Shown here: positions 1-64,000 of the stretch, piece by piece
Layout of the letters: every line of letters begins with the position of its first letter
Numbering within the stretch: the stretch's first letter is position 1
From: Candidatus Limnocylindrales bacterium
GTDB lineage: Bacteria; Moduliflexota; Moduliflexia; Moduliflexales; JAUQPW01
Direction of reading: 5' to 3'
Assembly (NCBI GenBank): GCA_035559535.1
Contig: DATMBG010000040.1
Location: 62,001 to 126,000, forward strand
Length of the DNA stretch: 64,000 nucleotides
The notes under the pieces: generated by a model
Database searches by the model: none
Seen by the model: the letters and a program-made list of their open reading frames with translations, nothing else
What the model was told of the DNA's origin: nothing
Position numbers and translations under genes: made by a program

Positions 1-547
1 TTATCCACACAGACCTGGCCTGTATTTCTTTACGTTTCACCCTGAAGGTTTTCAATTGGTCTCCGCGTCGAACTTTGAGGACAACTTCCTTTCCGGCTTC
101 ACCCCTTACCAGGATACTCACATCCATAAGAGATTTTCCTGAAACGCTTATGTCATTAACCGATTCAAGAATATCACCGAATTTAATCCCCGCTTTCTCC
201 GCAGGTCCATGGGCATGGGGAATACAAAGAATCCGATCGGAGGAAGTCACTTCGATATCCATTCCTATACCCACATAGCGGCTTTTCTGAGATGCCTTAA
301 AAGAGGCGTATTCTTCCGGAGATAAATAGGTGGAGAAACGATCCAGGTTTTTTAAATAGGCTTTGAGAGTTTCCCGAACAATATCCTGGGGTTTGGTTCC
401 CGGCTCTAAATAAAAGGCATTTTTTTGAATCTGGTTAATGGCCTCAAGATAAAAAGGGATATCCTGGTCTTGGGAATAGGTCGAGGAAGTCTTGAATCCA
501 AAAAACAAGCAGAAAAAGAATAGAAAAGCCCATTTCTGTGGGTCCAT
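1..547 (-). CDS. PDZ-domain protein, N-terminal part of an S41 (CtpA/Prc-like) processing peptidase; partial
   Basis: An ATG at 547 on the minus strand opens a frame of about 182 codons that reaches the left window edge without a stop. Residues 1-26 are a hydrophobic export signal. Residues 68-80 (LDRFSTYLSPEEY) match the segment that precedes the PDZ domain in C-terminal processing peptidases, and residues about 90-172 form a PDZ domain (GIGMDIEV, then GPAEKAGIKFGD, then GEAGKEVVLKVRR). The Ser/Lys catalytic domain of S41 enzymes would lie beyond the edge, so protease activity is inferred from family architecture. It follows the coiled-coil lipoprotein gene by 73 bp in the same direction and is the last visible gene of the operon. 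It could also be a PDZ-only protein. Confidence 0.8.
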   Translation of the reverse strand, partial: MDPQKWAFLFFFCLFFGFKTSSTYSQDQDIPFYLEAINQIQKNAFYLEPGTKPQDIVRETLKAYLKNLDRFSTYLSPEEYASFKASQKSRYVGIGMDIEVTSSDRILCIPHAHGPAEKAGIKFGDILESVNDISVSGKSLMDVSILVRGEAGKEVVLKVRRGDQLKTFRVKRKEIQARSVWI

Positions 548-620
548 AACTTTGTCCTATGGGTTAAATTCTCACTGAAGGAACCGGATTTAAAGAAACA
601 GAGAGTTTCCCATTAAGCCC

Positions 621-1106
621 TTAGAGCGAAGCTGCCATTTCTAAAAGGGTATCGATTTCCTTGTTAAGATTTTGAATGCGTTGTTCTTTTTCTTGAATCG
701 TGAGCTGGGTATGTTTTCGCAGGGCCTGGATTTCATTTTTTAGCCGGGTAAGTTCCTGCTCAACGCGTTGTTTCTCTTTTTGTTTCGCATCGGTTTCCGC
801 CTGATATTGTGCTAGGATCTCCCTAAGTTGTTCCAGCTCGACATCCAAACGCTCCAACATCTCCCTTTGCTCATCGAGCTGAGCCTGTAATCGGGCCCTC
901 TCGTCTTCTAAATCCCGGGATCTTTGTCTTTCTTTTTCTCCCTCTCTCCGCAACGCTTCGAGTCTTTGTTGTCGCTCTTCGATTCGTTTTTTATAATCTT
1001 CCTTATACTGCCAATAACCGATTAATCCACCTTCCCGGGGATTACTTGAAGTAGCACAACTCGTCAAGAATCCCAAGAAAAAAATGTAGCTTAAAATCTT
1101 TTTCAT
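621..1106 (-). CDS. Coiled-coil lipoprotein
   Basis: 161 residues. The start at 1106 is chosen because GGAGG lies 7 bp upstream and the protein then begins with a clean lipoprotein signal (MKKILSYIFFLGFLTSC). An in-frame ATG at 1172 would put a charged extension ahead of the signal. The mature protein, from the lipobox cysteine, is almost entirely Glu/Gln/Arg-rich heptad repeat, so a long coiled coil in the periplasm is expected. No enzymatic domain is seen. It sits 62 bp after the glycine-zipper lipoprotein gene and before the PDZ protein, and probably acts as a periplasmic spacer or scaffold for the ABC/vWA system encoded upstream. That role is inferred from context only. Confidence 0.85.
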   Translation of the reverse strand: MKKILSYIFFLGFLTSCATSSNPREGGLIGYWQYKEDYKKRIEERQQRLEALRREGEKERQRSRDLEDERARLQAQLDEQREMLERLDVELEQLREILAQYQAETDAKQKEKQRVEQELTRLKNEIQALRKHTQLTIQEKEQRIQNLNKEIDTLLEMAASL

Positions 1107-1168
1107 CGTAATGCCTCCGTTTAACAGGCAAGAGGTGCTACCCTTGCCGATATGAATTCTCCTATCCC

Positions 1169-1816
1169 TCAAATGCTCATCTTTTGATTGATGGCAGCTA
1201 AGTGCTCCGTTGTTTGCTCAAGTTCTGCTACACTTTGTTCGAGTTGTTTGATTTTAGCATTCAAGGCAGCCAGACGTGCCTGAGATTGTCCCTGTTCTCG
1301 CCTCAAAACCTCTCGCTGGATTACAATTTCATCCCTCGCTCTCTGCAATCTTTTCTCGGCCTCATTTAGACTGGCCTGTAGGGATTGTTGCTTTTTCTTG
1401 AGTTCAGTTTTTGTAACCTGTTTGCTATTATAGGCGTCTATTAATCTATCCACTTCCTGTTCCTGGTCTCTAATTTCGCTTTCCAGGTAAGCGTTATACT
1501 GTCGCGTTTCCTGATTTACCTTTTCAGCCGAGGCGATACAGGCATCCAGATAATCTTCTTCTTTAACATATTGGGCTTTAAGATTAGCCACATGGGTAGC
1601 ATAGGCATAACCCCCTATCAGTCCGATTCCTCCACCTATGAAGGCTCCTTTCAAGGCCCCTTCTTTACCCCCGGCAGCGGCGCCTATGGCCGCACCTACC
1701 GCAGCACCTGCAGCAGCCCCCAGACCGGCCCCCTGGGCCTTGGTTCGCTGCTGGTCTGTAGCACACCCTACGATCCATACAACCAATAGCATTAAGCTTA
1801 TGATTTTTTTTAACAT
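1169..1816 (-). CDS. Glycine-zipper lipoprotein with C-terminal coiled coil
   Basis: 215 residues. Residues 1-18 are a lipoprotein signal with lipobox VGC. Residues about 29-75 are a Gly/Ala-rich glycine zipper (AGLGAAAGAAVGAAIG and onward, then GGGIGLIGGYAYA) of the kind found in 17-kDa outer-membrane antigens (Rick_17kDa_Anti/Gly-zipper families). The remainder, about 80-215, is charged heptad-like sequence predicted to form a coiled coil. Glycine zippers insert in or pack against membranes, so this protein may bridge the outer membrane and the periplasm. It lies 89 bp after the SUMF1 gene and is part of the same minus-strand run. No catalytic motif is visible. Confidence 0.85.
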   Translation of the reverse strand: MLKKIISLMLLVVWIVGCATDQQRTKAQGAGLGAAAGAAVGAAIGAAAGGKEGALKGAFIGGGIGLIGGYAYATHVANLKAQYVKEEDYLDACIASAEKVNQETRQYNAYLESEIRDQEQEVDRLIDAYNSKQVTKTELKKKQQSLQASLNEAEKRLQRARDEIVIQREVLRREQGQSQARLAALNAKIKQLEQSVAELEQTTEHLAAINQKMSI

Positions 1817-1905
1817 AGCCCTTCCCCCTTTTTCCTATCGGCTTTACAGAATTTCTAAAATTCTGCAAGCTTATTTGTTAGACAGGTTAATAAAGAAAAA
1901 GCTGA

Positions 1906-3504
1906 TCAGAGATTTTTTAGATCGGCTTCCCATTGCTCTTTGTTTGATCTTCTGGTCCGAAGATACTCTTGAAAGTGTTTTTTTACCAGGGTATTGACCT
2001 TAATTTGCTCATCGGCACCCTGTAATTTTAGATAATTATTGTATTCTTCAAAGGCTTGATTCACCGTATCTTCTTTGATTTTTGCCAGTTGCTCAAAGGC
2101 ACTGCCATATCTCGTTAATCCCCCTTCGATATTCTGCTCTGTTTCGGCAACCCGTCCTTTAATGAGTTCTGTCTGGGCCGATCTTCCGATACTTTCTGCG
2201 GTTTTGAGGGCATCTTGAAGGCGAGGAAGCCTTTTCAATTCCCGGTTAATAAAAAAAGCGGCTTCTGCGGCAATTTTTACCCAGGCATAAGCGGAATCGT
2301 TTTCTGCTTTGTTAACGGTAGCTTCTATATTTTTGAAAGAAGCACTCAAGAGTCCTAAGTGGTTCCAGACGGTGGGTGGTATTACCCCAGAAGACTTATC
2401 CAGTGCAGTCAATTCATCGGTTAAGCGTTTCAAAGCATCTTCGGCATCGGCAAGCTGAGCATTGGTTTTAATAGTAATGGGAGCGATGGTCAGAGCCGGC
2501 TGAACGGGGGTTGCCCGGCTCTTTACATACTCAACCCAGGCTTCTTCTAGTTTTTTATTGGTATCCAGGCCGGTAAAAATTTGAGAAGAAATTACAAGGC
2601 GCATTCCTAGCGTCTCCTGTCTGGTTTGTGTTATTTTACCCTGGCTGTTAAGTTGATAGAATGGGATTTCGGTCCGTAAGGAAGAACGAAGGGCACTTTC
2701 TTCGGAATGGACGTGACCCCCCCGAGCCACAAAACCACCTACACGTCCCTGATAATATTCAATTTGATAAAGTGAACCTGTCATTTCTGAAACATTCCCC
2801 AACATATCGTGGATACCTAGAGGATTTGGCTCACGGAGGCCGATATCCTTTATCTTTCCATGGGAAGAGGTCGGTCCGGCAAACCACTCGTATTTGCTGA
2901 GGGGTCCGGTGTAGGGATATTTCTTATCAAACTCAAGGGGCTGAACTTCACTTCCACCCCGGGCTGCAAACTCCCATTCACTTTCGGTTGGTAGCCTCAA
3001 AAATCCAACCGCTTTATCATTTCTAGGTAATTTGTCCAGGGCGTTTTCAAAAAGCCAGAGGTTATATTTATTGATGAACTCCTGGGCCTCAAACCAGGAA
3101 ATATTCGTTATCGGCTTCTGGCTATCGCCTGCTTTCCCAGGGTCCACAACGGCATAATACTGGGCCTCGGTGACTTCATATTTTCCCATATAATAAACCC
3201 AATCCGGCTGATTATGGAGATTATTTTCAACAAATGCCCCCCCGAGGATCACACTGGTCGGAAACTCTTTAAACCCGCCACCGGATCTATCCCCAACTTT
3301 GAATTCTCTCAAGGCAAATGGTTTATCTCCCTTCCCGATAAAAACCCGCCGGAAAACCATCTTTGCCTGGTTAGGCATAGGTAAAATAAAGTCATCGTTC
3401 TGAGGCTTCGGATTGTAAATGTCTGCGGCATCTATGGATATCGTCCAGAACAGGTAAAGGATAAAAATAAAAACAATTGGCAGGTATTTCTCGGGATTAT
3501 TCAT
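1906..3504 (-). CDS. Secreted SUMF1/formylglycine-generating-enzyme-fold protein with C-terminal helical region
   Basis: 532 residues with a signal peptide (residues 1-27, ending in DAA). Residues about 70-310 have the FGE-sulfatase/SUMF1 fold: a YEVTEAQY strand, then NISWFEAQEFINKYN, then RLPTESEWEFAARGG, then LGNVSEMTGS, then FVARGG, then ETLGMRLVIS. The paired active-site cysteines of true formylglycine-generating enzymes are not evident, so this is more likely a binding or structural member of the superfamily. Residues about 330-532 are helical and charged. The start overlaps the end of the permease gene by 8 bp, indicating translational coupling, so the protein most likely works with the ABC transporter in the periplasm. 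Confidence 0.88.
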   Translation of the reverse strand: MNNPEKYLPIVFIFILYLFWTISIDAADIYNPKPQNDDFILPMPNQAKMVFRRVFIGKGDKPFALREFKVGDRSGGGFKEFPTSVILGGAFVENNLHNQPDWVYYMGKYEVTEAQYYAVVDPGKAGDSQKPITNISWFEAQEFINKYNLWLFENALDKLPRNDKAVGFLRLPTESEWEFAARGGSEVQPLEFDKKYPYTGPLSKYEWFAGPTSSHGKIKDIGLREPNPLGIHDMLGNVSEMTGSLYQIEYYQGRVGGFVARGGHVHSEESALRSSLRTEIPFYQLNSQGKITQTRQETLGMRLVISSQIFTGLDTNKKLEEAWVEYVKSRATPVQPALTIAPITIKTNAQLADAEDALKRLTDELTALDKSSGVIPPTVWNHLGLLSASFKNIEATVNKAENDSAYAWVKIAAEAAFFINRELKRLPRLQDALKTAESIGRSAQTELIKGRVAETEQNIEGGLTRYGSAFEQLAKIKEDTVNQAFEEYNNYLKLQGADEQIKVNTLVKKHFQEYLRTRRSNKEQWEADLKNL

Positions 3505-5413
3505 CTCTCAAAGCCTCGGCAGGCTCTATTTGGTTTACTCTGAAAGCAGCCGTCATGGCGGCACAACCTGCGATCAGAAGGGTACCAATCCAGGCCCCGA
3601 GGATATAGAGAATCGGAATCTGGCAGAGATTTTGTTGGACATTTAATGTACTCAATGAAAATCCAAGCAACCTCTCTACATGGGGTTTAAAAAGGGAATT
3701 GATGAGCATAGAGAAGATCCCAAACAGGGTTATGGCCAGCAGGAATCCTCCTATCCCGAGTAAGATTCCCTGATAAATGGGGAAGCGAAACAGGGCGGCT
3801 CCGGACAAACCGATTAACCGTAAAACCCCCAGTTCCCGTTTCTTTCGCTCAACGGAAGCATAAAGACTGGCAATGAGCGAGGCCACCGTACCTGAAATTC
3901 CGACCGTCGCAATAAGCCAAAAGATCAGATCCAGATAGGTGGTTAATTCGATGACTTTTCGAATCTCTTCTGCGGCAGATTGAACCGGAAGGGATTGTTT
4001 TTCAAAAAATTGCCTTAACCCATCCACATCATAAATGGTCCTGGCATACATCCGGAAGCTTGCATACCCTCGTCTGGCCAGAACAAATTCCTTATGATTT
4101 TCATCGTAATGGAGATCCCTGGATTGATACAACCTCAGAATTCCGGCAAGCCCGGTGGGGATAAAAGCCATACCGTTTATCGGCGACCGCTCAGAAACAA
4201 CCGAAACCGGAAACATCAGAAATTTATCTTCTTTAATTACTTTTAGAAACAGGTTTTCTTCACCTGGGAACAGGTCAGGGGGCAACATGATTTTAAGTAT
4301 TTCCTGGGTTGAGGTCTGGGATTCTCCCCAGGGGGGAACCGGTGAGATCCCGATTTCTTCGACCTTTTTAGGATCCACAGAGAGTGCATAGAGATTTAAA
4401 GAAGCCATCTCTTTTTGAGAGGAGTCGACGAGCCGGGCCATAATAGGAGAAACATAAGGGAAGACAAAAGCTTTTTTACCTGATAGCTTCCTCTTTACGT
4501 TTTTTATGCTATCTTCTCCCACCGATTTACTTGCCGTAGAGAGGAAATAAATTCCCATTTCGGGAAATACTTGAAAACCTGTTTTAGAAAGAAGGGTATC
4601 GTTGTTCAATTCCTCAAATTTTGTGAAACCTGTTCCGATCAGAAGTTCTCGCTTTTGAACCTCCTCTAACCCCTGGGGGGTTATCACAACAAGTCCATCA
4701 TATTGAGGATAGGCTTTAGGTATATCTCCCGACCAACCGAGCTCAGGGACTGCCTGTCCATCTTTAAAACGTTCAACGGCTTCCAGGATATGGAGTTGAA
4801 CATACATCAACTTTCGAACGCTGGCCCTTAACGGTAATATGCCTGCAACCCGAAGCTCTACGGAGCCGTATTCATATTTACCTTTGACAATGCGACTGGC
4901 CGTAGCAATCAGGGTATCTCCGATTTTTGCTTCCAGGGCTTCGGCGGCGTACTGGGTTAACACACATTCTCCCGAATAGGGTACTTGCATGCCATTTTCT
5001 AAAATCAAGGGGTCCCCTTCGGCTGTGGGGATAAGTTCAAGTTCTTCTTTTTTCTCCTTGTCTTTTACATGGGCGATGATTGTTGCCGAAAGCTGTCGGG
5101 TGTTAGGAATGATAAAGGCAACCTCGGGCCGCTGCCTTATTTCTTCAAACCAGGCTTTATCATAGGATCGGCTGCTGAGGGGCCTCATCTCCCGGTTAAC
5201 AGGATTTTGCGTCATGTAATGGGTATAAATGGTAATAAGGCCGTATTTTAGGCCAAATAGAATAAACAAGGGAGATAAAACGGCGGTAATGGCGGTTATC
5301 AAACAAAGTGTTAAAATCCACTCGTGCCGAAGATCGGCCCAGGATAGCCATAGCACACTTCCCTTCGACCTTCTTACTTTATGAATTACAACCTTCTCCT
5401 CAAGAGCAGACAT
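3497..5413 (-). CDS. FtsX/MacB-type ABC transporter permease
   Basis: 638 residues from the ATG at 5413. An upstream in-frame ATG at 5524 would overlap the ATPase gene by 83 bp and add a charged tail, so it was not used. One N-terminal membrane segment (about residues 25-55) is followed by a large extracytoplasmic domain and then three C-terminal membrane segments, the layout of FtsX/MacB/LolC permeases. The last part contains SLYASVERKKRELGVLRL, the coupling-helix region typical of this family. The partner ATPase gene ends 28 bp upstream. Such pairs act in mechanotransmission or lipoprotein handling rather than classical uptake. The substrate is unknown; the neighbouring lipoproteins make envelope lipoproteins a reasonable guess. 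Confidence 0.9.
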   Translation of the reverse strand: MSALEEKVVIHKVRRSKGSVLWLSWADLRHEWILTLCLITAITAVLSPLFILFGLKYGLITIYTHYMTQNPVNREMRPLSSRSYDKAWFEEIRQRPEVAFIIPNTRQLSATIIAHVKDKEKKEELELIPTAEGDPLILENGMQVPYSGECVLTQYAAEALEAKIGDTLIATASRIVKGKYEYGSVELRVAGILPLRASVRKLMYVQLHILEAVERFKDGQAVPELGWSGDIPKAYPQYDGLVVITPQGLEEVQKRELLIGTGFTKFEELNNDTLLSKTGFQVFPEMGIYFLSTASKSVGEDSIKNVKRKLSGKKAFVFPYVSPIMARLVDSSQKEMASLNLYALSVDPKKVEEIGISPVPPWGESQTSTQEILKIMLPPDLFPGEENLFLKVIKEDKFLMFPVSVVSERSPINGMAFIPTGLAGILRLYQSRDLHYDENHKEFVLARRGYASFRMYARTIYDVDGLRQFFEKQSLPVQSAAEEIRKVIELTTYLDLIFWLIATVGISGTVASLIASLYASVERKKRELGVLRLIGLSGAALFRFPIYQGILLGIGGFLLAITLFGIFSMLINSLFKPHVERLLGFSLSTLNVQQNLCQIPILYILGAWIGTLLIAGCAAMTAAFRVNQIEPAEALRDE

Positions 5414-5441
5414 GGAGTTTCTTCGTAAAAGTTTTTGTCGG

Positions 5442-6215
5442 TTATTTATTCCCTCTGAGGGTTTCCGATGACCCCTCCCTACATTCCGAGTAAGTATACT
5501 CATTACTCTCTTTATGCACATCAAAGGTAAACGTTCGATCTACCACTCCCTCCACCAGGTGTTTATCATGGGTTACTATCAAAAGTGTGACACCGATCTG
5601 TCGGGTTAATTCCTTGAACTGATCTCTAATTTCATAGGCTGTAAGTTTATCCACTGCCGCCGTCGGCTCATCGGCTAAAACAATAGAAGGGCGATGCGCC
5701 AGCGCACGGGCAATGGCAACTCGCTGGCGTTGTCCACCCGATAGAAACTGCGGTTTTTTGTTCAACTGATCGGCAATCTTTAACCGCATGACAAGGGTCT
5801 GGATATGGTCTTCCACCTGGTTCATCCCATTAATCGAGCACGGCAAAAGAATATTTTCCTTAGCCGTTAAAAACGAAAGCAGACCACCCGTTTGCAACAC
5901 ATAACCTAGATGGGATTTTCGGATATTAGCCAGCTCTCCCTCAGATAAGTCCATAATGGAATGTTCAACTCCTGTTTGAGGGATACAAACTGTAAATTCC
6001 TCTGCCCGGGTCGGTCGCATAATCAAACCCAGCATATCCAACAGTGTACTCTTCCCACATCCGCTTTCTCCTACAATGGCAATAAACTCTCCTTCCCAAA
6101 GGATAAGTTCAGGAATTCTAAGTTCAAATAAATTCCCACCTTTTTCTCTTTTCTTGACGACATTCTTTAAACGATACACCTCAGACTTAGCGTGATTATG
6201 AGAACCTGGACCCAT
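5442..6215 (-). CDS. ABC transporter ATP-binding protein, LolD/MacB-type
   Basis: 257 residues. It has Walker A GESGCGKST, the signature LSGGQRQRVAIARAL and Walker B SIVLADEPTA followed by a His switch in IVTHDKH. Length and motif spacing match the LolD/MacB/FtsE ATPases that pair with FtsX-fold permeases, and the permease is encoded 28 bp downstream. It is preceded at 6216-6340 by a 125-bp spacer holding a terminator-like hairpin, so part of the transcription from the vWA gene may stop before it. The substrate cannot be read from the ATPase. Confidence 0.93.
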   Translation of the reverse strand: MGPGSHNHAKSEVYRLKNVVKKREKGGNLFELRIPELILWEGEFIAIVGESGCGKSTLLDMLGLIMRPTRAEEFTVCIPQTGVEHSIMDLSEGELANIRKSHLGYVLQTGGLLSFLTAKENILLPCSINGMNQVEDHIQTLVMRLKIADQLNKKPQFLSGGQRQRVAIARALAHRPSIVLADEPTAAVDKLTAYEIRDQFKELTRQIGVTLLIVTHDKHLVEGVVDRTFTFDVHKESNEYTYSECREGSSETLRGNK

Positions 6216-6274
6216 CTCTGCTTTTGTATTTTCTCGTAGATGATGGATTTTATTTATCCACGAAGAAACCGAAA

Positions 6275-6308
6275 AGTATGGGAGTATTTATTTCCATACT
6301 CCCATACT
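6275..6308 (-). terminator. Perfect 13-bp hairpin between the vWA and ABC ATPase genes
   Basis: AGTATGGGAGTAT (6275-6287) pairs exactly with ATACTCCCATACT (6296-6308) over an 8-nt loop. On the minus strand the stem ends in TTTTC. The right arm continues as tandem CCATACT words to about 6324. It could be a partial terminator or attenuator inside the operon. Confidence 0.6.
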
Positions 6309-6340
6309 CCCATACCCCCCATACTTTATACCCTTCACAG

Positions 6341-8467
6341 TTATGGCAAGGCTTCTAAACTGATGGGGTGAACGTATTCACTGGGATCATCTCCCGGATT
6401 CAGGGCAATCCATCCTTTGGGATTATCATGGATGGCTGCGTAGAGTTTTATTTTGGCATCGATCTCATGGAGAAATTCCTCCTGCTGATCCGGGCTCCAA
6501 CTGGCCCATAGTTCGTTACTCATCTCCATAATTCGGCTTCTATAGGGTAAATCCAGCATAAATTCAGGGAGAAGCCCGCTTTCGGCCAATGTTTTTGCGT
6601 TTCTAATCTGATCTCCAGCCCGTGCGGCGACACTGGGAACTGCCTGCAGGGCTTTAAAGAAATCCTGGCCTCCGATCATACCAGCCCTACCGGCCGTCAT
6701 GATTTCTTGAAGGACCGTTTTCAATGAATCCAGTTCATTTTTGGTGACCAAGACCCGTACCTCCAGAGATGGGATATTCGGATCCATAAGGTCTTTGTCG
6801 GTAATCCAGGCTGTGATATCTGGCGGAGCTTTGGTTCCTTTTTCCCGACCAAGCCATTGAACCAGGGCAGCATAGCCCATCTTCAGGACCTTAGCACCAA
6901 CGTCCTCTTTTTGAGAAGGCTTCTCCGATTTACCTGTAGAAGTAGTAGAGGCCACATCCACAATCTTCCCCTCTTTAGCCTGCTCTATGATATAGACAAG
7001 CTTACTGGCGATTTCTTGAGAGGCCTTGTCAAATCCGGCTTTATCTTTTGAATCCACGCTCCAGTAGGAGGACTCTCCTTGTAATCCTGGATTTTTGGAG
7101 AGGGTCTGGAACTGCCTTTCTGCAAGGTCCCAAAACGCCTTTGCCCTTTGATCCTTGATATGGAGGGCAAAAATATAAAAACCGTTATCACTGGCAAAGG
7201 TCCGCAACGTATCTGCACTTTGTCCCGATTGGTTCCATTTATGGCCCGGCTCGTGGCTTGGGGCGTCTCCTATCAGGATAAGCATATGAAGAGCGTCCTC
7301 GGTCCATTTGGTTTGCCGCATGGCCCCATCGACTCCGGAGAAAACATCTTCAGGATAATCTCCACCGGATTTTGCATGAACTCCGGCCAGCGTATTTACA
7401 AAATCACTTACCTGCTGGAGCTCTGGGGTAAAATTTTTAGTAACAAACTCTATATCAGGTATTTCCAGAGAATCCCGATAACCCCACAAACCAAATTTAA
7501 CACTCTTGGCAACTTCAGCATTTTGGGTTATGGTTAAAGTCATGTTTTTGATGGTCTCTAAAGTGGCCTGTATATACGGGTCCATACTGCTGGTCATATC
7601 CACTACATAGACGATATCCATTTGCACCTTTCTGACTACTTCAGAATTACTTGGAATAGATTCAGGATGCGTCTGGATTGTTTCAGGGCTTTGGGAAGGT
7701 TCTTCCAGGCTTTGGGAAGACTCCTCCGGGTTTTGCTGATTTCCTCCTCCCGACTTTTTTGCCGCAACAACTTCGGTTTCTGAAGTTCCTATAAGATTCT
7801 TAAGGTTTCCTCCACCTCTTTCCGACTTTGTTGCTGCTGCTACTTTAAGGAGTCTTCCTTCGATCCCATCAATTTCAAAAGGCGCGTATTCCAGGATGGG
7901 GAGAAGATAGAATTGCTCAACAATATCGATATAGTCATTGGGCTCCTTAGAGATAACAGGAAAATCTTTGGAAATATTTCCCGATTCGATATCCTGGTAA
8001 TATTTCTCCGCCGCCTGTTTGCGTTGATCCTCCGGTGATTTCAGAAGCTCTCGTAAAGGTTCAAGCTTTTCAAACATTAATACGGGTTTTCTACCCCCTG
8101 GGTGGGTATAGGAAAGGCATAGGGTCTGCTTCCATTCCATGACGTCTTCTGCTTTCATCCAGCCGAGAACTTTACCCCGCACATCGCTACCCACTTCATA
8201 CCAACCTTTAGTTGTTGTCGACGTAGTACTCACATCCGGACGGGTATAGACAAAATAAGATTGAAATACAGGGACATCTTCCACTAGAATTTCCCCGTCG
8301 GGTTTTTTATAGATATGAGAGAAAGGCCGGGCCAGTACCCGCAATGGCAGAAATGTTTTCCCCGGTACGGTAACAGGTTTTCGCTGCTGGGCAAATACAT
8401 CAGAATACATTCCACCTACCCAAAACAGGGCAACAAATAGGATAAGGCATCGTCTAAAAGGTATCAT
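6341..8467 (-). CDS. Secreted von Willebrand factor A domain protein with SH3-like N-terminal domain
   Basis: 708 residues. The start at 8467 has a strong Shine-Dalgarno site (AAGGAGGAATTC-ATG). Residues 1-27 are a signal peptide. Residues about 40-112 resemble a bacterial SH3 domain (GWYEVGSDVRGKVLGWMKAEDV). Residues about 215-280 are Ser/Glu/Gln/Pro-rich low complexity. Residues about 283-500 form a vWA domain with the metal-binding MIDAS at 290-294 (DMTSS), GDYPEDVFSG and LIGDAPSHEPGH. This vWA type resembles those linked to PpkA-like kinase systems. It heads the operon, so it probably supplies metal-dependent protein binding to the envelope complex. The partner is unknown. Confidence 0.88.
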   Translation of the reverse strand: MIPFRRCLILFVALFWVGGMYSDVFAQQRKPVTVPGKTFLPLRVLARPFSHIYKKPDGEILVEDVPVFQSYFVYTRPDVSTTSTTTKGWYEVGSDVRGKVLGWMKAEDVMEWKQTLCLSYTHPGGRKPVLMFEKLEPLRELLKSPEDQRKQAAEKYYQDIESGNISKDFPVISKEPNDYIDIVEQFYLLPILEYAPFEIDGIEGRLLKVAAATKSERGGGNLKNLIGTSETEVVAAKKSGGGNQQNPEESSQSLEEPSQSPETIQTHPESIPSNSEVVRKVQMDIVYVVDMTSSMDPYIQATLETIKNMTLTITQNAEVAKSVKFGLWGYRDSLEIPDIEFVTKNFTPELQQVSDFVNTLAGVHAKSGGDYPEDVFSGVDGAMRQTKWTEDALHMLILIGDAPSHEPGHKWNQSGQSADTLRTFASDNGFYIFALHIKDQRAKAFWDLAERQFQTLSKNPGLQGESSYWSVDSKDKAGFDKASQEIASKLVYIIEQAKEGKIVDVASTTSTGKSEKPSQKEDVGAKVLKMGYAALVQWLGREKGTKAPPDITAWITDKDLMDPNIPSLEVRVLVTKNELDSLKTVLQEIMTAGRAGMIGGQDFFKALQAVPSVAARAGDQIRNAKTLAESGLLPEFMLDLPYRSRIMEMSNELWASWSPDQQEEFLHEIDAKIKLYAAIHDNPKGWIALNPGDDPSEYVHPISLEALP

Positions 8468-8549
8468 GAATTCCTCCTTAAACGGTAATTCGGTATTAAT
8501 ACCATTCTTCCCTACATCTTTTTTTATGGTATAGAATACAAGAGTCCTT

Positions 8550-8661
8550 TGTTTACTTAGTTTTGCATAGCTTTTAAGTCACCCCTCCAGCCCCTCTCCT
8601 ACAAGGGAAGAGGGGAGTTGGGGAGTAAAAGCAGTCCTGTGAGAGCAAAATTAAGTAAACA
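8550..8661. repeat. 112-bp MITE-like element with 17-bp terminal inverted repeats
   Basis: TGTTTACTTAGTTTTGC (8550-8566) is matched in inverted orientation by GCAAAATTAAGTAAACA (8645-8661), 16 of 17 positions. The interior is a GC-rich hairpin (CCCCTCTCC with GGGAAGAGGGG). Partial copies of the terminus occur near 29640-29652 (GGCAAAGTAAACAGG) and 55327-55350 (AAGCAAAATTAAAGTAACA). No transposase is present. Confidence 0.6.
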
Positions 8662-9301
8662 GTGTAAGAGTGTTTTTCTAATTTAGTCAGGGATAGAGAA
8701 TTCTTCCGATTTAGAATTAACCTCCTTTCTTCTCGGAAAGGTTTTTGGTTTTAGATTTTACTAACAGGCCACCCAGGATAAAAACCCCAAAGTAGCTAGA
8801 AGGTTCTGAAATCGCGATCAGCCCCTGGGAAACTTTTTATGATGTTGTCCCTGCGAGATGCCTTTTTAACCATTCTATCTATATCATCCCTTAAACTTGC
8901 TTAGCTCCCCAATCGGGCTGGTTTAAAAAATTTTCTGGCTAAAGAGTAGAATCCACTTATGGAAGGAAATAGGGTTCGGCGGGAAATCTTATAGGAAGTT
9001 CTATCTAAATTCTCTCATCTCCCTATTCCTACAAGTAGATCGCATAGGAGAGAAATTTTTTATATTCTTTTCTATATCTTCTATTATCCCGGGGTTGTCA
9101 ATAAAAAAGTTATTTGGAAAAGAAATTTCTACCTATGATCTTCATGGGAGGTCACGGCAATTCTAAGACATGGATTTTTATTTCTTTTTTGATTAAATCG
9201 AATCCATGGTTTTAGATTAACCCTACAAGGGTGATTTTTGCCGGTAATCGGGCCAGGCTATTCCCTGCATCCTGCTTTTAAAATTTCCGGGTAAACAACT
9301 C

Positions 9302-9330
9302 TTGACTTGTAAACTTAGGGGTTCTACCAT
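9302..9330 (+). promoter_or_regulatory. Candidate sigma-70 promoter for the PQQ dehydrogenase gene
   Basis: TTGACT (9302-9307), a 17-bp spacer, then TACCAT (9325-9330), 132 bp upstream of the start codon at 9462. It was judged by pattern only. Confidence 0.35.
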
Positions 9331-9461
9331 CGTTTTAAGCTCTTATGAATTCATTCTCAAAGCTCAAAATCAGAAGCCTGTTTTTTCTGAGAAAACGGGT
9401 TTTTATGGGGTAAGTTTGAAACTGAATTCGTATCCATTTAACCAGTTAAAAGGAGGGATCC

Positions 9462-11231
9462 ATGAAGATAAAAAGTTCTATCAAAACTTTATTAATTGGA
9501 ATTCTGGCCGTGGGGATTTCACTTCTACTCCCCTTGAGGGTAATTGCCGCCTCTGTTTCCACAGAAGATCTGTTAAATGCAGACAAAAATAAGTCTGAGT
9601 GGCTGATTTACGGACGTACCTATAGCAATCAGCGCTTTAGCCCCCTGACGCAAATCAATCCCGACAACGTTGCCAACCTTCGTCCAGTCTGGGCTTTTTC
9701 CGTGGGGAACCTGGACGGTCTGGAGGGAACGCCGATAGTTCACGATGGGGTGATCTATATCACGGCGGCTTATGCCCATGTATTTGCCTTGGATGCAAGG
9801 AATGGACGTATGCTCTGGCATTATGCTCCCAAGTATCCAGATGGCCTCGGAACGGTACTCTGCTGCGGTCCTATCAATCGAGGCGTTGCCATTAAAGGGG
9901 ATTTGATCTATGTGCTGACCCTGGATGCCCGTCTGGTTGCATTGGATAAGAATACCGGCTCAGTGGTTTGGGAGAGAACAATAGGGGATTGGCAGGAAGG
10001 GATTACGGCTACAGGTGCGCCGCTGGTAGTGAAGGATCATGTCATTGTCGGAATTGCCGGAGGCGAATACGGCGTACGGGGTTATATCCGATCCTATAAT
10101 GCAAAAACAGGAGATCTAGAGTGGAATACCTTCACCATTCCAGGTCCTGGCGAACCGGGTCATGAGACCTGGCCGGGCGATACCTGGATGCACGGGGGTG
10201 GAACGACCTGGCAGACCGGAAGCTACGATCCGGAGTTGAACCAGCTTTACTGGGGCACCGGCAATGGAGGACCCTGGAATTCCGACCTGCGCAAAGGGGA
10301 TAATCTATGGATCAGCTCTCTCCTCTCTCTGGACCCGGATACAGGAAAGATTAATTGGGGCTATCAATATACACCCAATGAAGGATGGGATTATGACGGA
10401 AACAATGCCCCAATCCTTGCAGATATTACCATTGACGGTAAACCGATAAAGGCCGCGATACAGTCCAACAGAAACGGCTTCTTGTATGTTCTCAATCGGG
10501 TCAACGGTGAATTTATCTACGCGGTTCCAACCGTCGAAGGCATCAACTGGGCCAAAGGTCTCGATCCCAAAACCGGTAGACCTATCGTGAATGAGGCGAT
10601 GCGACCGTTGTCCAACGGTAAAACGGTAGAACCCATTGTTCCAGGCCTGGAAGGCGGAACAAACTGGTTCCCTATGGCTTATAACCCGGATCTGGGGTAC
10701 GTATTCTTTGCCACCAATCAATGGGCTATGGGTTTAACCGCCCATCCGGCCTCTGAAGTGAAGTATGAGAAAGGGAAGGTATACATGGGGGTAGACTACC
10801 AGATGTATCGTCAGAGTCCGACCATAGGGCATCTCAAGGCGTTCGATGTGATAAAGAGGAAATTTGTCTGGGATATGCCCAGCCCCTTGTTCTTGTTTGC
10901 CGGTGTGCTTGCCACCAAAAGTGGATTGGTATTTACCGGAGATCAATTTGGATTTTTCATGGCTCTGGACGCCAGGTCAGGTAAAGTCTTGTGGAAATTT
11001 CAAACCGGATCAGGGATTAATGCTTCCCCCATCACCTATGAGTTAGACGGTAAACAATATGTGGCCATTCTCTCCGGTTTGGGCGGGGATCCTTCTTTTT
11101 ATATTCAAAGTCCCAAAGGGGGAATGCTTTGGGTTTTTGGGCTTGAAAATCTTCCTCCAGACGTTGCCGGCGGTGGTAACTGGCAACCTCAACCTGTAGA
11201 AAATGCATTGAAAGACTATCCCCCTAAATAG
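9462..11231 (+). CDS. PQQ-dependent (quinoprotein) alcohol dehydrogenase, lanthanide-type active site
   Basis: 589 residues, start preceded by AAAGGAGG. A Sec signal peptide (residues 1-30) sends it to the periplasm. The rest is an eight-bladed quinoprotein propeller. Visible active-site elements are the vicinal disulfide pair Cys134-Cys135 (LCCGPINRG), Glu202 (GGEYGVRG), Asn268 (YWGTGN) and the catalytic Asp310 in WDYDGNN. Asp312, two residues on, is the extra acidic ligand that marks lanthanide-dependent enzymes (XoxF, PedH/ExaF) as opposed to calcium-dependent MxaF. Such enzymes oxidise methanol or other alcohols and pass electrons to a c-type cytochrome; a cytochrome c gene follows at 11343. 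Alcohol specificity cannot be told from sequence. No pqq biosynthesis genes are in the window. Confidence 0.92.
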   Translation: MKIKSSIKTLLIGILAVGISLLLPLRVIAASVSTEDLLNADKNKSEWLIYGRTYSNQRFSPLTQINPDNVANLRPVWAFSVGNLDGLEGTPIVHDGVIYITAAYAHVFALDARNGRMLWHYAPKYPDGLGTVLCCGPINRGVAIKGDLIYVLTLDARLVALDKNTGSVVWERTIGDWQEGITATGAPLVVKDHVIVGIAGGEYGVRGYIRSYNAKTGDLEWNTFTIPGPGEPGHETWPGDTWMHGGGTTWQTGSYDPELNQLYWGTGNGGPWNSDLRKGDNLWISSLLSLDPDTGKINWGYQYTPNEGWDYDGNNAPILADITIDGKPIKAAIQSNRNGFLYVLNRVNGEFIYAVPTVEGINWAKGLDPKTGRPIVNEAMRPLSNGKTVEPIVPGLEGGTNWFPMAYNPDLGYVFFATNQWAMGLTAHPASEVKYEKGKVYMGVDYQMYRQSPTIGHLKAFDVIKRKFVWDMPSPLFLFAGVLATKSGLVFTGDQFGFFMALDARSGKVLWKFQTGSGINASPITYELDGKQYVAILSGLGGDPSFYIQSPKGGMLWVFGLENLPPDVAGGGNWQPQPVENALKDYPPK

Positions 11232-11342
11232 GAACTGAGGTAAACGACCTACCCTTCAAAAAGAAGCCGATAAATGCTGTTAAAAATAGGGGATTGCAGG
11301 AAAGTTCCTCAGGCCATTTCTTAAGTACAGGACAATTTAAAA

Positions 11343-11789
11343 ATGAACGATCCAGGTAAGTACTTTCATGACCATCGAAGATTTGATAAACTACCCCGAT
11401 GGGTGACGGGAAGTCTAGACCTATTGTTTTTCCTGACTGTTCTCATCCTGTTTATCGTTCCGATGACTCTTGGGGTCCGAGCTGAATCCAATGAGGCTGC
11501 GCCCCAGGAGAAGAAAGGGCAGACGAATCCCTTTTCGGGGGATCCTAAAAGTATCCAGGAGGGAAAAGTTTTATACGGGAGTACCTGTGTAATCTGCCAT
11601 GGAAAAAAAGGGGGTCGAGGGCCGGACCTCACTTCTACCAGGCTCAGTAATGAAGCATTTATAGAGGTCGTGCTGAACGGACGTAAGGGGACCCAGATGC
11701 CCGCCTGGCGGGAAAAATTATCGGAAGAGGAGATCTGGAAAATCCTGGCCTACCTGGAAGACCTGAAAAAGTCAACGACGCCACGCTGA
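11343..11789 (+). CDS. Membrane-anchored monohaem cytochrome c
   Basis: 148 residues. Residues about 24-45 are a hydrophobic N-terminal anchor or signal (LDLLFFLTVLILFIVPMTL). The haem motif is C82-V-I-C85-H86 and Met119 in QMPAW is the likely sixth ligand, as in class I cytochromes c. It lies 111 bp after the PQQ dehydrogenase gene on the same strand, which points to a role as its electron acceptor. The ribosome-binding site is weak (AGGAC), so translation may be low or coupled. Fold and haem ligands are seen directly; the electron-transfer partnership is inferred from position. Confidence 0.88.
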   Translation: MNDPGKYFHDHRRFDKLPRWVTGSLDLLFFLTVLILFIVPMTLGVRAESNEAAPQEKKGQTNPFSGDPKSIQEGKVLYGSTCVICHGKKGGRGPDLTSTRLSNEAFIEVVLNGRKGTQMPAWREKLSEEEIWKILAYLEDLKKSTTPR

Positions 11790-11792
11790 TCA

Positions 11793-11935
11793 GTAACTGT
11801 AATCATTTAGTTATAGTTAGTAAGTGTCATGTTTTTCTGTCTGAACCCTCCCCATCTCCTCTCAAGGGAGAACTGAGGTAGGGTTGCTCCTACTGAAGTC
11901 TCCCCTCCAGGGAGCTTTTAAGGGTAAGTTTTTTC
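11793..11935. repeat. MITE-like element, copy A (related to 33324-33479)
   Basis: GTAACTGTAATCATTTAG (11793-11810) and TTTTTCTGTCTGAAC (11832-11846) match, in reverse complement, the right flank of the element at 33427-33475. The central loop (AACTGAGG...GTTGCTCCTACTGAAG) matches that of the other copy. The right boundary is approximate. Confidence 0.5.
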
Positions 11936-11942
11936 TAACCTA

Positions 11943-11966
11943 TGTCAAGGGGGGATGATTGACCTA
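11943..11966 (-). repeat. 25-bp palindromic element, divergent copy 1
   Basis: On the minus strand it reads TAGGTCAATCATC then CCCCCTTGACATA, a degenerate member of the family with consensus TAGGTCAAACGTC-YYC-RTTTGAC. Confidence 0.5.
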
Positions 11967-12145
11967 CCACCCCAACGTAGGAAGGGAGCCCTTGGGAATG
12001 ATCTGGGTCTCCAATCTCCCCTTCTCTGAAAGGGAGTCGGAGAGGTTAAGGTTCAAAAAATCTACCCCTGAAAGCCTCCAAGGAGGATGAGGAGGCACAG
12101 ACACCAGAATACCAGTAAGCTCCATAAGGAGCGCCCCCTTCTGAA

Positions 12146-12180
12146 CCTTCCCCCGCTTGGCAGGGGAAGGAACTTTGAAG
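12146..12180. repeat. GC-rich hairpin repeat with AACTTTGAAG flank, copy 1
   Basis: CCTTCCCC (12146-12153) pairs with GGGGAAGG (12163-12170) and is followed by AACTTTGAAGCGAA. Nearly the same 35 bp occurs at 55205-55241. Confidence 0.6.
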
Positions 12181-12580
12181 CGAATGTAAAATGGGGGAGG
12201 AACCGGGGCGGGGGCATCTTAACCTGGCGCCCGGGAAGTGTCTGGACCCCACGCCCCGTCCTTGGCTGGATAGGTATAGGACCGGGATTAGAAGAGTTTA
12301 GTTTGCTTTAGCGGCCTTAGATTTAATAGATATAAGCCAACCTTTGCATTATATTTATGGTACAGATATCAGGTAACCTATCCACGGATAGGGATTAATG
12401 CCCCTTTGAATATTCTCGCTGTAGGACGGGTACAACATGCCGTGCGCCTGGCTTGGGGATTTCTTCCCTGGAAGTCCAGGCCTGGTAATACCTCGGGGTA
12501 GTCACAAATATCCTGAAAGCCCATGACTTCCGATGGGGTTTTTTGTTTTGAAGGGGAGGATATTTCTATCTTACAGGTTG

Positions 12581-12687
12581 AGTTTGGAACTAAGGGGTTT
12601 GTTCTCCACTCCAGAAAATCTTATCGCGACACTTTAAGAGATTTAAAAAAGATAAAGTTTGCAACGAAGGGATTTGTTTGCCACTTC
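12581..12687. repeat. Diverged 32-bp direct repeat, two copies 75 bp apart
   Basis: 12581-12612 and 12656-12687 agree at 26 of 32 positions, with shared words AGTTTG-AAC and TTTGTT--CCACT. Function unknown. Confidence 0.5.
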
Positions 12688-12820
12688 AAACAACAGAGGT
12701 ATAAAGACGGAAACAAACCATAGCCGGCAGAAAATACTAAAAAGAAATTAGAACACAAACTGCTTACAGGCCATCTGTTTACTGCTTTTTACCTCTGTAG
12801 GAAGTGGGGGGAATGGGATT

Positions 12821-13774
12821 ATGAAATTAGAAGATATCCAAAGAGTCGCCGTTATCGGTGCCGGTACCATGGGCCATGGGATTGCTCAGGTATTTGCTTA
12901 CAATGGCTATCAGGTTCGTTTACACGATATAAAACAAGAGTTTGTAGATCGGGGTATGCGTCGAATCCAACTCAATTTAAAACTATTCATCGAAAAGGGT
13001 CTAACGACTCCAGAACGGATGGAATCAACCCTTTCCCGGATTCGACCCACCACGGATTTAGCTGAAGCTCTTCGAGACGCCGATTTTGTTATGGAGGTGG
13101 TACCCGAGGAAATGAGTTTGAAGAAGGACACGTTCAAGCAAATGGATACTTTGGCTCCGCCTCAAGCCATTCTGGCCAGTAATACCTCTACTTTCATGAT
13201 ATCTGAGCTGGCTTCGGTAACTCAACGTCCGGATAAGGTCATCGGAGCCCATTGGATGCAACCCCCCCATGTTTTACCCCTGGTAGAAATTATCCGAGGT
13301 GCAAAAACCTCTGAGGAAACCCTCTCTATCACAAAGGAGATCCTAACCCGAATGGGTAAAGTTCCTATTATCTGTAAGGAAGTTCCCGGCTTCATTGTCA
13401 ACCGGGTCCAGGGAGCTATGTTGAAAGAAGCCTGTAATTTGGTGGAGCAGGGAATTTGCAGTAAGGAAGACGTAGACAGGGCCTGGACCTATCATCTGGG
13501 ATTACGTTATGCCTTGTTTGGACCCTTTGAAGCTCTGGATAGTTTGGGGATAGACACCTGGTATAAGTGTTTCGTTTATATGTACGAAACTTTAAAAGAT
13601 CCCCGCTTTGAACCCCCCAAATTAATGAAAGAGAAGGTTGATGCTAACGAAGTAGGTCTTAAAACCGGTAAAGGCTTCTTCGATTATACAGGTCAGGATA
13701 TCGATGCCATTATCGATCAACGGAACGAACAAATCATCCAGTTACTTTTGTTCTTAAAAAGGGCCCAGCTTTAG
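12821..13774 (+). CDS. 3-hydroxyacyl-CoA dehydrogenase family protein (L-gulonate/lambda-crystallin-like)
   Basis: 317 residues. The N-terminal Rossmann domain has GAGTMGHGIAQ (13-23) for NAD binding. Ser120-Asn121 and the His144-Glu156 dyad (GAHWMQPPHVLPLVE) are the family's catalytic residues. Where fatty-acid enzymes have NPV after the histidine region, this protein has QPP, and its C-terminal part (LRYALFGPFEALDSLG) resembles L-gulonate 3-dehydrogenase, lambda-crystallin and carnitine dehydrogenase. The substrate may therefore be a hydroxyacid rather than an acyl-CoA. It is convergent with a cluster for hydroxyacid oxidation at 13877-17313. An NAD-dependent 3-hydroxyacid dehydrogenase is certain at family level; the substrate is not. 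Confidence 0.88.
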   Translation: MKLEDIQRVAVIGAGTMGHGIAQVFAYNGYQVRLHDIKQEFVDRGMRRIQLNLKLFIEKGLTTPERMESTLSRIRPTTDLAEALRDADFVMEVVPEEMSLKKDTFKQMDTLAPPQAILASNTSTFMISELASVTQRPDKVIGAHWMQPPHVLPLVEIIRGAKTSEETLSITKEILTRMGKVPIICKEVPGFIVNRVQGAMLKEACNLVEQGICSKEDVDRAWTYHLGLRYALFGPFEALDSLGIDTWYKCFVYMYETLKDPRFEPPKLMKEKVDANEVGLKTGKGFFDYTGQDIDAIIDQRNEQIIQLLLFLKRAQL

Positions 13775-13782
13775 AAGGACAC

Positions 13783-13873
13783 GGAAGTGTGGAAGTGTGG
13801 AAGTGTGGAAGTGTGGAAGTATGTATGGAAGTGTGAGAGGGTAAGTGCAAATCCTCCCACACTCCCACACTTC
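13783..13873. terminator. Tandem 8-bp words and inverted copies between convergent genes
   Basis: GGAAGTGT is repeated four times (13783-13814) plus a variant (13815-13822) and a further GGAAGTGTG. Inverted words CCCACACTCCCACACTTC lie at about 13857-13873. The whole can fold into a hairpin and sits exactly between two converging stop codons, so a bidirectional terminator is likely. Confidence 0.65.
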
Positions 13874-13876
13874 TAT

Positions 13877-14770
13877 TTAAGACTTTTTCTTTATTTCGGT
13901 CTTTGCAAAGTCTTCCAGAAGTTTGACCAGCGAACCGTTATCGTCTTCTCCTAAACCTCGAGTGGTCAGAGCCAGCATCATCTGTTGAACCAGGCTGGTA
14001 ATGGGAAGGGGAACACCTAAATCTTTGGCTGCCGATAAAGCATTATTCAGATCTTTAAGGTGGAGTTTTAATTTAAATCCCGGCTTAAAGTTTCGTTCCA
14101 TGATAGCCGGAATTCGAGATTCCATCATGTTACTACCGGCGAGGCCACCTCGAATGGCCTGAAATATTAAATTAGGGTCTACCCCGGCTTTAACTCCCAG
14201 GACAAAAGCTTCTCCGAGGGCTTCTAAATTGATGGCCGCAATAATCTGATTGGCCAGCTTGGTAAAACCGCCGGCTCCTATATTGCCAACCCGTACGACA
14301 CTCTTTCCCATGGCCTTAAATATGTCCAGGCATTTATCAAAAACTTCTTGATCACCTCCTACCATGATGGCCAGGGTTGCGTTAATAGCCCCCGTTTCAC
14401 CTCCACTGACCGGAGCGTCTAACATCTTAACCCCTTTTTTTGCGACCTCAGCGGCTATTCTTTGTGAAACAATGGGAGAGATGGAACTCATATCAATGAG
14501 GATGGTACCGGCCCTGGCACCCTCCAGAACCCCGTTTTCTCCCAAAATGACCTTCTCTACATCGGGTGAGTCCGGCAGCATGGTAATAACCACTTCAGCT
14601 TTTTGGGCAACCTCCTTGGGAGAATAGGCAGCCTCTGCGCCTTCCTTCATTAACTCTTCCACCGGTCCTCTGCTACGGTTATGAACAACGAGGGGAAATC
14701 CTGCCTTTATAAGATTCCGGGCCATGGGCTTTCCCATGATCCCTAAACCGATGAAACCAATTTTTTTCAT
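13877..14770 (-). CDS. 2-hydroxy-3-oxopropionate (tartronate semialdehyde) reductase / 3-hydroxyisobutyrate dehydrogenase family
   Basis: 297 residues, the usual length. GLGIMGKPM (8-16) is the NAD(P)-binding loop, DAPVSGGETGA (118-128) the substrate-binding loop, and Lys171 in GGFTKLANQ the catalytic lysine of beta-hydroxyacid dehydrogenases. The sequence is closest in feel to GarR/GlxR, which reduces tartronate semialdehyde to D-glycerate. It is the last gene of a minus-strand group with a GlcD-type oxidase and a sugar isomerase-like TIM barrel, consistent with glycolate, glyoxylate or sugar-acid breakdown. 3-hydroxyisobutyrate dehydrogenase is the alternative. Confidence 0.9.
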   Translation of the reverse strand: MKKIGFIGLGIMGKPMARNLIKAGFPLVVHNRSRGPVEELMKEGAEAAYSPKEVAQKAEVVITMLPDSPDVEKVILGENGVLEGARAGTILIDMSSISPIVSQRIAAEVAKKGVKMLDAPVSGGETGAINATLAIMVGGDQEVFDKCLDIFKAMGKSVVRVGNIGAGGFTKLANQIIAAINLEALGEAFVLGVKAGVDPNLIFQAIRGGLAGSNMMESRIPAIMERNFKPGFKLKLHLKDLNNALSAAKDLGVPLPITSLVQQMMLALTTRGLGEDDNGSLVKLLEDFAKTEIKKKS

Positions 14771-14787
14771 ATCTATGAGACTGCAGG

Positions 14788-14841
14788 CTAGAGGCCGAAA
14801 GATAATAAGACAAGTCTCCGGTCTCTAGTCCCCGGCCTCTA
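14788..14841. terminator. Gene-junction hairpin
   Basis: CTAGAGGCCG (14788-14797) pairs with CGGCCTCTA (14833-14841), the last bases of which are the stop codon of the oxidase gene. Degenerate words of the same kind (GGCTAGAGG, TCTCTAGTC) fill the loop. Confidence 0.45.
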
Positions 14842-16257
14842 TTCAAAAATCTTCCCCGGATTCATGATATGATTCGGATCGAAGGTATCTCGGATGGCCA
14901 ACTGGATGGTATAACTGGCTCCCTGGAATTCCCAGGAACAGTATTTTCGTTTGGTAATGCCGATTCCATGTTCACCGGAGCAAGTTCCGTTCAATCGAAG
15001 GGTCAGCCGGAAGATTTCATCGATGGCCTCCTCACCCCGTTTAATCTCCTCGGGATCATTTTCCAGCATAATATTGACATGGATATTTCCATCTCCGGCA
15101 TGGCCATAGTTGACCACATGGACCTGATATTGTTCTGCTATTTTCTTTGTACCTTCCAGCATTTCCAGTAAGGCTCCTCTGGGAACGGCAATATCTTCGG
15201 CGATTTTAACCGGTTTATATCGCATAATAGCCGCATTGAGGGAGCGTCTGGCAAGCCACAGTTGATCCCGTCGTTCTTTGGTTTCCGCTATTTGAATACT
15301 GGCGGCACCGTTATTTTTACAAATATCCAGGATTCGGTTAAATTCGATTTCCGTGGAGATAGAATCCCCGTCCGTTTCGATAAGGAGGAGGGATTCGGCC
15401 TCTACAGGCAGTCCGGCATGCATGTAGGCTTCTACACAACGAATGGCCGCATTATCTATAAATTCCATGACGGCTGGTAAGATGCCGGAGTAAAAAACTC
15501 CAGTCAAGGTCCTGGCCATAGCGGTCAGATCATCAAACCCAACCAGCATGGTACGATAAACTTTAGGGAGGGGAATTAACTTAATATAAGCTTTGGTAAT
15601 AACGGCCAGAGTTCCTTCGCAACCGGTAATCAGACCGATCAAAGCAGAACTGGCATAATCCCGGGTCCCAAAGGGGCCTGTGTCCACAATCTCCCCATGG
15701 GGTAAGACTACCTCTAATCCTTGAACATAATCCCGGGTAACGCCATACTTTAAACAATGGGGACCTCCGGCGCATTCTGCAATATTACCCCCAACGGTTG
15801 AGACGCCCTTACTGGAAGGATCTGGAGGAAAGTATAACCCATATTTCGCCACCTCCTGATTCAGGTGATCGTTGATAACATGGGGTTGGATAATGGCCAG
15901 ACGGTTTCCTACATCTACTTTTAAGATGCGATTCATCCGTCGGGTGGAAAGGACGATTCCTCCGAAGATGGGTACAGATCCGCCGGTTCTTCCTGTGGAA
16001 GCGGCAAAGGGGGTAATGGGAATTTTATAATGATTGGCCAGCCTGACAATTTCAGAGATTTGTTGTGCAGAAGTAGGCTCTACCACTACCTCCGGCATCG
16101 CACTGTAATCTTGAGAATCATAGGAATGACAGACAAGGACTTCTGGAGCCGTATGAACCAGATCCGGACCGAGGATCCGCTGGAGTTCGGCTAAGACTTC
16201 GGGTTTCACAGGCTGATAAGCCGTTTTATCAAGGGTTGATTCGATAAACGCTTTCAC
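14839..16257 (-). CDS. glcD: FAD-linked oxidase, GlcD/D-lactate dehydrogenase family
   Basis: 472 residues. The N-terminal half is a PCMH-type FAD-binding domain (VVVEPTSAQQISEIVRLAN, TPFAASTGRTGGSVP, DPSSKGVSTVGGNIAECAGGP). The C-terminal half ends with the family motif GTCSGEHGIGITKRKY. These enzymes oxidise glycolate, D-lactate or other 2-hydroxyacids to 2-oxoacids, using flavin and passing electrons to the membrane. No iron-sulfur partner (GlcF) lies next to it, so it may act alone as the single-chain D-lactate/D-2-hydroxyglutarate enzymes do. It is 68 bp upstream of the GarR-type gene and shares its strand. The exact hydroxyacid is unknown. Confidence 0.9.
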   Translation of the reverse strand: MKAFIESTLDKTAYQPVKPEVLAELQRILGPDLVHTAPEVLVCHSYDSQDYSAMPEVVVEPTSAQQISEIVRLANHYKIPITPFAASTGRTGGSVPIFGGIVLSTRRMNRILKVDVGNRLAIIQPHVINDHLNQEVAKYGLYFPPDPSSKGVSTVGGNIAECAGGPHCLKYGVTRDYVQGLEVVLPHGEIVDTGPFGTRDYASSALIGLITGCEGTLAVITKAYIKLIPLPKVYRTMLVGFDDLTAMARTLTGVFYSGILPAVMEFIDNAAIRCVEAYMHAGLPVEAESLLLIETDGDSISTEIEFNRILDICKNNGAASIQIAETKERRDQLWLARRSLNAAIMRYKPVKIAEDIAVPRGALLEMLEGTKKIAEQYQVHVVNYGHAGDGNIHVNIMLENDPEEIKRGEEAIDEIFRLTLRLNGTCSGEHGIGITKRKYCSWEFQGASYTIQLAIRDTFDPNHIMNPGKIFE

Positions 16258-16262
16258 GGGCC

Positions 16263-16332
16263 ATGAACAATCAACAATGAACCCTGTACCCTAGAGGATA
16301 GATACCCGCTCATTGCAAATTGTTCACTGTTC
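16263..16332. terminator. Gene-junction inverted words (GAACAATGAACAAT type)
   Basis: ATGAACAATCAACAATGAAC (16263-16282) is opposed by CATTGCAAATTGTTCACTG (16311-16329). The same words recur at 53947-53982. The right arm overlaps the last codons of the upstream gene. Confidence 0.45.
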
Positions 16333-17313
16333 CTTGCTAATCTGTTGGGCAATATTTATGAGATTTTCTTTTTCTTCGGTAAAAACACAAAGTTGACTTA
16401 TTTCCAGTCCGGCCCAGGCTTCGGTCAAAGTACGTTTGGCGTTGGCAATCACCATCTCGGAAGTAACCCCGGCATGGGGCTTGATCTCAAAACCTACGAA
16501 CCGTCGTACTTTCCCCCTTAAGAAACCAATCTCAAAAAGGGTCTTGAGATAGTTTCTCAACTCCTCTACATCGTTGACACCACCGGGAACGCCGAACAGG
16601 GGATGTTGATCGCCATACAAAGGACTGGATTTGTCCAGAACACAATTCCCCATGTGCATGGCTACCAGATAATCTTTAATAACGGGAAGTACCTTGGCCG
16701 GATCTTCCCCTAACAGGGGAAGGTGGCTGAGGTCATGAATCAACCCAAAATCGGGATAATCCTGTCGTATAGCCTCGGCGAGCTTTTTGGCTTCATCAAC
16801 CGGCCCGATGAGGGATTTTTTCTCAATTTCACGGTCGAAAATTTTGAGGGCAACAGGAATTCCGGCTTTTTCTCGGGCATAGTAACAGATTTGCTTAATG
16901 GAATCGATTAAGAGCTCCATGGCTTTCTCCCGTTTGTTCGGACCCGGGTCGTAACCACTCAAAATGGATAAGCTACTCGCATTGAGATCAACGGCATGGT
17001 CTATACATTCCTTAACTATCTGGATGGCTCTTTTTCTGGCTTCTGGATCTTCTGCATTCAAATCTCCTTTGAGGGGAAGGAGAACAGATTGAGCTGCAAA
17101 ATTGACTTGAAGGCGACTGTATTTCAAAAGGACTCCGACTTCCTTTCGAACCTTTTCATCCTTAGCACCTACAATATCAATGGCCCCAAAGAATTCATCT
17201 TCTGCAATTCGCCGGATGGTTTCAAAAACAGGACCTTCCTGTCGAAGGGTCTCGGGAAACGCCATAGGATGAACAATCCCAACCTTCATGTACATGTCCC
17301 AGGGTGTTTTCAT
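16324..17313 (-). CDS. Xylose isomerase-like TIM-barrel protein (sugar isomerase/epimerase)
   Basis: 329 residues from the ATG at 17313, chosen because AAGGAG lies 8 bp upstream. An ATG six codons earlier sits on that same site. The chain shows alternating strand/helix segments of an AP-endonuclease-2/xylose-isomerase-like barrel: FFGAIDIVGAKDE, LNASSLSILSGYDPGPNKRE, FGLIHDLSHLPLLGEDP, LVAMHMGNC and VGFEIKPHAG, which supply the acidic and histidine metal ligands usual in this fold. It is first in a co-directional set with the GlcD-type oxidase and the GarR-type reductase and may isomerise a sugar acid such as hydroxypyruvate (Hyi-like). The substrate is inferred from neighbours. Confidence 0.85.
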   Translation of the reverse strand: MKTPWDMYMKVGIVHPMAFPETLRQEGPVFETIRRIAEDEFFGAIDIVGAKDEKVRKEVGVLLKYSRLQVNFAAQSVLLPLKGDLNAEDPEARKRAIQIVKECIDHAVDLNASSLSILSGYDPGPNKREKAMELLIDSIKQICYYAREKAGIPVALKIFDREIEKKSLIGPVDEAKKLAEAIRQDYPDFGLIHDLSHLPLLGEDPAKVLPVIKDYLVAMHMGNCVLDKSSPLYGDQHPLFGVPGGVNDVEELRNYLKTLFEIGFLRGKVRRFVGFEIKPHAGVTSEMVIANAKRTLTEAWAGLEISQLCVFTEEKENLINIAQQISKEQ

Positions 17314-17627
17314 GTGAGAATCTCCTTTCAAAATCTTATGAAAAGAATAAAAAGTGTTCAGACAAGATTCATTTTAAGTTTTAAGGACAGATCCGTCAAG
17401 GAAATTAGGAGGGTGAAGTATCTGTTAAGGAAAGTGGCCTTTCTTTCCAGGCAAGCTTTTATTAAAACAAAAAACAGAGAACCAGAAATCTAAAATCGGT
17501 TTGGATTCGTATTACTCTTACGAGATGAAAAGGAATGAGATTTCATTTTAAAATTCTTATCTGTTGGCCCGGGGTCTAAAGGGTATAAAGACACCGGACT
17601 AACCTTACAGATACAAGGAGCGTAGCC
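17314..17627. other. Divergent intergenic region
   Basis: Spacer between the divergent TIM-barrel and haemoglobin genes. It must hold both promoters; I cannot pick out a convincing pair of boxes. No coding frame is supported. Confidence 0.4.
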
Positions 17628-18149
17628 ATGAAACGACTGAGATTTTTGGGAATGTTTCTGATAATGGGATTGGTCTTTACCTTATTAAGCTGCACGAAAA
17701 AAGAGATGAAGGATCAGGGGACGATGACACAAAAGCCGGCTGCGGAAACCCAAAAGCCCATGGGTAATCAGCAAATGGCGCAGAAGTCCCTTTACGAGCG
17801 TCTAGGTGGAGAGCCCGCTATTACGGCAGTGGTGGATCAATTTATTGCCAATGTCCTTGCAGATGAGCGGATCAATAAGAGATTTGCAAGAACCACCGGT
17901 GAACGGGCTCAAAGATTTAGAACCAACCTTATTAATCAAATCGGGGAGGCAACTGGTGGTCCCCAGAAATACACCGGTCTAAGTATGAAAGCGGCCCACG
18001 CCGGAATGGGAATTACCACTGCTGAATTTAATGCTTTGGTTGAAGACCTGGTCGCAGCCCTGAATAAATTCAACGTGCCTGAAAAAGAAAAAAGCGAGCT
18101 ACTGGCCATTCTGGGTCCTATGCAAAAAGATATCGTGGAGGCGCCCTAG
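17628..18149 (+). CDS. Lipoprotein group-1 truncated haemoglobin
   Basis: 173 residues, start preceded by AAGGAG. Residues 1-21 are a lipoprotein signal with lipobox LLSC (Cys22), residues about 23-53 a Gln/Lys/Met-rich linker, and residues 54-170 a 2-on-2 globin: [18 protein letters not shown] (helices A-B), [14 protein letters not shown], then [19 protein letters not shown] with proximal haem ligand His124. Group-1 truncated haemoglobins bind O2 or NO and are usually cytoplasmic. The lipid anchor would place this one on the periplasmic face or outer membrane. It stands alone between repeat-rich spacers. Haem binding is a safe inference; the physiological ligand is not known. Confidence 0.93.
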
Positions 18150-18172
18150 ATACTTTTCCACTGCCCTCCTTC

Positions 18173-18194
18173 GTCAAACGAGACGTTTTACCTA
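18173..18194 (-). repeat. 25-bp palindromic element, copy 2
   Basis: GTCAAACG (18173-18180), AGA, CGTTTTAC (18184-18191), then CTA. Minus-strand reading: TAGGTAAAACGTCTCGTTTG and onward. Confidence 0.65.
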
Positions 18195-18321
18195 CTTTAA
18201 GATTTTCGAATTTAACCTGCCTGCTGGTAGGCAACATGGTTTATTAATACAATTTTTAATTTTATTTGACATCTTTATTAAATATTTCCTACTATCTCTG
18301 GACGTAGAGACGCAGCCCTAC

Positions 18322-18348
18322 CCCTTCCCTCCCCGCATGCGGGAAGGG
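18322..18348. repeat. GC-rich hairpin repeat
   Basis: CCCTTCCC ... CCGCATGCGG ... GAAGGG: a hairpin of the same class as 20906-20932 and 62714-62736. Confidence 0.5.
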
Positions 18349-19000
18349 AGAGAGGGGGGGGGGACTGCATCTTTATGCTGAAATAAGACTGAGTAATCGT
18401 AAGCAGAGTAGGATACGGTACCTTCTATTTCGTTCGCAGGCATGCCACTCTTCTTAGGATTTCGTCTGAAAAAATAACCTGCAGGTTAGTCTCAGTTATC
18501 CTGAGAAGGGAGGACTCTCACGCTTCCGGGAGGTAAAGGGAGAGTGGGAACCCAGGCCACCTGCAAGCTCCTTCCTGACGCGGAGCTAATCATTACCCAT
18601 ATTTTTCATTTCGAGGATTAAGAGAGGGTTCAAGGAGTCCCCGGGTTGAGTAGCAAAATGGATTAAACCCCCTTTAGGCGGGCAAGATCCTTCTTTTTGT
18701 AAAACGAGTCATTAATCCTCAAAGTCTATCCTGCCCCATGGAAGAGGCTTGGATACGAGCTTCCGTTTCACTTCCAATTTACTTGATCCCCAAGCCTGGT
18801 TAAGCAGTTTTGAGTCCCCTTCTCCGAAATCGAAAAATGCAGGTAAAGAGAAGAAAGCTTCGAGAGAGGGGAGAGGAAAGTACCATCGCGCTTCCAACTA
18901 AGCCTTATCCCGACGTGTCCACAGCATGGGAGAGGGGAAAGGGGTGGAGGCCGATAAATAATTTGCACAATTTGTTCCAACCGGCCAGACCCTCTGCACT

Positions 19001-19023
19001 ATCAAATGAGGACGTTTGATCTA
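19001..19023 (-). repeat. 25-bp palindromic element, copy 3
   Basis: ATCAAATG (19001-19008), AGGA, CGTTTGAT (19013-19020), then CTA. It has one wobble pair and is closest to copy 7 at 62488-62510. Confidence 0.65.
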
Positions 19024-19394
19024 CTCTTTCCTATGAGTTGCTGTGTGAAGGACTGGGGAATGCCTGGGAGGATACCTTCAACGGGAGATGACAAGGGTAA
19101 CCTGTAACGCTCTCGAGGAATTCAAAATTCCGTCAAGTTTCTGTAGGAAGATTTATAAATTTGCTAAGGACCTGTGTTATCAGGCAATTACGATGGATTA
19201 CCTGGAAGAAGCATCCAGGATCTGCCCTGAGTAAGACAAAGGGTTGCCGTACCTGACCTTAAGTCAACAGGTTAACCGATCCCTTAAATCCCAGAGAATT
19301 CCCGGTTTGGGAGGTTGACAGGGGGAGAATTAAAAGCTATATTTCGCATAGGATTCAATGATCATTGGCGATTATTATTTGGGAACGAGAAAGT

Positions 19395-19458
19395 GTAAAA
19401 CGTAATGCCGGGTAAAACAACCAGGTAAACCTTATTCCATTTGTTCATTACGTTTTAC
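19395..19458. repeat. Perfect 13-bp inverted repeat upstream of mtaB
   Basis: GTAAAACGTAATG (19395-19407) and CATTACGTTTTAC (19446-19458) are exact reverse complements. The right arm ends 11 bp before the GTG start of mtaB, where a Shine-Dalgarno site would be expected and none is seen. It may be a terminator for upstream transcription or a structure controlling mtaB translation. Confidence 0.6.
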
Positions 19459-19469
19459 GTTTTAAACCT

Positions 19470-20762
19470 GTGCCGTATCGTGCTTCTTTTTATACCCTGG
19501 GTTGTCGCTTAAATCAAGCCGAGACTGCCATCATTAGTAAGACCTTCGAGGAGAAGGGTTATCAGATTGTTGACTTTGATAAAGAAACGGATCTGTGTGT
19601 TATTAACACCTGCTCGGTCACAGAACATAGCGAAGCCAAGTGCCGAAATATTATCCGTTCTGTCCTTCGGAGGTCTCCCCGGGCATTCATTGCAGTGACC
19701 GGTTGCTATGCCCAAATTGGAGTCGATAGCCTTAAAAAAATAGAAGGAATAGATCTGATTGCAGGGACCGAATATAAAATGAAATTAGCCCAATATGTTC
19801 AAGAGCCTCTCAAGCTCCCGACCCCGGTCATTCTTCATTCGCGGCGAATATCCCGGGATAATTTTATCCTGGAAACAACCGGAAATCATAATGAGGTGAC
19901 CCGGGCTAACTTAAAAATCCAGGATGGTTGTGATTTTTTCTGCACATTTTGTATTATTCCTTTTACCCGGGGGCGTGAAAGAAGTCGGAAGTTAGGAGAT
20001 TTACTCCGGGAAGCCACCGAGCTGGCCCGACAAGGCCATAAGGAAATCGTTTTGACCGGGGTCAATATTGGAAGATATTCCGATGAAGGAAAAACCCTTT
20101 TGGACGTGATTAAGGCCTTAGAGGAGATCGATGAAATCCAGCGTATTCGGATTACTTCCATTGAACCTACCACTGTTCAGGAGGAAGTAATAGATCATAT
20201 GGCCTCTTCGCAAAAGCTCTGCCCTTATTTTCATATTCCCGTTCAAAGTGGGGACGATAAGATCCTTCGGGCCATGAACCGAAGGTATACGGTCAGAGAT
20301 TATGTTCAATTTGTAGAACGGATTATGCAAAAAGTTTCCGAGGTAGGATTAGGGACCGATATCATCGTAGGATTCCCGGGAGAAGGAGAGGCTGAGTTTG
20401 AAAATACCCGAAGGCTTTTGGAAGAGCTTCCCTTAAGTTATGCCCATATATTCAGCTACTCTAAACGTCCCATGACCAAAGCGTCTAAAATGAAAGAGAC
20501 GGTCCATCCTGAAATTATTAAGGAGCGGAGTCAAATTCTTCGAGAGCTTTCTGCAAAGAAACGGCAACAGTTCTACAGTCATTATCTCGGGAAGACGGTT
20601 CGGGTTCTGTTTGAGACTCGAAATGAAGAAGGAATTTTTACCGGTCTTACTTCTAATTACATGCGGGTCGGTACCATTACCGGTCTGGATCTGTCCCGCC
20701 AAATTCGAGATGTCAAGATAACCGAAATTCTGGGAGATATGGCCTTAGGAATCCTGATTTAA
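19470..20762 (+). CDS. mtaB: tRNA (N6-L-threonylcarbamoyladenosine-C2)-methylthiotransferase
   Basis: 430 residues with a GTG start, fixed by a stop codon just upstream and by alignment of the conserved N-terminus FYTLGCRLNQ. The UPF0004 domain cysteines are Cys12, Cys48 and Cys79, which hold one 4Fe-4S cluster. The radical-SAM cluster motif is Cys154-x3-Cys158-x2-Cys161 (CDFFCTFC), followed by IPFTRGRERSR. The C-terminal about 60 residues (LGKTVRVLFETR and on) look like a TRAM domain that binds tRNA. It converts t6A37 to ms2t6A37 in tRNAs reading ANN codons. No Shine-Dalgarno site is evident; an inverted repeat abuts the start. Confidence 0.95.
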   Translation: MPYRASFYTLGCRLNQAETAIISKTFEEKGYQIVDFDKETDLCVINTCSVTEHSEAKCRNIIRSVLRRSPRAFIAVTGCYAQIGVDSLKKIEGIDLIAGTEYKMKLAQYVQEPLKLPTPVILHSRRISRDNFILETTGNHNEVTRANLKIQDGCDFFCTFCIIPFTRGRERSRKLGDLLREATELARQGHKEIVLTGVNIGRYSDEGKTLLDVIKALEEIDEIQRIRITSIEPTTVQEEVIDHMASSQKLCPYFHIPVQSGDDKILRAMNRRYTVRDYVQFVERIMQKVSEVGLGTDIIVGFPGEGEAEFENTRRLLEELPLSYAHIFSYSKRPMTKASKMKETVHPEIIKERSQILRELSAKKRQQFYSHYLGKTVRVLFETRNEEGIFTGLTSNYMRVGTITGLDLSRQIRDVKITEILGDMALGILI

Positions 20763-21203
20763 CAAAGGAACAGGTTTTTTCAATGACCACATCGAGGTTC
20801 TTGTTTTCCTTTATCATACCCTTTCTACGTTGAAACTTCGTATGCCTCACCCCCTTCCCCATAGGAACGATCCCACCTTGTGGAGGGGGGATGCTAACCT
20901 CCTGACCTCCCTTCCCGACGCGGGAAGGAGGAACCGATGGTTGCTAGATTCCTGGGTTCTCCTCTTCCCTTGAAGAGTACATTTTTGCCTACAGCCCTGT
21001 TTTCTCATCTCAAGACTCTATTTGCCTTAAGAAAACATAGGGCAGAACCTGGAAGGAAAGGGGAATGGGAACTGTGATACCAGGTATAGGCTCCTGAACT
21101 CATTATTTTCTTGACAGAATCCGGAATTTGTTCTAGAGAATTCAAAAACAGTTAAATCGAGAGGGTTTTATTAAGAGCTTTAAAAAAGAGGAGAATCTAA
21201 AGT
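20763..21203. other. Intergenic region between mtaB and degV
   Basis: No gene. It contains a GC-rich hairpin (20906-20932) and a possible promoter for the DegV gene: TTGACA at 21111-21116, then 17 bp, then TAGAGA, which is weak. Confidence 0.5.
20906..20932. repeat. GC-rich hairpin repeat (CTTCCCGACGCGGGAAG)
   Basis: CCTCC-CTTCCCG, ACG, CGGGAAG-GAGG. A near-identical core with a CGACGT loop occurs at 62714-62736. Confidence 0.6.
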
Positions 21204-22073
21204 ATGGGTCAAGTGAAAATTGTAACAGATACCACGGCGGATCTGTCGAAAGAATTGCGAGAGACCTATGATATTAGAATGGTTCCCACGACGATTTCTA
21301 TTGATATGAAGGCTTATAAGGATACCGTAGAGCTAAGTGCCGAAGAGTTTTACCAAAAGATGAAAGAATCGGATAAAACTCCTGTGACTTCTCCTCCTTC
21401 TCGAAAGGAGTTTTCTACCGTTTATACCGAATTAAGCCAGATCACCGACACCATCATCTCCATCCACCTTTCCTCTAAACTCAGCAAAACATTCGAAGTA
21501 GCCACCAATATGGCTAAATATTGTATAGATTTAGCCCGAAAGCAAGGAAAAAATCTCACCATTGAAGTTGTAGATTCTCAGAATACCAGTATTGCCTTAG
21601 GGATGATTGTTATGGAAGCGGCGAAGTTGGCAGCCGCCGGGAAAAATAAGAAAGAAATTTTAGACTATCTGGATAGACTGATCCCACAAGTTAAGACGCT
21701 CTTTATGGTAGATACCCTGGAATATCTTCAAAGGAGTGGTCGGATTGGTCGGGCGGCTGCTTTCATTGGGAACCTCTTTAATTTGAAGCCTATCTTCAGT
21801 ATCGAACAGGGGGAAACGACGGCTAAGGATAAAGTCCGGGGAGGAAAAGTCTTCGAGCGCCTTATAGAACTCATGAAGGAGGAAATACCCGCCGGGAGCA
21901 AGATTAGTTTAGGATTTGCCCACGCCATGGCTGAAGATAAAGTTCGAACCATGCAGCAACTGGTAGAAGCCCAGTACGATTGTGTAGATGTTTATATTTC
22001 GGTTATGGGTTCCAGCGTAGGAGCCACCGTTGGTCCAGGCTCGTTTGGAATGGTTTATTATCCTGCACAGTAG
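21204..22073 (+). CDS. DegV family fatty-acid-binding protein
   Basis: 289 residues, start preceded by GAGGAG. The family's two-domain fold is clear: VKIVTDTTADLSKELRE at the N-terminus, the TPVTSPPSRKEF loop that binds the fatty acid carboxylate, HLSSKLSKTFEVA, VVDSQNTSIALGM, YLQRSGRIGR and a C-terminal GPGSFGMVYY. DegV/FakB proteins present fatty acids to a FakA-type kinase for phospholipid synthesis in Gram-positives; in Gram-negatives the role is less clear. No FakA gene is near. It ends 14 bp before a convergent gene. Confidence 0.92.
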   Translation: MGQVKIVTDTTADLSKELRETYDIRMVPTTISIDMKAYKDTVELSAEEFYQKMKESDKTPVTSPPSRKEFSTVYTELSQITDTIISIHLSSKLSKTFEVATNMAKYCIDLARKQGKNLTIEVVDSQNTSIALGMIVMEAAKLAAAGKNKKEILDYLDRLIPQVKTLFMVDTLEYLQRSGRIGRAAAFIGNLFNLKPIFSIEQGETTAKDKVRGGKVFERLIELMKEEIPAGSKISLGFAHAMAEDKVRTMQQLVEAQYDCVDVYISVMGSSVGATVGPGSFGMVYYPAQ

Positions 22074-22087
22074 ATTCGCTTCAGGTT

Positions 22088-23242
22088 CTAGCCCAGAAGT
22101 TCAAATAACGCCCTATCCAATCCGTATTTTTGAATAAGTTCTTCGTCTACCATCTTAACCGAAGCTAATCCTTTTTGAGCATAGGAGACGATTTCTGCAC
22201 GGGGGTGCTGAGGGGTTTGCAGATAACTTATACACTGATCCAGTACGTCGCTAATCCCCAATACCATCTCATCTGGAGATGTTGCATCCTCTATGGTGAA
22301 GTTGTTCTTATTGGCTAATAAATTGTCATGGAGCGATTTGAGAAACGGATAGTCTTCCGACTTTTGAGAAAGCGTCTGCAAAAAGACTCTGAAGAATTGA
22401 CCTTTTCCAAAAAGTCGATCTAAGGATTGTTCTATTCCCAACACGATCTTTTGTATCACTTCCAACACTTCTGTAATATCCGTAGTTGAAAATGCTTCTG
22501 AGGTCTCCAGCTCCTCCTCTTCTGCTTCAGAAACAGGTTCCAGCTCGGCTTCCCCCTCCTCTACCGGGTCAACTTCTTTCTCTTCCTCTATTTCCTTCCT
22601 GGGAGTCGGGATAGGTTTAGCCGGAGTTGACTTTTTAACCTTTCCGGAATCTGTAACCTGGTATACGTTCATGACATATCCTACTTCGTTAGCAACTTCC
22701 AAAATTTTAGCCAGACCTTTTTTCCCGGATAACGTAACGCCATCTTCTCCGCTAAACAAACTTTCAATAAGCCTTCCTTCTTCCAGAAAAATAAAAGCCT
22801 GACCGTGGCCCTCGTTCATTTGAATTTCTACGTGCCCGGTAATCGCCTTGGTTTTGAGGGTAACCAGAAGATTTTTAATCTGGGTAAACTCGGATAAAAG
22901 GTCTTTATATAAGATTGAACTATGAATCGTCCGCAACATCATTTTAATGACCTGAGGAGAAAGCTCCTGAACGGTTACAAATCCTCCGGCCCCTTGTTTA
23001 ACTTTTTTTATAATGTTAACGACCGCTTCTTTGCCAAGAACTTTAGGTTTTCCATCCTGATATTCCTCTATACTTTCCATTAACTTCCCGTCTTCATAAA
23101 TAAGGGCACCCTCGTAATTATCAAAGCGAACCCGAATATACCCGGTAAAGTTATCTTTTTCTAGTTCCCGGAGAACTCCATCTATATTTATAAAGGATGT
23201 TTTGAGATTTTCAATGATTGCCTTTCCTTGCGGGTATAACAT
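22088..23242 (-). CDS. Signalling protein with two DUF4388-like domains
   Basis: 384 residues, cytoplasmic with no signal. Residues about 15-115 and 115-210 are two related segments with the shared pattern GYIRVRF..YEGALIYEDGKLMES and GHVEIQM.EGHGQAFIFLEEGRLIES, which resembles the DUF4388/PATAN fold found in receiver proteins. Residues about 215-250 are a Glu-rich linker, and 255-384 are helical. It lies 66 bp downstream of the response regulator gene, which has its own DUF4388 domain, so the two probably form one signalling unit. Output and partner are unknown. Such domains are known from gliding, heterocyst and Ras-like-GTPase linked pathways. Confidence 0.75.
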   Translation of the reverse strand: MLYPQGKAIIENLKTSFINIDGVLRELEKDNFTGYIRVRFDNYEGALIYEDGKLMESIEEYQDGKPKVLGKEAVVNIIKKVKQGAGGFVTVQELSPQVIKMMLRTIHSSILYKDLLSEFTQIKNLLVTLKTKAITGHVEIQMNEGHGQAFIFLEEGRLIESLFSGEDGVTLSGKKGLAKILEVANEVGYVMNVYQVTDSGKVKKSTPAKPIPTPRKEIEEEKEVDPVEEGEAELEPVSEAEEEELETSEAFSTTDITEVLEVIQKIVLGIEQSLDRLFGKGQFFRVFLQTLSQKSEDYPFLKSLHDNLLANKNNFTIEDATSPDEMVLGISDVLDQCISYLQTPQHPRAEIVSYAQKGLASVKMVDEELIQKYGLDRALFELLG

Positions 23243-23308
23243 AATCGTAACTTCGGGATTCCAAGGCTCAAGAGATCGGACTTGATACCTTAGAGTCTTC
23301 TTATTTTT

Positions 23309-24325
23309 TTAACCGAACAGATCATCCGCCAACTGGTCATAGTCTGGTTTTTCCTGCTTCTTTTTACTTTTCTTCTTTTCAGGAACCCGGATAATCTTCT
23401 GGTTGTAGAGTTTGAGAATTAATTTGAGTGTATCCAGTTGGTTATAATTACTATGATAAACAACCTCGTCAAGGGTTGAATACCGATTAATGAGATTAAG
23501 AATATTTAACTCCTGGATACTTAGCCCTTCTTCGGTTAAAGAGGTTACTTCCAGGGGAGTATCCGGAGAAGGAAATTGATCCAGCAAACGGTGATACTCA
23601 TCTAAACGCCGCATCCCTTCCATGAGCAAACCTTCTGCACTTTTTTTCATAGTGGCGACGGGTGGGAGAACTCCTGTATCAAAGGTGAATTGTCCACTTT
23701 TCCAGGTCAGTAAGCGATATACCGCTTCTTCCCCCTTTCGTCGATCCACTATGGCATGGATTACGTTCCCATCCTGAAAATAAATCTCTCCTTTTCGTTG
23801 CCCCGATGTAACAACCAATCTGCCGGTCTTTTTGGTAAGAACCACAAAGGTCTGAAAAAGCTCTCCGATACCTACTTCTTGCAGGTTACCTTTAATGGCG
23901 GCGACGTCTTTTTCCGTCTCCGCCGTTGAGGTTCTCTGAGCAACCTTCACCCGCTCAGATCTCTGGAGTAAAGACCGGATACGGGCTACGACTTCCACGA
24001 TGTGGAAAGGTTTACTGATGTAATCATCGGCACCGGCATTTAGACCTTTGACCCGATCTGAAACATCTTTTTTAGCCGTCAGAAAGATAAAGGGTATCGA
24101 AGCCGTACGAGGATTATTGCGCAACTGTTGACAAAAATCGAAGCCGTTCATATCCGGCATCATCACATCAGAAATAACCAGGTCTGGATCTTTCTTTTCT
24201 ATTTGTTCCAGCCCTTCTACCCCATTGCTGGCAATAAAAACTTCATAACCTTCATCCTCTAAAGCAACGGTTAGTAATTCTATCATTCCAGGTTCATCTT
24301 CCACGATCAGAATCCTGTGGGCCAT
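23309..24325 (-). CDS. Response regulator with receiver and DUF4388 (PATAN) domains
   Basis: 338 residues. The receiver domain occupies 1-120, with Asp10/Glu11, the phosphoacceptor Asp53 (VISDVMMPDMNG), Thr83 and Lys105 (SKPF), all intact. Residues about 145-230 are a DUF4388 domain (IKGNLQEVGIGELFQTF, GRLVVTSGQRKGEIYFQDG, VYRLLTWKSGQFTFD). Residues about 235-310 are a helical segment, and the tail is Lys-rich, ending in LADDLFG. There is no DNA-binding domain, so output is by protein contact. No histidine kinase is adjacent. It is the first gene of a two-gene operon with the twin-DUF4388 protein. Confidence 0.92.
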   Translation of the reverse strand: MAHRILIVEDEPGMIELLTVALEDEGYEVFIASNGVEGLEQIEKKDPDLVISDVMMPDMNGFDFCQQLRNNPRTASIPFIFLTAKKDVSDRVKGLNAGADDYISKPFHIVEVVARIRSLLQRSERVKVAQRTSTAETEKDVAAIKGNLQEVGIGELFQTFVVLTKKTGRLVVTSGQRKGEIYFQDGNVIHAIVDRRKGEEAVYRLLTWKSGQFTFDTGVLPPVATMKKSAEGLLMEGMRRLDEYHRLLDQFPSPDTPLEVTSLTEEGLSIQELNILNLINRYSTLDEVVYHSNYNQLDTLKLILKLYNQKIIRVPEKKKSKKKQEKPDYDQLADDLFG

Positions 24326-24492
24326 CGCTCTATCCCTCTTTAAAATCTTTAAGGTTAAATCCTTTCTGGTGAGACAAAGATCAGATAATTAAAAATGGAC
24401 ATATAAAAATGGCATATAAATTGTAACTTTGAGAGAAAAGATTAAATTGGAAATCATTATATAAAGTAAAAATTTGGAGTCAAGAAAAAAGT

Positions 24493-25278
24493 ATGAAGGT
24501 TTCTACCCCGGGTTCCTCGATTTATTTATCTATTATTATTCCGGTCTATAATGGCGGAAACCAAATTGCAGGTAGTGTAAAAAAAATTATTGATTCTGTA
24601 AAGGATCGGGGTTATACTTTTGAAATCATTTTGATCGATGATGGAAGTCTAGATAATACAGGTCTTGAAATTACAAAACTGGCAGAAAATCTGCCCTGGA
24701 TTCGCTCTCTGTTTAATGAGCAAAACAAAGGAAAAGGATTTTCTGTCCGAAAGGGAATCTTAGCTTCCAGGGGAGAGTATGTGCTTTATACCGACGCAGA
24801 TGTAGCTTATCCGATTTCTCAAGTAGAAGATCTGCTAAAATGCCTTCAAGAAGGGTACGATATTGCTTTGGGTTCCAGGGCGTATGAAGAATCTCGATTT
24901 ATTTTAAGTCCTCGAGATTTTAGATATATCTTTCAAAGACATCTGATCGGTCGGATATTTAATCTATTTGTTCGTGCCGTTCTTTTAGAACAAATACGAG
25001 ACACTCAGAGCGGTTTTAAGTGTTTTACGAGAAAAGCCGCCTTGCACCTGTTTTCTAAACAGTTTCATAATGATTTTAGCTTCGATGTGGAGGTCCTTTT
25101 CCTGGCCCAGAAACTGGGTTATCGTATTAAAGAAATCCCTGTCGTTGTTGAGTACACAGGAGGGCCCAGTAGCGTTAAGTTGCTGAGAGATTCCTTCAGG
25201 ATGTTCTGGGAAGTCTGGCGCATTAAATTCGATTACTGGCGAAGATGTTATCGATTAGATGAAGTCCGACGGATTTAA
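24493..25278 (+). CDS. Family 2 glycosyltransferase (dolichyl-/polyprenyl-phosphate sugar transferase-like)
   Basis: 261 residues, start preceded by TTTGGAG. The GT-A fold is clear: LSIIIPVYNGGNQI, EIILIDDGSLDNTG, the DxD motif TDADV (about residue 96) and DTQSGFKCF, with DFSFDVEVLFLAQKLGY near the end. This pattern is that of ALG5/DPM1-type enzymes, which move a sugar from a nucleotide to polyprenyl phosphate at the inner membrane. There is no C-terminal membrane domain. It is followed 12 bp later by an ABC ATPase gene and then its permease, so the group may make or export a glycan or glycolipid. Confidence 0.9.
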   Translation: MKVSTPGSSIYLSIIIPVYNGGNQIAGSVKKIIDSVKDRGYTFEIILIDDGSLDNTGLEITKLAENLPWIRSLFNEQNKGKGFSVRKGILASRGEYVLYTDADVAYPISQVEDLLKCLQEGYDIALGSRAYEESRFILSPRDFRYIFQRHLIGRIFNLFVRAVLLEQIRDTQSGFKCFTRKAALHLFSKQFHNDFSFDVEVLFLAQKLGYRIKEIPVVVEYTGGPSSVKLLRDSFRMFWEVWRIKFDYWRRCYRLDEVRRI

Positions 25279-25290
25279 CTCTCTCCGATT

Positions 25291-26043
25291 ATGACCATCG
25301 AGATTAACCATCTTACTAAAAGATACGGTAACATCACGGCAGTATCTGATCTGACCCTCCAAATTGCCCAGGGGGAATTTTTCGGGTTTTTAGGTCCCAA
25401 CGGAGCCGGAAAAACAACGACCATAAAAATCCTGGCCGGATTGTTAAAACCAACCTCAGGAACAGTTCGAATTGCGGGTTTTGATATCCAGCACCAACCT
25501 TTGGAAACCAAACGGATTATTGGATTCATTCCAGACCGACCGTTCATCTACCCAAAGCTAACGGGACGGGAGTTTCTGAAGTTTGTCGCAGGGCTTTATG
25601 AATTGGAGAGCGATGTCTGTCTAAAACGGATCGAACGGCTTCTAGACATGTTTGAATTAACCGCCTGGGGAGATGAACTCATAGAAAGTTACTCCCACGG
25701 CATGAAGCAAAAATTAGTCATGTCTTCAGCTTTACTTCATCAGCCCAAAGTTCTCATCGTAGACGAACCCATGGTGGGATTGGATCCCAAAGGGGCCCGG
25801 GTAGTTAAAGAAATTTTTAAACGGGTCAGTCAGGAGGGAACTACGATTTTCATGTCGACCCACAGTTTGGAAGTTGCCGAACAAATGTGCCATCGTATCG
25901 GGATTATCCTCAAAGGAAATCTTATTGCCCAGGGAACTATGGGTGAATTACAGCAAATGGCCCAAACTTCCTTGAACCGACTGGAAGATATCTTTTTAGA
26001 ACTGACCGGTGGTTCCGAGATACAGGAAATCGCCGTGTTTTAA
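25291..26043 (+). CDS. ABC-2 type transporter ATP-binding protein
   Basis: 250 residues. It has Walker A GPNGAGKTT, the signature SYSHGMKQKLVMSSAL, Walker B VLIVDEPMVGLDP and the His switch in FMSTHSLE. The sequence is of the CcmA/drug-exporter class that pairs with ABC-2 permeases, and the next gene (44 bp on) encodes a large membrane protein that fits as the permease. It starts 12 bp after the glycosyltransferase gene, so the three are probably co-transcribed. The exported substrate is unknown. Confidence 0.92.
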   Translation: MTIEINHLTKRYGNITAVSDLTLQIAQGEFFGFLGPNGAGKTTTIKILAGLLKPTSGTVRIAGFDIQHQPLETKRIIGFIPDRPFIYPKLTGREFLKFVAGLYELESDVCLKRIERLLDMFELTAWGDELIESYSHGMKQKLVMSSALLHQPKVLIVDEPMVGLDPKGARVVKEIFKRVSQEGTTIFMSTHSLEVAEQMCHRIGIILKGNLIAQGTMGELQQMAQTSLNRLEDIFLELTGGSEIQEIAVF

Positions 26044-26087
26044 AAAATCATGCCCTCCTTATTCCTGATCTCTGACTCCCAAAGAAA

Positions 26088-27773
26088 ATGACCTTTTCCG
26101 CCGAACTCGGCCTTCTTTTCCGGCTTAAAAGAAAAACCCTTAAAAACAACCTGACTTACCTCACCGGAGAGAAGGTAACTAAATTTCTTCTCCTCTTAAC
26201 CCTGACGGTTGGTTTCCTCTGCCTGGATTACCTATTTTTCCACCGAATCCTCTCTTACCTGGCAAAAGTTCCCGTGATCGGAACCATTTTGACCGTCCGT
26301 CTTTTAAATATGACCTTTCTGACCTTTTTTTCTATGCTCCTTTTTTCCAATATCATTACTGCACTTTCGACCATTTATCTGTCCACGGACCTTAGTCTTC
26401 TTCTCTCATCCCCTATCCGAATTACTTCTGTGTTTATTTCCAAGTTTATAGATACCATGCTCCATAGCTCATGGATGATCCTTATTTTTGGTTTTCCTAT
26501 TTTTATGGTTTGCGGTCAAGTCTATGCGGCCCCCTTTTTTTATTATCTTCTCATTCCGGTTATTCTGATTCCTTTCCTGGTTATACCGGCGAGTCTGGGG
26601 ATCGGGATAACGGTTCTCCTCATGAGATTCTTTCCGGCCAAACGAACCCAGCAAGTTTTAACAATTCTGGGTGTCCTACTGGCCGGAGTAATGGTTATAT
26701 TTTTCCGGTTTTTAAAACCAGAACAACTTATTCAAGAAGTAGGAGTGACCGAACTCCTGCAATACCTCAGTCAGTCCCGAATACCCTCCTCTTCTTATCT
26801 ACCCAGCACCTGGGCCACCGAAGCCCTTATGGGTATCATTGAAAAAAAACCCGAAGCAGTCGTGAAAAACCTCTTCCTGCTGGGTTTGGGAGCTTCCCTT
26901 TCCTTCGGGTTTATCCTTTACCTGGCTACTCGATTCTATTATGAGGGTTGGTCCGGTTCTGCAGAATCTAAAACGGTTAAAGCAGTTCAATGGCAGACTT
27001 CACCGGTAGATACCCTCCTTTCCTCTCTTACCTTTCTCCACCCTGTCAGCCGGGCTCTTCTGATGAAAGACCTGAAAATTTTCTGGCGGGATACCTCCCA
27101 ATGGTCTCAATTACTCATGCTAGGAGCCCTCCTGATTATTTATTTCTTCAACATCCGAAATCTTCCATTGGATAACATTTATCTCAAGAACCTGGTCTCT
27201 TTTCTAAATCTCGGTCTGGCCGGGTTTGTCCTTGCGGCCTTGGGCTCACGATTTGTTTATCCCACGACCAGTCTGGAAGGGGAGAGTTTTTGGGTCCTCC
27301 ACAGTGCTCCTCTGGATTACCGCCGATTTCTGCTTGAAAAATTTTTTCTCTTCCTATTCCCCCTTATAGGTCTGGCCGAGGTGTTAGTCGTGGTGTCTAA
27401 CCTTCTTCTTAAAGTAGATTCTTATATGATGGGACTGTCTGTGATCACCATTTTTTTTATTACACTGGGATTAACCGGTCTGGGGGTCGGGATGGGAGCT
27501 CTATATCCTAAATTTATCAATGAAAATCCTGCCCAGATAGCAACCAGCCTTGGTGGAATTCTGTATATGATTTGTAGCCTGGGCTATATTGGATTGATAA
27601 TTGTTTTAGAGGCCCGACCAGTCTATGTTCACTTCTCAGAACAGCTATTTTTCCGTTCTATAGGTGGAGTTGAGGTTTATCTCTGCTATGGGATAGCCCT
27701 GCTAATCAGCCTGGTGGTTACCATCCTGCCCATTCGAATGGGGATTTCTGCATTGAAAAAATTAGAGTTATAA
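26088..27773 (+). CDS. Putative ABC exporter membrane protein
   Basis: 561 residues with about ten to twelve hydrophobic segments, for example VTKFLLLLTLTVGFLCLDYL, LIPVILIPFLVIPASLG and LLIYFFNIRNL-type stretches. The N-terminal cytoplasmic start (LLFRLKRKTLKNNL) and a central soluble loop at about 285-335 fit the large ABC-2 exporter permeases found next to CcmA-type ATPases. It follows the ATPase gene by 44 bp. No enzyme motif is seen. Assignment rests on topology and position; the family itself is poorly characterised. Confidence 0.8.
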   Translation: MTFSAELGLLFRLKRKTLKNNLTYLTGEKVTKFLLLLTLTVGFLCLDYLFFHRILSYLAKVPVIGTILTVRLLNMTFLTFFSMLLFSNIITALSTIYLSTDLSLLLSSPIRITSVFISKFIDTMLHSSWMILIFGFPIFMVCGQVYAAPFFYYLLIPVILIPFLVIPASLGIGITVLLMRFFPAKRTQQVLTILGVLLAGVMVIFFRFLKPEQLIQEVGVTELLQYLSQSRIPSSSYLPSTWATEALMGIIEKKPEAVVKNLFLLGLGASLSFGFILYLATRFYYEGWSGSAESKTVKAVQWQTSPVDTLLSSLTFLHPVSRALLMKDLKIFWRDTSQWSQLLMLGALLIIYFFNIRNLPLDNIYLKNLVSFLNLGLAGFVLAALGSRFVYPTTSLEGESFWVLHSAPLDYRRFLLEKFFLFLFPLIGLAEVLVVVSNLLLKVDSYMMGLSVITIFFITLGLTGLGVGMGALYPKFINENPAQIATSLGGILYMICSLGYIGLIIVLEARPVYVHFSEQLFFRSIGGVEVYLCYGIALLISLVVTILPIRMGISALKKLEL

Positions 27774-27806
27774 AATCGGAATCCTGAATAATTACTAAAA
27801 AATTAC

Positions 27807-27836
27807 TTGCTTTTTGTCTCCAGAGCGCGCTACACT
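27807..27836 (+). promoter_or_regulatory. Candidate sigma-70 promoter for the DUF4124 protein gene
   Basis: TTGCTT (27807-27812), an 18-bp spacer, TACACT (27831-27836), 45 bp upstream of the chosen start codon. Pattern match only. Confidence 0.4.
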
Positions 27837-27881
27837 AAAAACAAATTAGTTAAGTTCTTGGTTAAAAAGGGAGGGGAAGCT

Positions 27882-28775
27882 ATGAAAGTCTCGGCAGGCC
27901 TTGTAGTTAGTTTTCTAATCCTTTTATGGGTAAACAATCCGGTTTCTGCCAGAATATATAAGTGGTATGACCGCAATGGGGTTGTGCATGTCGCCAATAA
28001 GTTTCCCGACCAGGCCCATGAAAAGGATGGGGTGTTTTCCCTTGAAGAAGTGGATGTATCGGAACCTTCAGGTGTGGTATCTTCTGCAAGCTTATCGATC
28101 CTGAATGCTCAAGCTTATTGGAGCGATGGGCGAGTGACGGTGGTAGGGGAGGTGCAAAATAATACTTCGTCTCAATTGGTGGATCTACGACTTCAGGTGG
28201 TAGGATATGATTCTTCTAATAAGCTTTTTAATATGACCTGGGTAACTCCAGACCCGTCGGTCCTGGATGTAGGAAAGTCCGGGGTTTTTAAAACCTATCT
28301 GGAAGATCCTTATCAATCTGTTAATCGGGTAGAAATTCGATGGGTTGACGCGGAAAATGTCCAGAGAACCCTTTCAACGGTTTATGTTACGAAACCCGGG
28401 ACGGAATCCTCTACAACTTCCCAAAACGTATATACCCCTAGACAAGAAGCCCCTGTAACCGGCGCACCCTATTCATCCGTACCTTCCAGTCCGACGCCTT
28501 ATTACGGTACCACCGGGGGATATGGGTCTATGATGTATGGGTTTGTCCCTTATCTACCCCCTGTTTATGTTCCTTATTCTTACGTGTATCCGGGTACGGT
28601 TATCTATAACAAAAAGATATTTATTTGTCATCGCTGTGGGATACCTCCTAAATTACCTTTTCGTTTCGATCCACCTGTTCGTTTTAATCCCCGGGCTATG
28701 CCGCAGAGTCCTGTGATTCCTATTCAGGAAGGAAAAGCAAAGGGAGGTTCGGATGTTTATCGGAGAAACCGTTAA
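27882..28775 (+). CDS. Secreted DUF4124-domain protein with FxLYD-like domain
   Basis: 297 residues from the ATG at 27882, which has GGGAGGGG 4-12 bp upstream. Longer in-frame starts would lack a proper signal. Residues 1-23 are a signal peptide. Residues about 24-60 (RIYKWYDRNGVVHVANKFPD) are a DUF4124 motif common in periplasmic proteins. Residues about 70-170 resemble an FxLYD beta-sandwich (VVGEVQNNTSSQLVDLRLQVVGYDS). The C-terminal 100 residues are Pro/Tyr-rich (YSSVPSSPTPYYG and on), and a CHRC pair sits near 250. It probably acts in the envelope; a thioredoxin gene follows 20 bp later. Confidence 0.82.
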   Translation: MKVSAGLVVSFLILLWVNNPVSARIYKWYDRNGVVHVANKFPDQAHEKDGVFSLEEVDVSEPSGVVSSASLSILNAQAYWSDGRVTVVGEVQNNTSSQLVDLRLQVVGYDSSNKLFNMTWVTPDPSVLDVGKSGVFKTYLEDPYQSVNRVEIRWVDAENVQRTLSTVYVTKPGTESSTTSQNVYTPRQEAPVTGAPYSSVPSSPTPYYGTTGGYGSMMYGFVPYLPPVYVPYSYVYPGTVIYNKKIFICHRCGIPPKLPFRFDPPVRFNPRAMPQSPVIPIQEGKAKGGSDVYRRNR

Positions 28776-28795
28776 CTTTTCTTTGGAATTAAGTT

Positions 28796-29392
28796 ATGAG
28801 ATCAAAAACGGGTATGCTAACCTTTGAAGGTAAAGAGAAAAAACTGATCACCCTTCTTATCATCAGTCCCATTCTTTTAGTTCTGGGGATTTTCACGGTG
28901 ACTTTTTTCCACAAAACCGGTACCAGTCAACCCCTGCAAAAACTGGAACCTCCACGGGAAGGATCTCTGGCTCCGAACTTTACCTTTCCTGACCTGGAAG
29001 GCCGGCCGGTGAGCTTGAGCGACTTCAAAGGCAAAGTGGTTTTTGTCAATATCTGGGCAACCTGGTGTCCGACCTGTGTCGATGAAATGGCTTCTATGCA
29101 ACAGCTTTACGACCGGTTCAAAGGAAGAGATTTTGAGATTCTCTCGGTGAGTATCGATGCGTTGGGAGAGCAGGTTGTGGTTCCCTTCATGAAAAAGCAT
29201 CAACTGACCTTCCCGGTGCTCTTGGATCCAACCGGAAAAATCAAAAAACTTTATGCAACTACCGGAGTTCCCGAGAGCTTCATTGTAGATAAAAACGGAA
29301 CCCTCGTACTAAAGGTTATAGGACCTCAAAACTGGGCGGCCCGGGAAGTTGTTACCTACTTTGAGAATCTCCTCAAACAGGGATCAGGATAA
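28796..29392 (+). CDS. TlpA/ResA-like membrane-anchored thioredoxin
   Basis: 198 residues. Residues about 17-38 are a single membrane anchor (LITLLIISPILLVLGIFTV). The thioredoxin fold follows with FTFPDLEGRPVSLSDFKGK and the redox pair in WATWCPTC (CPTC), then a cis-Pro region TTGVPESFIVDKNG. Such proteins reduce disulfides in the periplasm, often on apocytochromes. It lies 20 bp after the DUF4124 gene and is presumably co-transcribed. A second, longer relative is encoded at 39441. No cytochrome-maturation genes are adjacent, so the substrate is unknown. Confidence 0.92.
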   Translation: MRSKTGMLTFEGKEKKLITLLIISPILLVLGIFTVTFFHKTGTSQPLQKLEPPREGSLAPNFTFPDLEGRPVSLSDFKGKVVFVNIWATWCPTCVDEMASMQQLYDRFKGRDFEILSVSIDALGEQVVVPFMKKHQLTFPVLLDPTGKIKKLYATTGVPESFIVDKNGTLVLKVIGPQNWAAREVVTYFENLLKQGSG

Positions 29393-29490
29393 TCCTTTAT
29401 CACCTTACATAGAACCTTAACCGGTGTGACCGGTGCTGACAGAAGCAGAGTAATTTATTGAGGTAAACCTTTGATTCCTCTCTAACGCTG

Positions 29491-29526
29491 CCTGGTAGGG
29501 GCGCAAGGCCTTGCGCCCCTACCAGG
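29491..29526. repeat. Perfect 36-bp palindrome (GTAGGGGCGCAAGG type)
   Basis: CCTGGTAGGGGCGCAAGG (29491-29508) is immediately followed by its exact reverse complement (29509-29526). Palindromes with the GTAGGGGCGCAAGG core are, to my knowledge, scattered through many environmental bacterial genomes. It lies 99 bp after the thioredoxin gene. Confidence 0.8.
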
Positions 29527-29605
29527 GGGATTTCTTCAACTCTGTAAACTTTCCAATAAGCTGGCGAGGTTAGGTGAGAAAAAACTATTCCTGAAAGCTA
29601 CACCT

Positions 29606-29627
29606 CTCTCCCGAAGTTTCGGGAGAG
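29606..29627. repeat. Hairpin CTCTCCCGAA/TTCGGGAGAG
   Basis: Exact 10-bp arms around GT. A related form, CTCTCCTGAAGTTTCAAGAGAG, is at about 57241-57262. The GAAAAAACTATTCCTGAAAG flank (about 29578-29597) is shared with 12054-12075 and 62757-62776. Confidence 0.55.
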
Positions 29628-29657
29628 GAGCCGGAGGTGAAGGCAAAGTAAACAGGT

Positions 29658-30164
29658 TCAGGTTTCAGAGGAAATATCCGATATTTTAGGCTCTGTCAAC
29701 GCACGATTCAGGCTTTCCAGCAATCTTGAATTTTCTCCTACATAACGATACTCAAGAAAAAACGCCCGGATATTGAGAATAACGGCCAGAATCGCAAAAA
29801 ATCCATGGATCCAACCGGGGATAAGGAGGGTATGGGCTGCCGAGCCCATGGCTACAACAACGATGGTAAGAAGGGTAGAAAGGAGTGCGAAAGGAAAAAC
29901 TCTGGCTTTGAACCTACGGGTCTTCTGAATATAATCAAAGCCTAAATTGTTGGCGAGAACGGCTTCTTTAACACTTAAACCAGAACCGATGAAGTGGGTA
30001 AAGACGATGGAGTGGACAACGCAGGTGAAGAGAGCCGTGAGCAATCCGGCTCCGATGTGATATTGAAAAAGCCAGAGGGATTTCATTGCAATAAATCCGA
30101 GAATAACTGTGATACTAAAAGCAAGGAGGTTCAGGCTAGCCAGAAGGACAAAAATGAATTGCAT
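29658..30164 (-). CDS. Small integral membrane protein of unknown function
   Basis: 168 residues with four hydrophobic segments (about 5-28, 33-58, 90-110 and 115-135) and a charged C-terminal tail (YVGENSRLLESLNRALTEP). The segment after helix 2 holds HFIGSGLSVKEAV. I do not recognise the family. AAGGAGG lies on the minus strand inside the early coding region, so the ATG at 30164 is accepted mainly because it gives the first complete membrane segment. It precedes no gene closely; glnD lies upstream on the same strand across a hairpin, and read-through could place it in the glnD transcript. Confidence 0.75.
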   Translation of the reverse strand: MQFIFVLLASLNLLAFSITVILGFIAMKSLWLFQYHIGAGLLTALFTCVVHSIVFTHFIGSGLSVKEAVLANNLGFDYIQKTRRFKARVFPFALLSTLLTIVVVAMGSAAHTLLIPGWIHGFFAILAVILNIRAFFLEYRYVGENSRLLESLNRALTEPKISDISSET

Positions 30165-30170
30165 GGGTTT

Positions 30171-30232
30171 CAGGAATCAGAGATCAAAAGTCGGAGACCA
30201 CTTTAACTCTTGGTTCCGATCTCTGGTTCCTG
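30171..30232. terminator. Gene-junction hairpin between glnD and the small membrane protein gene
   Basis: CAGGAATCAGAGATC (30171-30185) pairs with GATCTCTGGTTCCTG (30218-30232) with a single wobble; inner words CGGAGACCA and TGGTTCCGA extend the stem. Confidence 0.6.
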
Positions 30233-30236
30233 GCTT

Positions 30237-32954
30237 CTAAGTAAGGTTTTTTTCCAGTTGAGTCCGGATTTCATAGAGATGAACGTTATCTGTAAGTTTC
30301 TGTCCTTTTATATCTGTAACATAAAACACGTCAATAACCTTATTGGCTTCTGTGTTGATTTTAGCCAGGTAAATATCCAAACCCAGACCGGTTAAGGTTC
30401 GAGCAATGGTATAGAGAACCCCCAGCCGATCTTCGGTAATGACTTCCAGAATGGTATGGGTACTGGAAGCTTTATTATCGAACCGAATTTCAGTAGGAAT
30501 TTGAAGTGCCTGAGGCCTTTTACTGGGATGGGGCAGGGACCCTGCTTTAAAGAGGGTTTCTGTAAGGCGTGCACCGGTGAGCACGGAAGTTAAATCCTCT
30601 TCAAATCGTCTCAGTTTACCGGGGCTGGGGGGTTCATCCGGATAGAAATCGGAGATCCATAGGGTATCCAGGGCAATGCCATCCTTTCGAGTATAAATTT
30701 CTGCTTTGAGAATGTTAATCCCATTTGCCGCCAGACAACCTGTAATATCGGCGAAAAGGCCGGGTCGGTCGGAGGTACAGACGGTCAGGGTTAGATACCC
30801 GGTTTTTGGATCTTGTGCATACCAGGTTTTGAAAATTTTTTCTCCTCGTTCATCAATCAACCGCAGATGTTCTAAGATAATCTCGGCAGAGGTTCTATAA
30901 AAATAGCTGGAGGGCATGGTGTCCAGGTGATATTGAAGCCTGGCTTCATTGTAATGACCACGGAGTTGCTCTCGAAGCGAATCCAGGATACCGGGCTTTT
31001 GGATTTCTGTTAAATCTTCTTCAAACTTTTGTCGGGTTAAATTGTAAAGTTCCTGGAGTAAAGTGGCATTCCAGCTATTCCAGATATTCGGCCCTACGGC
31101 CCTCATGTCGGCATAGGTCAGTAGATATAACATGCGGAGATTATCTGCAGAACCCAACTCCTGGGCAAATCGCGTAATAATTTCCTCATCGTAGATATCT
31201 CGACGGGTTGCCAGCTTGGACATGCTTAAATGTTTGAGAACCAGAAGCTCAACGGTCTTTATATCCTCTTCCTTAGCTCCGAGCCGGGTTAAAACATTTC
31301 TGGCAATCTGGGCACCGACCTGGGAATGATTCTCTTTGACATGCTTACCGATATCATGAAATAAAATTCCAAGCCTCAGATTAGCCGGTTTCTTTATCTG
31401 GGTGAAAATCTCGACCAGGGGTTTCAATTGAGGATCTTCGGATTCGGTGAGTTCCTCCAGATTCCGTAGAGCGATCAAAGTATGTTCATCGACGGTATAA
31501 TGATGGTAGAGGTCAAATTGAACCCGACAGGTAATATGTTTAAATTCCGGGATGAACTTTTCCAGAAATCCAGAGCTTTGCATGGCCCGAAGAATTCTAT
31601 ACAGGTCCCTACCGGATTCAAAGAGAGATAAGAAAAGCTGATTAACCCGTTTTGAAGCACAAAAGGCGTCATCAACCAAATGTAAATTAGACCTTATGAG
31701 ACGGAGGGTGTGGTCGCTGGGAATGGCACCAACTTTCTGAGCAATAACAAATACCTCCATTAATTTCTCCGGGTCTTCTTCAAAAATGTTTTTGTTCCCT
31801 TTGTCTGGAAAAATCGTACCATCGTAAACTGCAAAACCGTTATGGAGGCTTCTTGTCCTCAGTTTAGCGATCAATCGACGGGTCCTGGATTTATTTTTGC
31901 AGGCCTTACGCATAAAGATAGAGGTAATATCTGCAATCTTTCGGGATTGACGATGATATTGCTCCATAAACTCCTCAACGGCCAGAGAAGAAGAAGTATC
32001 CTTGTATCCCAGAAAACGGGCCACTTCTGTCTGTACGTCCACATATAACACATCGGCTTTTCTACCGGCCAAGAAATGGAGATGATTTCGTATCTTCCAG
32101 TAAAATTCCAGGGCATTTACAACCTCGTGACGATCTTCCTCCAACAGATATCGTTCTCCGACGAGATAATCCAGATCCGAAGTCCCAAATTTAGCCTGGG
32201 AAACCCATCGTATCTCATGGATATCCCTTAAACCCCCTGGACCCTCTTTAACATTGGGTTCCAAAACACATCGAGAATCTTCATACTTCTTTAACCGGGC
32301 TTCTCGATCCAGAAGCCTGTTTTTAAGATAAGTATCCAACAGGGAGGTTCCGATCAGGTTCATGGCCTTTCGATAGTATTCGTCATAGAGTTCCCGAGTT
32401 CCGGCCAGATAACGAGAATCAAGAATAGCCGTTATAATCGTATGATCGGTGGGCATAAGCTTGATCACCTGATCGATGGATCGGCAACTGTTTCCAATTT
32501 GAAATCCCAAATCCCAGAGCATATACAGAATCCGTTCGGTGATCGTCTCCACAAAAGGGGTCATGGTATAAGGATACAAAAACATGATATCAATATCCGA
32601 ATACGGATTTAACTCCCGTCGCCCATATCCCCCCAGTGCAATCAAAGTACACTCAGAACCCAGTCGGGTCATTTTCCGTTGATATTCTTTCACGGCCCGA
32701 TTAAACAGGTTGATCAAAACCGCATCCAGTAAACCCGTATATTCTCGAACGACCCATTCCCCCCTGACGCCTCTTTCATGATCCTGTCGGATTTTATCCT
32801 TATATTCCCTGATAAAGGATTTATACACTTCAAAATCAATTTGCCGTAATTGAACATCCTGCTCCAGTTCCTGGGTCCTGGAATTGGTTTGAAGCCAGAC
32901 CTCCTCTGCCTGATCTAGCCGCTGGGTAAGTTGGGTTTTGAGATCCGAGATCAT
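30237..32954 (-). CDS. glnD: Bifunctional uridylyltransferase/uridylyl-removing enzyme (PII sensor)
   Basis: 905 residues from the ATG at 32954; a TTG 18 codons upstream is possible but lacks support. Residues about 108-122 hold the nucleotidyltransferase signature GGYGRRELNPYSDID. An HD domain in the middle of the protein has LGILFHDIGKHVKENHS. Two ACT domains end the chain (LTVCTSDRPGLFADITGCL and LEVITEDRLGVLYTIART). This is the full GlnD layout and length (E. coli about 890). It uridylylates PII under nitrogen limitation and removes UMP when glutamine is high. No glnB or amtB is in the window. Confidence 0.96.
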   Translation of the reverse strand: MISDLKTQLTQRLDQAEEVWLQTNSRTQELEQDVQLRQIDFEVYKSFIREYKDKIRQDHERGVRGEWVVREYTGLLDAVLINLFNRAVKEYQRKMTRLGSECTLIALGGYGRRELNPYSDIDIMFLYPYTMTPFVETITERILYMLWDLGFQIGNSCRSIDQVIKLMPTDHTIITAILDSRYLAGTRELYDEYYRKAMNLIGTSLLDTYLKNRLLDREARLKKYEDSRCVLEPNVKEGPGGLRDIHEIRWVSQAKFGTSDLDYLVGERYLLEEDRHEVVNALEFYWKIRNHLHFLAGRKADVLYVDVQTEVARFLGYKDTSSSLAVEEFMEQYHRQSRKIADITSIFMRKACKNKSRTRRLIAKLRTRSLHNGFAVYDGTIFPDKGNKNIFEEDPEKLMEVFVIAQKVGAIPSDHTLRLIRSNLHLVDDAFCASKRVNQLFLSLFESGRDLYRILRAMQSSGFLEKFIPEFKHITCRVQFDLYHHYTVDEHTLIALRNLEELTESEDPQLKPLVEIFTQIKKPANLRLGILFHDIGKHVKENHSQVGAQIARNVLTRLGAKEEDIKTVELLVLKHLSMSKLATRRDIYDEEIITRFAQELGSADNLRMLYLLTYADMRAVGPNIWNSWNATLLQELYNLTRQKFEEDLTEIQKPGILDSLREQLRGHYNEARLQYHLDTMPSSYFYRTSAEIILEHLRLIDERGEKIFKTWYAQDPKTGYLTLTVCTSDRPGLFADITGCLAANGINILKAEIYTRKDGIALDTLWISDFYPDEPPSPGKLRRFEEDLTSVLTGARLTETLFKAGSLPHPSKRPQALQIPTEIRFDNKASSTHTILEVITEDRLGVLYTIARTLTGLGLDIYLAKINTEANKVIDVFYVTDIKGQKLTDNVHLYEIRTQLEKNLT

Positions 32955-33323
32955 AAAATTATCATTTATCCGCCGTCCGTTGCTCCTGGCCTGTAGGGGT
33001 GAAAACAAATATAGAAATGAGAGCCTTCCATCACAAACAACGGTTCACGGGCTATTTTTTAAAGTTTTTTATAACTCAACACCTGTCGATAGAACCAACA
33101 GCCGCCGACATAAATACTATTAAAGATTAATATAGATTTGACTAAAAAACAATTTCTTTTAAATTTTCTTAATTTTTTTTATAATAGAACCCGATATTTT
33201 CGATTTCAAGGAGCTTTTTCCTTTTCAGAAGAGGAGGGAGATAACTTTTGCATTTTCTGGGGCTTGGGTAATTAATAACTTCCCTTCGAAGAAGGAGGGA
33301 AAAAATATGGGATTCAGGTATCC

Positions 33324-33479
33324 GAATCCGTTTAGTAGGTGAAAAAAGAAACACCCCCTGGCCCCCCTCCAGGGGGGACTGACACAGAGTTGCTGCTGCT
33401 GAATCCCCCCTGGAGGAGGGCCAGGGGGGTGTTCAGACAGAAAAAGTGATATCTACTAAATTGTTACAGTTACGGATTC
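33324..33479. repeat. MITE-like element, copy B
   Basis: Nested inverted repeats: GAATCCG (33324-33330) with CGGATTC (33473-33479), TTTAGTAG (33331-33338) with CTACTAAA (33453-33460), and ACACCCCCTGG (33351-33361) with CCAGGGGGGTGT (33421-33432). The core is a GC-rich stem with a GTTGCTGCTGCTGAAT loop. Its right flank matches copy A near 11793. Confidence 0.55.
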
Positions 33480-33489
33480 AGTTTTTCTC

Positions 33490-33518
33490 TTGACTTCCCT
33501 TTAAGCCTACTTTATGAT
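33490..33518 (+). promoter_or_regulatory. Sigma-70-like promoter of the dksA/traR gene
   Basis: TTGACT (33490-33495), a spacer of exactly 17 bp, TATGAT (33513-33518). Both boxes match the consensus at five of six positions. Confidence 0.6.
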
Positions 33519-33531
33519 GATTATATCTTTG

Positions 33532-33552
33532 TTATTAATAAGTTATTAATAA
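33532..33552. promoter_or_regulatory. Twin TTATTAATAA palindromes just downstream of the promoter
   Basis: TTATTAATAA at 33532-33541 and again at 33543-33552, an 11-bp period (one helical turn). They start 14 bp after the -10 box, where a repressor would block initiation. It is a candidate operator, although the low complexity makes chance possible. Confidence 0.4.
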
Positions 33553-33622
33553 GGTCTCTTAACAAAGATCTTTTAAAATAAATGGAATTTTCTGAAGATT
33601 CAAGATGGGAGGAAGGTGGGTC

Positions 33623-33982
33623 GTGTTAGATAAGGATAAATTAAAGTACTTTAGAGAACAGCTTCTTAAAGAACGGGCAAGTCTTTTACAGGAGGCCAGT
33701 AAAACTCTCAATGAAGGGGTTCTCCTTGAAAATAACCACATACCCGATTATGCAGACATTGCCTCCCTGGAGTCTGATAGATTATTCTTATTGAGGTTGA
33801 GAGATCGGGAACGGAAGCTTATAAGAAAAATTGACCAGACCCTGGAACGGATTGAAAATGGAACCTTCGGAATTTGTGAGAATTGTGGGAAACAAATCGG
33901 CGAGGAAAGGCTCAAAGCGAGACCGGTTACGACCTTATGTATTTCTTGTAAAACTAAACAAGAAAGGCAAGAAAGGGAATAA
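33623..33982 (+). CDS. DksA/TraR family C4 zinc-finger transcription factor
   Basis: 119 residues. The GTG at 33623 is preferred: GGAGGAAGG lies 6-14 bp before it, whereas the ATG at 33605 sits on that site. A coiled coil (about 5-75) carries DYADIAS, matching the DxxDxA tip of DksA that reaches into the RNA polymerase secondary channel. The zinc finger is Cys85-x2-Cys88 and Cys106-x2-Cys109. DksA proteins alter promoter use with ppGpp. Length is a little short of E. coli DksA (151), and closer to the compact homologues. A good promoter lies 105 bp upstream. The pgsA-type gene follows by 26 bp. Confidence 0.9.
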   Translation: MLDKDKLKYFREQLLKERASLLQEASKTLNEGVLLENNHIPDYADIASLESDRLFLLRLRDRERKLIRKIDQTLERIENGTFGICENCGKQIGEERLKARPVTTLCISCKTKQERQERE

Positions 33983-34008
33983 TTTCCGATTTTTCCAGAT
34001 CCTACTGA

Positions 34009-34557
34009 ATGAATTTACCGAATCTGCTTACGATTTTGCGTATCCTTCTTATCCCGTTCTTTATCATTGCCTTATCTTATCAATATCAGGGTTTGGCCTT
34101 AGTTGTCTTTGCCTGTGCAGGCCTGACCGATGCCCTGGATGGTTTTATTGCTCGCACTTTCCAGCAAAAAACTTTGATAGGAGCCTATCTGGATCCTATT
34201 GCCGATAAACTTCTGCTGGGAACCTCGTTCGTTACCTTAACGGTTCTTTCTTTTCCTAATAAAATCCCCTTCTGGCTTACCATTGTTATTATCAGTCGAG
34301 ACGTTATCATACTTTTGGGTATTGCCATCCTTTTTATGTTAGGTAAAAAACTGGTTATTGCGCCTTCCTTACTGGGTAAAAGCACCACCTTTTTCCAGAT
34401 TCTTATTATTGCTGTCATTCTCCTTTTTAATTATCTGGCGCGACCTATCCCTCAGCTGGTTACCTTACTGGCCTGGATAACTTTAGCAGTTACCGTCGTT
34501 TCAGGCCTGGACTATCTTTATAAGGGGATCAAGCTCCTCAACGAGGTTGGAATGTAG
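34009..34557 (+). CDS. pgsA: CDP-alcohol phosphatidyltransferase (CDP-diacylglycerol-glycerol-3-phosphate type)
   Basis: 182 residues with about five membrane helices. The catalytic CDP-alcohol phosphotransferase motif is complete: DALDGFIAR, eight residues, then GAYLDPIAD, giving the D-x2-DG-x2-AR-x8-G-x3-D-x3-D signature. The N-terminus MNLPNLLTILRILLIPFF is typical of PgsA, which makes phosphatidylglycerophosphate in the inner membrane. Other family members (PssA, cardiolipin type) share the motif, so the pgsA name is likely, not proven. It follows the DksA/TraR gene by 26 bp. Confidence 0.88.
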   Translation: MNLPNLLTILRILLIPFFIIALSYQYQGLALVVFACAGLTDALDGFIARTFQQKTLIGAYLDPIADKLLLGTSFVTLTVLSFPNKIPFWLTIVIISRDVIILLGIAILFMLGKKLVIAPSLLGKSTTFFQILIIAVILLFNYLARPIPQLVTLLAWITLAVTVVSGLDYLYKGIKLLNEVGM

Positions 34558-34569
34558 GAAGAATTTTGG

Positions 34570-34632
34570 TAGGTCAATCGTCCCGATTGAAAGGAATGGA
34601 GAGAAAGGGTAGGTCAAACGTCCTCGTTTGAC
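34570..34632 (+). repeat. 25-bp palindromic element, copies 4 and 5 in tandem
   Basis: TAGGTCAATCGTCCCGATTG begins at 34570; TAGGTCAAACGTC begins at 34610 with GTCAAACG (34613-34620), TCCT, CGTTTGAC (34625-34632) as a perfect palindrome. This is the best copy of the family and the only tandem pair. Confidence 0.7.
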
Positions 34633-34644
34633 ATAAGGTAGGAG

Positions 34645-34682
34645 AATAGGGAAGGGAAAAACAGCTTCCCTTTCCCCTATTT
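34645..34682 (+). terminator. Hairpin with T-rich tail after pgsA
   Basis: AATAGGGAAGGGAA (34645-34658) pairs, with one bulge, with TTCCCTTTCCCCTATT (34667-34682), followed by TTT and further T-rich sequence: a plausible rho-independent terminator. Confidence 0.55.
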
Positions 34683-34721
34683 TTCCACTTTTTCCACTCT
34701 TCGACTCTCCTGCTTTCGACA

Positions 34722-37700
34722 TTGGATTACCTTTTCATCGGTCTCTGGATTCTGCTGGGTACTATCCTTATCGCTATCATCGGACACCCTTTATGGTTAT
34801 TGTATGCAGCACTCCTTCGAAAAATTTTCAGGATAGGTAAAAAACCCTTGATCCAGGTATCTCCTGAAGAGAGAGGCCCGGCTGAAAGGGAATGGCAAAC
34901 CCGATTTTACTCCCACCTGTTCTCCGGAGAAGGATTGAAATACGTGGCCTACTTTGGGAGCATCGTCTTTGCCCTGGCTTTCATTCTTCTCCTCAAGGAC
35001 TTCATTGCCCGGCTTCTGACCATTCGGTATGTTCAATTCGGAGGCCTGATTTTGTTTACTGTATTAACTTACGGAAGCGGGTGGAAGCTCTTTATCCGGA
35101 CCCACCATCGAATACTGGCCAATGTACTCCTTTTGATTGGGGCCATTCTCTTTCCCGTAAACTTTTGGTACTACCAGGTATATATTCTCGAAATTGAAAG
35201 CCGGGATCACCATCTGGTGGGTTTTCTCTGTACTATTTTATATTTTCTGACCGCCGTTCGACTTTCCCATGTAATTTTTTCCTATCTGGTTCCGTTGGGG
35301 TTTTATGTTTCCTTACTCCTTCTCCTCTATCGGCTCAATGAAGGACTGGAGTGGTTTACTCTTGTTTCGGCCTTTATGGCAGTGCTCTACGCCTACCTGG
35401 CAGAGTATCTACAAAATCAGAATAAACCTTTTTTCAAATACCCTTTGATCATGACCTCCCTAATAGGTCTTCTCTTTTCTGCAATCAGCTTTCCGTTTCT
35501 TAAATCCATGGAAAACACTTACTTACCTGTCTACCTGTTTATTTGTGGGATTTTGGTCCTCTATAAAGTGACCCAGATTCAACTGGATTTCCGCTATTTA
35601 TTCCTGGGTATTCCCTTCGTAGGGATGATTTATACTAAATATCTTACCCAGTTTGATTTAGCCTCCTATTGGACAGGTATCTTCTTCTCGACCCTCTCCC
35701 TGACAATGGCTGTGATTTTCTGGCTGCTGAATTATAAAGCCTTCGCAAACACTGGACTCTCAGTTCACAGGGATTTACCTACCCTCGGGTTCTCCGATTC
35801 CCAAACTTCTTTAAACCGTAAGAATTTAAAAGCCTTGCCTCTCCTCTTTCTGGCCGTAACGCTTATGGTCTTTTCCTTTCCCATGGATTTTGCTTCCTAT
35901 GTCTATCTGGTCTATCAGTTAACCTCTCTGTATGAATTAAGTCGGCAGTATTTGAATATGAATTTTTCCTTTGATCTTCTGGGAGAAATGTGGAAAGGAC
36001 TTCAGATATCCATTTATTACCTGGGCCATTTCTCCTTTATGAGTATAATTATTCTATTATCCATGTTATTTACAGCCATAAGTGCCGGAATACTGGGCAG
36101 AATGATTCTGTCCAGGTTTCTTGGATTTTATAGTATCCTGGCTTTTTTAGGCTTTTTTACGGTGACTTTAATTAGATTCTGGCATCCCCTCTTATATCTG
36201 GAGTATTATTTTTTGTTTTACTTAGGCCTTGCTATTCTATCGCTATTCCTTCTCCTAGGTTTATCCCAAAAATCGGGAGAAATGTCCCAAATTTTTACCC
36301 CTCCCCTTTATACCCTGACGATTGTCTCTCTCCTGATTTCTTATATACTGGCCGGACGTTATTTCAATTTCTCCCTGGACCGAAACTTCGATTATTATCT
36401 CTGCACCCTCTCTCTGTTTGGGATTATAATGCTTGCTCTAACCCATTCAAAGGGTTGTGGGGAGTTTTCTCGGGCCAGATTATTCGGAGCTTTAGCTACA
36501 ATCATTCCTGTCTGTTTGAGTTCTTTTGTAGATTGGACTTCTTATACCTTTTTTATTTTTGCTACCATTACCCTGGCACTCATTTATTTGGTCTATGGCT
36601 GGATCCGACAGGACATGGTTTTTGCCTCGATAGGTATTCTATTTTTACTCATTCAGGTGATTTATATTTTAGCCACGGTCCAGCCGGGCCAGGTTTTGAT
36701 AAAATTGATCCTGTTAACCCTGGGAATGATTCTGATTGGTCTGGGCATTTACCTGAAAAAATGGAGTTCCCGGATCCATCTTTTGCCCTTTGTTTTTTGC
36801 TTTTTGTGTTACTCCTCAGCATGGGGAGCCAACCCGACAGACACCAAATCTAAACTCGACAGGTTGGTAAAAATGTCCCTCATCAATCCCGAGGATGAAT
36901 TACTCAAAGTTCGGATTCGAAGATATGCTACCGAAAACCAACTTCCTGTTCCCGATCTTCCCATTTCTGAGGCGAGGAATCAATTCCACAGAACCTTCCT
37001 GAAGGACAATCTGGCCGTGGTAACAGCAGCCAGGGCCATTGAAGGAACACTCCAACTGAATGCCTTACGACAACGTATTTATCAGCGGGAACCTCAAGAT
37101 ATAGAAGTTACAACCCTTCAACCTGTCCTGATAAGGTCCTACGATTATCAAACCCTCTTGGAAAAAAAGGGCCTTTACCGTCCTATACCCCCCATCGCCC
37201 GAATAGTACCCGAAGATAAAATTTATCTGGGCTTTAAAAACCTCAGGGCCCTCTACCAGTTTATTAACCTGTGGGACACCTTTGTGGTCCCGGCTCTCAA
37301 TTACTTAATGACTTCTGTACCTCTTGAACCGATGAAAGAGCTTCTGGAATCCCAACTGGGAATATCGGAAAAAATGGTAACCACCCCGGAATGGAATGAT
37401 GTTGAAGAAATAGCCCTTCTGTTTGGTGATCCTTATTTACAGGAAGGAACCGATATAAGTCTGATTGTTCGATTTAGTCGAGAAGATTCTCTAAAGGCTG
37501 CTCAGAAACTTCTGTTAGAAGAAAAACAAGAACCCCTTCCGACATTGCCGGAAAGGTCTTTTACCGAGAATCTCCTTATCGGAACGTCTCCTCTAACCCT
37601 TTCCCATGGGGATCTTGAGAAGAAGCCCATCATTACATCCATGAACTCGTATCTGATTATTTCTAACGATGCCCAGGTCGTCGACCGGATCCAGAACGGA

Positions 37701-39242
37701 CAAGATAAAAAACTGGCAGAGAGTTTGGATTTTCTCTACGTTTACAACTTAAACTTACCGGGTAAAGATGGATTTTTCTTTCTGGGTGAAGGATTTATCC
37801 GAAAACTGACGAGTCCGGCTTTTAAAATCAAAGACCTTCGACGGCACATCTGTCATCTTACCCTGGAAGATCTTCAAACTGCTTCCCTTGTTTTTTCCAT
37901 TGAAAAAAACTACTCGGAGCCTGTGACCATCTCAAAGCTTATGGCAGGAGGGTATTTACCCTATCTTCCCCTTTGTCCGGATCAAGGGGAGTATCAACCG
38001 ACTGATACTGGATATGGCTTTGCCTGTTCCATTCACGGTCGCCTGAACTCTTTAACTCATTTAGAATCCCTCTCCATCCATAGAATCACACAGACCGAGC
38101 GTACAGAGTATGAGCAGTTCAAGGCCCAATATGAGAGTTACTTCAGTCGATTTATAGATCCTGTTGGGGTCGGAATCAGTCTGGAAGACCACTCCCTTCA
38201 ATTGAGTACGGTAGTACTTCCCCTGATCAATGATCCTCTCTACACCCATATCCTTCGTTATAGGGATCGGAGAGTATCGACCTCTTTGAAAGACGCCGTG
38301 GGAGGACCCTCAAAATTTTTTGTTTTTAACACCATTACCCCGGATTATGGTATAACTACGGCTATTCGAAGTTCCATGTTGAAAAATATTTTGGACAATG
38401 GCTTATGGTTGTCGAATTACGCTTATTTTCACCGTATCTTGAGGACCTATCTGGATGAGAGTATTTTTGGTAATGAGCTGGTGGTGGGAGTTTTTGACTT
38501 TAAGTTCCCCGGAAAGATTCCTAGGGATCTTAAAGAACTCGCCCGGGCTCAAATAGAAATTCCCCTATTTCTTATCCAGAATTTAGAACGGGAAGGAAAG
38601 GCCTGGGAATATTTGCAAACGCTTTTTCACCTGGCATCCACCGAGAGTTATAAAGGGATTGAAATCAAAAAAGTTAAGATCACAGACTATTTGAATATCT
38701 ACGGCGCGATAGTCAGAAAATTATTCGTATTATCAACCTCCTCTGAAGCCATCAAACGGATCATAGATTTTCCTCAGATCTCCCAACAGAAGGATCATCT
38801 TCCGGAGGCATCGATGCCAGAGGTTGACCTCCAGACAGAAATTAATTTTGATAAAATTCCGCAGTTGCAGGGATATTTGCTTCAACTGGTTAGGAACCAG
38901 ATGAAGTGGTCCTGCAAGAAAAATCTGGTTACTCTCCAAAATCTGTTGGAATTATCTGGAGGCCCGAAATTAGGGTTGGATGATTCCGAAGTAATTCAAG
39001 ACTTACTCAAATTTGGAAATGTAAAGCACCCGCCGTTTTGTCCGGAAGGAGGTCGATACTACGTTGAAAACAACCAGGTCTATTGTTCTATTCATAATTC
39101 CCTGGAAAACTACGTAGAACCCGAGGAAATAACCGAGAAGTTTTTTCTCCTGCCTCTTTTTGCAAAGCTTGAGAAACTTTTAGCCCAGCTTCATTTTATG
39201 GAGGATGGAATCCTTTCACGGGTTGAGCTTTTTTTCAAATAA
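34722..39242 (+). CDS. Very large polytopic membrane protein fused to a two-zinc-ribbon soluble domain (DUF3352-like)
   Basis: 1506 residues with a TTG start; no ATG follows until after several membrane helices. Residues 1 to about 690 hold roughly twenty membrane helices of DUF2157-like character. Residues about 700-1506 are soluble and presumably extracytoplasmic, with segments reminiscent of DUF3352 proteins. Two matching motifs, CPDQGEYQPTDTGYGFACSIHG (shown here only as CP-x-G-x-Y ... CSIHG) at about 1085-1107 and CPEGGRYY ... CSIHN at about 1436-1455, look like paired Cys/His metal or structural knots of the type seen in pilin-like proteins. The function is unknown. It is flanked by a terminator-like hairpin and a thioredoxin gene, which could serve these cysteines. 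Confidence 0.75.
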   Translation: MDYLFIGLWILLGTILIAIIGHPLWLLYAALLRKIFRIGKKPLIQVSPEERGPAEREWQTRFYSHLFSGEGLKYVAYFGSIVFALAFILLLKDFIARLLTIRYVQFGGLILFTVLTYGSGWKLFIRTHHRILANVLLLIGAILFPVNFWYYQVYILEIESRDHHLVGFLCTILYFLTAVRLSHVIFSYLVPLGFYVSLLLLLYRLNEGLEWFTLVSAFMAVLYAYLAEYLQNQNKPFFKYPLIMTSLIGLLFSAISFPFLKSMENTYLPVYLFICGILVLYKVTQIQLDFRYLFLGIPFVGMIYTKYLTQFDLASYWTGIFFSTLSLTMAVIFWLLNYKAFANTGLSVHRDLPTLGFSDSQTSLNRKNLKALPLLFLAVTLMVFSFPMDFASYVYLVYQLTSLYELSRQYLNMNFSFDLLGEMWKGLQISIYYLGHFSFMSIIILLSMLFTAISAGILGRMILSRFLGFYSILAFLGFFTVTLIRFWHPLLYLEYYFLFYLGLAILSLFLLLGLSQKSGEMSQIFTPPLYTLTIVSLLISYILAGRYFNFSLDRNFDYYLCTLSLFGIIMLALTHSKGCGEFSRARLFGALATIIPVCLSSFVDWTSYTFFIFATITLALIYLVYGWIRQDMVFASIGILFLLIQVIYILATVQPGQVLIKLILLTLGMILIGLGIYLKKWSSRIHLLPFVFCFLCYSSAWGANPTDTKSKLDRLVKMSLINPEDELLKVRIRRYATENQLPVPDLPISEARNQFHRTFLKDNLAVVTAARAIEGTLQLNALRQRIYQREPQDIEVTTLQPVLIRSYDYQTLLEKKGLYRPIPPIARIVPEDKIYLGFKNLRALYQFINLWDTFVVPALNYLMTSVPLEPMKELLESQLGISEKMVTTPEWNDVEEIALLFGDPYLQEGTDISLIVRFSREDSLKAAQKLLLEEKQEPLPTLPERSFTENLLIGTSPLTLSHGDLEKKPIITSMNSYLIISNDAQVVDRIQNGQDKKLAESLDFLYVYNLNLPGKDGFFFLGEGFIRKLTSPAFKIKDLRRHICHLTLEDLQTASLVFSIEKNYSEPVTISKLMAGGYLPYLPLCPDQGEYQPTDTGYGFACSIHGRLNSLTHLESLSIHRITQTERTEYEQFKAQYESYFSRFIDPVGVGISLEDHSLQLSTVVLPLINDPLYTHILRYRDRRVSTSLKDAVGGPSKFFVFNTITPDYGITTAIRSSMLKNILDNGLWLSNYAYFHRILRTYLDESIFGNELVVGVFDFKFPGKIPRDLKELARAQIEIPLFLIQNLEREGKAWEYLQTLFHLASTESYKGIEIKKVKITDYLNIYGAIVRKLFVLSTSSEAIKRIIDFPQISQQKDHLPEASMPEVDLQTEINFDKIPQLQGYLLQLVRNQMKWSCKKNLVTLQNLLELSGGPKLGLDDSEVIQDLLKFGNVKHPPFCPEGGRYYVENNQVYCSIHNSLENYVEPEEITEKFFLLPLFAKLEKLLAQLHFMEDGILSRVELFFK

Positions 39243-39440
39243 AGCCATTGACAGCTTTTTCTTCAGGCTGTTTTATATTTTTAAAGTAGGGATAAGACAT
39301 TTGCCGGGCAGACTCAAAAAGTCGACACCTGAACGACCGGTGAGGGTCTTATATCAAATCAGAATTGGTATTACACCCTAAAGTAGGGATCCCGCAAAGT
39401 AGGTATGAAGGACACCTTGCTAGCCGAAAGAAGACCTTTT

Positions 39441-40133
39441 ATGAAAAAAAAGATATGGATGCTGAGTCTGTTAATATTCCTGGGAATTGCTTTGGGTATT
39501 GGTCTTTTTATTGGAATTCCCCTTTTTCTGGTAACCGGAAATGAAACCATTGAAAAAGACTTAGAACTTCCGACGGCGCCGGAAAATACTTCCCATCCCC
39601 AGGGCTCTCCATCCCCGGAAAAAGAGGATTCTCAGTTGACCAAGAAGATTTCCTCATACATGCGACAGATGGCCATACAAAAATTTGAACGAAACCTGCA
39701 ATCCGAGGATTTTGCCTTACCCAGCCTCTCTGGGGATGAAGTTCGATTAAGTGATTTTCGTGGAAAATGGATTCTTTTAAACTTTTGGGCAACCTGGTGC
39801 GGGCCTTGTCGGGAAGAAATGCCCTCCATGGAAAAACTTTACCAGGAGTTTAAAGATCAAAATTTTGTCATCCTGGCTATTTCCATTGATCAAGAGGAAA
39901 TGGGAGTGGTAGCGCATTTTGCAGATGCCTTTCATTTGAGTTTCCCGATTCTATTAGATCCAAAACAAGCAACCACCTCCACCTATGCGGTGAATTCTAT
40001 TCCCACCACTTATGTAGTGGATCCCAATGGGATGATTATCGGAGGAGCCCGAGGTTCTCGTAATTGGGAAAGTGAAGCCGCACGCAATCTGATCAAAGTT
40101 TTGCTGGAGACTTCACAGAAATCTCGGAGTTAG
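39441..40133 (+). CDS. TlpA/ResA-like membrane-anchored thioredoxin
   Basis: 230 residues from the ATG at 39441, preceded by AAGAAG. An ATG at 39405 would add a 12-residue charged leader and cannot be excluded. Residues about 2-30 form a positively charged signal anchor (MKKKIWMLSLLIFLGIALG). A linker of about 60 residues precedes the thioredoxin fold: FALPSLSGDEVRLSDFRGK, active site WATWCGPC, then VNSIPTTYVVDPNG. It reduces or isomerises disulfides in the periplasm. Position after the 1506-residue protein with conserved cysteine motifs makes that protein a candidate substrate (inference). Confidence 0.92.
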   Translation: MKKKIWMLSLLIFLGIALGIGLFIGIPLFLVTGNETIEKDLELPTAPENTSHPQGSPSPEKEDSQLTKKISSYMRQMAIQKFERNLQSEDFALPSLSGDEVRLSDFRGKWILLNFWATWCGPCREEMPSMEKLYQEFKDQNFVILAISIDQEEMGVVAHFADAFHLSFPILLDPKQATTSTYAVNSIPTTYVVDPNGMIIGGARGSRNWESEAARNLIKVLLETSQKSRS

Positions 40134-40301
40134 AATAACATCCATTGATAGTGTATAACGTAAAACTGTTAGTACGAGGAACGGGAGCGAGGTCAAAGGT
40201 TATAAAGATGAATCCTAGAGAGGATAATCTCTTTGACTTACAAACTCCTCGTAATTTCGCTTCTCGTAATAACAGGAGGCCCTTCTAAGGGAAGTAAGCC
40301 T

Positions 40302-41273
40302 ATGTCTAAACTACCTCTTACGCTTGCATGTTGGGATTACGACCGGGTTAAACCCTTGATGCTCAAGCAAGTAGAACCTGAAGGAATTGCTTTAAATCTC
40401 TTGCCTTATGCACCCGACGATTCGGTCTGGAGAATGGTTCGAGGACAGGAATACGATGCTTCAGAGATGACCATGGGAACCTATGTCCTTTTAAGATCTT
40501 TAGGACAGGCTCCTTACATTGCTATTCCGGTATTTCTGGCCCGATTCTTCCCCCATTCCGGTATTTTCGTCAATACCAAAGCCAATATTCATGAACCTGC
40601 AGATCTGCGAGGCAAAAAGGTAGGAGCTCCTCAATATCAAATGACCACAGCGGTCTGGACTAAGGGAATCCTTCAGCATGATTATGGGGTCATGCCGGAA
40701 ACCATAAACTGGTACTTGGGACGGGCCGAAGTTGGACTCGATCTTCCACCCAATATAAAGTGGCAACTGATTCCCCAGGGAACCGGCAAGATGCTGGCGG
40801 ATTTACTCATTGAAGGAGAATTAGATGCGTTATTCATGCCTCGGGTTCCACCGAAATTCAAAAATGGCCCTCCTCATATCAAACAACTCTTTGCCAATCC
40901 CAGACAACTTGAAATCGAGTACTACAAGCGTACAGGTATCTTCCCCATTATGCACTGTGTGGTCATTAAGGAATCTCTTTATCGAGAAAACCCCTGGATT
41001 GCTTTCAGTTTGTATCGGGCTTTCTGTAAAGCTCGGGATATCTGCTATGAAGATCTGGATCAGACGCTGGAAGGACTGAAATATATGGTTCCCTGGTTAG
41101 ATATGCATATGAACGATGTCCGTCAAATTTTGGGAAAAGATTTCTGGCCCTACGGGATCAAAGCCAATCGGAAAGTGTTGGAGACCTTCATAGAATATAT
41201 GTTAGAACAGCACCTGATCAAGAAGAAACTTTCGGTGGAAGAGTTGTTCTGTGAGACTACCCTGGATACCTGA
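40302..41273 (+). CDS. 4,5-dihydroxyphthalate decarboxylase-like protein (periplasmic-binding-protein fold)
   Basis: 323 residues from the ATG at 40302; a TTG 23 codons upstream would add a hydrophobic stretch made from repeat-like sequence and was rejected. The N-terminus LTLACWDYDRVKPLMLKQVEPEGI, then YDASEMTMGTYVL, then GIFVNTKANIHEPADLRGKKVG, matches the family of Pht5/4,5-dihydroxyphthalate decarboxylases, which share the fold of NMT1/ThiY substrate-binding proteins. Absence of a signal peptide supports a cytoplasmic enzyme. No other aromatic-catabolism gene is near, so either an orphan decarboxylase or a binding protein is possible. Confidence 0.82.
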   Translation: MSKLPLTLACWDYDRVKPLMLKQVEPEGIALNLLPYAPDDSVWRMVRGQEYDASEMTMGTYVLLRSLGQAPYIAIPVFLARFFPHSGIFVNTKANIHEPADLRGKKVGAPQYQMTTAVWTKGILQHDYGVMPETINWYLGRAEVGLDLPPNIKWQLIPQGTGKMLADLLIEGELDALFMPRVPPKFKNGPPHIKQLFANPRQLEIEYYKRTGIFPIMHCVVIKESLYRENPWIAFSLYRAFCKARDICYEDLDQTLEGLKYMVPWLDMHMNDVRQILGKDFWPYGIKANRKVLETFIEYMLEQHLIKKKLSVEELFCETTLDT

Positions 41274-41356
41274 TTTTAAGGAAGTCATGACACACATATA
41301 TACCGGCATAAAGAGTGAAAGCTCCGGTGGGGCAATAGGGTCGTAGCCTTCGATTC

Positions 41357-41532
41357 CTACCGAAGATGAGGGAAGAGAGTCGAAGAGGCGCTTCCCTCGT
41401 CGGTCTCAAACCGATACGCCTTATCGATCTGAACCCACGGCAACTCCTGTCGCCGCCGTGTTGCGTGAGTTTCTTCTCCACCCCGAGCCGCGCTGCAAGT
41501 CACGCTTCACGTGTCCCAGTCTTGTGGCTCAT
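41357..41532 (-). pseudogene. DUF899 (thioredoxin-like) gene remnant
   Basis: From the ATG at 41532 the frame reads MSHKTGTREA, then TGA, then LAARLGVEKKLTQ. After a frameshift it continues as RRRQELPWVQIDKAYRFETDEGSAS to a TAG at 41357. This matches the start of DUF899 proteins, which begin MSHK-GTREEWLAAR and continue with a (L)PWVR-DK-Y-F motif; the tryptophan codon has become TGA. The rest of the gene is missing. It lies just past the end of the integron-like array. Confidence 0.5.
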
Positions 41533-41577
41533 CACCGTTCTTATCTCCCTCTGGTTAGTTGTCAAACCTGTCAGGTG

Positions 41578-41681
41578 GTCTAACGGCAAAGGCTAAGTTG
41601 ACGAGAAGGGGGGGAACGGGACGTGGTTCTCAACCCCTTCCCCCACCGCCCCCTTCCCATCAGCTTCAGCGTGTGTTAGAC
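41578..41681 (-). other. attC site 1 (integron recombination site, 104 bp)
   Basis: Read on the minus strand it starts GTCTAAC (41681-41675, R'') and ends GTTAGAC (41584-41578, R'), a perfect match to the RYYYAAC/GTTRRRY rule. Next to these, ACGCTGAAGCTGA and TCAACTTAGC pair with one extra base, as in the L''/L' arms of attC sites. It begins 5 bp after the HepT stop codon. Confidence 0.75.
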
Positions 41682-41686
41682 TGTTT

Positions 41687-42031
41687 TTACGGATTCTCCC
41701 GTTGCAAGATTTCTTCAATTTCTCGGCGAAGTAAAGGAATCTTATTGGTTACTACATCCCACACGATATCATAATCCACGCCAAAATAATCATGTATGAG
41801 CCGATCCCTCATGCCAGCTATCGCTCTCCACTCTACTTGGGGATAACGTTGCTTCAGATCAAGGGGAACTTTCTTTGTCGCTTCCCCAATGATCTCCAAA
41901 CTCCGTACAAAGGCCCGCTTAAGCGTCTCATCCTGATCAAACTGTACCTTACTTAATCCCTGTACCTTGGCTGTAAGATAATTGGCCTCCTCAAGGATAT
42001 GTCGAAGGTACTCAATTGCCAAAAGTGACAT
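41687..42031 (-). CDS. hepT: HEPN toxin of an MntA-HepT toxin-antitoxin pair
   Basis: 114 residues from the ATG at 42031, chosen because AAGGAGG lies 6 bp upstream. It is an all-helical HEPN domain with the RNase motif R-x4-H-x-Y in [17 protein letters not shown] (about residues 85-95), where the tyrosine is the residue that MntA adenylylates in studied systems. HepT cleaves RNA or tRNA when freed. The start overlaps the end of the mntA gene by 20 bp. The pair is bounded by attC sites on both sides, so it forms an integron cassette. Confidence 0.9.
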
Positions 42032-42329
42032 ATTCAACCTCCTTGAGGATATGGGGACCAATATAGGGACTCAGGGCTTCTGGAGTCACAAGCTCTACCC
42101 GGCGATGCAATAACTCTTCCAATAAGAAGGCGAGATTCATGAAGTTGTCAAAGGTCTTTTGGCCCGGCTCAAACTCAACTAACAAATCTACATCGCTCTG
42201 GTCATGCGGCTGCTCGCGCACAAAAGAACCGAAAAGCCCCAACCGCTTTACCTTGAGCTTCCGAAGCTGTGTACGGTGTTCAGAAAGTACTTCTAAAATA
42301 TCCTGTTTAGTTTGTACAACCTTATTCAT
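42012..42329 (-). CDS. mntA: MntA-type nucleotidyltransferase antitoxin
   Basis: 105 residues. The minimal nucleotidyltransferase motif is intact: [23 protein letters not shown] (GS about 34-35 and the DxD at about 46-48, with VEF carrying on). MntA adenylylates the HEPN partner HepT and so silences it. The start codon is 23 bp from the preceding attC end and has no strong Shine-Dalgarno site, as is usual for the first gene in an integron cassette. HepT follows with a 20-bp overlap. Confidence 0.9.
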
Positions 42330-42351
42330 TGCTATTCGACTTTCATAGACA

Positions 42352-42411
42352 GGCTAACAGCTCGCCGTTCGGCTACCGACGAAGCCAGTCGGCTGCAGTG
42401 GCTTGTTAGGT
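42352..42411 (-). other. attC site 2 (60 bp)
   Basis: On the minus strand it begins ACCTAAC (42411-42405), continues AAGCCACTGCAGCCGAC, and ends GCTGTTAGCC with GTTAGCC at 42358-42352. R'' fits RYYYAAC exactly, R' differs from GTTRRRY at one position. Central stems CCGAC/GTCGG and GCC/GGC give the imperfect palindrome expected. Size is that of classical short attC sites. Confidence 0.7.
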
Positions 42412-42585
42412 GATACCTCCTTTTTCTTGGTTTTTGCCTAGATGCTGCGCTTTGAAAGATATGCCTGATAAGCGCTCTACCGCATCCTTACCCCCTTCAT
42501 TATTACCGTAACGTCTTTTGTGTATCATTTCTTTGGTAATCTTAACACTCAGATTATCTTTTGTAAGTGGAGTTTTTTCATACAT
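42406..42585 (-). CDS. 59-residue hypothetical cassette protein
   Basis: The ATG at 42585 opens a 59-codon frame, MYEKTPLTKDNLSVKITKEM and onward, basic and soluble, with no family I recognise. Its stop codon TAA is the one inside ACCTAAC, the outer box of attC site 2. Genes whose stop overlaps the attC are characteristic of integron cassettes, and this is the main reason for believing such a short frame. An AT-rich run (TATATATATATAATG) sits immediately upstream. Function unknown. Confidence 0.55.
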   Translation of the reverse strand: MYEKTPLTKDNLSVKITKEMIHKRRYGNNEGGKDAVERLSGISFKAQHLGKNQEKGGIT

Positions 42586-42730
42586 TATATATATATAAAA
42601 TCCATATCCCTCTTGTAAGACAGATAAAGGGAATTTTGCCAGAACTCCTTACTCGGTTACTCCTACTCCAAATACATGGGTTGCTATTATTTCGATTTTA
42701 TGAATGGATAGCTGAGCCGTCCCCACCCGC

Positions 42731-42829
42731 CCCGCTGGCAAAACTAACCTGACTAACCAGCCACCCTCGCAGGCAGAACAAAGTGGTGAAAAGCACAAGG
42801 ACGGGAATCAGCTCCAGCGTGGGTTAGCC
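42731..42829 (-). other. attC site 3, degenerate right end
   Basis: On the minus strand it begins GGCTAACCCACGCTGGAGCTGA, shown in short: GGCTAAC (42829-42823) then CACGCTGGAGCTGA, closely matching the left arm of attC site 1 (TAACACACGCTGAAGCTGA). The right arm (TCAGGTTAGTTTTGCC) resembles that of site 1 but the final GTTRRRY box is not clear. It lies 59 bp after the end of the HNH frame. Confidence 0.55.
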
Positions 42830-42888
42830 TACCGCTCGTCCTTTCGGAAGAGGTAGAACCTCTCCCCTTTGCGCCTTCTCAGACATTT

Positions 42889-43401
42889 TCATGATGAGGT
42901 GAGTGATAACCACTCTTTAGAGTAAATGTCAAGAACTCCATCCATGTTCGGGTCTTTCAAGTCGAGCGTACCTTGCATCTCATAGATGTAATAGGCCAAC
43001 TCGAGGAATTTAGAGAGAACCAGCTTGGGAATATCGTCCAGACGTTCAGATCCGTACTACTTCGAGTTGCATTTCTTACACGCGCAGACACAGTTATCAG
43101 ATGAGTCAAGGAGGGCTGTAATTCTGGAAGCAACCCCTGCTCTTGAGACTGGGATAATATAATCAGTGCTCAGACTGCCAGTGGCCCTACAGTAAACGCA
43201 AACCTTCCCTTTCTCTAGTTCCTTCTCGTAGTCTCGTATGGATGAAGACCAGCTCATCTCACTGGATTCGAGCTTCTTGTAGCGAGAGATCACAAAGCCG
43301 TAATTACCCTCAAAACCGGCAACTTGAGTAATAAGCGGGGCATACTGCCGGTAGATAAGGCGTCGTACCGTGTCAACGTATTTTGGGGGCTTGAGAGGCA
43401 T
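42889..43401 (-). pseudogene. HNH endonuclease gene interrupted by an in-frame amber codon
   Basis: From the ATG at 43401 a frame of 114 codons ends with CVYCRATGSLSTDYIIPVS ... CACKKCNSK at a TAG (43059-43057). The Cys-x2-Cys pairs, the DYIIP segment and CNS are those of HNH nucleases, although the usual DHI histidine is a tyrosine. The same frame stays open for 55 more codons after the TAG (YGSERLDDIPKLVLSKFLEL, then MQGTLDLKDPNMDGVLDIY) to TGA at 42889, a C-terminus that fits this HNH family. One nonsense change therefore splits the gene; both the lost histidine and the stop suggest decay. Confidence 0.7.
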
Positions 43402-43445
43402 ATCGACCGCCTTCGATCCTCATAGTCATGGCTTTTCAAGCAGCG

Positions 43446-43537
43446 GGCTAACAGGCAGTTCCCCTGCGAGCGGAGCGAGCCGGGTGTACCTTCAGGGTTT
43501 GTGAGTGCGAAGCAGAGCACCTCACAAACCAAGTTAT
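43446..43537 (-). other. Possible attC site 4 (right end clear, left end uncertain)
   Basis: The minus strand ends GCCTGTTAGCC with GTTAGCC at 43452-43446, 45 bp before the HNH start, the usual cassette spacing. Upstream lies a hairpin GGTTTGTGAG/CTCACAAACC (about 43494-43528). The matching outer RYYYAAC box is not convincing (CAATAAC at about 43537). Confidence 0.4.
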
Positions 43538-43867
43538 TGTATAGTTTCTGGATAACTCCACGACGTTGGAAGGCTCCCCGGGTCTCTATGCGGCAGCAGG
43601 CTCTCTGATTTGAGGTCGCTCGCCGGTGCCAGGACCTCCCACATCGTCCTTTGTCGGATTATATTCCATACCTAAATTCTTAACAAGTTTTTTCTGCTAT
43701 TTTATCTTCTTCTTTCTGTATATCCTGTCAGGTAGAAGATGATCTGGAAAACTATGTCACTTCAGGAGAATACCTTAGGCTCAATAGCTCTCCAATCTTA
43801 CAAACCTCCTTTGAGACTCGTTTAATGGAGTTCAGGTGCTATCTGGAAAAGATAAAACCGGGTTTAT
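43538..43867. other. Intergenic region at the array end
   Basis: No firm gene. A 27-codon frame on the minus strand (43669 to 43586, MEYNPTKDDVGGPGTGERPQ and on) might be a further tiny cassette gene, but nothing else supports it. The half near 43680-43867 is AT-rich and featureless. Confidence 0.3.
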
Positions 43868-46666
43868 CTATCGGAAGAGGATATTCCATCCCCCGTCCTT
43901 AGGTCGCCAGGTTGCCAGGTCTATACTTCCATTTCCATCATAGTCGGCGGGTACAGGAATATCTCCCGGTTGACCCCCTGGAATTACCTGGGAACCGCCG
44001 CCGGAGAAAAGGATATACCAGTTTGCCTCCCCGGGTCGCCAGACTGCTATATCTGCCTTTTTATCTCCATCGTAATCGGCGGGTACGGGAATATCTCCCG
44101 GCTGGCCATGCCGGGTGATTAAGAAGCCACCGGTAGAAAGAAGAATATACCAGTTTCCCTCATCGGGTCGCCAGACTGCTATATCGATCTTCCCATCTCC
44201 GTCATAGTCCGCCGGTACCGGCGTATCCCCCGACCGACCCCATTGAATACTTATGGGATTTTTAGTATCTGGGGACTGGATGGTCCATTTACCCAGAGAT
44301 GGTCTCGAAAAGGGCGTAGGGTTGAAGGTGGCCAGATCCAGGATTCCGTTTCCGTCATAGTCTCTAGGAACAGGAACATCTAAAGCATCTCCAAATTGGA
44401 AGATTTGAGTCGCACCCTGAGAACTTAAGATATACCAGATGGCTTCGGAGGGTCGGAATACGGCAAAGTCTGCCTTTCCATCCCCATCATAATCCCCGGG
44501 TACGGGTCGATCTCCCAATATCCCCCAGGGCTGAATGGTAAGAAAACCGGTACTTCCTAAAACATACCAGTTTCCTTCCCGGGGTCTCCACACGGCAATA
44601 TCCGCTTTTTGATCCCCATCGTAATCTTGAGGTACCGGGATATCTCCGAAGATCCCCCAGATCAAAAGAGGATTTGATATGGGAATCGGGCTCAAGTTGA
44701 AGTTTTGGGTTAGCAGGTTACCGTCAGGGATCGTGACAGTACTCGGGGTTGAAGTCTGATAGCCTGGTGCCGAAGCGATCAGGGTATAAGTCCCTGGTGG
44801 TAGAAGTCGGGAGTAATTTCCGGTTTCATCCGTGGTGGTTTCAAAGGTATGGGTTCCATCATCGGCCATAATACGGGCTCCTGCAAGGGGGCCACTTGAA
44901 ATAGTATCGGTAACTACTCCTTGCAAGGTACCCTGGGGGGGTGGGGTACACGAAGGAAATCGGAAAGTACCTATACGGGTATGCCAGCCTGTTTTGCTGG
45001 TGGTTGGGTAGTATTCATTGGTATACCAGAAGGTGCAATCGTCTAGGGGATCAACGGCCAGCATTGAGTAATCCCCCCAACGGCCAGAAAAATCCTTTTG
45101 TGAACCATTTCCTGTCATAAGCACCGCTTCACCTCGAAACAATCCGTTGGGTGGATCGGTGGCGAGTCGACCTGCGTATCGGATGGAAGGAAAAGTTGTC
45201 GTACTGGAAACGCTATATCCGACGGCGAGGTTCCCATCCTTATCCATGGCCGCACTTCCCATCCAACGATGGTTGGTATCAGGGGCAAAGCTGGCCTGTT
45301 CCTGGATGAAAAAAGATCCACCGGGGAGGTTACGACGTATCTCATAATAACGAACTCCAGCATGGTTTTTATCTACATCTACAGTATGATTAACCACCAG
45401 CGATTCATGGGTACCAAAATTTCGATACTGTAAGCGGAACATCAACCGGTCCGAGATAACCGATAATTTTGCGTTTGTCCCGGGTTGGGGAATACAAAGA
45501 TCTCGGGGATTTGCCGAAGACGTACACAGAAAAACAGGATCAAAAGGAGCCGTGATAAGAGGGCTTTCAGGCCTTTCGATAAAGGTAGATCCGGCGGGAT
45601 TGAGAAAATCAGCATGAAACTCAAAGATCCTCAAAGCATCCCCGGGGGCTCCTGCTTCATCGGCTACACCGACAACGAAATAGTTGGGCGTACCGGCCGG
45701 TGGAGGGGAACCATCCAGATCGGCAGGAAGCATACCAAGTAAGGAAGGATCTAAAGAGTTCAAATCAAAATAAATAAAGCCGGCATCCGGGTCCCCTGCC
45801 AGCATTTTGGTCCGATCTAAAGCAAACACCCCTATACTGGCATAGGGACCAAAAAAGGGATCGAACTGATTAACAGTCATGTAATAACCATCCGGCCATA
45901 CTCCTAATTTGGGATAATCGTTAAACTTGTTATTGGGCATAATAAAATCATATCGAAAGTAAGCTCCCGTTGGATCATTGGTTTGAGAAATTGCAATACA
46001 CTCATGGTAGGGTGGTACATCAATGGCACCGGGTGTAAGAAGAAAAGCGAATTGACTGATCAACCACCGATCGGCCAGGGGATCATAGAGAACAATGGGA
46101 TCTCCTTGATCTACCGTCTCACAGACCCCTCCAAAACCGGCAAACAATAAACTAATCGGAAAAGGACCGAATAAAGAGAGTCCTGTTTGTTTATCAAAAA
46201 CTTCGATGAGTGTGTTAACAGCCTGAACATAATGCCTGGGACCTACATCTCCGTTGGTATCGGGCGGAAGACTTCCAAGTCCTATAACTGCCAGATTATC
46301 TGCATTACTGATTCCTTCAAAGCTCTGTAGGGGAGCCGGCATGAGATTAAGAAACAATTCACGTTGAACTACCGGATCCCCGGATGGGGCCAACCTGTTT
46401 TCAACCAGGGGCAATCGATAGATCGGAATCTCACGGACCTTGTTTTTCCCCCCGGTCCCGGGTTTAGGCAAAATCGGTTTGAGATGGCGAATCGGTGGGG
46501 ATATATCGAAATGAGCAGCATACCCTACCCGGGGAACCAGATTCTTTTTTACAAGATTTTTCTCTACCTTCTCTTCTATGGGAGGACGTTGGGCATAGCC
46601 CGGAATTAAATAAGCACTTATAGCCAGAAAAACCAACAAAGTTAGAACAAAAGACCAGACTTTCAT
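43868..46666 (-). CDS. Secreted FG-GAP/VCBS-repeat protein with carboxypeptidase-regulatory-like domain
   Basis: 932 residues with a signal peptide (1-25, ending GYAQ). Residues about 110-570 form a large uncharacterised domain with beta-propeller-like strands ([26 protein letters not shown]). Residues about 590-670 are a carboxypeptidase-regulatory/PEGA-like beta-sandwich ([34 protein letters not shown]). Residues about 687-932 are six roughly 40-46-residue repeats of the form [22 protein letters not shown], each holding a DxDGDxxxD calcium-binding loop. Such proteins are exported and often bind polysaccharide or surfaces. It is monocistronic. The repeat DNA is itself near-identical between units. 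Confidence 0.88.
   Translation of the reverse strand: [932 protein letters not shown]
43871..44662 (-). repeat. Six tandem coding repeats of about 130 bp
   Basis: The units encode the [14 protein letters not shown] repeats of the FG-GAP protein. Units 1, 2, 4, 5 and 6 are very similar; unit 3 is the most diverged and has a small insertion. Confidence 0.8.
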
Positions 46667-46804
46667 ATTTTATCCCTGTTTGGTGTAGAGAGGTTAAACC
46701 AAATGACTATCCAGAAGGGATCCTTCTTTTACCCCTGCTACAGTTTGTATGGTGGTTCAGTGTAAGCCTCCAGTGAGTTCACAAGATGCATTGATGTTAT
46801 TAAA

Positions 46805-47656
46805 TTATTTAATGGCTCCCTCGGTTAAACCCTGAATAATATAACGTTGTAAGATCAATACAATAACCAGCAGAGGGGCACTGGCGATGATACTCCCTGC
46901 TGAGAGTTCACTGAAGTGAATATCATAAGGGGTAATCCAGTCAGAGATGGCTGGTGTGACAAGCCTGATATTAAAGACTCCCAGAACCTTAGCGAACATA
47001 AGTTCATTCCAGGAAGTCAGAATGGCAAAAATAGCCGTTACCGCGATCCCTGGAGAAGAAATGGGGAGGATGACCCGGGTCAAAGATTGAAGCCGTGTGC
47101 ATCCGTCTACCCGGGCTGCTTTTTCGAGATCTAAAGGTACACTTTCGAACAGGCCTTTTAAAAACCATATCACTAAGGGAAGGAGAAAGGCACTAAGAGC
47201 CAGAATAATCCCCAGATGGGTATCGATAAGTCCAAGCTTGCGGATGATAATGAGTAAAGGGATGAGCATGGCAATTCCCGGCAGCATATAGAGGATCATT
47301 AAGGAAAAGTAAAGGGTATTCCTGAAGGGGAATCTCAATCTGGCAATGGCATAAGCGCCTAAAGTACCTGCAATTAAGCAAATTGCCGTTGTTGTAAAAG
47401 AAACAATGGCGCTGTGATAGAGGGAATTCACGAATTTCTCATCCTTCAGAACAAAGTTATAAGATTCTAGGGTTAATTTTTTTGGAAGGATGGGCGGGGG
47501 GTAGTTGTATAGATCCAGCTCTTTTTGCAGACTGGTTAATATCATCCAAACATAGGGAAGCCATATCAGGAGAAGCATGCCTATAATTAGGCCGTAAACC
47601 AAAAGTTTTCTCCCCTTTTCAAGGTAAAGATATTTTGTTTGTTCACCTGAAAACAT
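46805..47656 (-). CDS. Carbohydrate ABC transporter permease, MalG family
   Basis: 283 residues, six membrane helices. The EAA coupling loop is present as EKAARVDGCTRLQSL with ILP following. The sequence ends YIIQGLTEGAIK, the common C-terminus of MalG/UgpE-type permeases. With the MalF-type partner (53 bp upstream), the Tat-exported binding protein and the MalK-type ATPase it completes an importer of the CUT1 class for oligosaccharides or sugar derivatives. It is last in the operon. Confidence 0.95.
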   Translation of the reverse strand: MFSGEQTKYLYLEKGRKLLVYGLIIGMLLLIWLPYVWMILTSLQKELDLYNYPPPILPKKLTLESYNFVLKDEKFVNSLYHSAIVSFTTTAICLIAGTLGAYAIARLRFPFRNTLYFSLMILYMLPGIAMLIPLLIIIRKLGLIDTHLGIILALSAFLLPLVIWFLKGLFESVPLDLEKAARVDGCTRLQSLTRVILPISSPGIAVTAIFAILTSWNELMFAKVLGVFNIRLVTPAISDWITPYDIHFSELSAGSIIASAPLLVIVLILQRYIIQGLTEGAIK

Positions 47657-47709
47657 GTGAGTAATAACTACACGGCCATGAAGCCACCCAGACCGTAAAA
47701 TCTTTGTGG

Positions 47710-48648
47710 CTAGATGGCCTTCCTTTCTCTAAAAAATCGATGCATTAAAATAGCCAGGATCACCACGATAAAAGTAACCCAATAGGCGATGGAAGCCCCA
47801 TAACCCAATCGCAGCCAATCGAAGGAGGTCTTATAGGCCAGGAAGTACAGCATGAAGGTAGAATCTGCAGGTCCCCCTCCCGTCATGGCATAGACCAGAT
47901 CAAAAGTTAACAGAGAGAAGACGATCAAAACAATGGAAGCAGCCAGGATGGTGGGTCTGAGATGGGGAAGAATGATATACCTGAAACGTTGAATCGCGTT
48001 GGCTCCGTCGATCTTTGCAGCCTTGATCTGGTCCCGGTTCAGGTTTTGTAATCCGGTTAACAGAATAAGGGTGACCAGAGGAACGAATTTCCAGAGATTA
48101 ACGAAGGTAATAGTGTAGAGGGCATAGGCCGGATCTCCCAGGAACTGGATCGGCTCCCGGACAAGACCTAAACTGAGTAAGGCATAGTTCACGATGCCAT
48201 AGTTTGCATGGAAGATCCATAGAAACATGACCGATACAACAATGGGAGAGATGGCCCAGGGAACCAGCAGAGAAGTTTTATACAAGGCTTTTCCACGTAT
48301 CGGCTCATCCAAAACCAGGGCCAGGATAAGAGAAATAGTTATACCCAATATGAGGTTTAAAAGGAGATAAATCAGGGTGTTTTTCAAGGAAATGGCAAAT
48401 CGCTGATCCTCAAAGATCACCAGATAATTCCTAAAGCCCACATAGGTTCGGGTCATTTCCTGAATATCAAAATTCGATAAGGATAACACAAAGGAATAGA
48501 TCAAAGGGTAGAGGATGAGGACGGCTATGAGGATTAGAGAAGGAAGGAGAAGGAGAAAAGCGAATTTTCCTTCACTCATTTGTCTTCTATCGGCCATCTC
48601 TTGTTCATTATTTTTTAGGGATATTGCCCATGAATCGTAGGTTTGCAT
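47710..48648 (-). CDS. Carbohydrate ABC transporter permease, MalF family
   Basis: 312 residues with six membrane helices after a cytoplasmic N-terminus. The EAA loop is KAAKIDGANAIQRFRYIILP (written in full, 20 residues). Starts at 48648 or 18 codons later (MADRRQ) are equally possible; no clear Shine-Dalgarno site decides. It pairs with the MalG-type permease encoded 53 bp downstream and lies 307 bp after the binding-protein gene. Confidence 0.94.
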   Translation of the reverse strand: MQTYDSWAISLKNNEQEMADRRQMSEGKFAFLLLLPSLILIAVLILYPLIYSFVLSLSNFDIQEMTRTYVGFRNYLVIFEDQRFAISLKNTLIYLLLNLILGITISLILALVLDEPIRGKALYKTSLLVPWAISPIVVSVMFLWIFHANYGIVNYALLSLGLVREPIQFLGDPAYALYTITFVNLWKFVPLVTLILLTGLQNLNRDQIKAAKIDGANAIQRFRYIILPHLRPTILAASIVLIVFSLLTFDLVYAMTGGGPADSTFMLYFLAYKTSFDWLRLGYGASIAYWVTFIVVILAILMHRFFRERKAI

Positions 48649-48955
48649 AGGACTTAGAAAGTTTACTCTTGTTATAGTTTTGGGTCTTTACCTGCTGTTA
48701 ACCCGGGCTTTCAAAGGCAGGTTTTTAGGAAAGGTTTTTAGGAAAGTGTTTGTTCCTGGGTTCCCTTCCCTGACCTTTCTACACCCTAGCAGGGTAAATC
48801 ACTTTGCCCCAAAATTCCCATCCTTGGGATAGGCAGGTCAGGGTAGAGGCCTGTTCCCCTTCCCTCTTAAACCTAAAAACCTACCTTTATAAGGCCGGTT
48901 ATAAAGGGTAATCTTTCCAGAACGAATAACCTCCAAAACAGATTTTGGACAGCCT
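48649..48955. other. Spacer inside the ABC operon
   Basis: No gene. It contains a 13-bp tandem direct repeat (GGTTTTTAGGAAA twice, about 48720-48745). The length may allow differential expression of the binding protein over the permeases. Confidence 0.45.
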
Positions 48956-50359
48956 TTAAGCTTTCTCTCTGGAGATGATTTCTTCACATTTTTTCTGGGC
49001 TGCTTCCATAGCCTGTTCCGGGGTTTGTTGGCCAAGCAGAGCTTTTACAATGGCCGGTTCGATGGTATCTATCAACTCCTGATGGGCGGGTCGGATCATT
49101 CGGTCGTAGTCGTATTTCCACTGTTCCAGGGTTACTTTGACATGTTCCATGTCTTTCACACGGTCGTCTTGATGATTGGAATAGTAGCAGGGCATTCCGC
49201 CGCCGGACTTTTCGTAACCATCTAGAATAAGGGCCACTTGAGGCTCATAACTGGAGAGATATCGAATGAGTTGCCAGGCCACCTCTTTTTTCTTGCTGGT
49301 CTTGGGTACCACATAACCTTCCACAGATTCTACCGTACCGGATCGAACCACCCCTTCGTGTCCCGGAATCAGAGCAACTCCTCCGATATTGAGCAACTTG
49401 GTTCCAGGTTCTCCGTTCTCCCACTGGCGATAGGTCTCGCCGTAGTAGATGGTATGTCCGACCTGTCCCTGGACCCATCGTTTATTGCTGACACTATCGG
49501 CTACATCCTTGGCAGCCGATGCAGGCATGTACTTGAGGATCTCAACCATATCTTTGAGCCCTTTAATCACTCCCTCGCTGGTAAGCTGGATTTTACCATC
49601 CGGCGCGGTGAGTTTGCCTCCGTTGAGATGGGTAAAGACGCAAAATTGAACAAAGTTATATCCCTGTCCGAATCCCACATCAAAACCGTAGGCATTCCCC
49701 TTTTCATCGGTATGGATCTTCTTGACGTTTTCCAAAAATTGTTCGTAGGTCTCAGGAACGGTGAGTTTATGTTTATCGTAGAGGGCCCGGTTGTAGTGGA
49801 GAATCATAACCTTGGCAAATCTGGGCAATCCGTAGACAACCCCCTTATAACTGGCTCCTCCCGGGGCCCCCGGTAGCATATCTTCCAGGACTTGTTGGGG
49901 GATCTCGGCACCTGGAATCTCACTGAGAGGGGTATAAAAATTTCGCCATTCCGCAGTCCAGGCAGACCATGTATAGGCAACGTCATACAAATGGGTTCCG
50001 GAAATGTACATGTTAGCGAGCTTATCATGCATACCGAAGAAAGATCCTTCATCCAATCTGACCTTGATTCCGGTTTCTTTTTCCCATTTTCTTACCCACC
50101 GGGTAAAACCTACGACATATCCGCTGGGTTGAAACATGGTAATTTCTTTTACATTGGTCTTGGCTGCAACTTCTTTGGCTGCTTCAAAAAGCTCCGCCTC
50201 AGAGGGTAAAAATTTGGAAGCACTGACCGGTTTGGGCCGGGGTAATCCACTCCATGCCGCTAAAGCCGCTGCCCCGGCTCCTATTTTAATTCCTGTCTTG
50301 AGAAAATCCCGCCTGGACATCTGAGAATCTGGATTGGGATTAAAAATATTTTCTGGCAT
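48956..50359 (-). CDS. Tat-exported extracellular sugar-binding protein (family 1)
   Basis: 467 residues. The twin-arginine signal MSRRDFLKTGIKIGAGAA starts at residue 14, so translation may begin at 50359 or at that methionine. The mature chain has the family-1 solute-binding pattern: EITMFQPSGYVVGFTRWVRKWEK, then YDVAYTWSAW, then YGLPRFAKVMILHYN, then GQVGHTIYYGETYRQWENG. It delivers the substrate to the permease pair encoded downstream; Tat export suggests it folds in the cytoplasm. The substrate is unknown; the neighbouring dehydrogenases suggest a sugar or polyol. Confidence 0.94.
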   Translation of the reverse strand: MPENIFNPNPDSQMSRRDFLKTGIKIGAGAAALAAWSGLPRPKPVSASKFLPSEAELFEAAKEVAAKTNVKEITMFQPSGYVVGFTRWVRKWEKETGIKVRLDEGSFFGMHDKLANMYISGTHLYDVAYTWSAWTAEWRNFYTPLSEIPGAEIPQQVLEDMLPGAPGGASYKGVVYGLPRFAKVMILHYNRALYDKHKLTVPETYEQFLENVKKIHTDEKGNAYGFDVGFGQGYNFVQFCVFTHLNGGKLTAPDGKIQLTSEGVIKGLKDMVEILKYMPASAAKDVADSVSNKRWVQGQVGHTIYYGETYRQWENGEPGTKLLNIGGVALIPGHEGVVRSGTVESVEGYVVPKTSKKKEVAWQLIRYLSSYEPQVALILDGYEKSGGGMPCYYSNHQDDRVKDMEHVKVTLEQWKYDYDRMIRPAHQELIDTIEPAIVKALLGQQTPEQAMEAAQKKCEEIISREKA

Positions 50360-50371
50360 AGTTTATGTCTG

Positions 50372-50441
50372 TTGTCCGTTGCCCGTTATCGGTTATCTAT
50401 AGGCCGTGTACCTGTTGTAACCGACAACGGGCAACGGACAA
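50372..50441. repeat. 24-bp inverted repeat between the ATPase and binding-protein genes
   Basis: Left arm TTGTCCGTTGCCCGTTATCG plus GTTA (50372-50395) and right arm TAACCGACAACGGGCAACGG plus ACAA (50418-50441) match at 23 of 24 positions across a 22-nt loop. There is no T-tract on the minus strand beyond ordinary sequence. It may stabilise mRNA ends or partly terminate. Confidence 0.7.
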
Positions 50442-50443
50442 TT

Positions 50444-51538
50444 TCACCTGATGGCTATTCCGGTCTCCTTATCAAAGAGATGGGACCTGGTTTTATTCAA
50501 GGTCAGATAGACCGTATCTCCGACCCGCAAAGGAAATTCCGGTGTTGTATAAAGTACAAAGGGGGTTGAATGGACCAGGACTTCTACAATATTCTCTTTG
50601 CCGACAGGTTCTATCACATTCACAACGGCAGGAAGGAACTCATTGCCAGATCCTTTTTCCCTGAAAAGGCTTATATCTTCTGGTCGTATTCCAAAAATGA
50701 CCTCCTCGGTCTTTTTCCTTTTCAGAAGGGCCTCTTTTTGGGACTCTGTAAGGGTTATTTTCAGATTCTCCCCCTCAAAAAAGAGATGAGGATGGATTTC
50801 TCTGATCTTTCCAGGGATCATATTCATGGAAGGACTTCCGATAAAACCTGCTACAAAGAGATTAACAGGTCGATTATAAATCTCAAAGGGGGTATCATAC
50901 TGAAGTAACTCTCCTTCATTAAGGACTGCGATTTTATTTCCCATGGTCATGGCTTCCTGCTGATCGTGGCTCACGTAAATAAAAGTAGTTTTGATCTCCT
51001 GATGCAGCTTTTTAATCTCCAACCTCATGTTGGCTCTGAGTTTCGCATCGATATTACTTAAAGGCTCGTCTAAAAGGAAAACCCCAGGATTTCGGATCAA
51101 AGCTCTACCGAGGGCTACACGCTGGCGTTGACCTCCTGAGAGTTCCCGGGATTTTCGGTGGAGCAGGTCCCCAATACCTAACATGGTGGCTATTTTTTTG
51201 ACCCTTTCGGCAATTTCACCTGGGGGAACTTTTCTGAGCTTAAGGCTAAATCCGATATTTTCCGCTACCGTCATGTTAGGATACAGGGCATAACTTTGAA
51301 ACACCATGGCCACATTTCGTTTGTTGGGAGGGACCCAGTCCACCGGTTTATCATCAAAGTAAACATGCCCCGAAGTCTGCTGTTCCAGACCCGCTATGAT
51401 TTCCAGAGTCGTGGATTTTCCACAACCGGAAGGACCTAACAAGATCACAAAATCGTGGTCCTCAATTTCAAGGTTGAGATCTTTAACGGCCACAACCTCT
51501 CCAAAACGTTTATGAATGTTTTCTAACCGGACTTTAAT
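50444..51538 (-). CDS. Sugar ABC transporter ATPase, MalK/UgpC family, with a probable ATT start
   Basis: 364 residues if translation begins at the ATT at 51538. AGGAGGTGA lies 7 bp upstream of it, and only from there does the protein include the expected N-terminal strand and A-loop, IKVRLENIHKRFGEVVAVKD, whose aromatic residue stacks on adenine. The first conventional start (GTG at 51493) would remove these. Walker A is GPSGCGKST, the signature LSGGQRQRVALGRAL, Walker B FLLDEPLSNIDAKLR. The C-terminal about 120 residues are the TOBE-type regulatory domain. It energises the CUT1 importer encoded downstream. Confidence 0.93.
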   Translation of the reverse strand: MKVRLENIHKRFGEVVAVKDLNLEIEDHDFVILLGPSGCGKSTTLEIIAGLEQQTSGHVYFDDKPVDWVPPNKRNVAMVFQSYALYPNMTVAENIGFSLKLRKVPPGEIAERVKKIATMLGIGDLLHRKSRELSGGQRQRVALGRALIRNPGVFLLDEPLSNIDAKLRANMRLEIKKLHQEIKTTFIYVSHDQQEAMTMGNKIAVLNEGELLQYDTPFEIYNRPVNLFVAGFIGSPSMNMIPGKIREIHPHLFFEGENLKITLTESQKEALLKRKKTEEVIFGIRPEDISLFREKGSGNEFLPAVVNVIEPVGKENIVEVLVHSTPFVLYTTPEFPLRVGDTVYLTLNKTRSHLFDKETGIAIR

Positions 51539-51637
51539 GGGTGATTCACCTCCTATGTTAGGCTAAAGGGTCGTAAAAAATTAAAATCAAAAATTAAATA
51601 TGAAGTCAAGGATTAAAAGTGAATTCTGAAAAAATAC

Positions 51638-51666
51638 TTGACAGGATTCGGTTTCCTGGATACATG
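51638..51666 (+). promoter_or_regulatory. Weak candidate promoter in the divergent region, toward the SDR gene
   Basis: TTGACA (51638-51643), 17 bp, TACATG (51661-51666). The -35 box is perfect, the -10 box poor. The 236-bp spacer between the divergent ATPase and SDR genes must hold both promoters. Confidence 0.3.
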
Positions 51667-51672
51667 ACAGAT

Positions 51673-51774
51673 AAGTTTTCCTAAAAAATCAAAACAGGAA
51701 ACAAGAAATAAAAAGCGAGCAGGAGGCGATAACCTCTTGTTTCTTATCCCTTGCTTTTTGCTTCTTGTTTTACC
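51673..51774. repeat. Gene-junction inverted words upstream of the SDR gene
   Basis: AAAACAGGAAACAAGAAATA (from about 51690) on the left is opposed by CTTGCTTTTTGCTTCTTGTT on the right (51749-51769), which ends directly before the start codon at 51775. No Shine-Dalgarno site is present, so the arm occupies its place. Confidence 0.5.
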
Positions 51775-52533
51775 ATGAAGCGGCTGGAGAATAAAAAAGC
51801 CATTATCACCGGAAGTGCCAGAGGGATTGGGAAAGCCATTGCCCGGAAGTTTTTACAAGAGGGGGCCCATGTTTTTCTGGTGGATATTCAACAGGAAAGG
51901 CTCCTGAAAACCAGGGATGAACTGGCTTCTCTGGGTGGAGAAGTACAGGTCTATACCGCCGATGTTTCGCAAAAAGCTCAGGTTCAGAGTCTTGTAGAAA
52001 CCGTTCTAAAAACATGGGGGGAGGTAGACATTCTGGTCAACAATGCAGGAATCGCCATTGTAGAGAATTTCCTGGACCTCAAAGAAGAAAATTGGGATCG
52101 CACCTTAGACGTGAATCTTAAAAGCATGTTTTTAGTCTCCCAACTTGTTGCCAGGGACATGGTCAAAAAAGGTCGAGGGGGAGCCATTGTGAACATGGCC
52201 TCCACCAATGGACTCCTGGGTGAGGCTGGACTGGCCCATTATAATGCTTCCAAGGCAGGAGTTATTCTCCTGACCAAAACCTTAGCGATTGAGTTAGCTC
52301 CTTATAACATTCGGGTCAACTGTGTATGTCCAGGATTTATAAAAACAGAACTGGCGGCGGAAGCCGGATTTAACGACACTTTTATCGCGGAATATGTAAA
52401 AAAGATTCCCTTAAACCGACATGGAAAACCCGAAGAAGTTGCCAATGTTTTTGCATTTCTGGCCTCGGATGAGGCTTCTTTTATTACAGGAGCTTCCATA
52501 GTCATCGACGGGGGACAGATTATTAAGGAATAA
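51775..52533 (+). CDS. Short-chain dehydrogenase/reductase (SDR)
   Basis: 252 residues from the ATG at 51775. The classical SDR pattern is complete: TGSARGIGKA for NAD(P) binding, NNAG, the serine in VNMASTNG, and the catalytic YNASK. The Asp at the end of strand 2 (VFLVDIQ) suggests NAD rather than NADP. It begins a plus-strand set with an M20 hydrolase and a Gfo/Idh/MocA dehydrogenase, divergent from the sugar importer, so it probably oxidises the imported sugar or a polyol. No ribosome-binding site is visible. Confidence 0.93.
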   Translation: MKRLENKKAIITGSARGIGKAIARKFLQEGAHVFLVDIQQERLLKTRDELASLGGEVQVYTADVSQKAQVQSLVETVLKTWGEVDILVNNAGIAIVENFLDLKEENWDRTLDVNLKSMFLVSQLVARDMVKKGRGGAIVNMASTNGLLGEAGLAHYNASKAGVILLTKTLAIELAPYNIRVNCVCPGFIKTELAAEAGFNDTFIAEYVKKIPLNRHGKPEEVANVFAFLASDEASFITGASIVIDGGQIIKE

Positions 52534-52534
52534 A

Positions 52535-52586
52535 AAAGCCAGGAGCCGGGAGTCCGGAGTCAGAGGAAATTTTGGCTTCTGGCTTT
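52535..52586 (+). terminator. Terminator-like hairpin between SDR and M20 genes
   Basis: AAAGCCAGGAGCC (52535-52547) pairs with GGCTTCTGGCTTT (52574-52586), 12 of 13, followed by GGGTTTTTCTTT. Confidence 0.5.
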
Positions 52587-52601
52587 GGGTTTTTCTTTAT
52601 A

Positions 52602-53927
52602 ATGGAGGAAATTGCTAAAAAAATAGATCGTTGGGTTGACACCCATGCCGACGAGATAATCGACCTGGCCAGTCGGCTGGTTCAAATCCCTTCAGAGAAT
52701 AAGCCACCCGTTGGCTTTGAGCTGGCCTGCCAGAACTACTTGAGAAAAGTATTGGAAGACGCAGGGGCCCATGTGGATTATTTCTTTCCGGAAGAGGTCC
52801 CCGGCTTTAAAGAGAGTCCTCTTTACCTGCAAGGGCGTACTTACAAGGACCGCCCCAATGTTGTGGGAACATTTCCGGGAACCGGAGGGGGAAAGTCCCT
52901 CCTGTTAATAGGACATATCGATACGGTACCTATGGAACCCATGCCCTGGATCGAATCCTCTCCTTTTAGTGGTGAAGTAAAAAATGGTAAACTCTACGGT
53001 CGTGGGTCCTATGATATGAAAGGGGGCATGGTGAGTATGTTCTATGGCATTAAGTGCCTTCGAGATTTAGGGATTTCATTGAGGGGAGATGTCCTGGTGG
53101 AAAGCGATGTAGATGAAGAGTATGGCGGCTCTAACGGGACCCTGGCTTCCCGAATCCGGGGATATACCGCCGATGCAGCTATCGTTCCAGAACCAACCAA
53201 TATGGTGGTCTATCCGGTCCACAAAGGTGGCAAATGGTGGAAAATTAATCTGAAGGGAACCCCGGGTAGATCCTTTAGTCAGGAAGAAATCGTAAATCCT
53301 ATCCATCAAATGGCCGAAATCATCCAAATCCTTCGGGATTTCGAGAAGGAGAGAAATACCCGACCAGGTCCTGATATTCACCCGCTTTATCAGGATAATC
53401 CGAACCTGCTGGTGCATATTTGGCAGGTAGGATGTGAAGGGGCTACTTATAGCCCGGCCCCGGGGATAGATGAAAAGGAACATTTAAACGTCCTGACCGG
53501 AGCTCCCAGTGGTTGTTACCTCCATGTCTTTGTAGAAACCCATGAAGGAACTTCTGAAGAGGATCTGGAGAAAGAGTTTACAGGTTATATCCTGAACAGG
53601 ATTGAGAAAAATCCCCTCTTTAAACATTCTAAACCTGAGTTTGAAAAGAAAATTCGATACCTGGAAGGAAGCCATATCCCCATGGATCACCCTTTGCTAA
53701 AATCCATGGAAAAAGCTTATCACTCTTTATCCTCGCGTCCTTTTACCGTCCAGGGGGCTCCCTACCAATGTGATGTATACCTGCTCAATCGTTATTATCG
53801 CGTGCCCACTGCCATTCTGGGACCTGGAGGGGCCAATGCCCATGCCCCGGATGAATACGTGCTTATCCAGGACTTGATTGATCTCACGAAGATTTTTGCC
53901 AGAATTATAGTGGATTGGTGTTCTTGA
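52602..53927 (+). CDS. M20 family metallopeptidase/deacylase (ArgE/DapE-like)
   Basis: 441 residues from the ATG at 52602. Metal-binding residues are in place: LLIGHIDTVP (His, Asp), GRGSYDMKGG (Asp bridging both metals), ESDVDEEYGG (Glu-Glu pair) and VPEPTN. A dimerisation insert follows (about 185-310), and the second half returns to the catalytic fold (GPGGANAHAPDEYV with His). Such enzymes cleave N-acyl amino acids, dipeptides or N-acyl sugars. Position between an SDR and an Idh-type dehydrogenase next to a sugar importer suggests deacylation of an imported compound. Confidence 0.92.
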   Translation: MEEIAKKIDRWVDTHADEIIDLASRLVQIPSENKPPVGFELACQNYLRKVLEDAGAHVDYFFPEEVPGFKESPLYLQGRTYKDRPNVVGTFPGTGGGKSLLLIGHIDTVPMEPMPWIESSPFSGEVKNGKLYGRGSYDMKGGMVSMFYGIKCLRDLGISLRGDVLVESDVDEEYGGSNGTLASRIRGYTADAAIVPEPTNMVVYPVHKGGKWWKINLKGTPGRSFSQEEIVNPIHQMAEIIQILRDFEKERNTRPGPDIHPLYQDNPNLLVHIWQVGCEGATYSPAPGIDEKEHLNVLTGAPSGCYLHVFVETHEGTSEEDLEKEFTGYILNRIEKNPLFKHSKPEFEKKIRYLEGSHIPMDHPLLKSMEKAYHSLSSRPFTVQGAPYQCDVYLLNRYYRVPTAILGPGGANAHAPDEYVLIQDLIDLTKIFARIIVDWCS

Positions 53928-53946
53928 AGCCGTTCACCGTTTTTGG

Positions 53947-53982
53947 TTAGCAATGAATAATTGGCTAATTGTTCATTGTTAA
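53947..53982. repeat. Inverted repeat before the Idh gene
   Basis: TTAGCAATGAATAATT (53947-53962) and AATTGTTCATTGTTAA (53967-53982) match at 14 of 16 positions over a 4-nt loop. The same words occur at 16263-16332. Confidence 0.55.
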
Positions 53983-54000
53983 GGGAGGAAGGAGGGAGTT

Positions 54001-55050
54001 ATGGCCAGGAAGTACAGAGTCGCCGTGCACGGAGCCGGTTGGGTCTCCGGAGAACATATCAAAGCTTTTCAGAGTAATCCCCACGCTGAAGTCGTTGCTG
54101 TAAGCAGTCGAAAAGAATCCAGTGCCAGAGCTAAGGCTCTGGAAGCCGGATTAAAAGACGCAGAGATCTACACCAATTATGAAAAACTGGTAGCCAACAA
54201 AGATATCGACATTGTTTCTATCTGTACCCCCAACGATCTACATGCCCAGGAGACCATCCTGGCGGCTGAAGCCGGTAAACACATCGTGATCGAAAAACCG
54301 GTTGCTCTGAATCTGGAAGATCTGAAAAAGATGCGGGATGCTGTAAGAAAAGCGAAGGTCAAAACCGTGGTCAGTTTTGTCCTTCGCTGGAATCCTTTAT
54401 TTGAAACCATTAAAGCTTTGCTGGCCGATAATGCAGTGGGAGATGTTTTCTATGTGGAGACGGATTATCAACACAATGTGGGTCCCTGGTATGCGGGTTA
54501 TGAATGGGTTACCAAATTTGCCCGTGCGGGTGGGACGTTTCTTGCCGCCGGATGCCATGCCATGGATGCCTTACGATGGTTTGCCGCAAAAGGTCAGTAC
54601 GAAACCATGGATATTGCGGAAGTTACCGCCTATGAAGGAGGGTATCGTCAGAAAGTCGATTTAGACTATCCTGGCTTTAGTTTGGCCATTGTCAAATTCA
54701 AAAACGGGGCTTTGGGAAAGGTGACTTCTAATTTTGATTGCATCATGCCTTACAATTTCCCCATCGAAATCCATGGTGACAAAGGAACCATCAAAGATAA
54801 CCGGGTCTATTCCCACAAATTTCCAGGACAAAAAGGATGGGTCACCATCCCCACGATCCTTCCCGATAGCGGTGATGTAACCCACCATCCCTTTAAAGGC
54901 CAGATTAATCACTTTATTGAATGCATTATGCAGGATAAAGAATCCCACTGTAACCTGGAAGATGTGGTCAATACCCATGAAGCCTGCATTGCTACCATGA
55001 TCTCGGCCAGGGAGAAACGAACGGTAAAATTGCCATTGATAGAGGATTAA
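54001..55050 (+). CDS. Gfo/Idh/MocA family oxidoreductase
   Basis: 349 residues, start preceded by GGAGG. The N-terminal Rossmann domain (VAVHGAGWVSGEHIKAF) is followed by SICTPNDLHA and the conserved EKPV (Lys in the active site). The C-terminal half is the family's sheet domain with GTFLAAGCHAMDALRW, whose histidine sits at the active-site position, and TVKLPL at the end. These enzymes oxidise or reduce sugars and inositols using NAD(P). It is third in the plus-strand set divergent from the sugar ABC importer. The substrate is unknown. Confidence 0.93.
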   Translation: MARKYRVAVHGAGWVSGEHIKAFQSNPHAEVVAVSSRKESSARAKALEAGLKDAEIYTNYEKLVANKDIDIVSICTPNDLHAQETILAAEAGKHIVIEKPVALNLEDLKKMRDAVRKAKVKTVVSFVLRWNPLFETIKALLADNAVGDVFYVETDYQHNVGPWYAGYEWVTKFARAGGTFLAAGCHAMDALRWFAAKGQYETMDIAEVTAYEGGYRQKVDLDYPGFSLAIVKFKNGALGKVTSNFDCIMPYNFPIEIHGDKGTIKDNRVYSHKFPGQKGWVTIPTILPDSGDVTHHPFKGQINHFIECIMQDKESHCNLEDVVNTHEACIATMISAREKRTVKLPLIED

Positions 55051-55178
55051 AGAGATTGCCCTCTGGGGAGGGGTGACCCTGCGGAGTCCTCACGTAGGCC
55101 GCCTCCTCCTTTTCTCCTTACTCCCGGCCCCCATACGCACCAGGATAAGAGTGAGATCCCTGAGAGGGTCCCCTTAAT

Positions 55179-55200
55179 GTCAAACGAGACGTTTAACCTA
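55179..55200 (-). repeat. 25-bp palindromic element, copy 6
   Basis: GTCAAACG (55179-55186), AGA, CGTTTAAC (55190-55197), CTA. It is nearly identical to copy 2 at 18173. Confidence 0.65.
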
Positions 55201-55204
55201 CTAA

Positions 55205-55241
55205 CCTTTCCCCGCTTTGCAGGGGAAGGAACTTTGAAGTG
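55205..55241. repeat. GC-rich hairpin repeat with AACTTTGAAG flank, copy 2
   Basis: CCTTTCCCCGCTTTGCAGGGG then AAGG and AACTTTGAAG, matching 12146-12180 (the run is split here for length). Confidence 0.6.
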
Positions 55242-55473
55242 AAGTCCCCTCTTCCCCCACCCCTTCCCTCCCCGTATGGGAGGAGGGGCTGGAGAGGGGT
55301 CGGGGGTGAGGGTCACTTAAACATTAAGCAAAATTAAAGTAACAAAGCAGTAATAACTAAGGGTCAAAAATTGACTTGAAAAATTCCAGATCGTTGGTTA
55401 TCCTTCCCTTATTGCCGTAGAGCTTATTCATCCCGGGGAATATATTTTTTGAAATCAGGAGAAATCCAGGGGT

Positions 55474-55734
55474 ATGGAACAATCCATTCTGGGAAAAGTA
55501 CAGGTACTGCCTTTCGACAAGCAGCGGGAAGTTTTAGACTCTGTTAAATTCCTTCGGCAAAGGGCCACCGGGAAACGACCAGGACGAAGTATAAGGGAGA
55601 TGCAGGGGAATTCTGTCCTCCGTATTCCCGCATTCCCCTGTCTCCGCGTCTCCATATCCCCCTGTCCTCGCGTCCCGGGAGTGGCGGGAAAGAAGTGGGG
55701 CAAATTTTTGTTCGATGGGGTAGTTCGGTGGTGA
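55474..55734 (+). pseudogene. Truncated DUF2281-like antitoxin gene
   Basis: The first 40 codons, MEQSILGKVQVLPFDKQREV and on to FLRQRATGKRPGRS, match DUF2281-type antitoxin proteins, which begin MEQ-IL-KV--LP--KQ-EVLDFV-FL. After that the frame passes into GC-rich degenerate words (CGCATTCCCCTGTCTCCGCG) that translate to low-complexity sequence and stop at 55734. The normal tail of the antitoxin is missing. No toxin gene follows. A CAGGGGAAT/ATTCCCCTG inverted repeat (55603-55611 and 55632-55640) marks the junction. It is probably inactive. Confidence 0.5.
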
Positions 55735-55823
55735 CTCCTTCTCACTGCTCAATTTTTCCCTTAGAGCACCGCGTGAAGTAAAAATTTCAGGCGGTTGTCT
55801 ACTGGAAAAGGAGGTTAACCCTT

Positions 55824-57095
55824 ATGGAAAGATTATCAATAAATCGGCGAATTTTTCTAAAGACCGGAATAGCCTTACTTGCAAGTGGGGCCACCACGGT
55901 TATGTGGAGTAAAAGTGGTAATGCAGGATCTTTGAAAGAGAATGTAGATGGGTTACTGCGAAGTGCTGCCGACGCAGGTGATATTCCAGGTGTGGTGGCC
56001 ATGGCTACTAACCGGGACGGCACGATTTATGAAGGTGCCTTCGGCCAGCGCATACTGGGTCAAAACATCGCGATGACCACCGATACCGTGGTTTGGATTG
56101 CTTCCATGACCAAGGCCCTTACCACTGCTGCAGCCATGCAGTTAGTCGAACAGGGAAAGCTTGAGCTGGATAGTCCTGCGAGCCGCTGGGTACCGGATCT
56201 TGCTAACGTTGAAGTGTTGGAAGGTTGGGATGCCAGTGGCCAGCCACGCACCCGTGCCCCTAAACGGCCCATTACCCTACGCCACCTGCTCACGCACACG
56301 GCGGGGTTTTCCTACGAGTTCTGGAATGCCGATATCCAGCGTTACCAGCAAGTTAAAAATATTCCCGGAATCGGAACCTGCCAGAACGCCGCCTTACGCA
56401 CACCCCTCGTGGCCGATCCGGGTGAACGCTGGGAATACGGTATCGGAATCGACTGGGCGGGAAAGATGATTGAGGCGGTAAGTGGGAAACGATTGGGGGT
56501 TTATCTGCAAGAAAACCTCTTCAATCCCCTCGGCATGAAGAATACGGCGTTTAAAATCACACCGGAGATGCGGGAACGCCTGGCCAGGGTTCATCAACGT
56601 GGTAGTGACGGTAAACTTACCCCTACCGACTTTGCGATGCCGGAGGAGCCTGAATTCGAGATGGGTGGAGGCGGGCTTTACTCCACGGCCGGAGACTACC
56701 TCCTGTTCATACGTATGATCCTTAATCGGGGTAAAGGAAACGGTAATCAGGTGCTCAAGCCGGAGACCGTAGATCTGATGTCACGAAACGCCATAGGAGA
56801 TCTCAAGGTCCGGATGCTTAAAACCGTGATGCCGGATCTGTCCAACGATGCGGAGTTCTTCCCCGGTATGCCGAAGAGTTGGGGTCTTGGCTTCATGATC
56901 AATGAACAGACTGCACCCACAGGTCGCTCGGCAGGCAGTCTGGCTTGGGCGGGCCTGGCAAATACCTATTTCTGGATTGATCCTTATAAAGGTCTAGGTG
57001 GGGTGTATTTAACCCAGATTTTCCCCTTTGCAGACACGAAATCACTACCGTTGTTCTATGCCTTCGAAAAGGCAGTGTATCAATCCCAGGCCTAA
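55824..57095 (+). CDS. Tat-exported serine hydrolase, class C beta-lactamase/family VIII esterase fold
   Basis: 423 residues, start preceded by AAAGGAGG. Residues 8-34 form a twin-arginine type signal (NRRIFLKTGIALLASGATTV). The nucleophile motif S-x-x-K is Ser94-Met-Thr-Lys97. A tyrosine motif lies in WEYGIGIDWAGK. The third motif, normally KTG or HTG, is replaced by W-A-G in SLAWAGLANTYFW, as in family VIII carboxylesterases. An esterase or peptidase acting outside the cytoplasm is more likely than antibiotic resistance. Codon use looks somewhat more GC-rich than in neighbouring genes, which may mean transfer. Confidence 0.9.
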   Translation: MERLSINRRIFLKTGIALLASGATTVMWSKSGNAGSLKENVDGLLRSAADAGDIPGVVAMATNRDGTIYEGAFGQRILGQNIAMTTDTVVWIASMTKALTTAAAMQLVEQGKLELDSPASRWVPDLANVEVLEGWDASGQPRTRAPKRPITLRHLLTHTAGFSYEFWNADIQRYQQVKNIPGIGTCQNAALRTPLVADPGERWEYGIGIDWAGKMIEAVSGKRLGVYLQENLFNPLGMKNTAFKITPEMRERLARVHQRGSDGKLTPTDFAMPEEPEFEMGGGGLYSTAGDYLLFIRMILNRGKGNGNQVLKPETVDLMSRNAIGDLKVRMLKTVMPDLSNDAEFFPGMPKSWGLGFMINEQTAPTGRSAGSLAWAGLANTYFWIDPYKGLGGVYLTQIFPFADTKSLPLFYAFEKAVYQSQA

Positions 57096-57342
57096 TCGGT
57101 GAGAGCAAACGTGTAATTGAATCTAAAGCTGGAGGTGAAAGAAAAGGGTTCCCTATCTCAGGGTCGGGATCTAGAGGGGGATACACGGATATAAATATCC
57201 TACCCTCCCATGACCGCCTTTGGACAGACCGCCTTACCCCCTCTCCTGAAGTTTCAAGAGAGGAGATAAGGGGGATTGAGGGGGGAACCGGATCGTCCAG
57301 GACGTACTTCAATGTAAAACCGATATCCGGGCCCTGAAACCT
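57096..57342. other. Repeat-bearing spacer
   Basis: It contains a GC-rich hairpin, CTCTCCTGAAGTTTCAAGAGAG (split as CTCTCCTGAA/TTCAAGAGAG, about 57241-57262), related to 29606-29627. No gene. Confidence 0.5.
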
Positions 57343-57672
57343 TTATTTAGTCGCCTTTTTATATCCTAAAAGGACCGTAATTTTGGAACCTTCTCGAAGG
57401 TTTTTGGAAGCATCCGGGAAATGGAGGGTCAGGGTACCGGCATCGGTATGCACGTCTACCAAATCCTTTTTATCTGCAGAGGTGTAAATTTTTATAATCG
57501 TACCCGTCATCTCATGTTCGCCATCGTATTTTCCAGCCGTACCGGTTGTGGTTTCAGGTTTCTGGCCTGTCTGGGTTGAATAAGGCTGCTCCGATCGAGC
57601 AATCTGATTCATTCCCATCCAAACGGTTGTTACTATTAAAGCCAGAAAGAGGATAAACACTTTCCTCATCAT
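57343..57672 (-). CDS. Small secreted protein of unknown function
   Basis: 109 residues with AAGGAGG before the start; a second ATG follows directly and may be used instead. Residues 1-27 are a signal peptide. The mature part has a Thr/Gly-rich stretch and then a compact beta-rich domain of about 55 residues (EMTGTIIKIYTSADKKDLVDV, split here; DAGTLTLHFPDASKNL; EGSKITVLLGYKK) reminiscent of OB-fold periplasmic proteins. I do not recognise a named family. It is monocistronic. Confidence 0.75.
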   Translation of the reverse strand: MMRKVFILFLALIVTTVWMGMNQIARSEQPYSTQTGQKPETTTGTAGKYDGEHEMTGTIIKIYTSADKKDLVDVHTDAGTLTLHFPDASKNLREGSKITVLLGYKKATK

Positions 57673-57931
57673 ATCCTAAACCTCCTTTTTAAAGGTCACT
57701 CCCTTTGAAGCATTGGCTTCAGGGGTTACCTTTTTTCTTTTTAAGGTTCTATTACAACCGAGAAGATTTAAGACGAGGAAACTACTTGAGGTACTACTTC
57801 CAGGGGAAACTACCTTGTGGTAAACCAGGTGCGGGATTGGGAACTGCTCAAAATAACCCTTGTCCTGAAATAACATTAAAGAAAAAGATTCTTTTTAGCA
57901 AGAAAAATTTTTTATCCCCTTCCTTTGAATC

Positions 57932-60871
57932 CTACTCCGGTTTTTCTATCTGGATACCGATAGGATAAACCTTTCTGGCCAGTAAGAATCCGGGATTCTT
58001 CCTGTGATAGACAAATGAAATGTTATCTATCCAGATATCGATTTTACCATAATAGCGGATCCGAAATTTAAAAGTATCCGCTTCGGCCAGGTGAAAATTT
58101 AAATTAAAATTCTGGTACATATCCGGTTCCTGAAAGGCCGTTCCTGTAACCTCCAACTGTCCTTGATCCTCCTGGTGATTGGCAATCACTTCCCAGGTGA
58201 AAATTTTATCGGCGAGTTGATTACTCTCTGCCTTTACCCGGAGACTCAACGTGTAATCTCCTGGAAGGAACTTTCGGTTGAGGAGAAAAGTCCAGGTTCC
58301 GGAAGACCCCGGCTCGGCTCCTATAAATACCGCCTTTCCTCCAGAGGCTTCTGGATCCTCCTGAATCTTACCGAGATTACCCTTTACCGACTCTGCTTCC
58401 ACAGAGAAGGTCTCCCGGTTATCCTCTTCATCTCCGGGTTGAGCAGCCTGTAGAATAAGTGTATAAACTCCTGGATGATTCGGCGCAGGAAGGGGAATCG
58501 AGATCGATTTTTCTTCTCCACCATCCAGTCGGACCGTCACCTGCTGGCCGTTTATAGAGGAAGTTTCGTCAGGCAAAGATGAAGTTTCTCTGGGAACTGC
58601 TTCAGCCTGGATATTTAACGTATGGGATTGAAAACTATCTTGATTTTTCAAAACTACCAGGGCAGTTCGATTTTCCTTTACTTGAATGGGAAGGGGGGTT
58701 TTCATGTTCAGGGTTATGAGTTCCAGCTCATAGGAACGAACTTTAAAAATATCCACTTTGGAATTACTGTAAACCTTCTCAAAGAGTCTAGGAAAGTGAT
58801 AAAACTTTTGAACCCCAAAGGGATAGGAGGATTTTTCCCATTCTCCTACATAAACATAATCGATCTGGTACCTTTTTAAGATTTCTTGAGCTTCAACCAG
58901 GTTGTTGGTTTCAAACAAACGGGAGATATCTTTCTGCCGGTGATCGACTTTAGTCTGGGGGATTTGAAAGATACGGGAGTAGAACCAGTCGGATATGGCC
59001 GTTCTTCGCTGGCCTAACATAGGGACAAGGGTCAGGTAAGTAATCTTATACTCGGGAGGTAGAGATTGGACAACGGCCAACTCCGGAACTTGAGTCCTGA
59101 TCCAGGTCACCGCCTGCATATCCTCTTCTGAGACATAATAGGTAAACTTCGTATTGTAGATATCAGCCAGATGACTCCGATCCATTAAAACGGTTAGAAG
59201 GGCCGGGAGGCTGATAAGGCCAACCCAGAAGTAAAAAGCCGGTCGAGACCATTTCTCATAGAGAAATTCTAAAGAAATAGCCGAGAAAATCAGGAGAGTC
59301 GCTACAAGTACCAGACCCAATTTTAAGCTTACATCGGATAAAAACCCTTTAAGGGCTACCGTAGAGATGACCGTAATGGTTAAAATAAGGAGAAGCAGAA
59401 GAAACAAGAAAGGAAACCCATAGGAAGGCCACAGCGCTGCTGTGCCTGTACCAGAGGAATGGAAAGGTATTGGTACCCCTATTTTTCCATTTTCCCAGTC
59501 CTCCCTCTTTCTGTTCCTTTTCCATACCAGGATAATACCCGGGATTCCAAAGATAAAAGGTGGGCCATAATTCATCAGGAAAACCAGGGGGCCATACTTT
59601 TTCAAGGCTCTTCCTACATGAATTATTAACCCGGTGTTGGGGTCTCGTATAAACATTCCAAGGCTATAGTAAAGGATTATCAGGAGACCCGCTATGCCCA
59701 TGCTCAGGAGGAAGGAAGGCCATTGTTTTTTAAATTTTTTACCTGACAGTAATTGTATTCCAAGGCAGAGTCCGTACCATAGCGTAATAAATAATCCGAT
59801 AAATAAACTGTACCCCGCAGAGACTCCAACCATAAATCCGGTCATCAAAGCCAGGGAAGGACTTTGTAATACCCGACCCAGCGTAAAGATGGTTATCACT
59901 CCGAGAAGAATAGATAAGGATTGGAGGTGTTGAGGGCTATACAGGATGGAGCGAAAAAATCCATCCATTTGAGGCTCTCCCCAAAACCACCGGGTGAGCC
60001 CATCGAGATTGTAAGCCCGGGCCTGCTCTAAAAAGCTTGTAAAGGATCCTCCCAATACCCACCATAGGTAGATCGCTTCGTAACTATAGGCCCCGATCCC
60101 GATTAAGATGGTCAGAAACGGCACGATCTCACGTTTGGTAAAAAGTCGAAGGGTTGAAAGGAGCATGAAGAGGAAGAGGACATCTGACAACAGGGTAGAC
60201 AGTACGGTGAGGGCCTTGATAGAGATCTCCATTCCTGTGAGACGATAAAATGTAGCAGAAGGGATAAAATAAAGCCAATAGTAGTGAAGGGTTTCCCCGG
60301 CAACCCAGGGATTTTGCGGGGGGATTTCTCCTTTAACGAGTTCGGCCGTAATAACCATCTGCTTCACCACATCTCCCAGGAAATACTTTCGATAAGCGTA
60401 TCCGGCAGACGTTTTCTTCCCCAGATTGGCAAAGGGCTCAAAGGCCAGGGCCAGGGTTATCACAACGAGTACCCCATAGGAAATATAAGTCCGACGGTTC
60501 CACCCTTTAAGGGGGAGTTTAGCATGGGTTTGAAGCTCACGACCGGGGGACCACCGTCCCTCATCCCCACCGGTCGGGTTCGACAGGCTCACCCCCGATC
60601 TGTCTCTAAGGAGGTATTTAAAACTGATAACCAGCCAGGCCAGAGCTAAACCGATAAAGATCCAGATCGATAAAGAGGAAAAACCAAACAGGTAGATGAG
60701 AACAACGGCGATACCGGAACTCAGAAAATGGCCCAGAAGGAAACCGTAGGCAATGGCTTCAGGATGTTTTCTTATATTTTTTCCGCAGAGCCATAACCCC
60801 AAGGGAAATCCCGGAAGACAGAACAACAGGAAAAAGCCGAAATAGGATATCAATTTGAGGGTTGTTTCCAT
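57932..60871 (-). CDS. Polytopic membrane protein (GT-C glycosyltransferase-like) with C-terminal carbohydrate-binding-like domain
   Basis: 979 residues. Residues 1 to about 560 hold about thirteen membrane helices. Between them an extracytoplasmic loop reads FLGDVVKQMVITAELVKGEI then PQNPWVAGETLHYYWLYF, a pattern seen in polyprenyl-sugar-dependent GT-C enzymes and relatives. Residues about 560-720 are soluble; residues about 730-979 form beta-sandwich modules, with FSVEAESVKGNLG ... ASGGKAVFIG and IDIWIDNISFVY resembling CBM35-type modules. The partial gene at the right edge (62765) has the same C-terminal modules. Between the two lies a UDP-galactopyranose-mutase-like gene 18 bp upstream, so surface glycan assembly is likely. 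Confidence 0.78.
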   Translation of the reverse strand: METTLKLISYFGFFLLFCLPGFPLGLWLCGKNIRKHPEAIAYGFLLGHFLSSGIAVVLIYLFGFSSLSIWIFIGLALAWLVISFKYLLRDRSGVSLSNPTGGDEGRWSPGRELQTHAKLPLKGWNRRTYISYGVLVVITLALAFEPFANLGKKTSAGYAYRKYFLGDVVKQMVITAELVKGEIPPQNPWVAGETLHYYWLYFIPSATFYRLTGMEISIKALTVLSTLLSDVLFLFMLLSTLRLFTKREIVPFLTILIGIGAYSYEAIYLWWVLGGSFTSFLEQARAYNLDGLTRWFWGEPQMDGFFRSILYSPQHLQSLSILLGVITIFTLGRVLQSPSLALMTGFMVGVSAGYSLFIGLFITLWYGLCLGIQLLSGKKFKKQWPSFLLSMGIAGLLIILYYSLGMFIRDPNTGLIIHVGRALKKYGPLVFLMNYGPPFIFGIPGIILVWKRNRKREDWENGKIGVPIPFHSSGTGTAALWPSYGFPFLFLLLLLILTITVISTVALKGFLSDVSLKLGLVLVATLLIFSAISLEFLYEKWSRPAFYFWVGLISLPALLTVLMDRSHLADIYNTKFTYYVSEEDMQAVTWIRTQVPELAVVQSLPPEYKITYLTLVPMLGQRRTAISDWFYSRIFQIPQTKVDHRQKDISRLFETNNLVEAQEILKRYQIDYVYVGEWEKSSYPFGVQKFYHFPRLFEKVYSNSKVDIFKVRSYELELITLNMKTPLPIQVKENRTALVVLKNQDSFQSHTLNIQAEAVPRETSSLPDETSSINGQQVTVRLDGGEEKSISIPLPAPNHPGVYTLILQAAQPGDEEDNRETFSVEAESVKGNLGKIQEDPEASGGKAVFIGAEPGSSGTWTFLLNRKFLPGDYTLSLRVKAESNQLADKIFTWEVIANHQEDQGQLEVTGTAFQEPDMYQNFNLNFHLAEADTFKFRIRYYGKIDIWIDNISFVYHRKNPGFLLARKVYPIGIQIEKPE

Positions 60872-60889
60872 AATCGTCTCAGCGGCTGA

Positions 60890-62254
60890 TCAGGCTTTAA
60901 AGTACTCATCTTTCTCGGCCATGGCATGTCCGTAAGAAAGATGCCTTGCCATATCCATAGACATTTTCATGGAATGATCCGAGTTGTTATACCAAAAAGC
61001 ACCGGTTCTTCCTAAGAGCTTTAGATTTTTGAAAGGCTTGGCAATTCTAGCTGCCTGGGAGAAGTTCTTCCGATAATCGAGGTCATAGATGGGGTAACTA
61101 TCCCGAATCCGCTCGATATGTACACCGAAGATACAGTCTACCCTGGGAATGAGTTTAACCCGAACCAGATCCTTCTGGATCTGGGGAACCAGACTTTCCG
61201 GAGTTTTCCATACTTCATCTCCTTCCAAGCAGGTTACCTCCACACAAAGTCCGGACATTCCTTCTGGAGCCATATAAGGGGCCATTTCCCTGGTAATCGA
61301 GACCCGGCTCATACGGAGATCCGCTCCACCATAATAAATCCACTGGGCTCGTTGGAGAGGGTCTCCCTTCATTTTAAGGTTATAACAGATGGTGGAAAGG
61401 TATCTGATCCTCGGGGCAGGCTGGGCCAGAAGTTGAGCTAAATTCAACAAATTTCCACTCCAGACCACATAATCAGGTCGTAGTCGGGTTCCATCTGTCA
61501 AAAGAACCTCAGAGATCCTATGGTCTTGTATATTCAGTTGGGAAACCGTCGTCTGGAGAAGGATCTTCCCTCCCATTTCACGAAGTCTGGCCTCTAACTT
61601 TTTACAGAAAGTACCAAACCCGCCGTAGCTCGGATAGATAAACTCCGTTTTAACCGGTGCAGGCAATAAAACCGTCTTTACCAGATCCAACAAGGACTCT
61701 GATTTAACCCGCTTGTCGATTATTGCTCGATTGATACCGGTCTTAGCCCAGTCTACATGGACTTGTTCACAAGGAATCTGCAAGAATTTTTCCGTGTAAG
61801 GTTTAAAAAACAAACGATAAAGGGTTTCTCCATAACGGGACCGGGTATATTCAGAAAAGGAATCGTTATTTTGGGCTTCACGTTTTCGAATCAGATCGAT
61901 AAAAGACCGGATCATAATCGAAGGCGGGAGTTTAAATAAAGCTTTGGAATTAAGGGGCCAGTCAAAATATTTACCAAACATATAAACACTACTGGCTCGG
62001 GTTACAATCAGGTGATCCCCCTGCAAGATCTCATGGAGAAAAGCAAGAACTTCTTTATCATCGGTATGAAAACGTTTAGGCCCGATATCAAAGATAAAAT
62101 CATCGTATTGAAAGGACCGTGCAAGTCCTCCCACGGTTTTGTCGCGCTCAATAACGGTAACCTCCCACCCTTCCTTTTTAAGAAGGTATCCTAAAGTCAA
62201 GCCGGCGACTCCTGCGCCCACAATGACAACACTTTTCGAAAAGGATTTATTCAT
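60890..62254 (-). CDS. FAD-dependent oxidoreductase, UDP-galactopyranose mutase/amine-oxidase-like
   Basis: 454 residues. The N-terminus has the FAD-binding motif GAGVAGLTLGYLL with the adenine-binding Glu of VTVIERDKTVGGLAR. Next comes DFIFDIGPKRFHTDDKEV, with the histidine typical of UDP-galactopyranose mutase-like proteins, and the C-terminus RTGAFWYNNSDHSMKMSM closes the FAD site. True Glf proteins are about 370-390 residues, so this longer form belongs to the wider NAD(P)-binding/amine-oxidase group common in polysaccharide clusters. It ends 18 bp before the GT-C-like gene and is co-directional with both membrane proteins. Confidence 0.85.
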   Translation of the reverse strand: MNKSFSKSVVIVGAGVAGLTLGYLLKKEGWEVTVIERDKTVGGLARSFQYDDFIFDIGPKRFHTDDKEVLAFLHEILQGDHLIVTRASSVYMFGKYFDWPLNSKALFKLPPSIMIRSFIDLIRKREAQNNDSFSEYTRSRYGETLYRLFFKPYTEKFLQIPCEQVHVDWAKTGINRAIIDKRVKSESLLDLVKTVLLPAPVKTEFIYPSYGGFGTFCKKLEARLREMGGKILLQTTVSQLNIQDHRISEVLLTDGTRLRPDYVVWSGNLLNLAQLLAQPAPRIRYLSTICYNLKMKGDPLQRAQWIYYGGADLRMSRVSITREMAPYMAPEGMSGLCVEVTCLEGDEVWKTPESLVPQIQKDLVRVKLIPRVDCIFGVHIERIRDSYPIYDLDYRKNFSQAARIAKPFKNLKLLGRTGAFWYNNSDHSMKMSMDMARHLSYGHAMAEKDEYFKA

Positions 62255-62487
62255 AGGGCTTCAAATTCCAGATTTCAGATCAGCTTAAAATGAACCGCTT
62301 ACCTTTCATCTTGACGACTAGCAAGTAGTAAGTAGCAAACAGTCCCCATCCTCCTCCCCTTTCTGGGGGTAGAGTTTTGGGAACTGACTCTTCCGACTCC
62401 CATACGCGCCAGGATAAGAAAGTTAGCCCTGATAGGGCAACCTGGGGATAGCCCCTGACTTACGCCAGGGGAAACAACATCCTATCT

Positions 62488-62510
62488 ATCAAATGGGGAC
62501 GTTTGACCTA
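62488..62510 (-). repeat. 25-bp palindromic element, copy 7
   Basis: ATCAAATG (62488-62495), GGGA, CGTTTGAC (62500-62507), CTA. It is closest to copy 3 at 19001. Confidence 0.65.
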
Positions 62511-62713
62511 TTAAGCCCAGGCGGAACGACCTGTTTCACAGGCTGCTGCTACGGAGCTTGAAAAATTCTAAATTATTGAATCCCCCGACTTGTGTCGAGG
62601 GCTACCGACTGTTCGTTCCGGAGGGGCTTTTCAGCTTAACCTGGCGCCTATGCTTCCGACTTCCCTTCCCTGCGAGGGAAGAGGAGAGTTGGGACCCCGG
62701 CAATCCCCGAGTA

Positions 62714-62736
62714 CCCCTTCCCGACGTGGGAAGGGG
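62714..62736. repeat. GC-rich hairpin repeat (CTTCCCGACGTGGGAAG)
   Basis: CCCCTTCCC, GACGT, GGGAAGGGG: a perfect 9-bp stem. It is followed by GTTAGAAAAAACCTATTC, a flank shared with 29578 and 12054. Confidence 0.65.
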
Positions 62737-62764
62737 AAGGTCAGGGAGTTAAGTTAGAAAAAAC

Positions 62765-64000
62765 CTATTCTTGAAAGGGGTTGTGGAGGGGGCTACTCAC
62801 CAACTTATTGACAATAACAGGTTGCCCATACCACAATCCTTTCGTAAACTCAACCCGAATTCGATCGATCCAGATATCCGCTTGGCCATGGGAAAGTACT
62901 CGAAATTCCAGTTTCTCAAGATCTTCTAAGTAACAGAACAATTCAAATTCTTCATAGGCCCCCGGCGTTTTAAAATCCCTCCCTTGGAGATCCCGGATGG
63001 CCAGGGCCTTCCTTCCCATCTCTGAGGTTACGTCGATTCGGGCAATGGGTAAATCTTCCGTATTATCGGAAGTTTTCAATCGAAAAGCAACTTTAAGGTA
63101 TCCTGGTGGATACCTGAGATAAGGGCCGAAAACCGCATAATTCCTATCCCGACCGGTTTTGGAAACCTTCCAGGCAATCCCGTTATAGGCTTCAGGATCC
63201 TTCTGTTCTTCCCCAATCCGATGATCCAGATATTCAGCTTCAAATATATTTTCATAGGATGGTAAAGTAAAGGCCAGGAGGTGATAAGATCCCGGGGTTA
63301 CCTCCCTGGATAGGGTAACCTGACCGATTTCACCGGGTTGAAGAGAAATTGAAGAAGATGCTAAAGCGATTATATCTCCCGAACCTGAAGGATTTTCTAA
63401 ATCTAGAGGGTTCGACACGTTCTCCTCGGATTTTAAAGGAGAGGGATGTAAAACCCAACCAATTTTTACATCTCGCCGATTGGTATACTCATTGTTTCGG
63501 ACAAATAAAGTAACCTTTAAAGGACGGGCAGGCGAAAGAGAAAATCCCCCTTTTTCTATTTCCCCACTCCCCCCTTCTGGGTCTTTTTCCTCAGAGATCC
63601 TGATCTTTTCGATGGAGGGTTCCACCAAAGAGTAAAAGTAAAAATGGGAATCCTTGATGGGATAGACTTTTTCTAAAACGGCCCTTTGCATTTGTGGAAA
63701 GAATTGTCGGTAGTAAAATTTAACCTCCTGGTTATAAGCTCCCATGAAAAGATGGGTTATGGGATAACGATCGAAGGTATTTCGATAGTTAAAAAAGTTT
63801 TCATAAACATGGATAGCCCGATGCCTGTTTTCCAGGCAGATGGTGGGAGCCCCCAGGCCGGCGATAAAGGCATTTTGCAGCCTATTTCCCAGCTCCCGAG
63901 AAATATCCCGAACGGTATATTGAGGATAAGCTGCCCATTCATAATACTGATAACCATTGATAAAAATCGTAGCCATCAGAGGTAACAATAGAAACCCCGT
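62765..64000 (-). CDS. C-terminal part of a polytopic membrane protein with carbohydrate-binding-like modules; partial
   Basis: The frame is open to the right window edge (about 411 codons visible). The visible part begins in a hydrophobic stretch (TGFLLLPLMATIFINGYQYY) and is then soluble. It has the same module order as the protein at 57932: a beta-rich linker, FEAEYLDHRIGEEQKDPEAYN, GYLKVAFRLKTSDN, and a final GQADIWIDRIRVEFTKG. The two genes are therefore paralogous at least at the C-terminus. By analogy the missing part should be a bundle of membrane helices of GT-C type. Role in surface glycan assembly is inferred. Confidence 0.8.
   Translation of the reverse strand, partial: TGFLLLPLMATIFINGYQYYEWAAYPQYTVRDISRELGNRLQNAFIAGLGAPTICLENRHRAIHVYENFFNYRNTFDRYPITHLFMGAYNQEVKFYYRQFFPQMQRAVLEKVYPIKDSHFYFYSLVEPSIEKIRISEEKDPEGGSGEIEKGGFSLSPARPLKVTLFVRNNEYTNRRDVKIGWVLHPSPLKSEENVSNPLDLENPSGSGDIIALASSSISLQPGEIGQVTLSREVTPGSYHLLAFTLPSYENIFEAEYLDHRIGEEQKDPEAYNGIAWKVSKTGRDRNYAVFGPYLRYPPGYLKVAFRLKTSDNTEDLPIARIDVTSEMGRKALAIRDLQGRDFKTPGAYEEFELFCYLEDLEKLEFRVLSHGQADIWIDRIRVEFTKGLWYGQPVIVNKLVSSPLHNPFQE

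Follow-up and report, generated by a model that had tools for sequence, protein, structure and literature searches.

Clusters of attC sites without an integron-integrase are termed CALINs (Cury et al., IntegronFinder 2.0, PMC9024848), and the loss of a recognisable intI gene is listed as one of their origins (PMC8618304). As attI sites outside class 1 are seldom recognised by software (PMC9024848), loci like the one described here are filed as CALINs. Related situations are known from Xanthomonas, in which integrons with inactivated or lost intI occur along with CALIN loci (PMC12444791). These resemble the genome studied here in their ancestral platform, in the decay of intI and in the presence of several array loci per genome; however, the Xanthomonas integrase is consistently found at one locus (ilvD), whereas our host genome has decayed intI copies at several loci and attI at more than one. 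An integron remnant of Treponema phagedenis has likewise kept cassettes and attC sites while intI is gone (PMC3607928), but the part of that account available to us describes neither an attI or intI remnant nor an exchange in a sibling at the same crossover points, in both of which it differs from our locus. Finally, Desulfobacterota, Methylococcales and other groups have complete sedentary chromosomal integrons (L075-L111) with a long-form IntI of the same widespread family as the integrase of the host genome (50-69% full-length identity); at our locus, this gene has been deleted.

Within the window, the whole stretch of 64,000 nucleotides that was analysed, an initial annotation had noted a CALIN-like array. 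This description stood in that a cassette array without a nearby integrase gene lies among ordinary chromosomal genes. As in CALIN elements (PMC9024848), attC-bounded cassettes lack a neighbouring integrase; unlike these, the locus keeps an attI along with a promoter and the first part of intI and thus represents a former complete integron. Because these elements survive, it is directly legible that the array arose through loss of intI.

All statements on the host genome (5.6 Mb, 58 contigs) rest on sequence searches of this assembly. For comparison, we used three relatives, one from the same genus and the others from the same order, all genomes being metagenome assemblies whose contigs tend to break at arrays. 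The relative of the same genus, here G001, is a sibling species (MAG JAUQPW01), and its contig C34 corresponds to JAUQPW010000043.1.

Results

An attI site and the 5' end of intI adjoin the cassettes

The locus consists of an attI, a Pc-like promoter, a remnant of the intI 5' end and the cassettes, and lies among chromosomal genes. Over 258 bp, the attI region (43530..43786, minus strand) shares 83% identity (E 6e-68) with an attI on contig C50 of the same genome that adjoins an intact intI. Its crossover point follows G43530 (ACAATAACTTG^), and the final 30 bases before this point are identical in G001 (30/30). Thus, one hallmark of an integron, an attI with its crossover point adjoining the array, is present. 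Next to it, on the plus strand, a long-form intI has left a piece of its 5' end (43711..43818), identified by tblastn (E 3e-6, 56% identity) and by a three-way alignment. Counted along the 503-aa ORF of C50, this remnant spans approximately residues 5-40, and its start codon has changed from ATG to AGG. A functional intI in cis is absent, as about 36 codons remain and TIGR02249 has no match on contig C40. The match to attI together with the remnant of the first intI codons beside it identify the locus as an integron minus its integrase gene.

A promoter scan revealed a Pc-like sigma-70 promoter directed toward the cassettes (TTGTTA-N17-TATAAT, 43658..43686, minus strand; 10/12 matches), with counterparts in the C50 attI region and in G001. 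Judged by its sequence, this promoter would transcribe the cassettes. The first cassette begins with the R' box GTTAGCC (43446..43452, minus strand). Between this box and the attI crossover point, a 77-bp insert forms a predicted double hairpin (43453..43529, minus strand; fold z -2.7). The insert adjoins attI without the normal cassette start TTRRRY, which counts against reading the locus as an integron. A second such element, alike in architecture but not in sequence, occurs in G001 at another integron locus (L152, about 405-490); both double hairpins measure 77-80 bp and lie exactly where attI crosses over.

The array holds three cassettes and the stub of a fourth

Cassette 1 carries an HNH endonuclease pseudogene (42889..43401, minus strand; Pfam HNH E 1.6e-5), the translation of which shows an in-frame TAG at 43059-43057 in an otherwise open frame of 171 codons, with the reading going on to a TGA at 42889. 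This nonsense mutation, like attI, the promoter, the intI remnant and the 77-bp double hairpin, goes beyond the initial annotation. Cassette 2 contains a 59-codon ORF (42406..42585, minus strand) for which the libraries searched gave no family match or relatives.

Cassette 3 comprises two genes on the minus strand, encoding an MntA-type adenylyltransferase antitoxin (42012..42329; Pfam NTP_transf_2 E 4e-12) and a HepT-like HEPN RNase toxin (41687..42031; Pfam HepT-like E 9e-29). The GSF-x-DxD motif of MntA and the RxxxxHxY motif of HepT are both intact, so that the pair of MNT nucleotidyltransferase and HEPN RNase required of a type VII system is in place. Domain pair, gene order and motifs are those of described MntA-HepT (HEPN/MNT) modules (PMC7641770). 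In contrast to these, the pair forms a two-gene cassette and stays under the NCBIfam equivalog cut-offs (MntA_antitoxin 43.9 bits, HepT_toxin 39.7 bits; cut-off 60 for each). A search of the open-access literature yielded nothing direct on MntA-HepT in integron cassettes. MntA-HepT may act as a toxin-antitoxin pair and stabilise the stretch.

The last cassette is a truncated DUF899 relic (41385..41583, minus strand) with 75% identity to L067:15638-15863 of G001, where the copy is recognised by Pfam (DUF899, E 7e-20); the relic is therefore common to both species. On the left, the locus is flanked by a gene for a surface-type protein with FG-GAP and CarboxypepD_reg domains (43868..46666, minus strand; 94% protein identity in G001), and on the right by one for a periplasmic substrate-binding-like protein (40233..41273, plus strand; 99% protein identity in G001).

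The genes are placed as expected for cassette genes, in agreement with what had been proposed: hepT ends at 41687, 5 bp ahead of attC site 1, the 59-codon ORF has its TAA stop within R'' of site 2, and mntA starts 22 bp past site 2.

The attC sites are of unequal quality

The initial annotation had counted three to four attC sites. This count did not hold, as the array has one strong site (site 1), one weak site (site 2) and one half site (site 3). Site 1 (41578..41681, minus strand; 104 bp) was borne out in full: its outer R''/R' boxes, GTCTAAC/GTTAGAC, pair 7/7, L''/L' pair with one extra base, and the inner stem is bulged. Shuffling the 2.6-kb region 1000 times never reached its structural score of 17.2, and shuffling the whole window did so in 1/150 cases. 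A search for further sites in the same genome, as had been proposed, recovered a 100-bp twin with 87% identity at C55:3252-3349. A structural finder with contiguous arm pairing proved too strict and was replaced.

As covariance model we used our own, R1, which is based on 22 attC sites, taken either from class 1 integrons or from arrays unrelated to these, and recovers known sites at 33-51 bits. The proposed covariance check of the region was passed only marginally with this model, as there was one weak match, site 2. R1 is insensitive to the long-loop attC type of this lineage and misses both site 1 and its clean twin on C55. Since it misses the terminal attC of C55 as well, its silence was not counted against site 1. 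An Rfam scan of the region gave one chance miRNA match and nothing else.

Site 2 (42352..42411, minus strand; 60 bp) has the coordinates originally given. Nothing else in the region scores higher with the covariance model, yet the match of site 2 is weak (13.7 bits, with E values of 0.024 over 2.6 kb and 0.59 over 64 kb), and its R', GTTAGCC, departs from GTTRRRY at one position. In site 3 (42807..42830, minus strand), the left arm is that of site 1, as had been noted (88% identity over 24 nt), with GGCTAAC as R'' (42829-42823), but a convincing right arm was sought and not found, the best covariance score being 4.4 bits. Folding of the bottom strand, also suggested at the outset, was notable for neither site (z -0.9 for site 2, +1.3 for site 3).

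Cassettes differ between sibling species, with breakpoints at the crossover points

Both flanking genes are present in G001, so that the locus is orthologous in the two species. Left of the attI crossover point, 105/120 bases are identical between the window and G001, while identity to the right is at chance level. Conversely, 92/120 bases are identical to the right of G41584^TT in R' of site 1, with identity at chance level to the left. This position (41584/41583) is the crossover point observed for site 1. The interior between the two points is wholly different in G001, consisting of a cassette of about 8 kb that encodes DNA-methylase- and restriction-endonuclease-type domains. As aligned, both breakpoints are canonical integron crossover points, and the comparison shows a site-specific replacement of cassettes since the species split. 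Accordingly, another hallmark of an integron was found, namely cassette exchange with one end at attI and the other at G^TT of R'. The examination of homologous regions, which the initial annotation had named as a check, thus strongly supported the cassette array.

The G001 insert (L067 7500-15640), with its methylase and restriction-type genes, is unusually large for a cassette position. Short, nearly identical G+C-rich repeats occur many times within its coding region, and the insert also has an intein-like stretch.

Dating the loss of intI by shared lesions failed. As the lesions are not common to the two species, the loss cannot be dated.

The host genome harbours further integron loci

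The search for intI that had been proposed returned an intact copy at the C50/C55 locus and several decayed ones, on C42, C34, C22, C51 and C37 of the host genome. The C50 integrase is intact (TIGR02249, 380 bits against a cut-off of 265); when aligned with VchIntIA (2A3V; 263 bits), it displays the integron-specific region and conserved catalytic residues. Contig C55 continues C50 by an exact overlap of 141 bp, giving the order intact IntI, attI, hydrolase cassette, attC, cassette with an amidase and a Phd/PIN toxin-antitoxin pair, attC and HU gene. The first attC, after the hydrolase cassette, scores 41.9 bits; the terminal attC, which is the twin of window site 1, has a fold z of -5.4, and its inner stem is paired, leaving two bases extrahelical. 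In G001, C173 matches this locus by the family of its terminal attC and by the HU gene. There, intI is broken, and the cassettes, which encode an NhaA-type antiporter as well as an MtrA-like protein, differ from those on C50/C55. Together, the comparisons of both loci indicate that two integron loci are common to the two species and that the cassettes differ at both.

The intact IntI is a long form (about 480-500 aa), encoded at L006 1495-3006 (minus strand). At its N terminus, it is extended by about 130 aa that resemble a second SAM-like DNA-binding region, and no description of this extension was found in an open-access literature search. Directly downstream of the intact intI, a second attI copy is fused to an internal piece of intI (L006 1020-1320), as would result from a tandem duplication of the module. 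On C51, a palindromic insert interrupts another decayed long-form intI plus attI, and the array side there has a DUF899 cassette gene similar to that of the window (L019 5500-8700). Near intI fragments, attC-like sites occur at L018 7331-7431 and L016 4442-5522, which indicates that small arrays or remnants are scattered over several contigs. Upstream of long-form integrases in other phyla, the contiguous-arm finder recovered mostly no attC sites.

Discussion

Our findings leave little doubt that the locus is a chromosomal integron that has kept its attI, a cassette-facing promoter, three cassettes and the stub of a fourth, while its own intI has been deleted. The homology of attI and intI, the exact crossover boundaries, the replacement between species and the placement of the genes all argue for this reading. 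Against it stand the interior cassette boundaries at sites 2 and 3, which are without comparative support, the missing right arm of site 3, and the yield of just one weak site in the region by our own covariance model. The platform for gene capture is genuine yet partly decayed. An integron integrase would have brought in the cassettes by joining attI (after ...ACTTG) with R' of attC sites (G^TTRRRY), and the stretch from attI to R' of the last cassette has been replaced in one or both lineages since the divergence from G001. The intI gene probably once worked in cis at this locus and was later lost by deletion.

It is conceivable, if rather unlikely, that the locus is still an active platform, on whose attI and attC sites the intact C50 integrase acts in trans. 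The C50 integrase itself, with its integron-specific region, its catalytic residues and its similarity to VchIntIA, would be suited to such a role. Moreover, the attI core is conserved at the window locus, the terminal attC is common to this locus and to the integrase's own array, and the two species, neither of which has intI in cis here, carry different cassettes. However, the lesions in intI are not common to the species, so that the cassette exchange may predate the losses of intI, and the decayed HNH gene, the degraded sites and the 77-bp insert at attI suggest inactivity. For the genome as a whole, we regard it as doubtful that the several attI platforms, all but one without a working integrase, form a dispersed multi-locus integron served in trans by the single intact long-form IntI.

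Alternatively, the array could be a CALIN that arose when cassettes were inserted off target into a secondary site and never was an integron. The few cassettes, the poor quality of some sites and the lack of a complete integrase gene would fit, but such an origin is refuted by the 258-bp attI homology and the intI 5' remnant adjoining the first cassette, and we consider it highly improbable. Least credible of all, with hardly any probability left, is that the sites are chance palindromes between unrelated accessory genes in a defence or toxin-antitoxin hotspot swapped by homologous recombination: covariance scores are indeed weak, and MntA-HepT and restriction-modification genes are common in all sorts of hotspots, but a homologous attC occurs in a second array of the same genome, and neither chance palindromes nor ordinary recombination would yield breakpoints exactly on both integron crossover points.

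Taken as an integron that has lost its integrase gene, the locus is a well-documented case of a known kind, and the presence of several integron loci per genome is its most unusual aspect. The origin of integrase-less arrays has hitherto been argued mainly from absence; here, it can be read from an attI, a stump of intI and the replacement in a sibling species. Since one of its integrases is intact while several are broken, and at least two orthologous loci exist in two species, this genome would provide a good natural test of whether integron platforms are maintained in trans.

What the first reader, a model, noticed from the sequence alone, without database searches (positions are those of the whole stretch)
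42406..42585. 59-residue cassette gene whose stop codon lies inside attC
A basic small protein with no recognised family, bounded by attC-like sites. Small unknown cassette genes are a rich source of anti-phage and toxin functions.
Basis: partly seen in the sequence, partly recalled or inferred. Interest (0 to 1): 0.5.

Follow-up and report, generated by a model that had tools for sequence, protein, structure and literature searches.

The report
Orphan ORF in decaying integron array
The 59-codon reading frame does end inside a genuine integron recombination site, but it has no detectable relatives and weak coding signals, and it sits in a partly broken cassette array without an integrase gene, so it is most likely an ordinary degraded cassette rather than a new defence or toxin gene.

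Summary
The ORF is real, on the minus strand (42585→42406). Its TAA is bases 4-6 of a 60-nt attC (42411→42352), as in ordinary cassette genes. The attC holds up: a covariance model containing no window sequence finds two sites in 64 kb, this one (28.5 bits) and the next cassette's (26.2 bits), both minus. Its 21-nt left arm, one base changed, recurs in 20 stretches of genome contigs. The upstream "attC" is half there: one arm looks genuine, the whole site scores 6 bits. The protein is doubtful: no convincing homologue in any collection tried, codon usage below 98.8% of host gene windows, no Shine-Dalgarno before the ATG, frame open 21 codons upstream without a start. The surroundings form an attI/Pc-like leader plus cassettes (broken HNH, this ORF, intact-looking MntA/HepT, DUF899 remnant) with no intI found. 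In the sister genome the block is replaced, with breakpoints at the attI-like edge and one base from attC R'. Best reading: a degraded or ORF-poor cassette in a CALIN-like array. No anti-phage or toxin evidence.

The parts
42406..42585 (-). 59-codon ORF, ATG to TAA; stop codon in R'' of attC2
   Evidence: no homologue or family; one weak match read as chance
42406..42648 (-). same frame, open for 80 codons back to a TAA at 42651-42649; no ATG/GTG/TTG upstream of 42585
42352..42411 (-). attC2, 60 nt: R'' ACCTAAC, R' GTTAGCC; L''/L' pair over 12 positions round one extrahelical base
42751..42829 (-). damaged upstream attC (attC3): R''/L'' arm 42829-42805 looks genuine, L'/R' half not recognisable
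   Evidence: 6.0 bits minus, 6.1 plus; 20 of 25 identical to the attC1 arm
41578..41681 (-). attC1, 104 nt, end of the MntA/HepT cassette; R''/R' fully complementary
   Evidence: 26.2 bits; missed by the arm matrix (1.0) and not in the filters-off list
42012..42329 (-). MntA-like antitoxin gene (GSx10DxD present)
41687..42031 (-). HepT-like RNase toxin gene (RX4HXY present); ATG at 42031 follows AAGGAGG (tool ORF starts at 42061)
42889..43401 (-). HNH-domain cassette gene broken by an in-frame TAG at 43059-43057; the frame continues to TGA at 42891-42889
43530..43824 (-). attI-like leader with a Pc-like promoter (TTGTTA-17-TATAAT, 43686-43658), ending ...AATAACTTG
43448..43529 (-). ORF-less hairpin piece between the attI-like leader and the HNH cassette; similar piece at G001:C173
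41385..41584 (-). remnant of a DUF899 cassette, shared with sister genome G001 (75% identity)

Best explanation
This is the 3' part of one integron gene cassette in a short, decaying array that has an attI-like site and a Pc-like promoter but no integrase gene beside it. Its attC would fold on the bottom (plus) strand and be cut at G^TTAGCC by an integron integrase, which today could only come from elsewhere in the genome (open integrase frame on contig C50). The upstream attC has lost its L'/R' half, so the segment is probably now locked to the broken HNH cassette and can only be excised with it. The 59-codon ORF is most likely not an intact functional gene: it is either the 3' remnant of a longer cassette gene whose beginning was lost with the upstream attC half, or a frame left open by chance in an AT-rich, ORF-poor cassette. 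Shown by computation: the attC, its orientation, no intI found nearby, the replacement of the block between sister genomes. Inferred: bottom-strand recombination, in-trans integrase, non-function of the ORF.
For: attC. On attC2, 12 L''/L' pairs: on the bottom strand 7 Watson-Crick, 4 G-T and 1 C-A mismatch (11 of 12 pair); on the top strand 7 Watson-Crick, 1 G-T and 4 A-C mismatches (8 of 12 pair). The R stem has 5 of 7 Watson-Crick, one G-T on the bottom strand and one mismatch (register chosen by hand). Stop at attC positions 4-6, as in aac(6')-IIa, a HAD hydrolase and aadB. Array: two attC by model, attI/Pc-like leader in five aligned copies from two genomes, two of them flanking the C50 integrase frame. 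No integron integrase match on C40, and none by tblastn with the G001:C23 integrase in window 41200-47000. Decay: in-frame TAG in HNH, half attC3, DUF899 broken in G001. ORF doubt: codon score -0.095 per codon, below 98.8% of real gene windows and reached by 54.6% of off-frame windows; MntA 0.186, HepT 0.175; frame open upstream of the ATG with no start; no Shine-Dalgarno before the ATG; no convincing homologue.
Against: The ORF frame scores better than the other two minus-strand frames (-0.303, -0.395) and is reached by only 3.7% of shuffles; an open frame of 80 codons ending exactly at R'' has a resampling frequency of 0.35%. The HNH ORF, a recognisable gene family, scores hardly better (-0.074), so the codon test is weak for imported cassettes. 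[quoted passage not shown] The DNA fold of attC2 is not exceptional (z -0.73 plus; -1.12 minus), its R' departs from GTTRRRY at one base, and the model score is inflated by the way 8 of 14 training sites were chosen.
Confidence: 0.6

Rival explanations
1. An intact, translated 59-aa orphan cassette protein, expressed from Pc or a local promoter, with a small host-adaptive role (two predicted helices, basic).
For: Open frame ending at the canonical place in attC; best of the three minus-strand frames; helices 9-26 and 31-48 in a single-sequence AlphaFold model.
Against: No convincing homologue or family; no Shine-Dalgarno at the ATG although the neighbouring HepT start has one; model confidence low.
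Confidence: 0.25
2. A non-coding, promoter-bearing cassette: the AT-rich segment supplies sigma-70-like promoters that read into the MntA/HepT cassette downstream; the ORF is incidental.
For: Cassette 39.5% GC, last 177 nt 37.3%; promoter-like matches on the minus strand at 42581-42553 and 42528-42499, and 8 matches in the 2.3-kb region against 2.5 (sd 1.7) in shuffles, 7 of the 8 on the minus strand. Non-coding cassettes make up 6-49% of Vibrio arrays (PMC1382264, passages).
Against: Both promoter-like matches in the cassette are only 9 of 12 and AT-rich DNA gives them easily; MntA/HepT may use Pc or its own promoter; by that paper's >150-bp rule this 177-bp ORF would not count as non-coding.
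Confidence: 0.2
3. The site is not an attC at all but a chance inverted repeat, and the ORF is simply intergenic.
For: Weak DNA folding energy (z -0.73 plus; -1.12 minus); attC2 R' deviates from consensus; the loose CTAAC/GTTAG pattern alone is uninformative in this genome (43 matches, backward control 143).
Against: second attC, attI-like leader and block replacement at the same locus.
Confidence: 0.04

Closest known systems
Integron gene cassette with attC (59-be) site
   Same: 60-nt attC with R''/L''/L'/R', extrahelical base, orientation with the gene, stop codon in R''.
   Different: Upstream attC is half lost; ORF is an orphan and may not be a gene.
[quoted passage not shown]
   Same: Two attC sites without intI found nearby; [quoted passage not shown]
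   Different: Keeps an attI-like/Pc-like leader in front of the cassettes, which the definition does not require.
Non-coding cassettes of Vibrio arrays (PMC1382264, passages)
   Same: Short AT-rich cassette, no BLAST-type relatives found.
   Different: Has a 177-bp frame (their limit was 150 bp), and no second copy was found in the own genome.
Type VII MntA/HepT toxin-antitoxin (PMC7641770, passages)
   Same: Neighbouring cassette carries both signature motifs GSx10DxD and RX4HXY.
   Different: A separate cassette; nothing found links it to the 59-aa ORF. Scores below NCBIfam equivalog cut-offs.

Membership tests
Integron gene cassette | R'' RYYYAAC and R' GTTRRRY core sites (consensus recalled) | tested here: met
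   R'' ACCTAAC fits; R' GTTAGCC departs at one of seven positions. R'/R'' pairing 5 of 7 Watson-Crick plus one G-T on the bottom strand.
Integron gene cassette | L''/L' stem with an extrahelical base in L'' | tested here: met
   On the bottom strand 11 of 12 positions pair (7 Watson-Crick, 4 G-T), one C-A mismatch, one unpaired base (register set by hand); model hit 28.5 bits.
Integron gene cassette | gene oriented towards its own attC, ending at or near R'' | tested here: met
   TAA at attC positions 4-6 on the strand favoured by the arm score, 19.8 against 11.6.
Integron gene cassette | a recombination site at the upstream edge | tested here: inconclusive
   attC3: 6.0 bits minus, 6.1 plus; one arm attC-like.
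Integron gene cassette | excision/integration by IntI | not testable with these tools
   Block replacement between sister genomes at the attI/attC edges is indirect support.
Complete integron | intI next to attI | tested here: not met
   No intI match on C40; none by tblastn with the G001:C23 integrase in window 41200-47000.
CALIN | at least two attC sites without an integrase | tested here: met
   Two attC by covariance model with no intI found.
Known anti-phage or toxin families | profile match of the ORF | tested here: not met
   0 families in PADLOC at E<=1, Pfam at E<=1 and E<=5 and NCBIfam at E<=1; two weak PHROG matches of unknown function, best E 0.033.
MntA/HepT (neighbour cassette) | PF01909/PF01934 pair with GSx10DxD and RX4HXY | tested here: met
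   NCBIfam scores 43.9 and 39.2 are below the cut-off of 60.

The most novel reading that the evidence does not exclude
In this little-sampled phylum (4 genomes held, this one included), attI-Pc leaders occur apart from intI and act as landing platforms served in trans by an integrase elsewhere. Sister genomes with about 93% identical flanks carry different cassette blocks between the same attI-like and attC edges at a locus where no intI was found in either, which suggests exchange without a resident integrase. The 59-aa ORF would be one recently delivered orphan passenger.
Probability: 0.3. Interest if true: 0.5.

Novelty: new member of a known kind. Interest (0 to 1): 0.2.

Why it matters
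As a protein, little can be said: it is one more orphan cassette ORF. The locus is more useful. It shows an integron-type array (attI-like leader, Pc-like promoter, two attC by model, a type VII toxin-antitoxin cassette) in a phylum for which only four genomes are held, and gives a pair of sister genomes with different cassettes at the same site. That pair makes the question of in-trans integrase action on intI-less platforms testable.

Tried and rejected
Homologue searches without a convincing hit: 59 relatives at E<=0.001 (own genome only), 4 genomes of the phylum at E<=0.1 (own genome only), 385 genomes at E<=0.01 (overlaps the former two), genome contigs (140 stretches matched a pattern, none confirmed), viral contigs (17 stretches, none confirmed), plasmids and phages by tblastn at E<=1. 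reach close relatives only, and queries of 59-79 aa limit all of these. No metagenome scan was available.

One weak match (G004, E 0.0038 among 385 genomes) lies in a frame that reads like ribosomal protein L27 beside one like L21 (names recalled, not searched). I took it as chance because Pfam gives no match at all to the ORF at E<=5 and, of the 385 genomes, only this one besides the own genome matches. A PHROG match (E 0.033) and a PDB match (9mui, E 0.31) were taken as noise.

Rfam gave no match in the window at gathering thresholds, so attC had to be modelled here. The loose pattern CTAAC-N38..68-GTTAG found 43 places a strand in the genome against 143 for its backward control, so it is no evidence on its own. 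The first arm matrix, from 10 plasmid attC, was dominated by one near-identical type: leave-one-out scores ran from -10.0 to 73.7, attC2 is not among its 12 rows at score >=7, and so it was replaced. In the second matrix near-identical plasmid sites were reduced to 5, and L064:2871-2930, the one that failed leave-one-out, was dropped; that choice was made after seeing the first result. The second matrix does not recognise attC1 (1.0), and the filters-off run of the covariance model over 39000-46000 does not list attC1 either; only the whole-window run with default filters does. Thermodynamic folding was a poor discriminator: attC2 z -0.73, attC1 -2.15, C55:828 -5.80, one plasmid attC -3.97 and another -1.68. 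The intI tblastn used a wrong-frame translation and is void (its attC2 pairing part stands); one search replaces it. In one search the matches of the first 86 residues of the 511-aa C50 frame to the window and G001 are antisense to the attI leader, outside the integrase part.

Full report
The ORF and its strand. The finding lies on the minus strand: ATG at 42585, TAA at 42408-42406, 59 codons. The frame stays open to a TAA at 42651-42649, 80 codons in all, with no ATG, GTG or TTG before 42585. The bases before the ATG are an AT run with no Shine-Dalgarno, while the neighbouring HepT start (ATG 42031) follows AAGGAGG.

The attC. The TAA is bases 4-6 of a 60-nt site at 42411-42352. The same geometry is seen in cassette genes of three of the six plasmid stretches fetched: aac(6')-IIa, a HAD hydrolase and aadB each end at locus position 3504 with attC starting at 3499. 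Not every cassette gene does so: yjjG in L064 ends before its attC. Arm matrices trained on 5 plasmid and 4 G000/G001 attC score the site 19.8 on the minus and 11.6 on the plus strand; 8 distinct sites score higher among 5,020 pairs in about 395 kb (some loci overlap), 4 of them training sites. A pattern of the 21-nt left arm, with A or G at one position, occurs in 20 stretches of genome contigs: 9 Planctomycetota, 4 Acidobacteria, and one each titled Chloroflexi, Nitrospirae, Nitrospira, Deltaproteobacteria, Hydrogenedentota, Halomonas and uncultured bacterium (groups read from the record titles). All 22 matches there have G where the window has A. Most are followed by a matching L' and R', and one contig has three in about 1.1 kb; at L075, L079, L080, L083 and L087 the automatic R' assignment was poor. 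The right arm, which was not used for that selection, scores 15.4 against a matrix from 17 of the 22 (the five poor ones left out); 4 of 12,261 GTT-anchored 25-mers reach this, one of them itself and one part of the attC at L056:2979-3038. The pattern had no match in viral contigs, and the attC region only three insignificant ones in plasmids.

Covariance model. Built from 14 of 23 prepared arm pairs, it gives two hits in the window at E<=10 with default filters: attC2 (28.5 bits, E 7.1e-5) and 41681-41578 (26.2 bits, E 2.7e-4), both minus. With filters off over 39000-46000 attC2 keeps 28.5 bits, its own reverse scores 9.6, and attC1 is not listed. In 18 other G000/G001 loci (223 kb) the model gives 15 rows at E<=5. 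Three sites there (L054:828, L056:2979, L058:1736) were in the training set; of those not in training, the best are L062:5455-5522 (44.9), L054:3250-3351 (34.6) and L060:1187-1260 (32.6). Because 8 of 14 training rows were chosen by the left arm of attC2, its model score is inflated; the right-arm test and one search are the independent support. In attC2's L''/L' stem, 11 of 12 positions pair on the bottom strand (7 Watson-Crick, 4 G-T, one C-A mismatch) against 8 of 12 on the top (7 Watson-Crick, one G-T). That fits constraint on the bottom strand, the one integron integrases are known to use (recalled), but the register was set by hand. Thermodynamic folding does not single the site out: 49 of 200 shuffles fold as well.

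The upstream edge. The site at 42829-42751 scores 6.0 bits minus and 6.1 plus with filters off. Its first 25 bases match the arm of attC1 at 20 of 25. Among 397 CTAAC-anchored 25-mers scored against the arms of attC1 and C55:3250, those two themselves score 25, C173:4227 scores 21, this one 20 and the next 17. So this looks like one genuine arm with its partner lost or unrecognisable. A deletion here could also have removed the start of the next gene, which would explain a frame that is open upstream but has no start. This is inference.

Is it coding? The codon score is -0.095 per codon, against a mean of 0.199 for 59-codon windows of 47 long ORFs; 98.8% of those windows score at least as high, as do 54.6% of off-frame windows and 3.7% of shuffles. 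In favour, the other two minus-strand frames score -0.303 and -0.395; plus frame 0 scores -0.031 but has 3 stops. The broken HNH ORF scores -0.074 before its stop, so the test has little power for imported genes. The frame ending at the R'' TAA is open for >=59 codons in 1.3% and >=80 in 0.35% of 20,000 Markov resamplings.

Homologues and families. None in 59 relatives, 4 genomes of the phylum, genome contigs, viral contigs, plasmids or phages. In 385 genomes the only other match at E<=0.01 is one of E 0.0038 that I read as ribosomal L27 by chance. No Pfam, NCBIfam or PADLOC family; PHROG best E 0.033, PDB best E 0.31. AlphaFold on the single sequence: mean pLDDT 67, pTM 0.33, helices 9-26 and 31-48; I ran no fold search on so weak a model.

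The locus. Downstream on the same strand are MntA-like and HepT-like genes with the signature motifs GSx10DxD and RX4HXY (motifs as in PMC7641770, passages), then attC1. Upstream is an HNH-domain ORF broken by an in-frame TAG. Further up, 43824-43530 is a leader that I aligned in five copies from G000 and G001, two of them flanking the C50 integrase frame; a sixth, partial copy at G001:C80 beside another integrase match was not aligned. It holds a TTGTTA-17-TATAAT promoter-like match, 10 of 12. Four of five copies end AATAACTTG and one AATAATTTG. Three continue with TTAG, the first bases of a cassette; the window copy and G001:C173 continue instead into an ORF-less hairpin piece. I read this leader as attI plus Pc. 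No intI match is on C40, and tblastn with the G001:C23 integrase finds none in window 41200-47000.

Comparison with the sister genome. G001 holds the same locus on C34: 93% identity over 37856-41388 and 92% over 48000-43847 on the FG-GAP gene side. Homology on the left ends at 43530, the last base of AATAACTTG, and on the right resumes at 41585, one base before R' GTTAGAC of attC1. Between these edges G001 has about 8.2 kb, including a large ORF with DNA methylase, DUF559 and MTES_1575 matches, instead of the window's 1.9 kb. The G001 attC at the right edge is only a 32-nt remnant at 13.7 bits, E 1.6, and the window's left edge does not continue as a clean G^TT junction. Beyond the right edge both carry a DUF899 cassette, broken by stops in G001 and a remnant in the window. 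IntI-mediated replacement is the simplest reading; homologous recombination in the flanks, or loss of intI after the exchange, is not excluded.

Compared with what is known. The array fits CALIN, attC sites without an integrase (PMC9024848 and PMC8618304, passages), with a retained attI-like leader. [quoted passage not shown] this ORF is 177 bp. The phylum of this genome could not be named with these tools, so I make no claim that integrons are new to it.

Verdict. The stop codon inside a genuine attC is confirmed, and it is ordinary. The two-sided attC bounding is half right. The protein is unproven and most likely not an intact functional gene. The intI-less attI-like platform with swapped cassettes is the part worth following.

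Noticed in passing
window 43530-43824 (minus); G000:C50, G001:C34, G001:C173: attI-like leader with a Pc-like promoter, aligned in five copies across two genomes; in the window and at G001:C34 no intI was found beside it.
   Followed up: partly
window 42889-43401 (minus): HNH-domain cassette ORF interrupted by an in-frame TAG; the frame continues for 55 more codons to a TGA.
   Followed up: partly
window 41687-42329 (minus): Intact-looking MntA/HepT type VII toxin-antitoxin cassette; MntA also matches PADLOC candidate models PDC-S09 (best E 1.3e-36).
   Followed up: partly
window 42416-42422 (minus): A perfect AAGGAGG lies at the 3' end of the ORF, a few bases before attC, with no start codon at the usual distance.
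   Followed up: no
G000:C42:133238-134098 and G001:C7, C80, C173, C95, C130: Several broken or partial integron integrases beside two open ones (G000:C50, G001:C23); suggests repeated gain and decay of integrons in this genus.
   Followed up: no
L078 (JAKLKT010000198.1) 2165-3259: Three similar attC within about 1.1 kb of a Planctomycetota MAG, a cassette array with nearly the same attC left arm as the window's site.
   Followed up: no
L039:3-4340 (G001:C34): In the sister genome the cassette block holds a large ORF (1,445 aa) with DNA methylase, DUF559/MTES_1575 nuclease and a weak intein-splicing match (E 8.7e-5, below Pfam cut-off).
   Followed up: no
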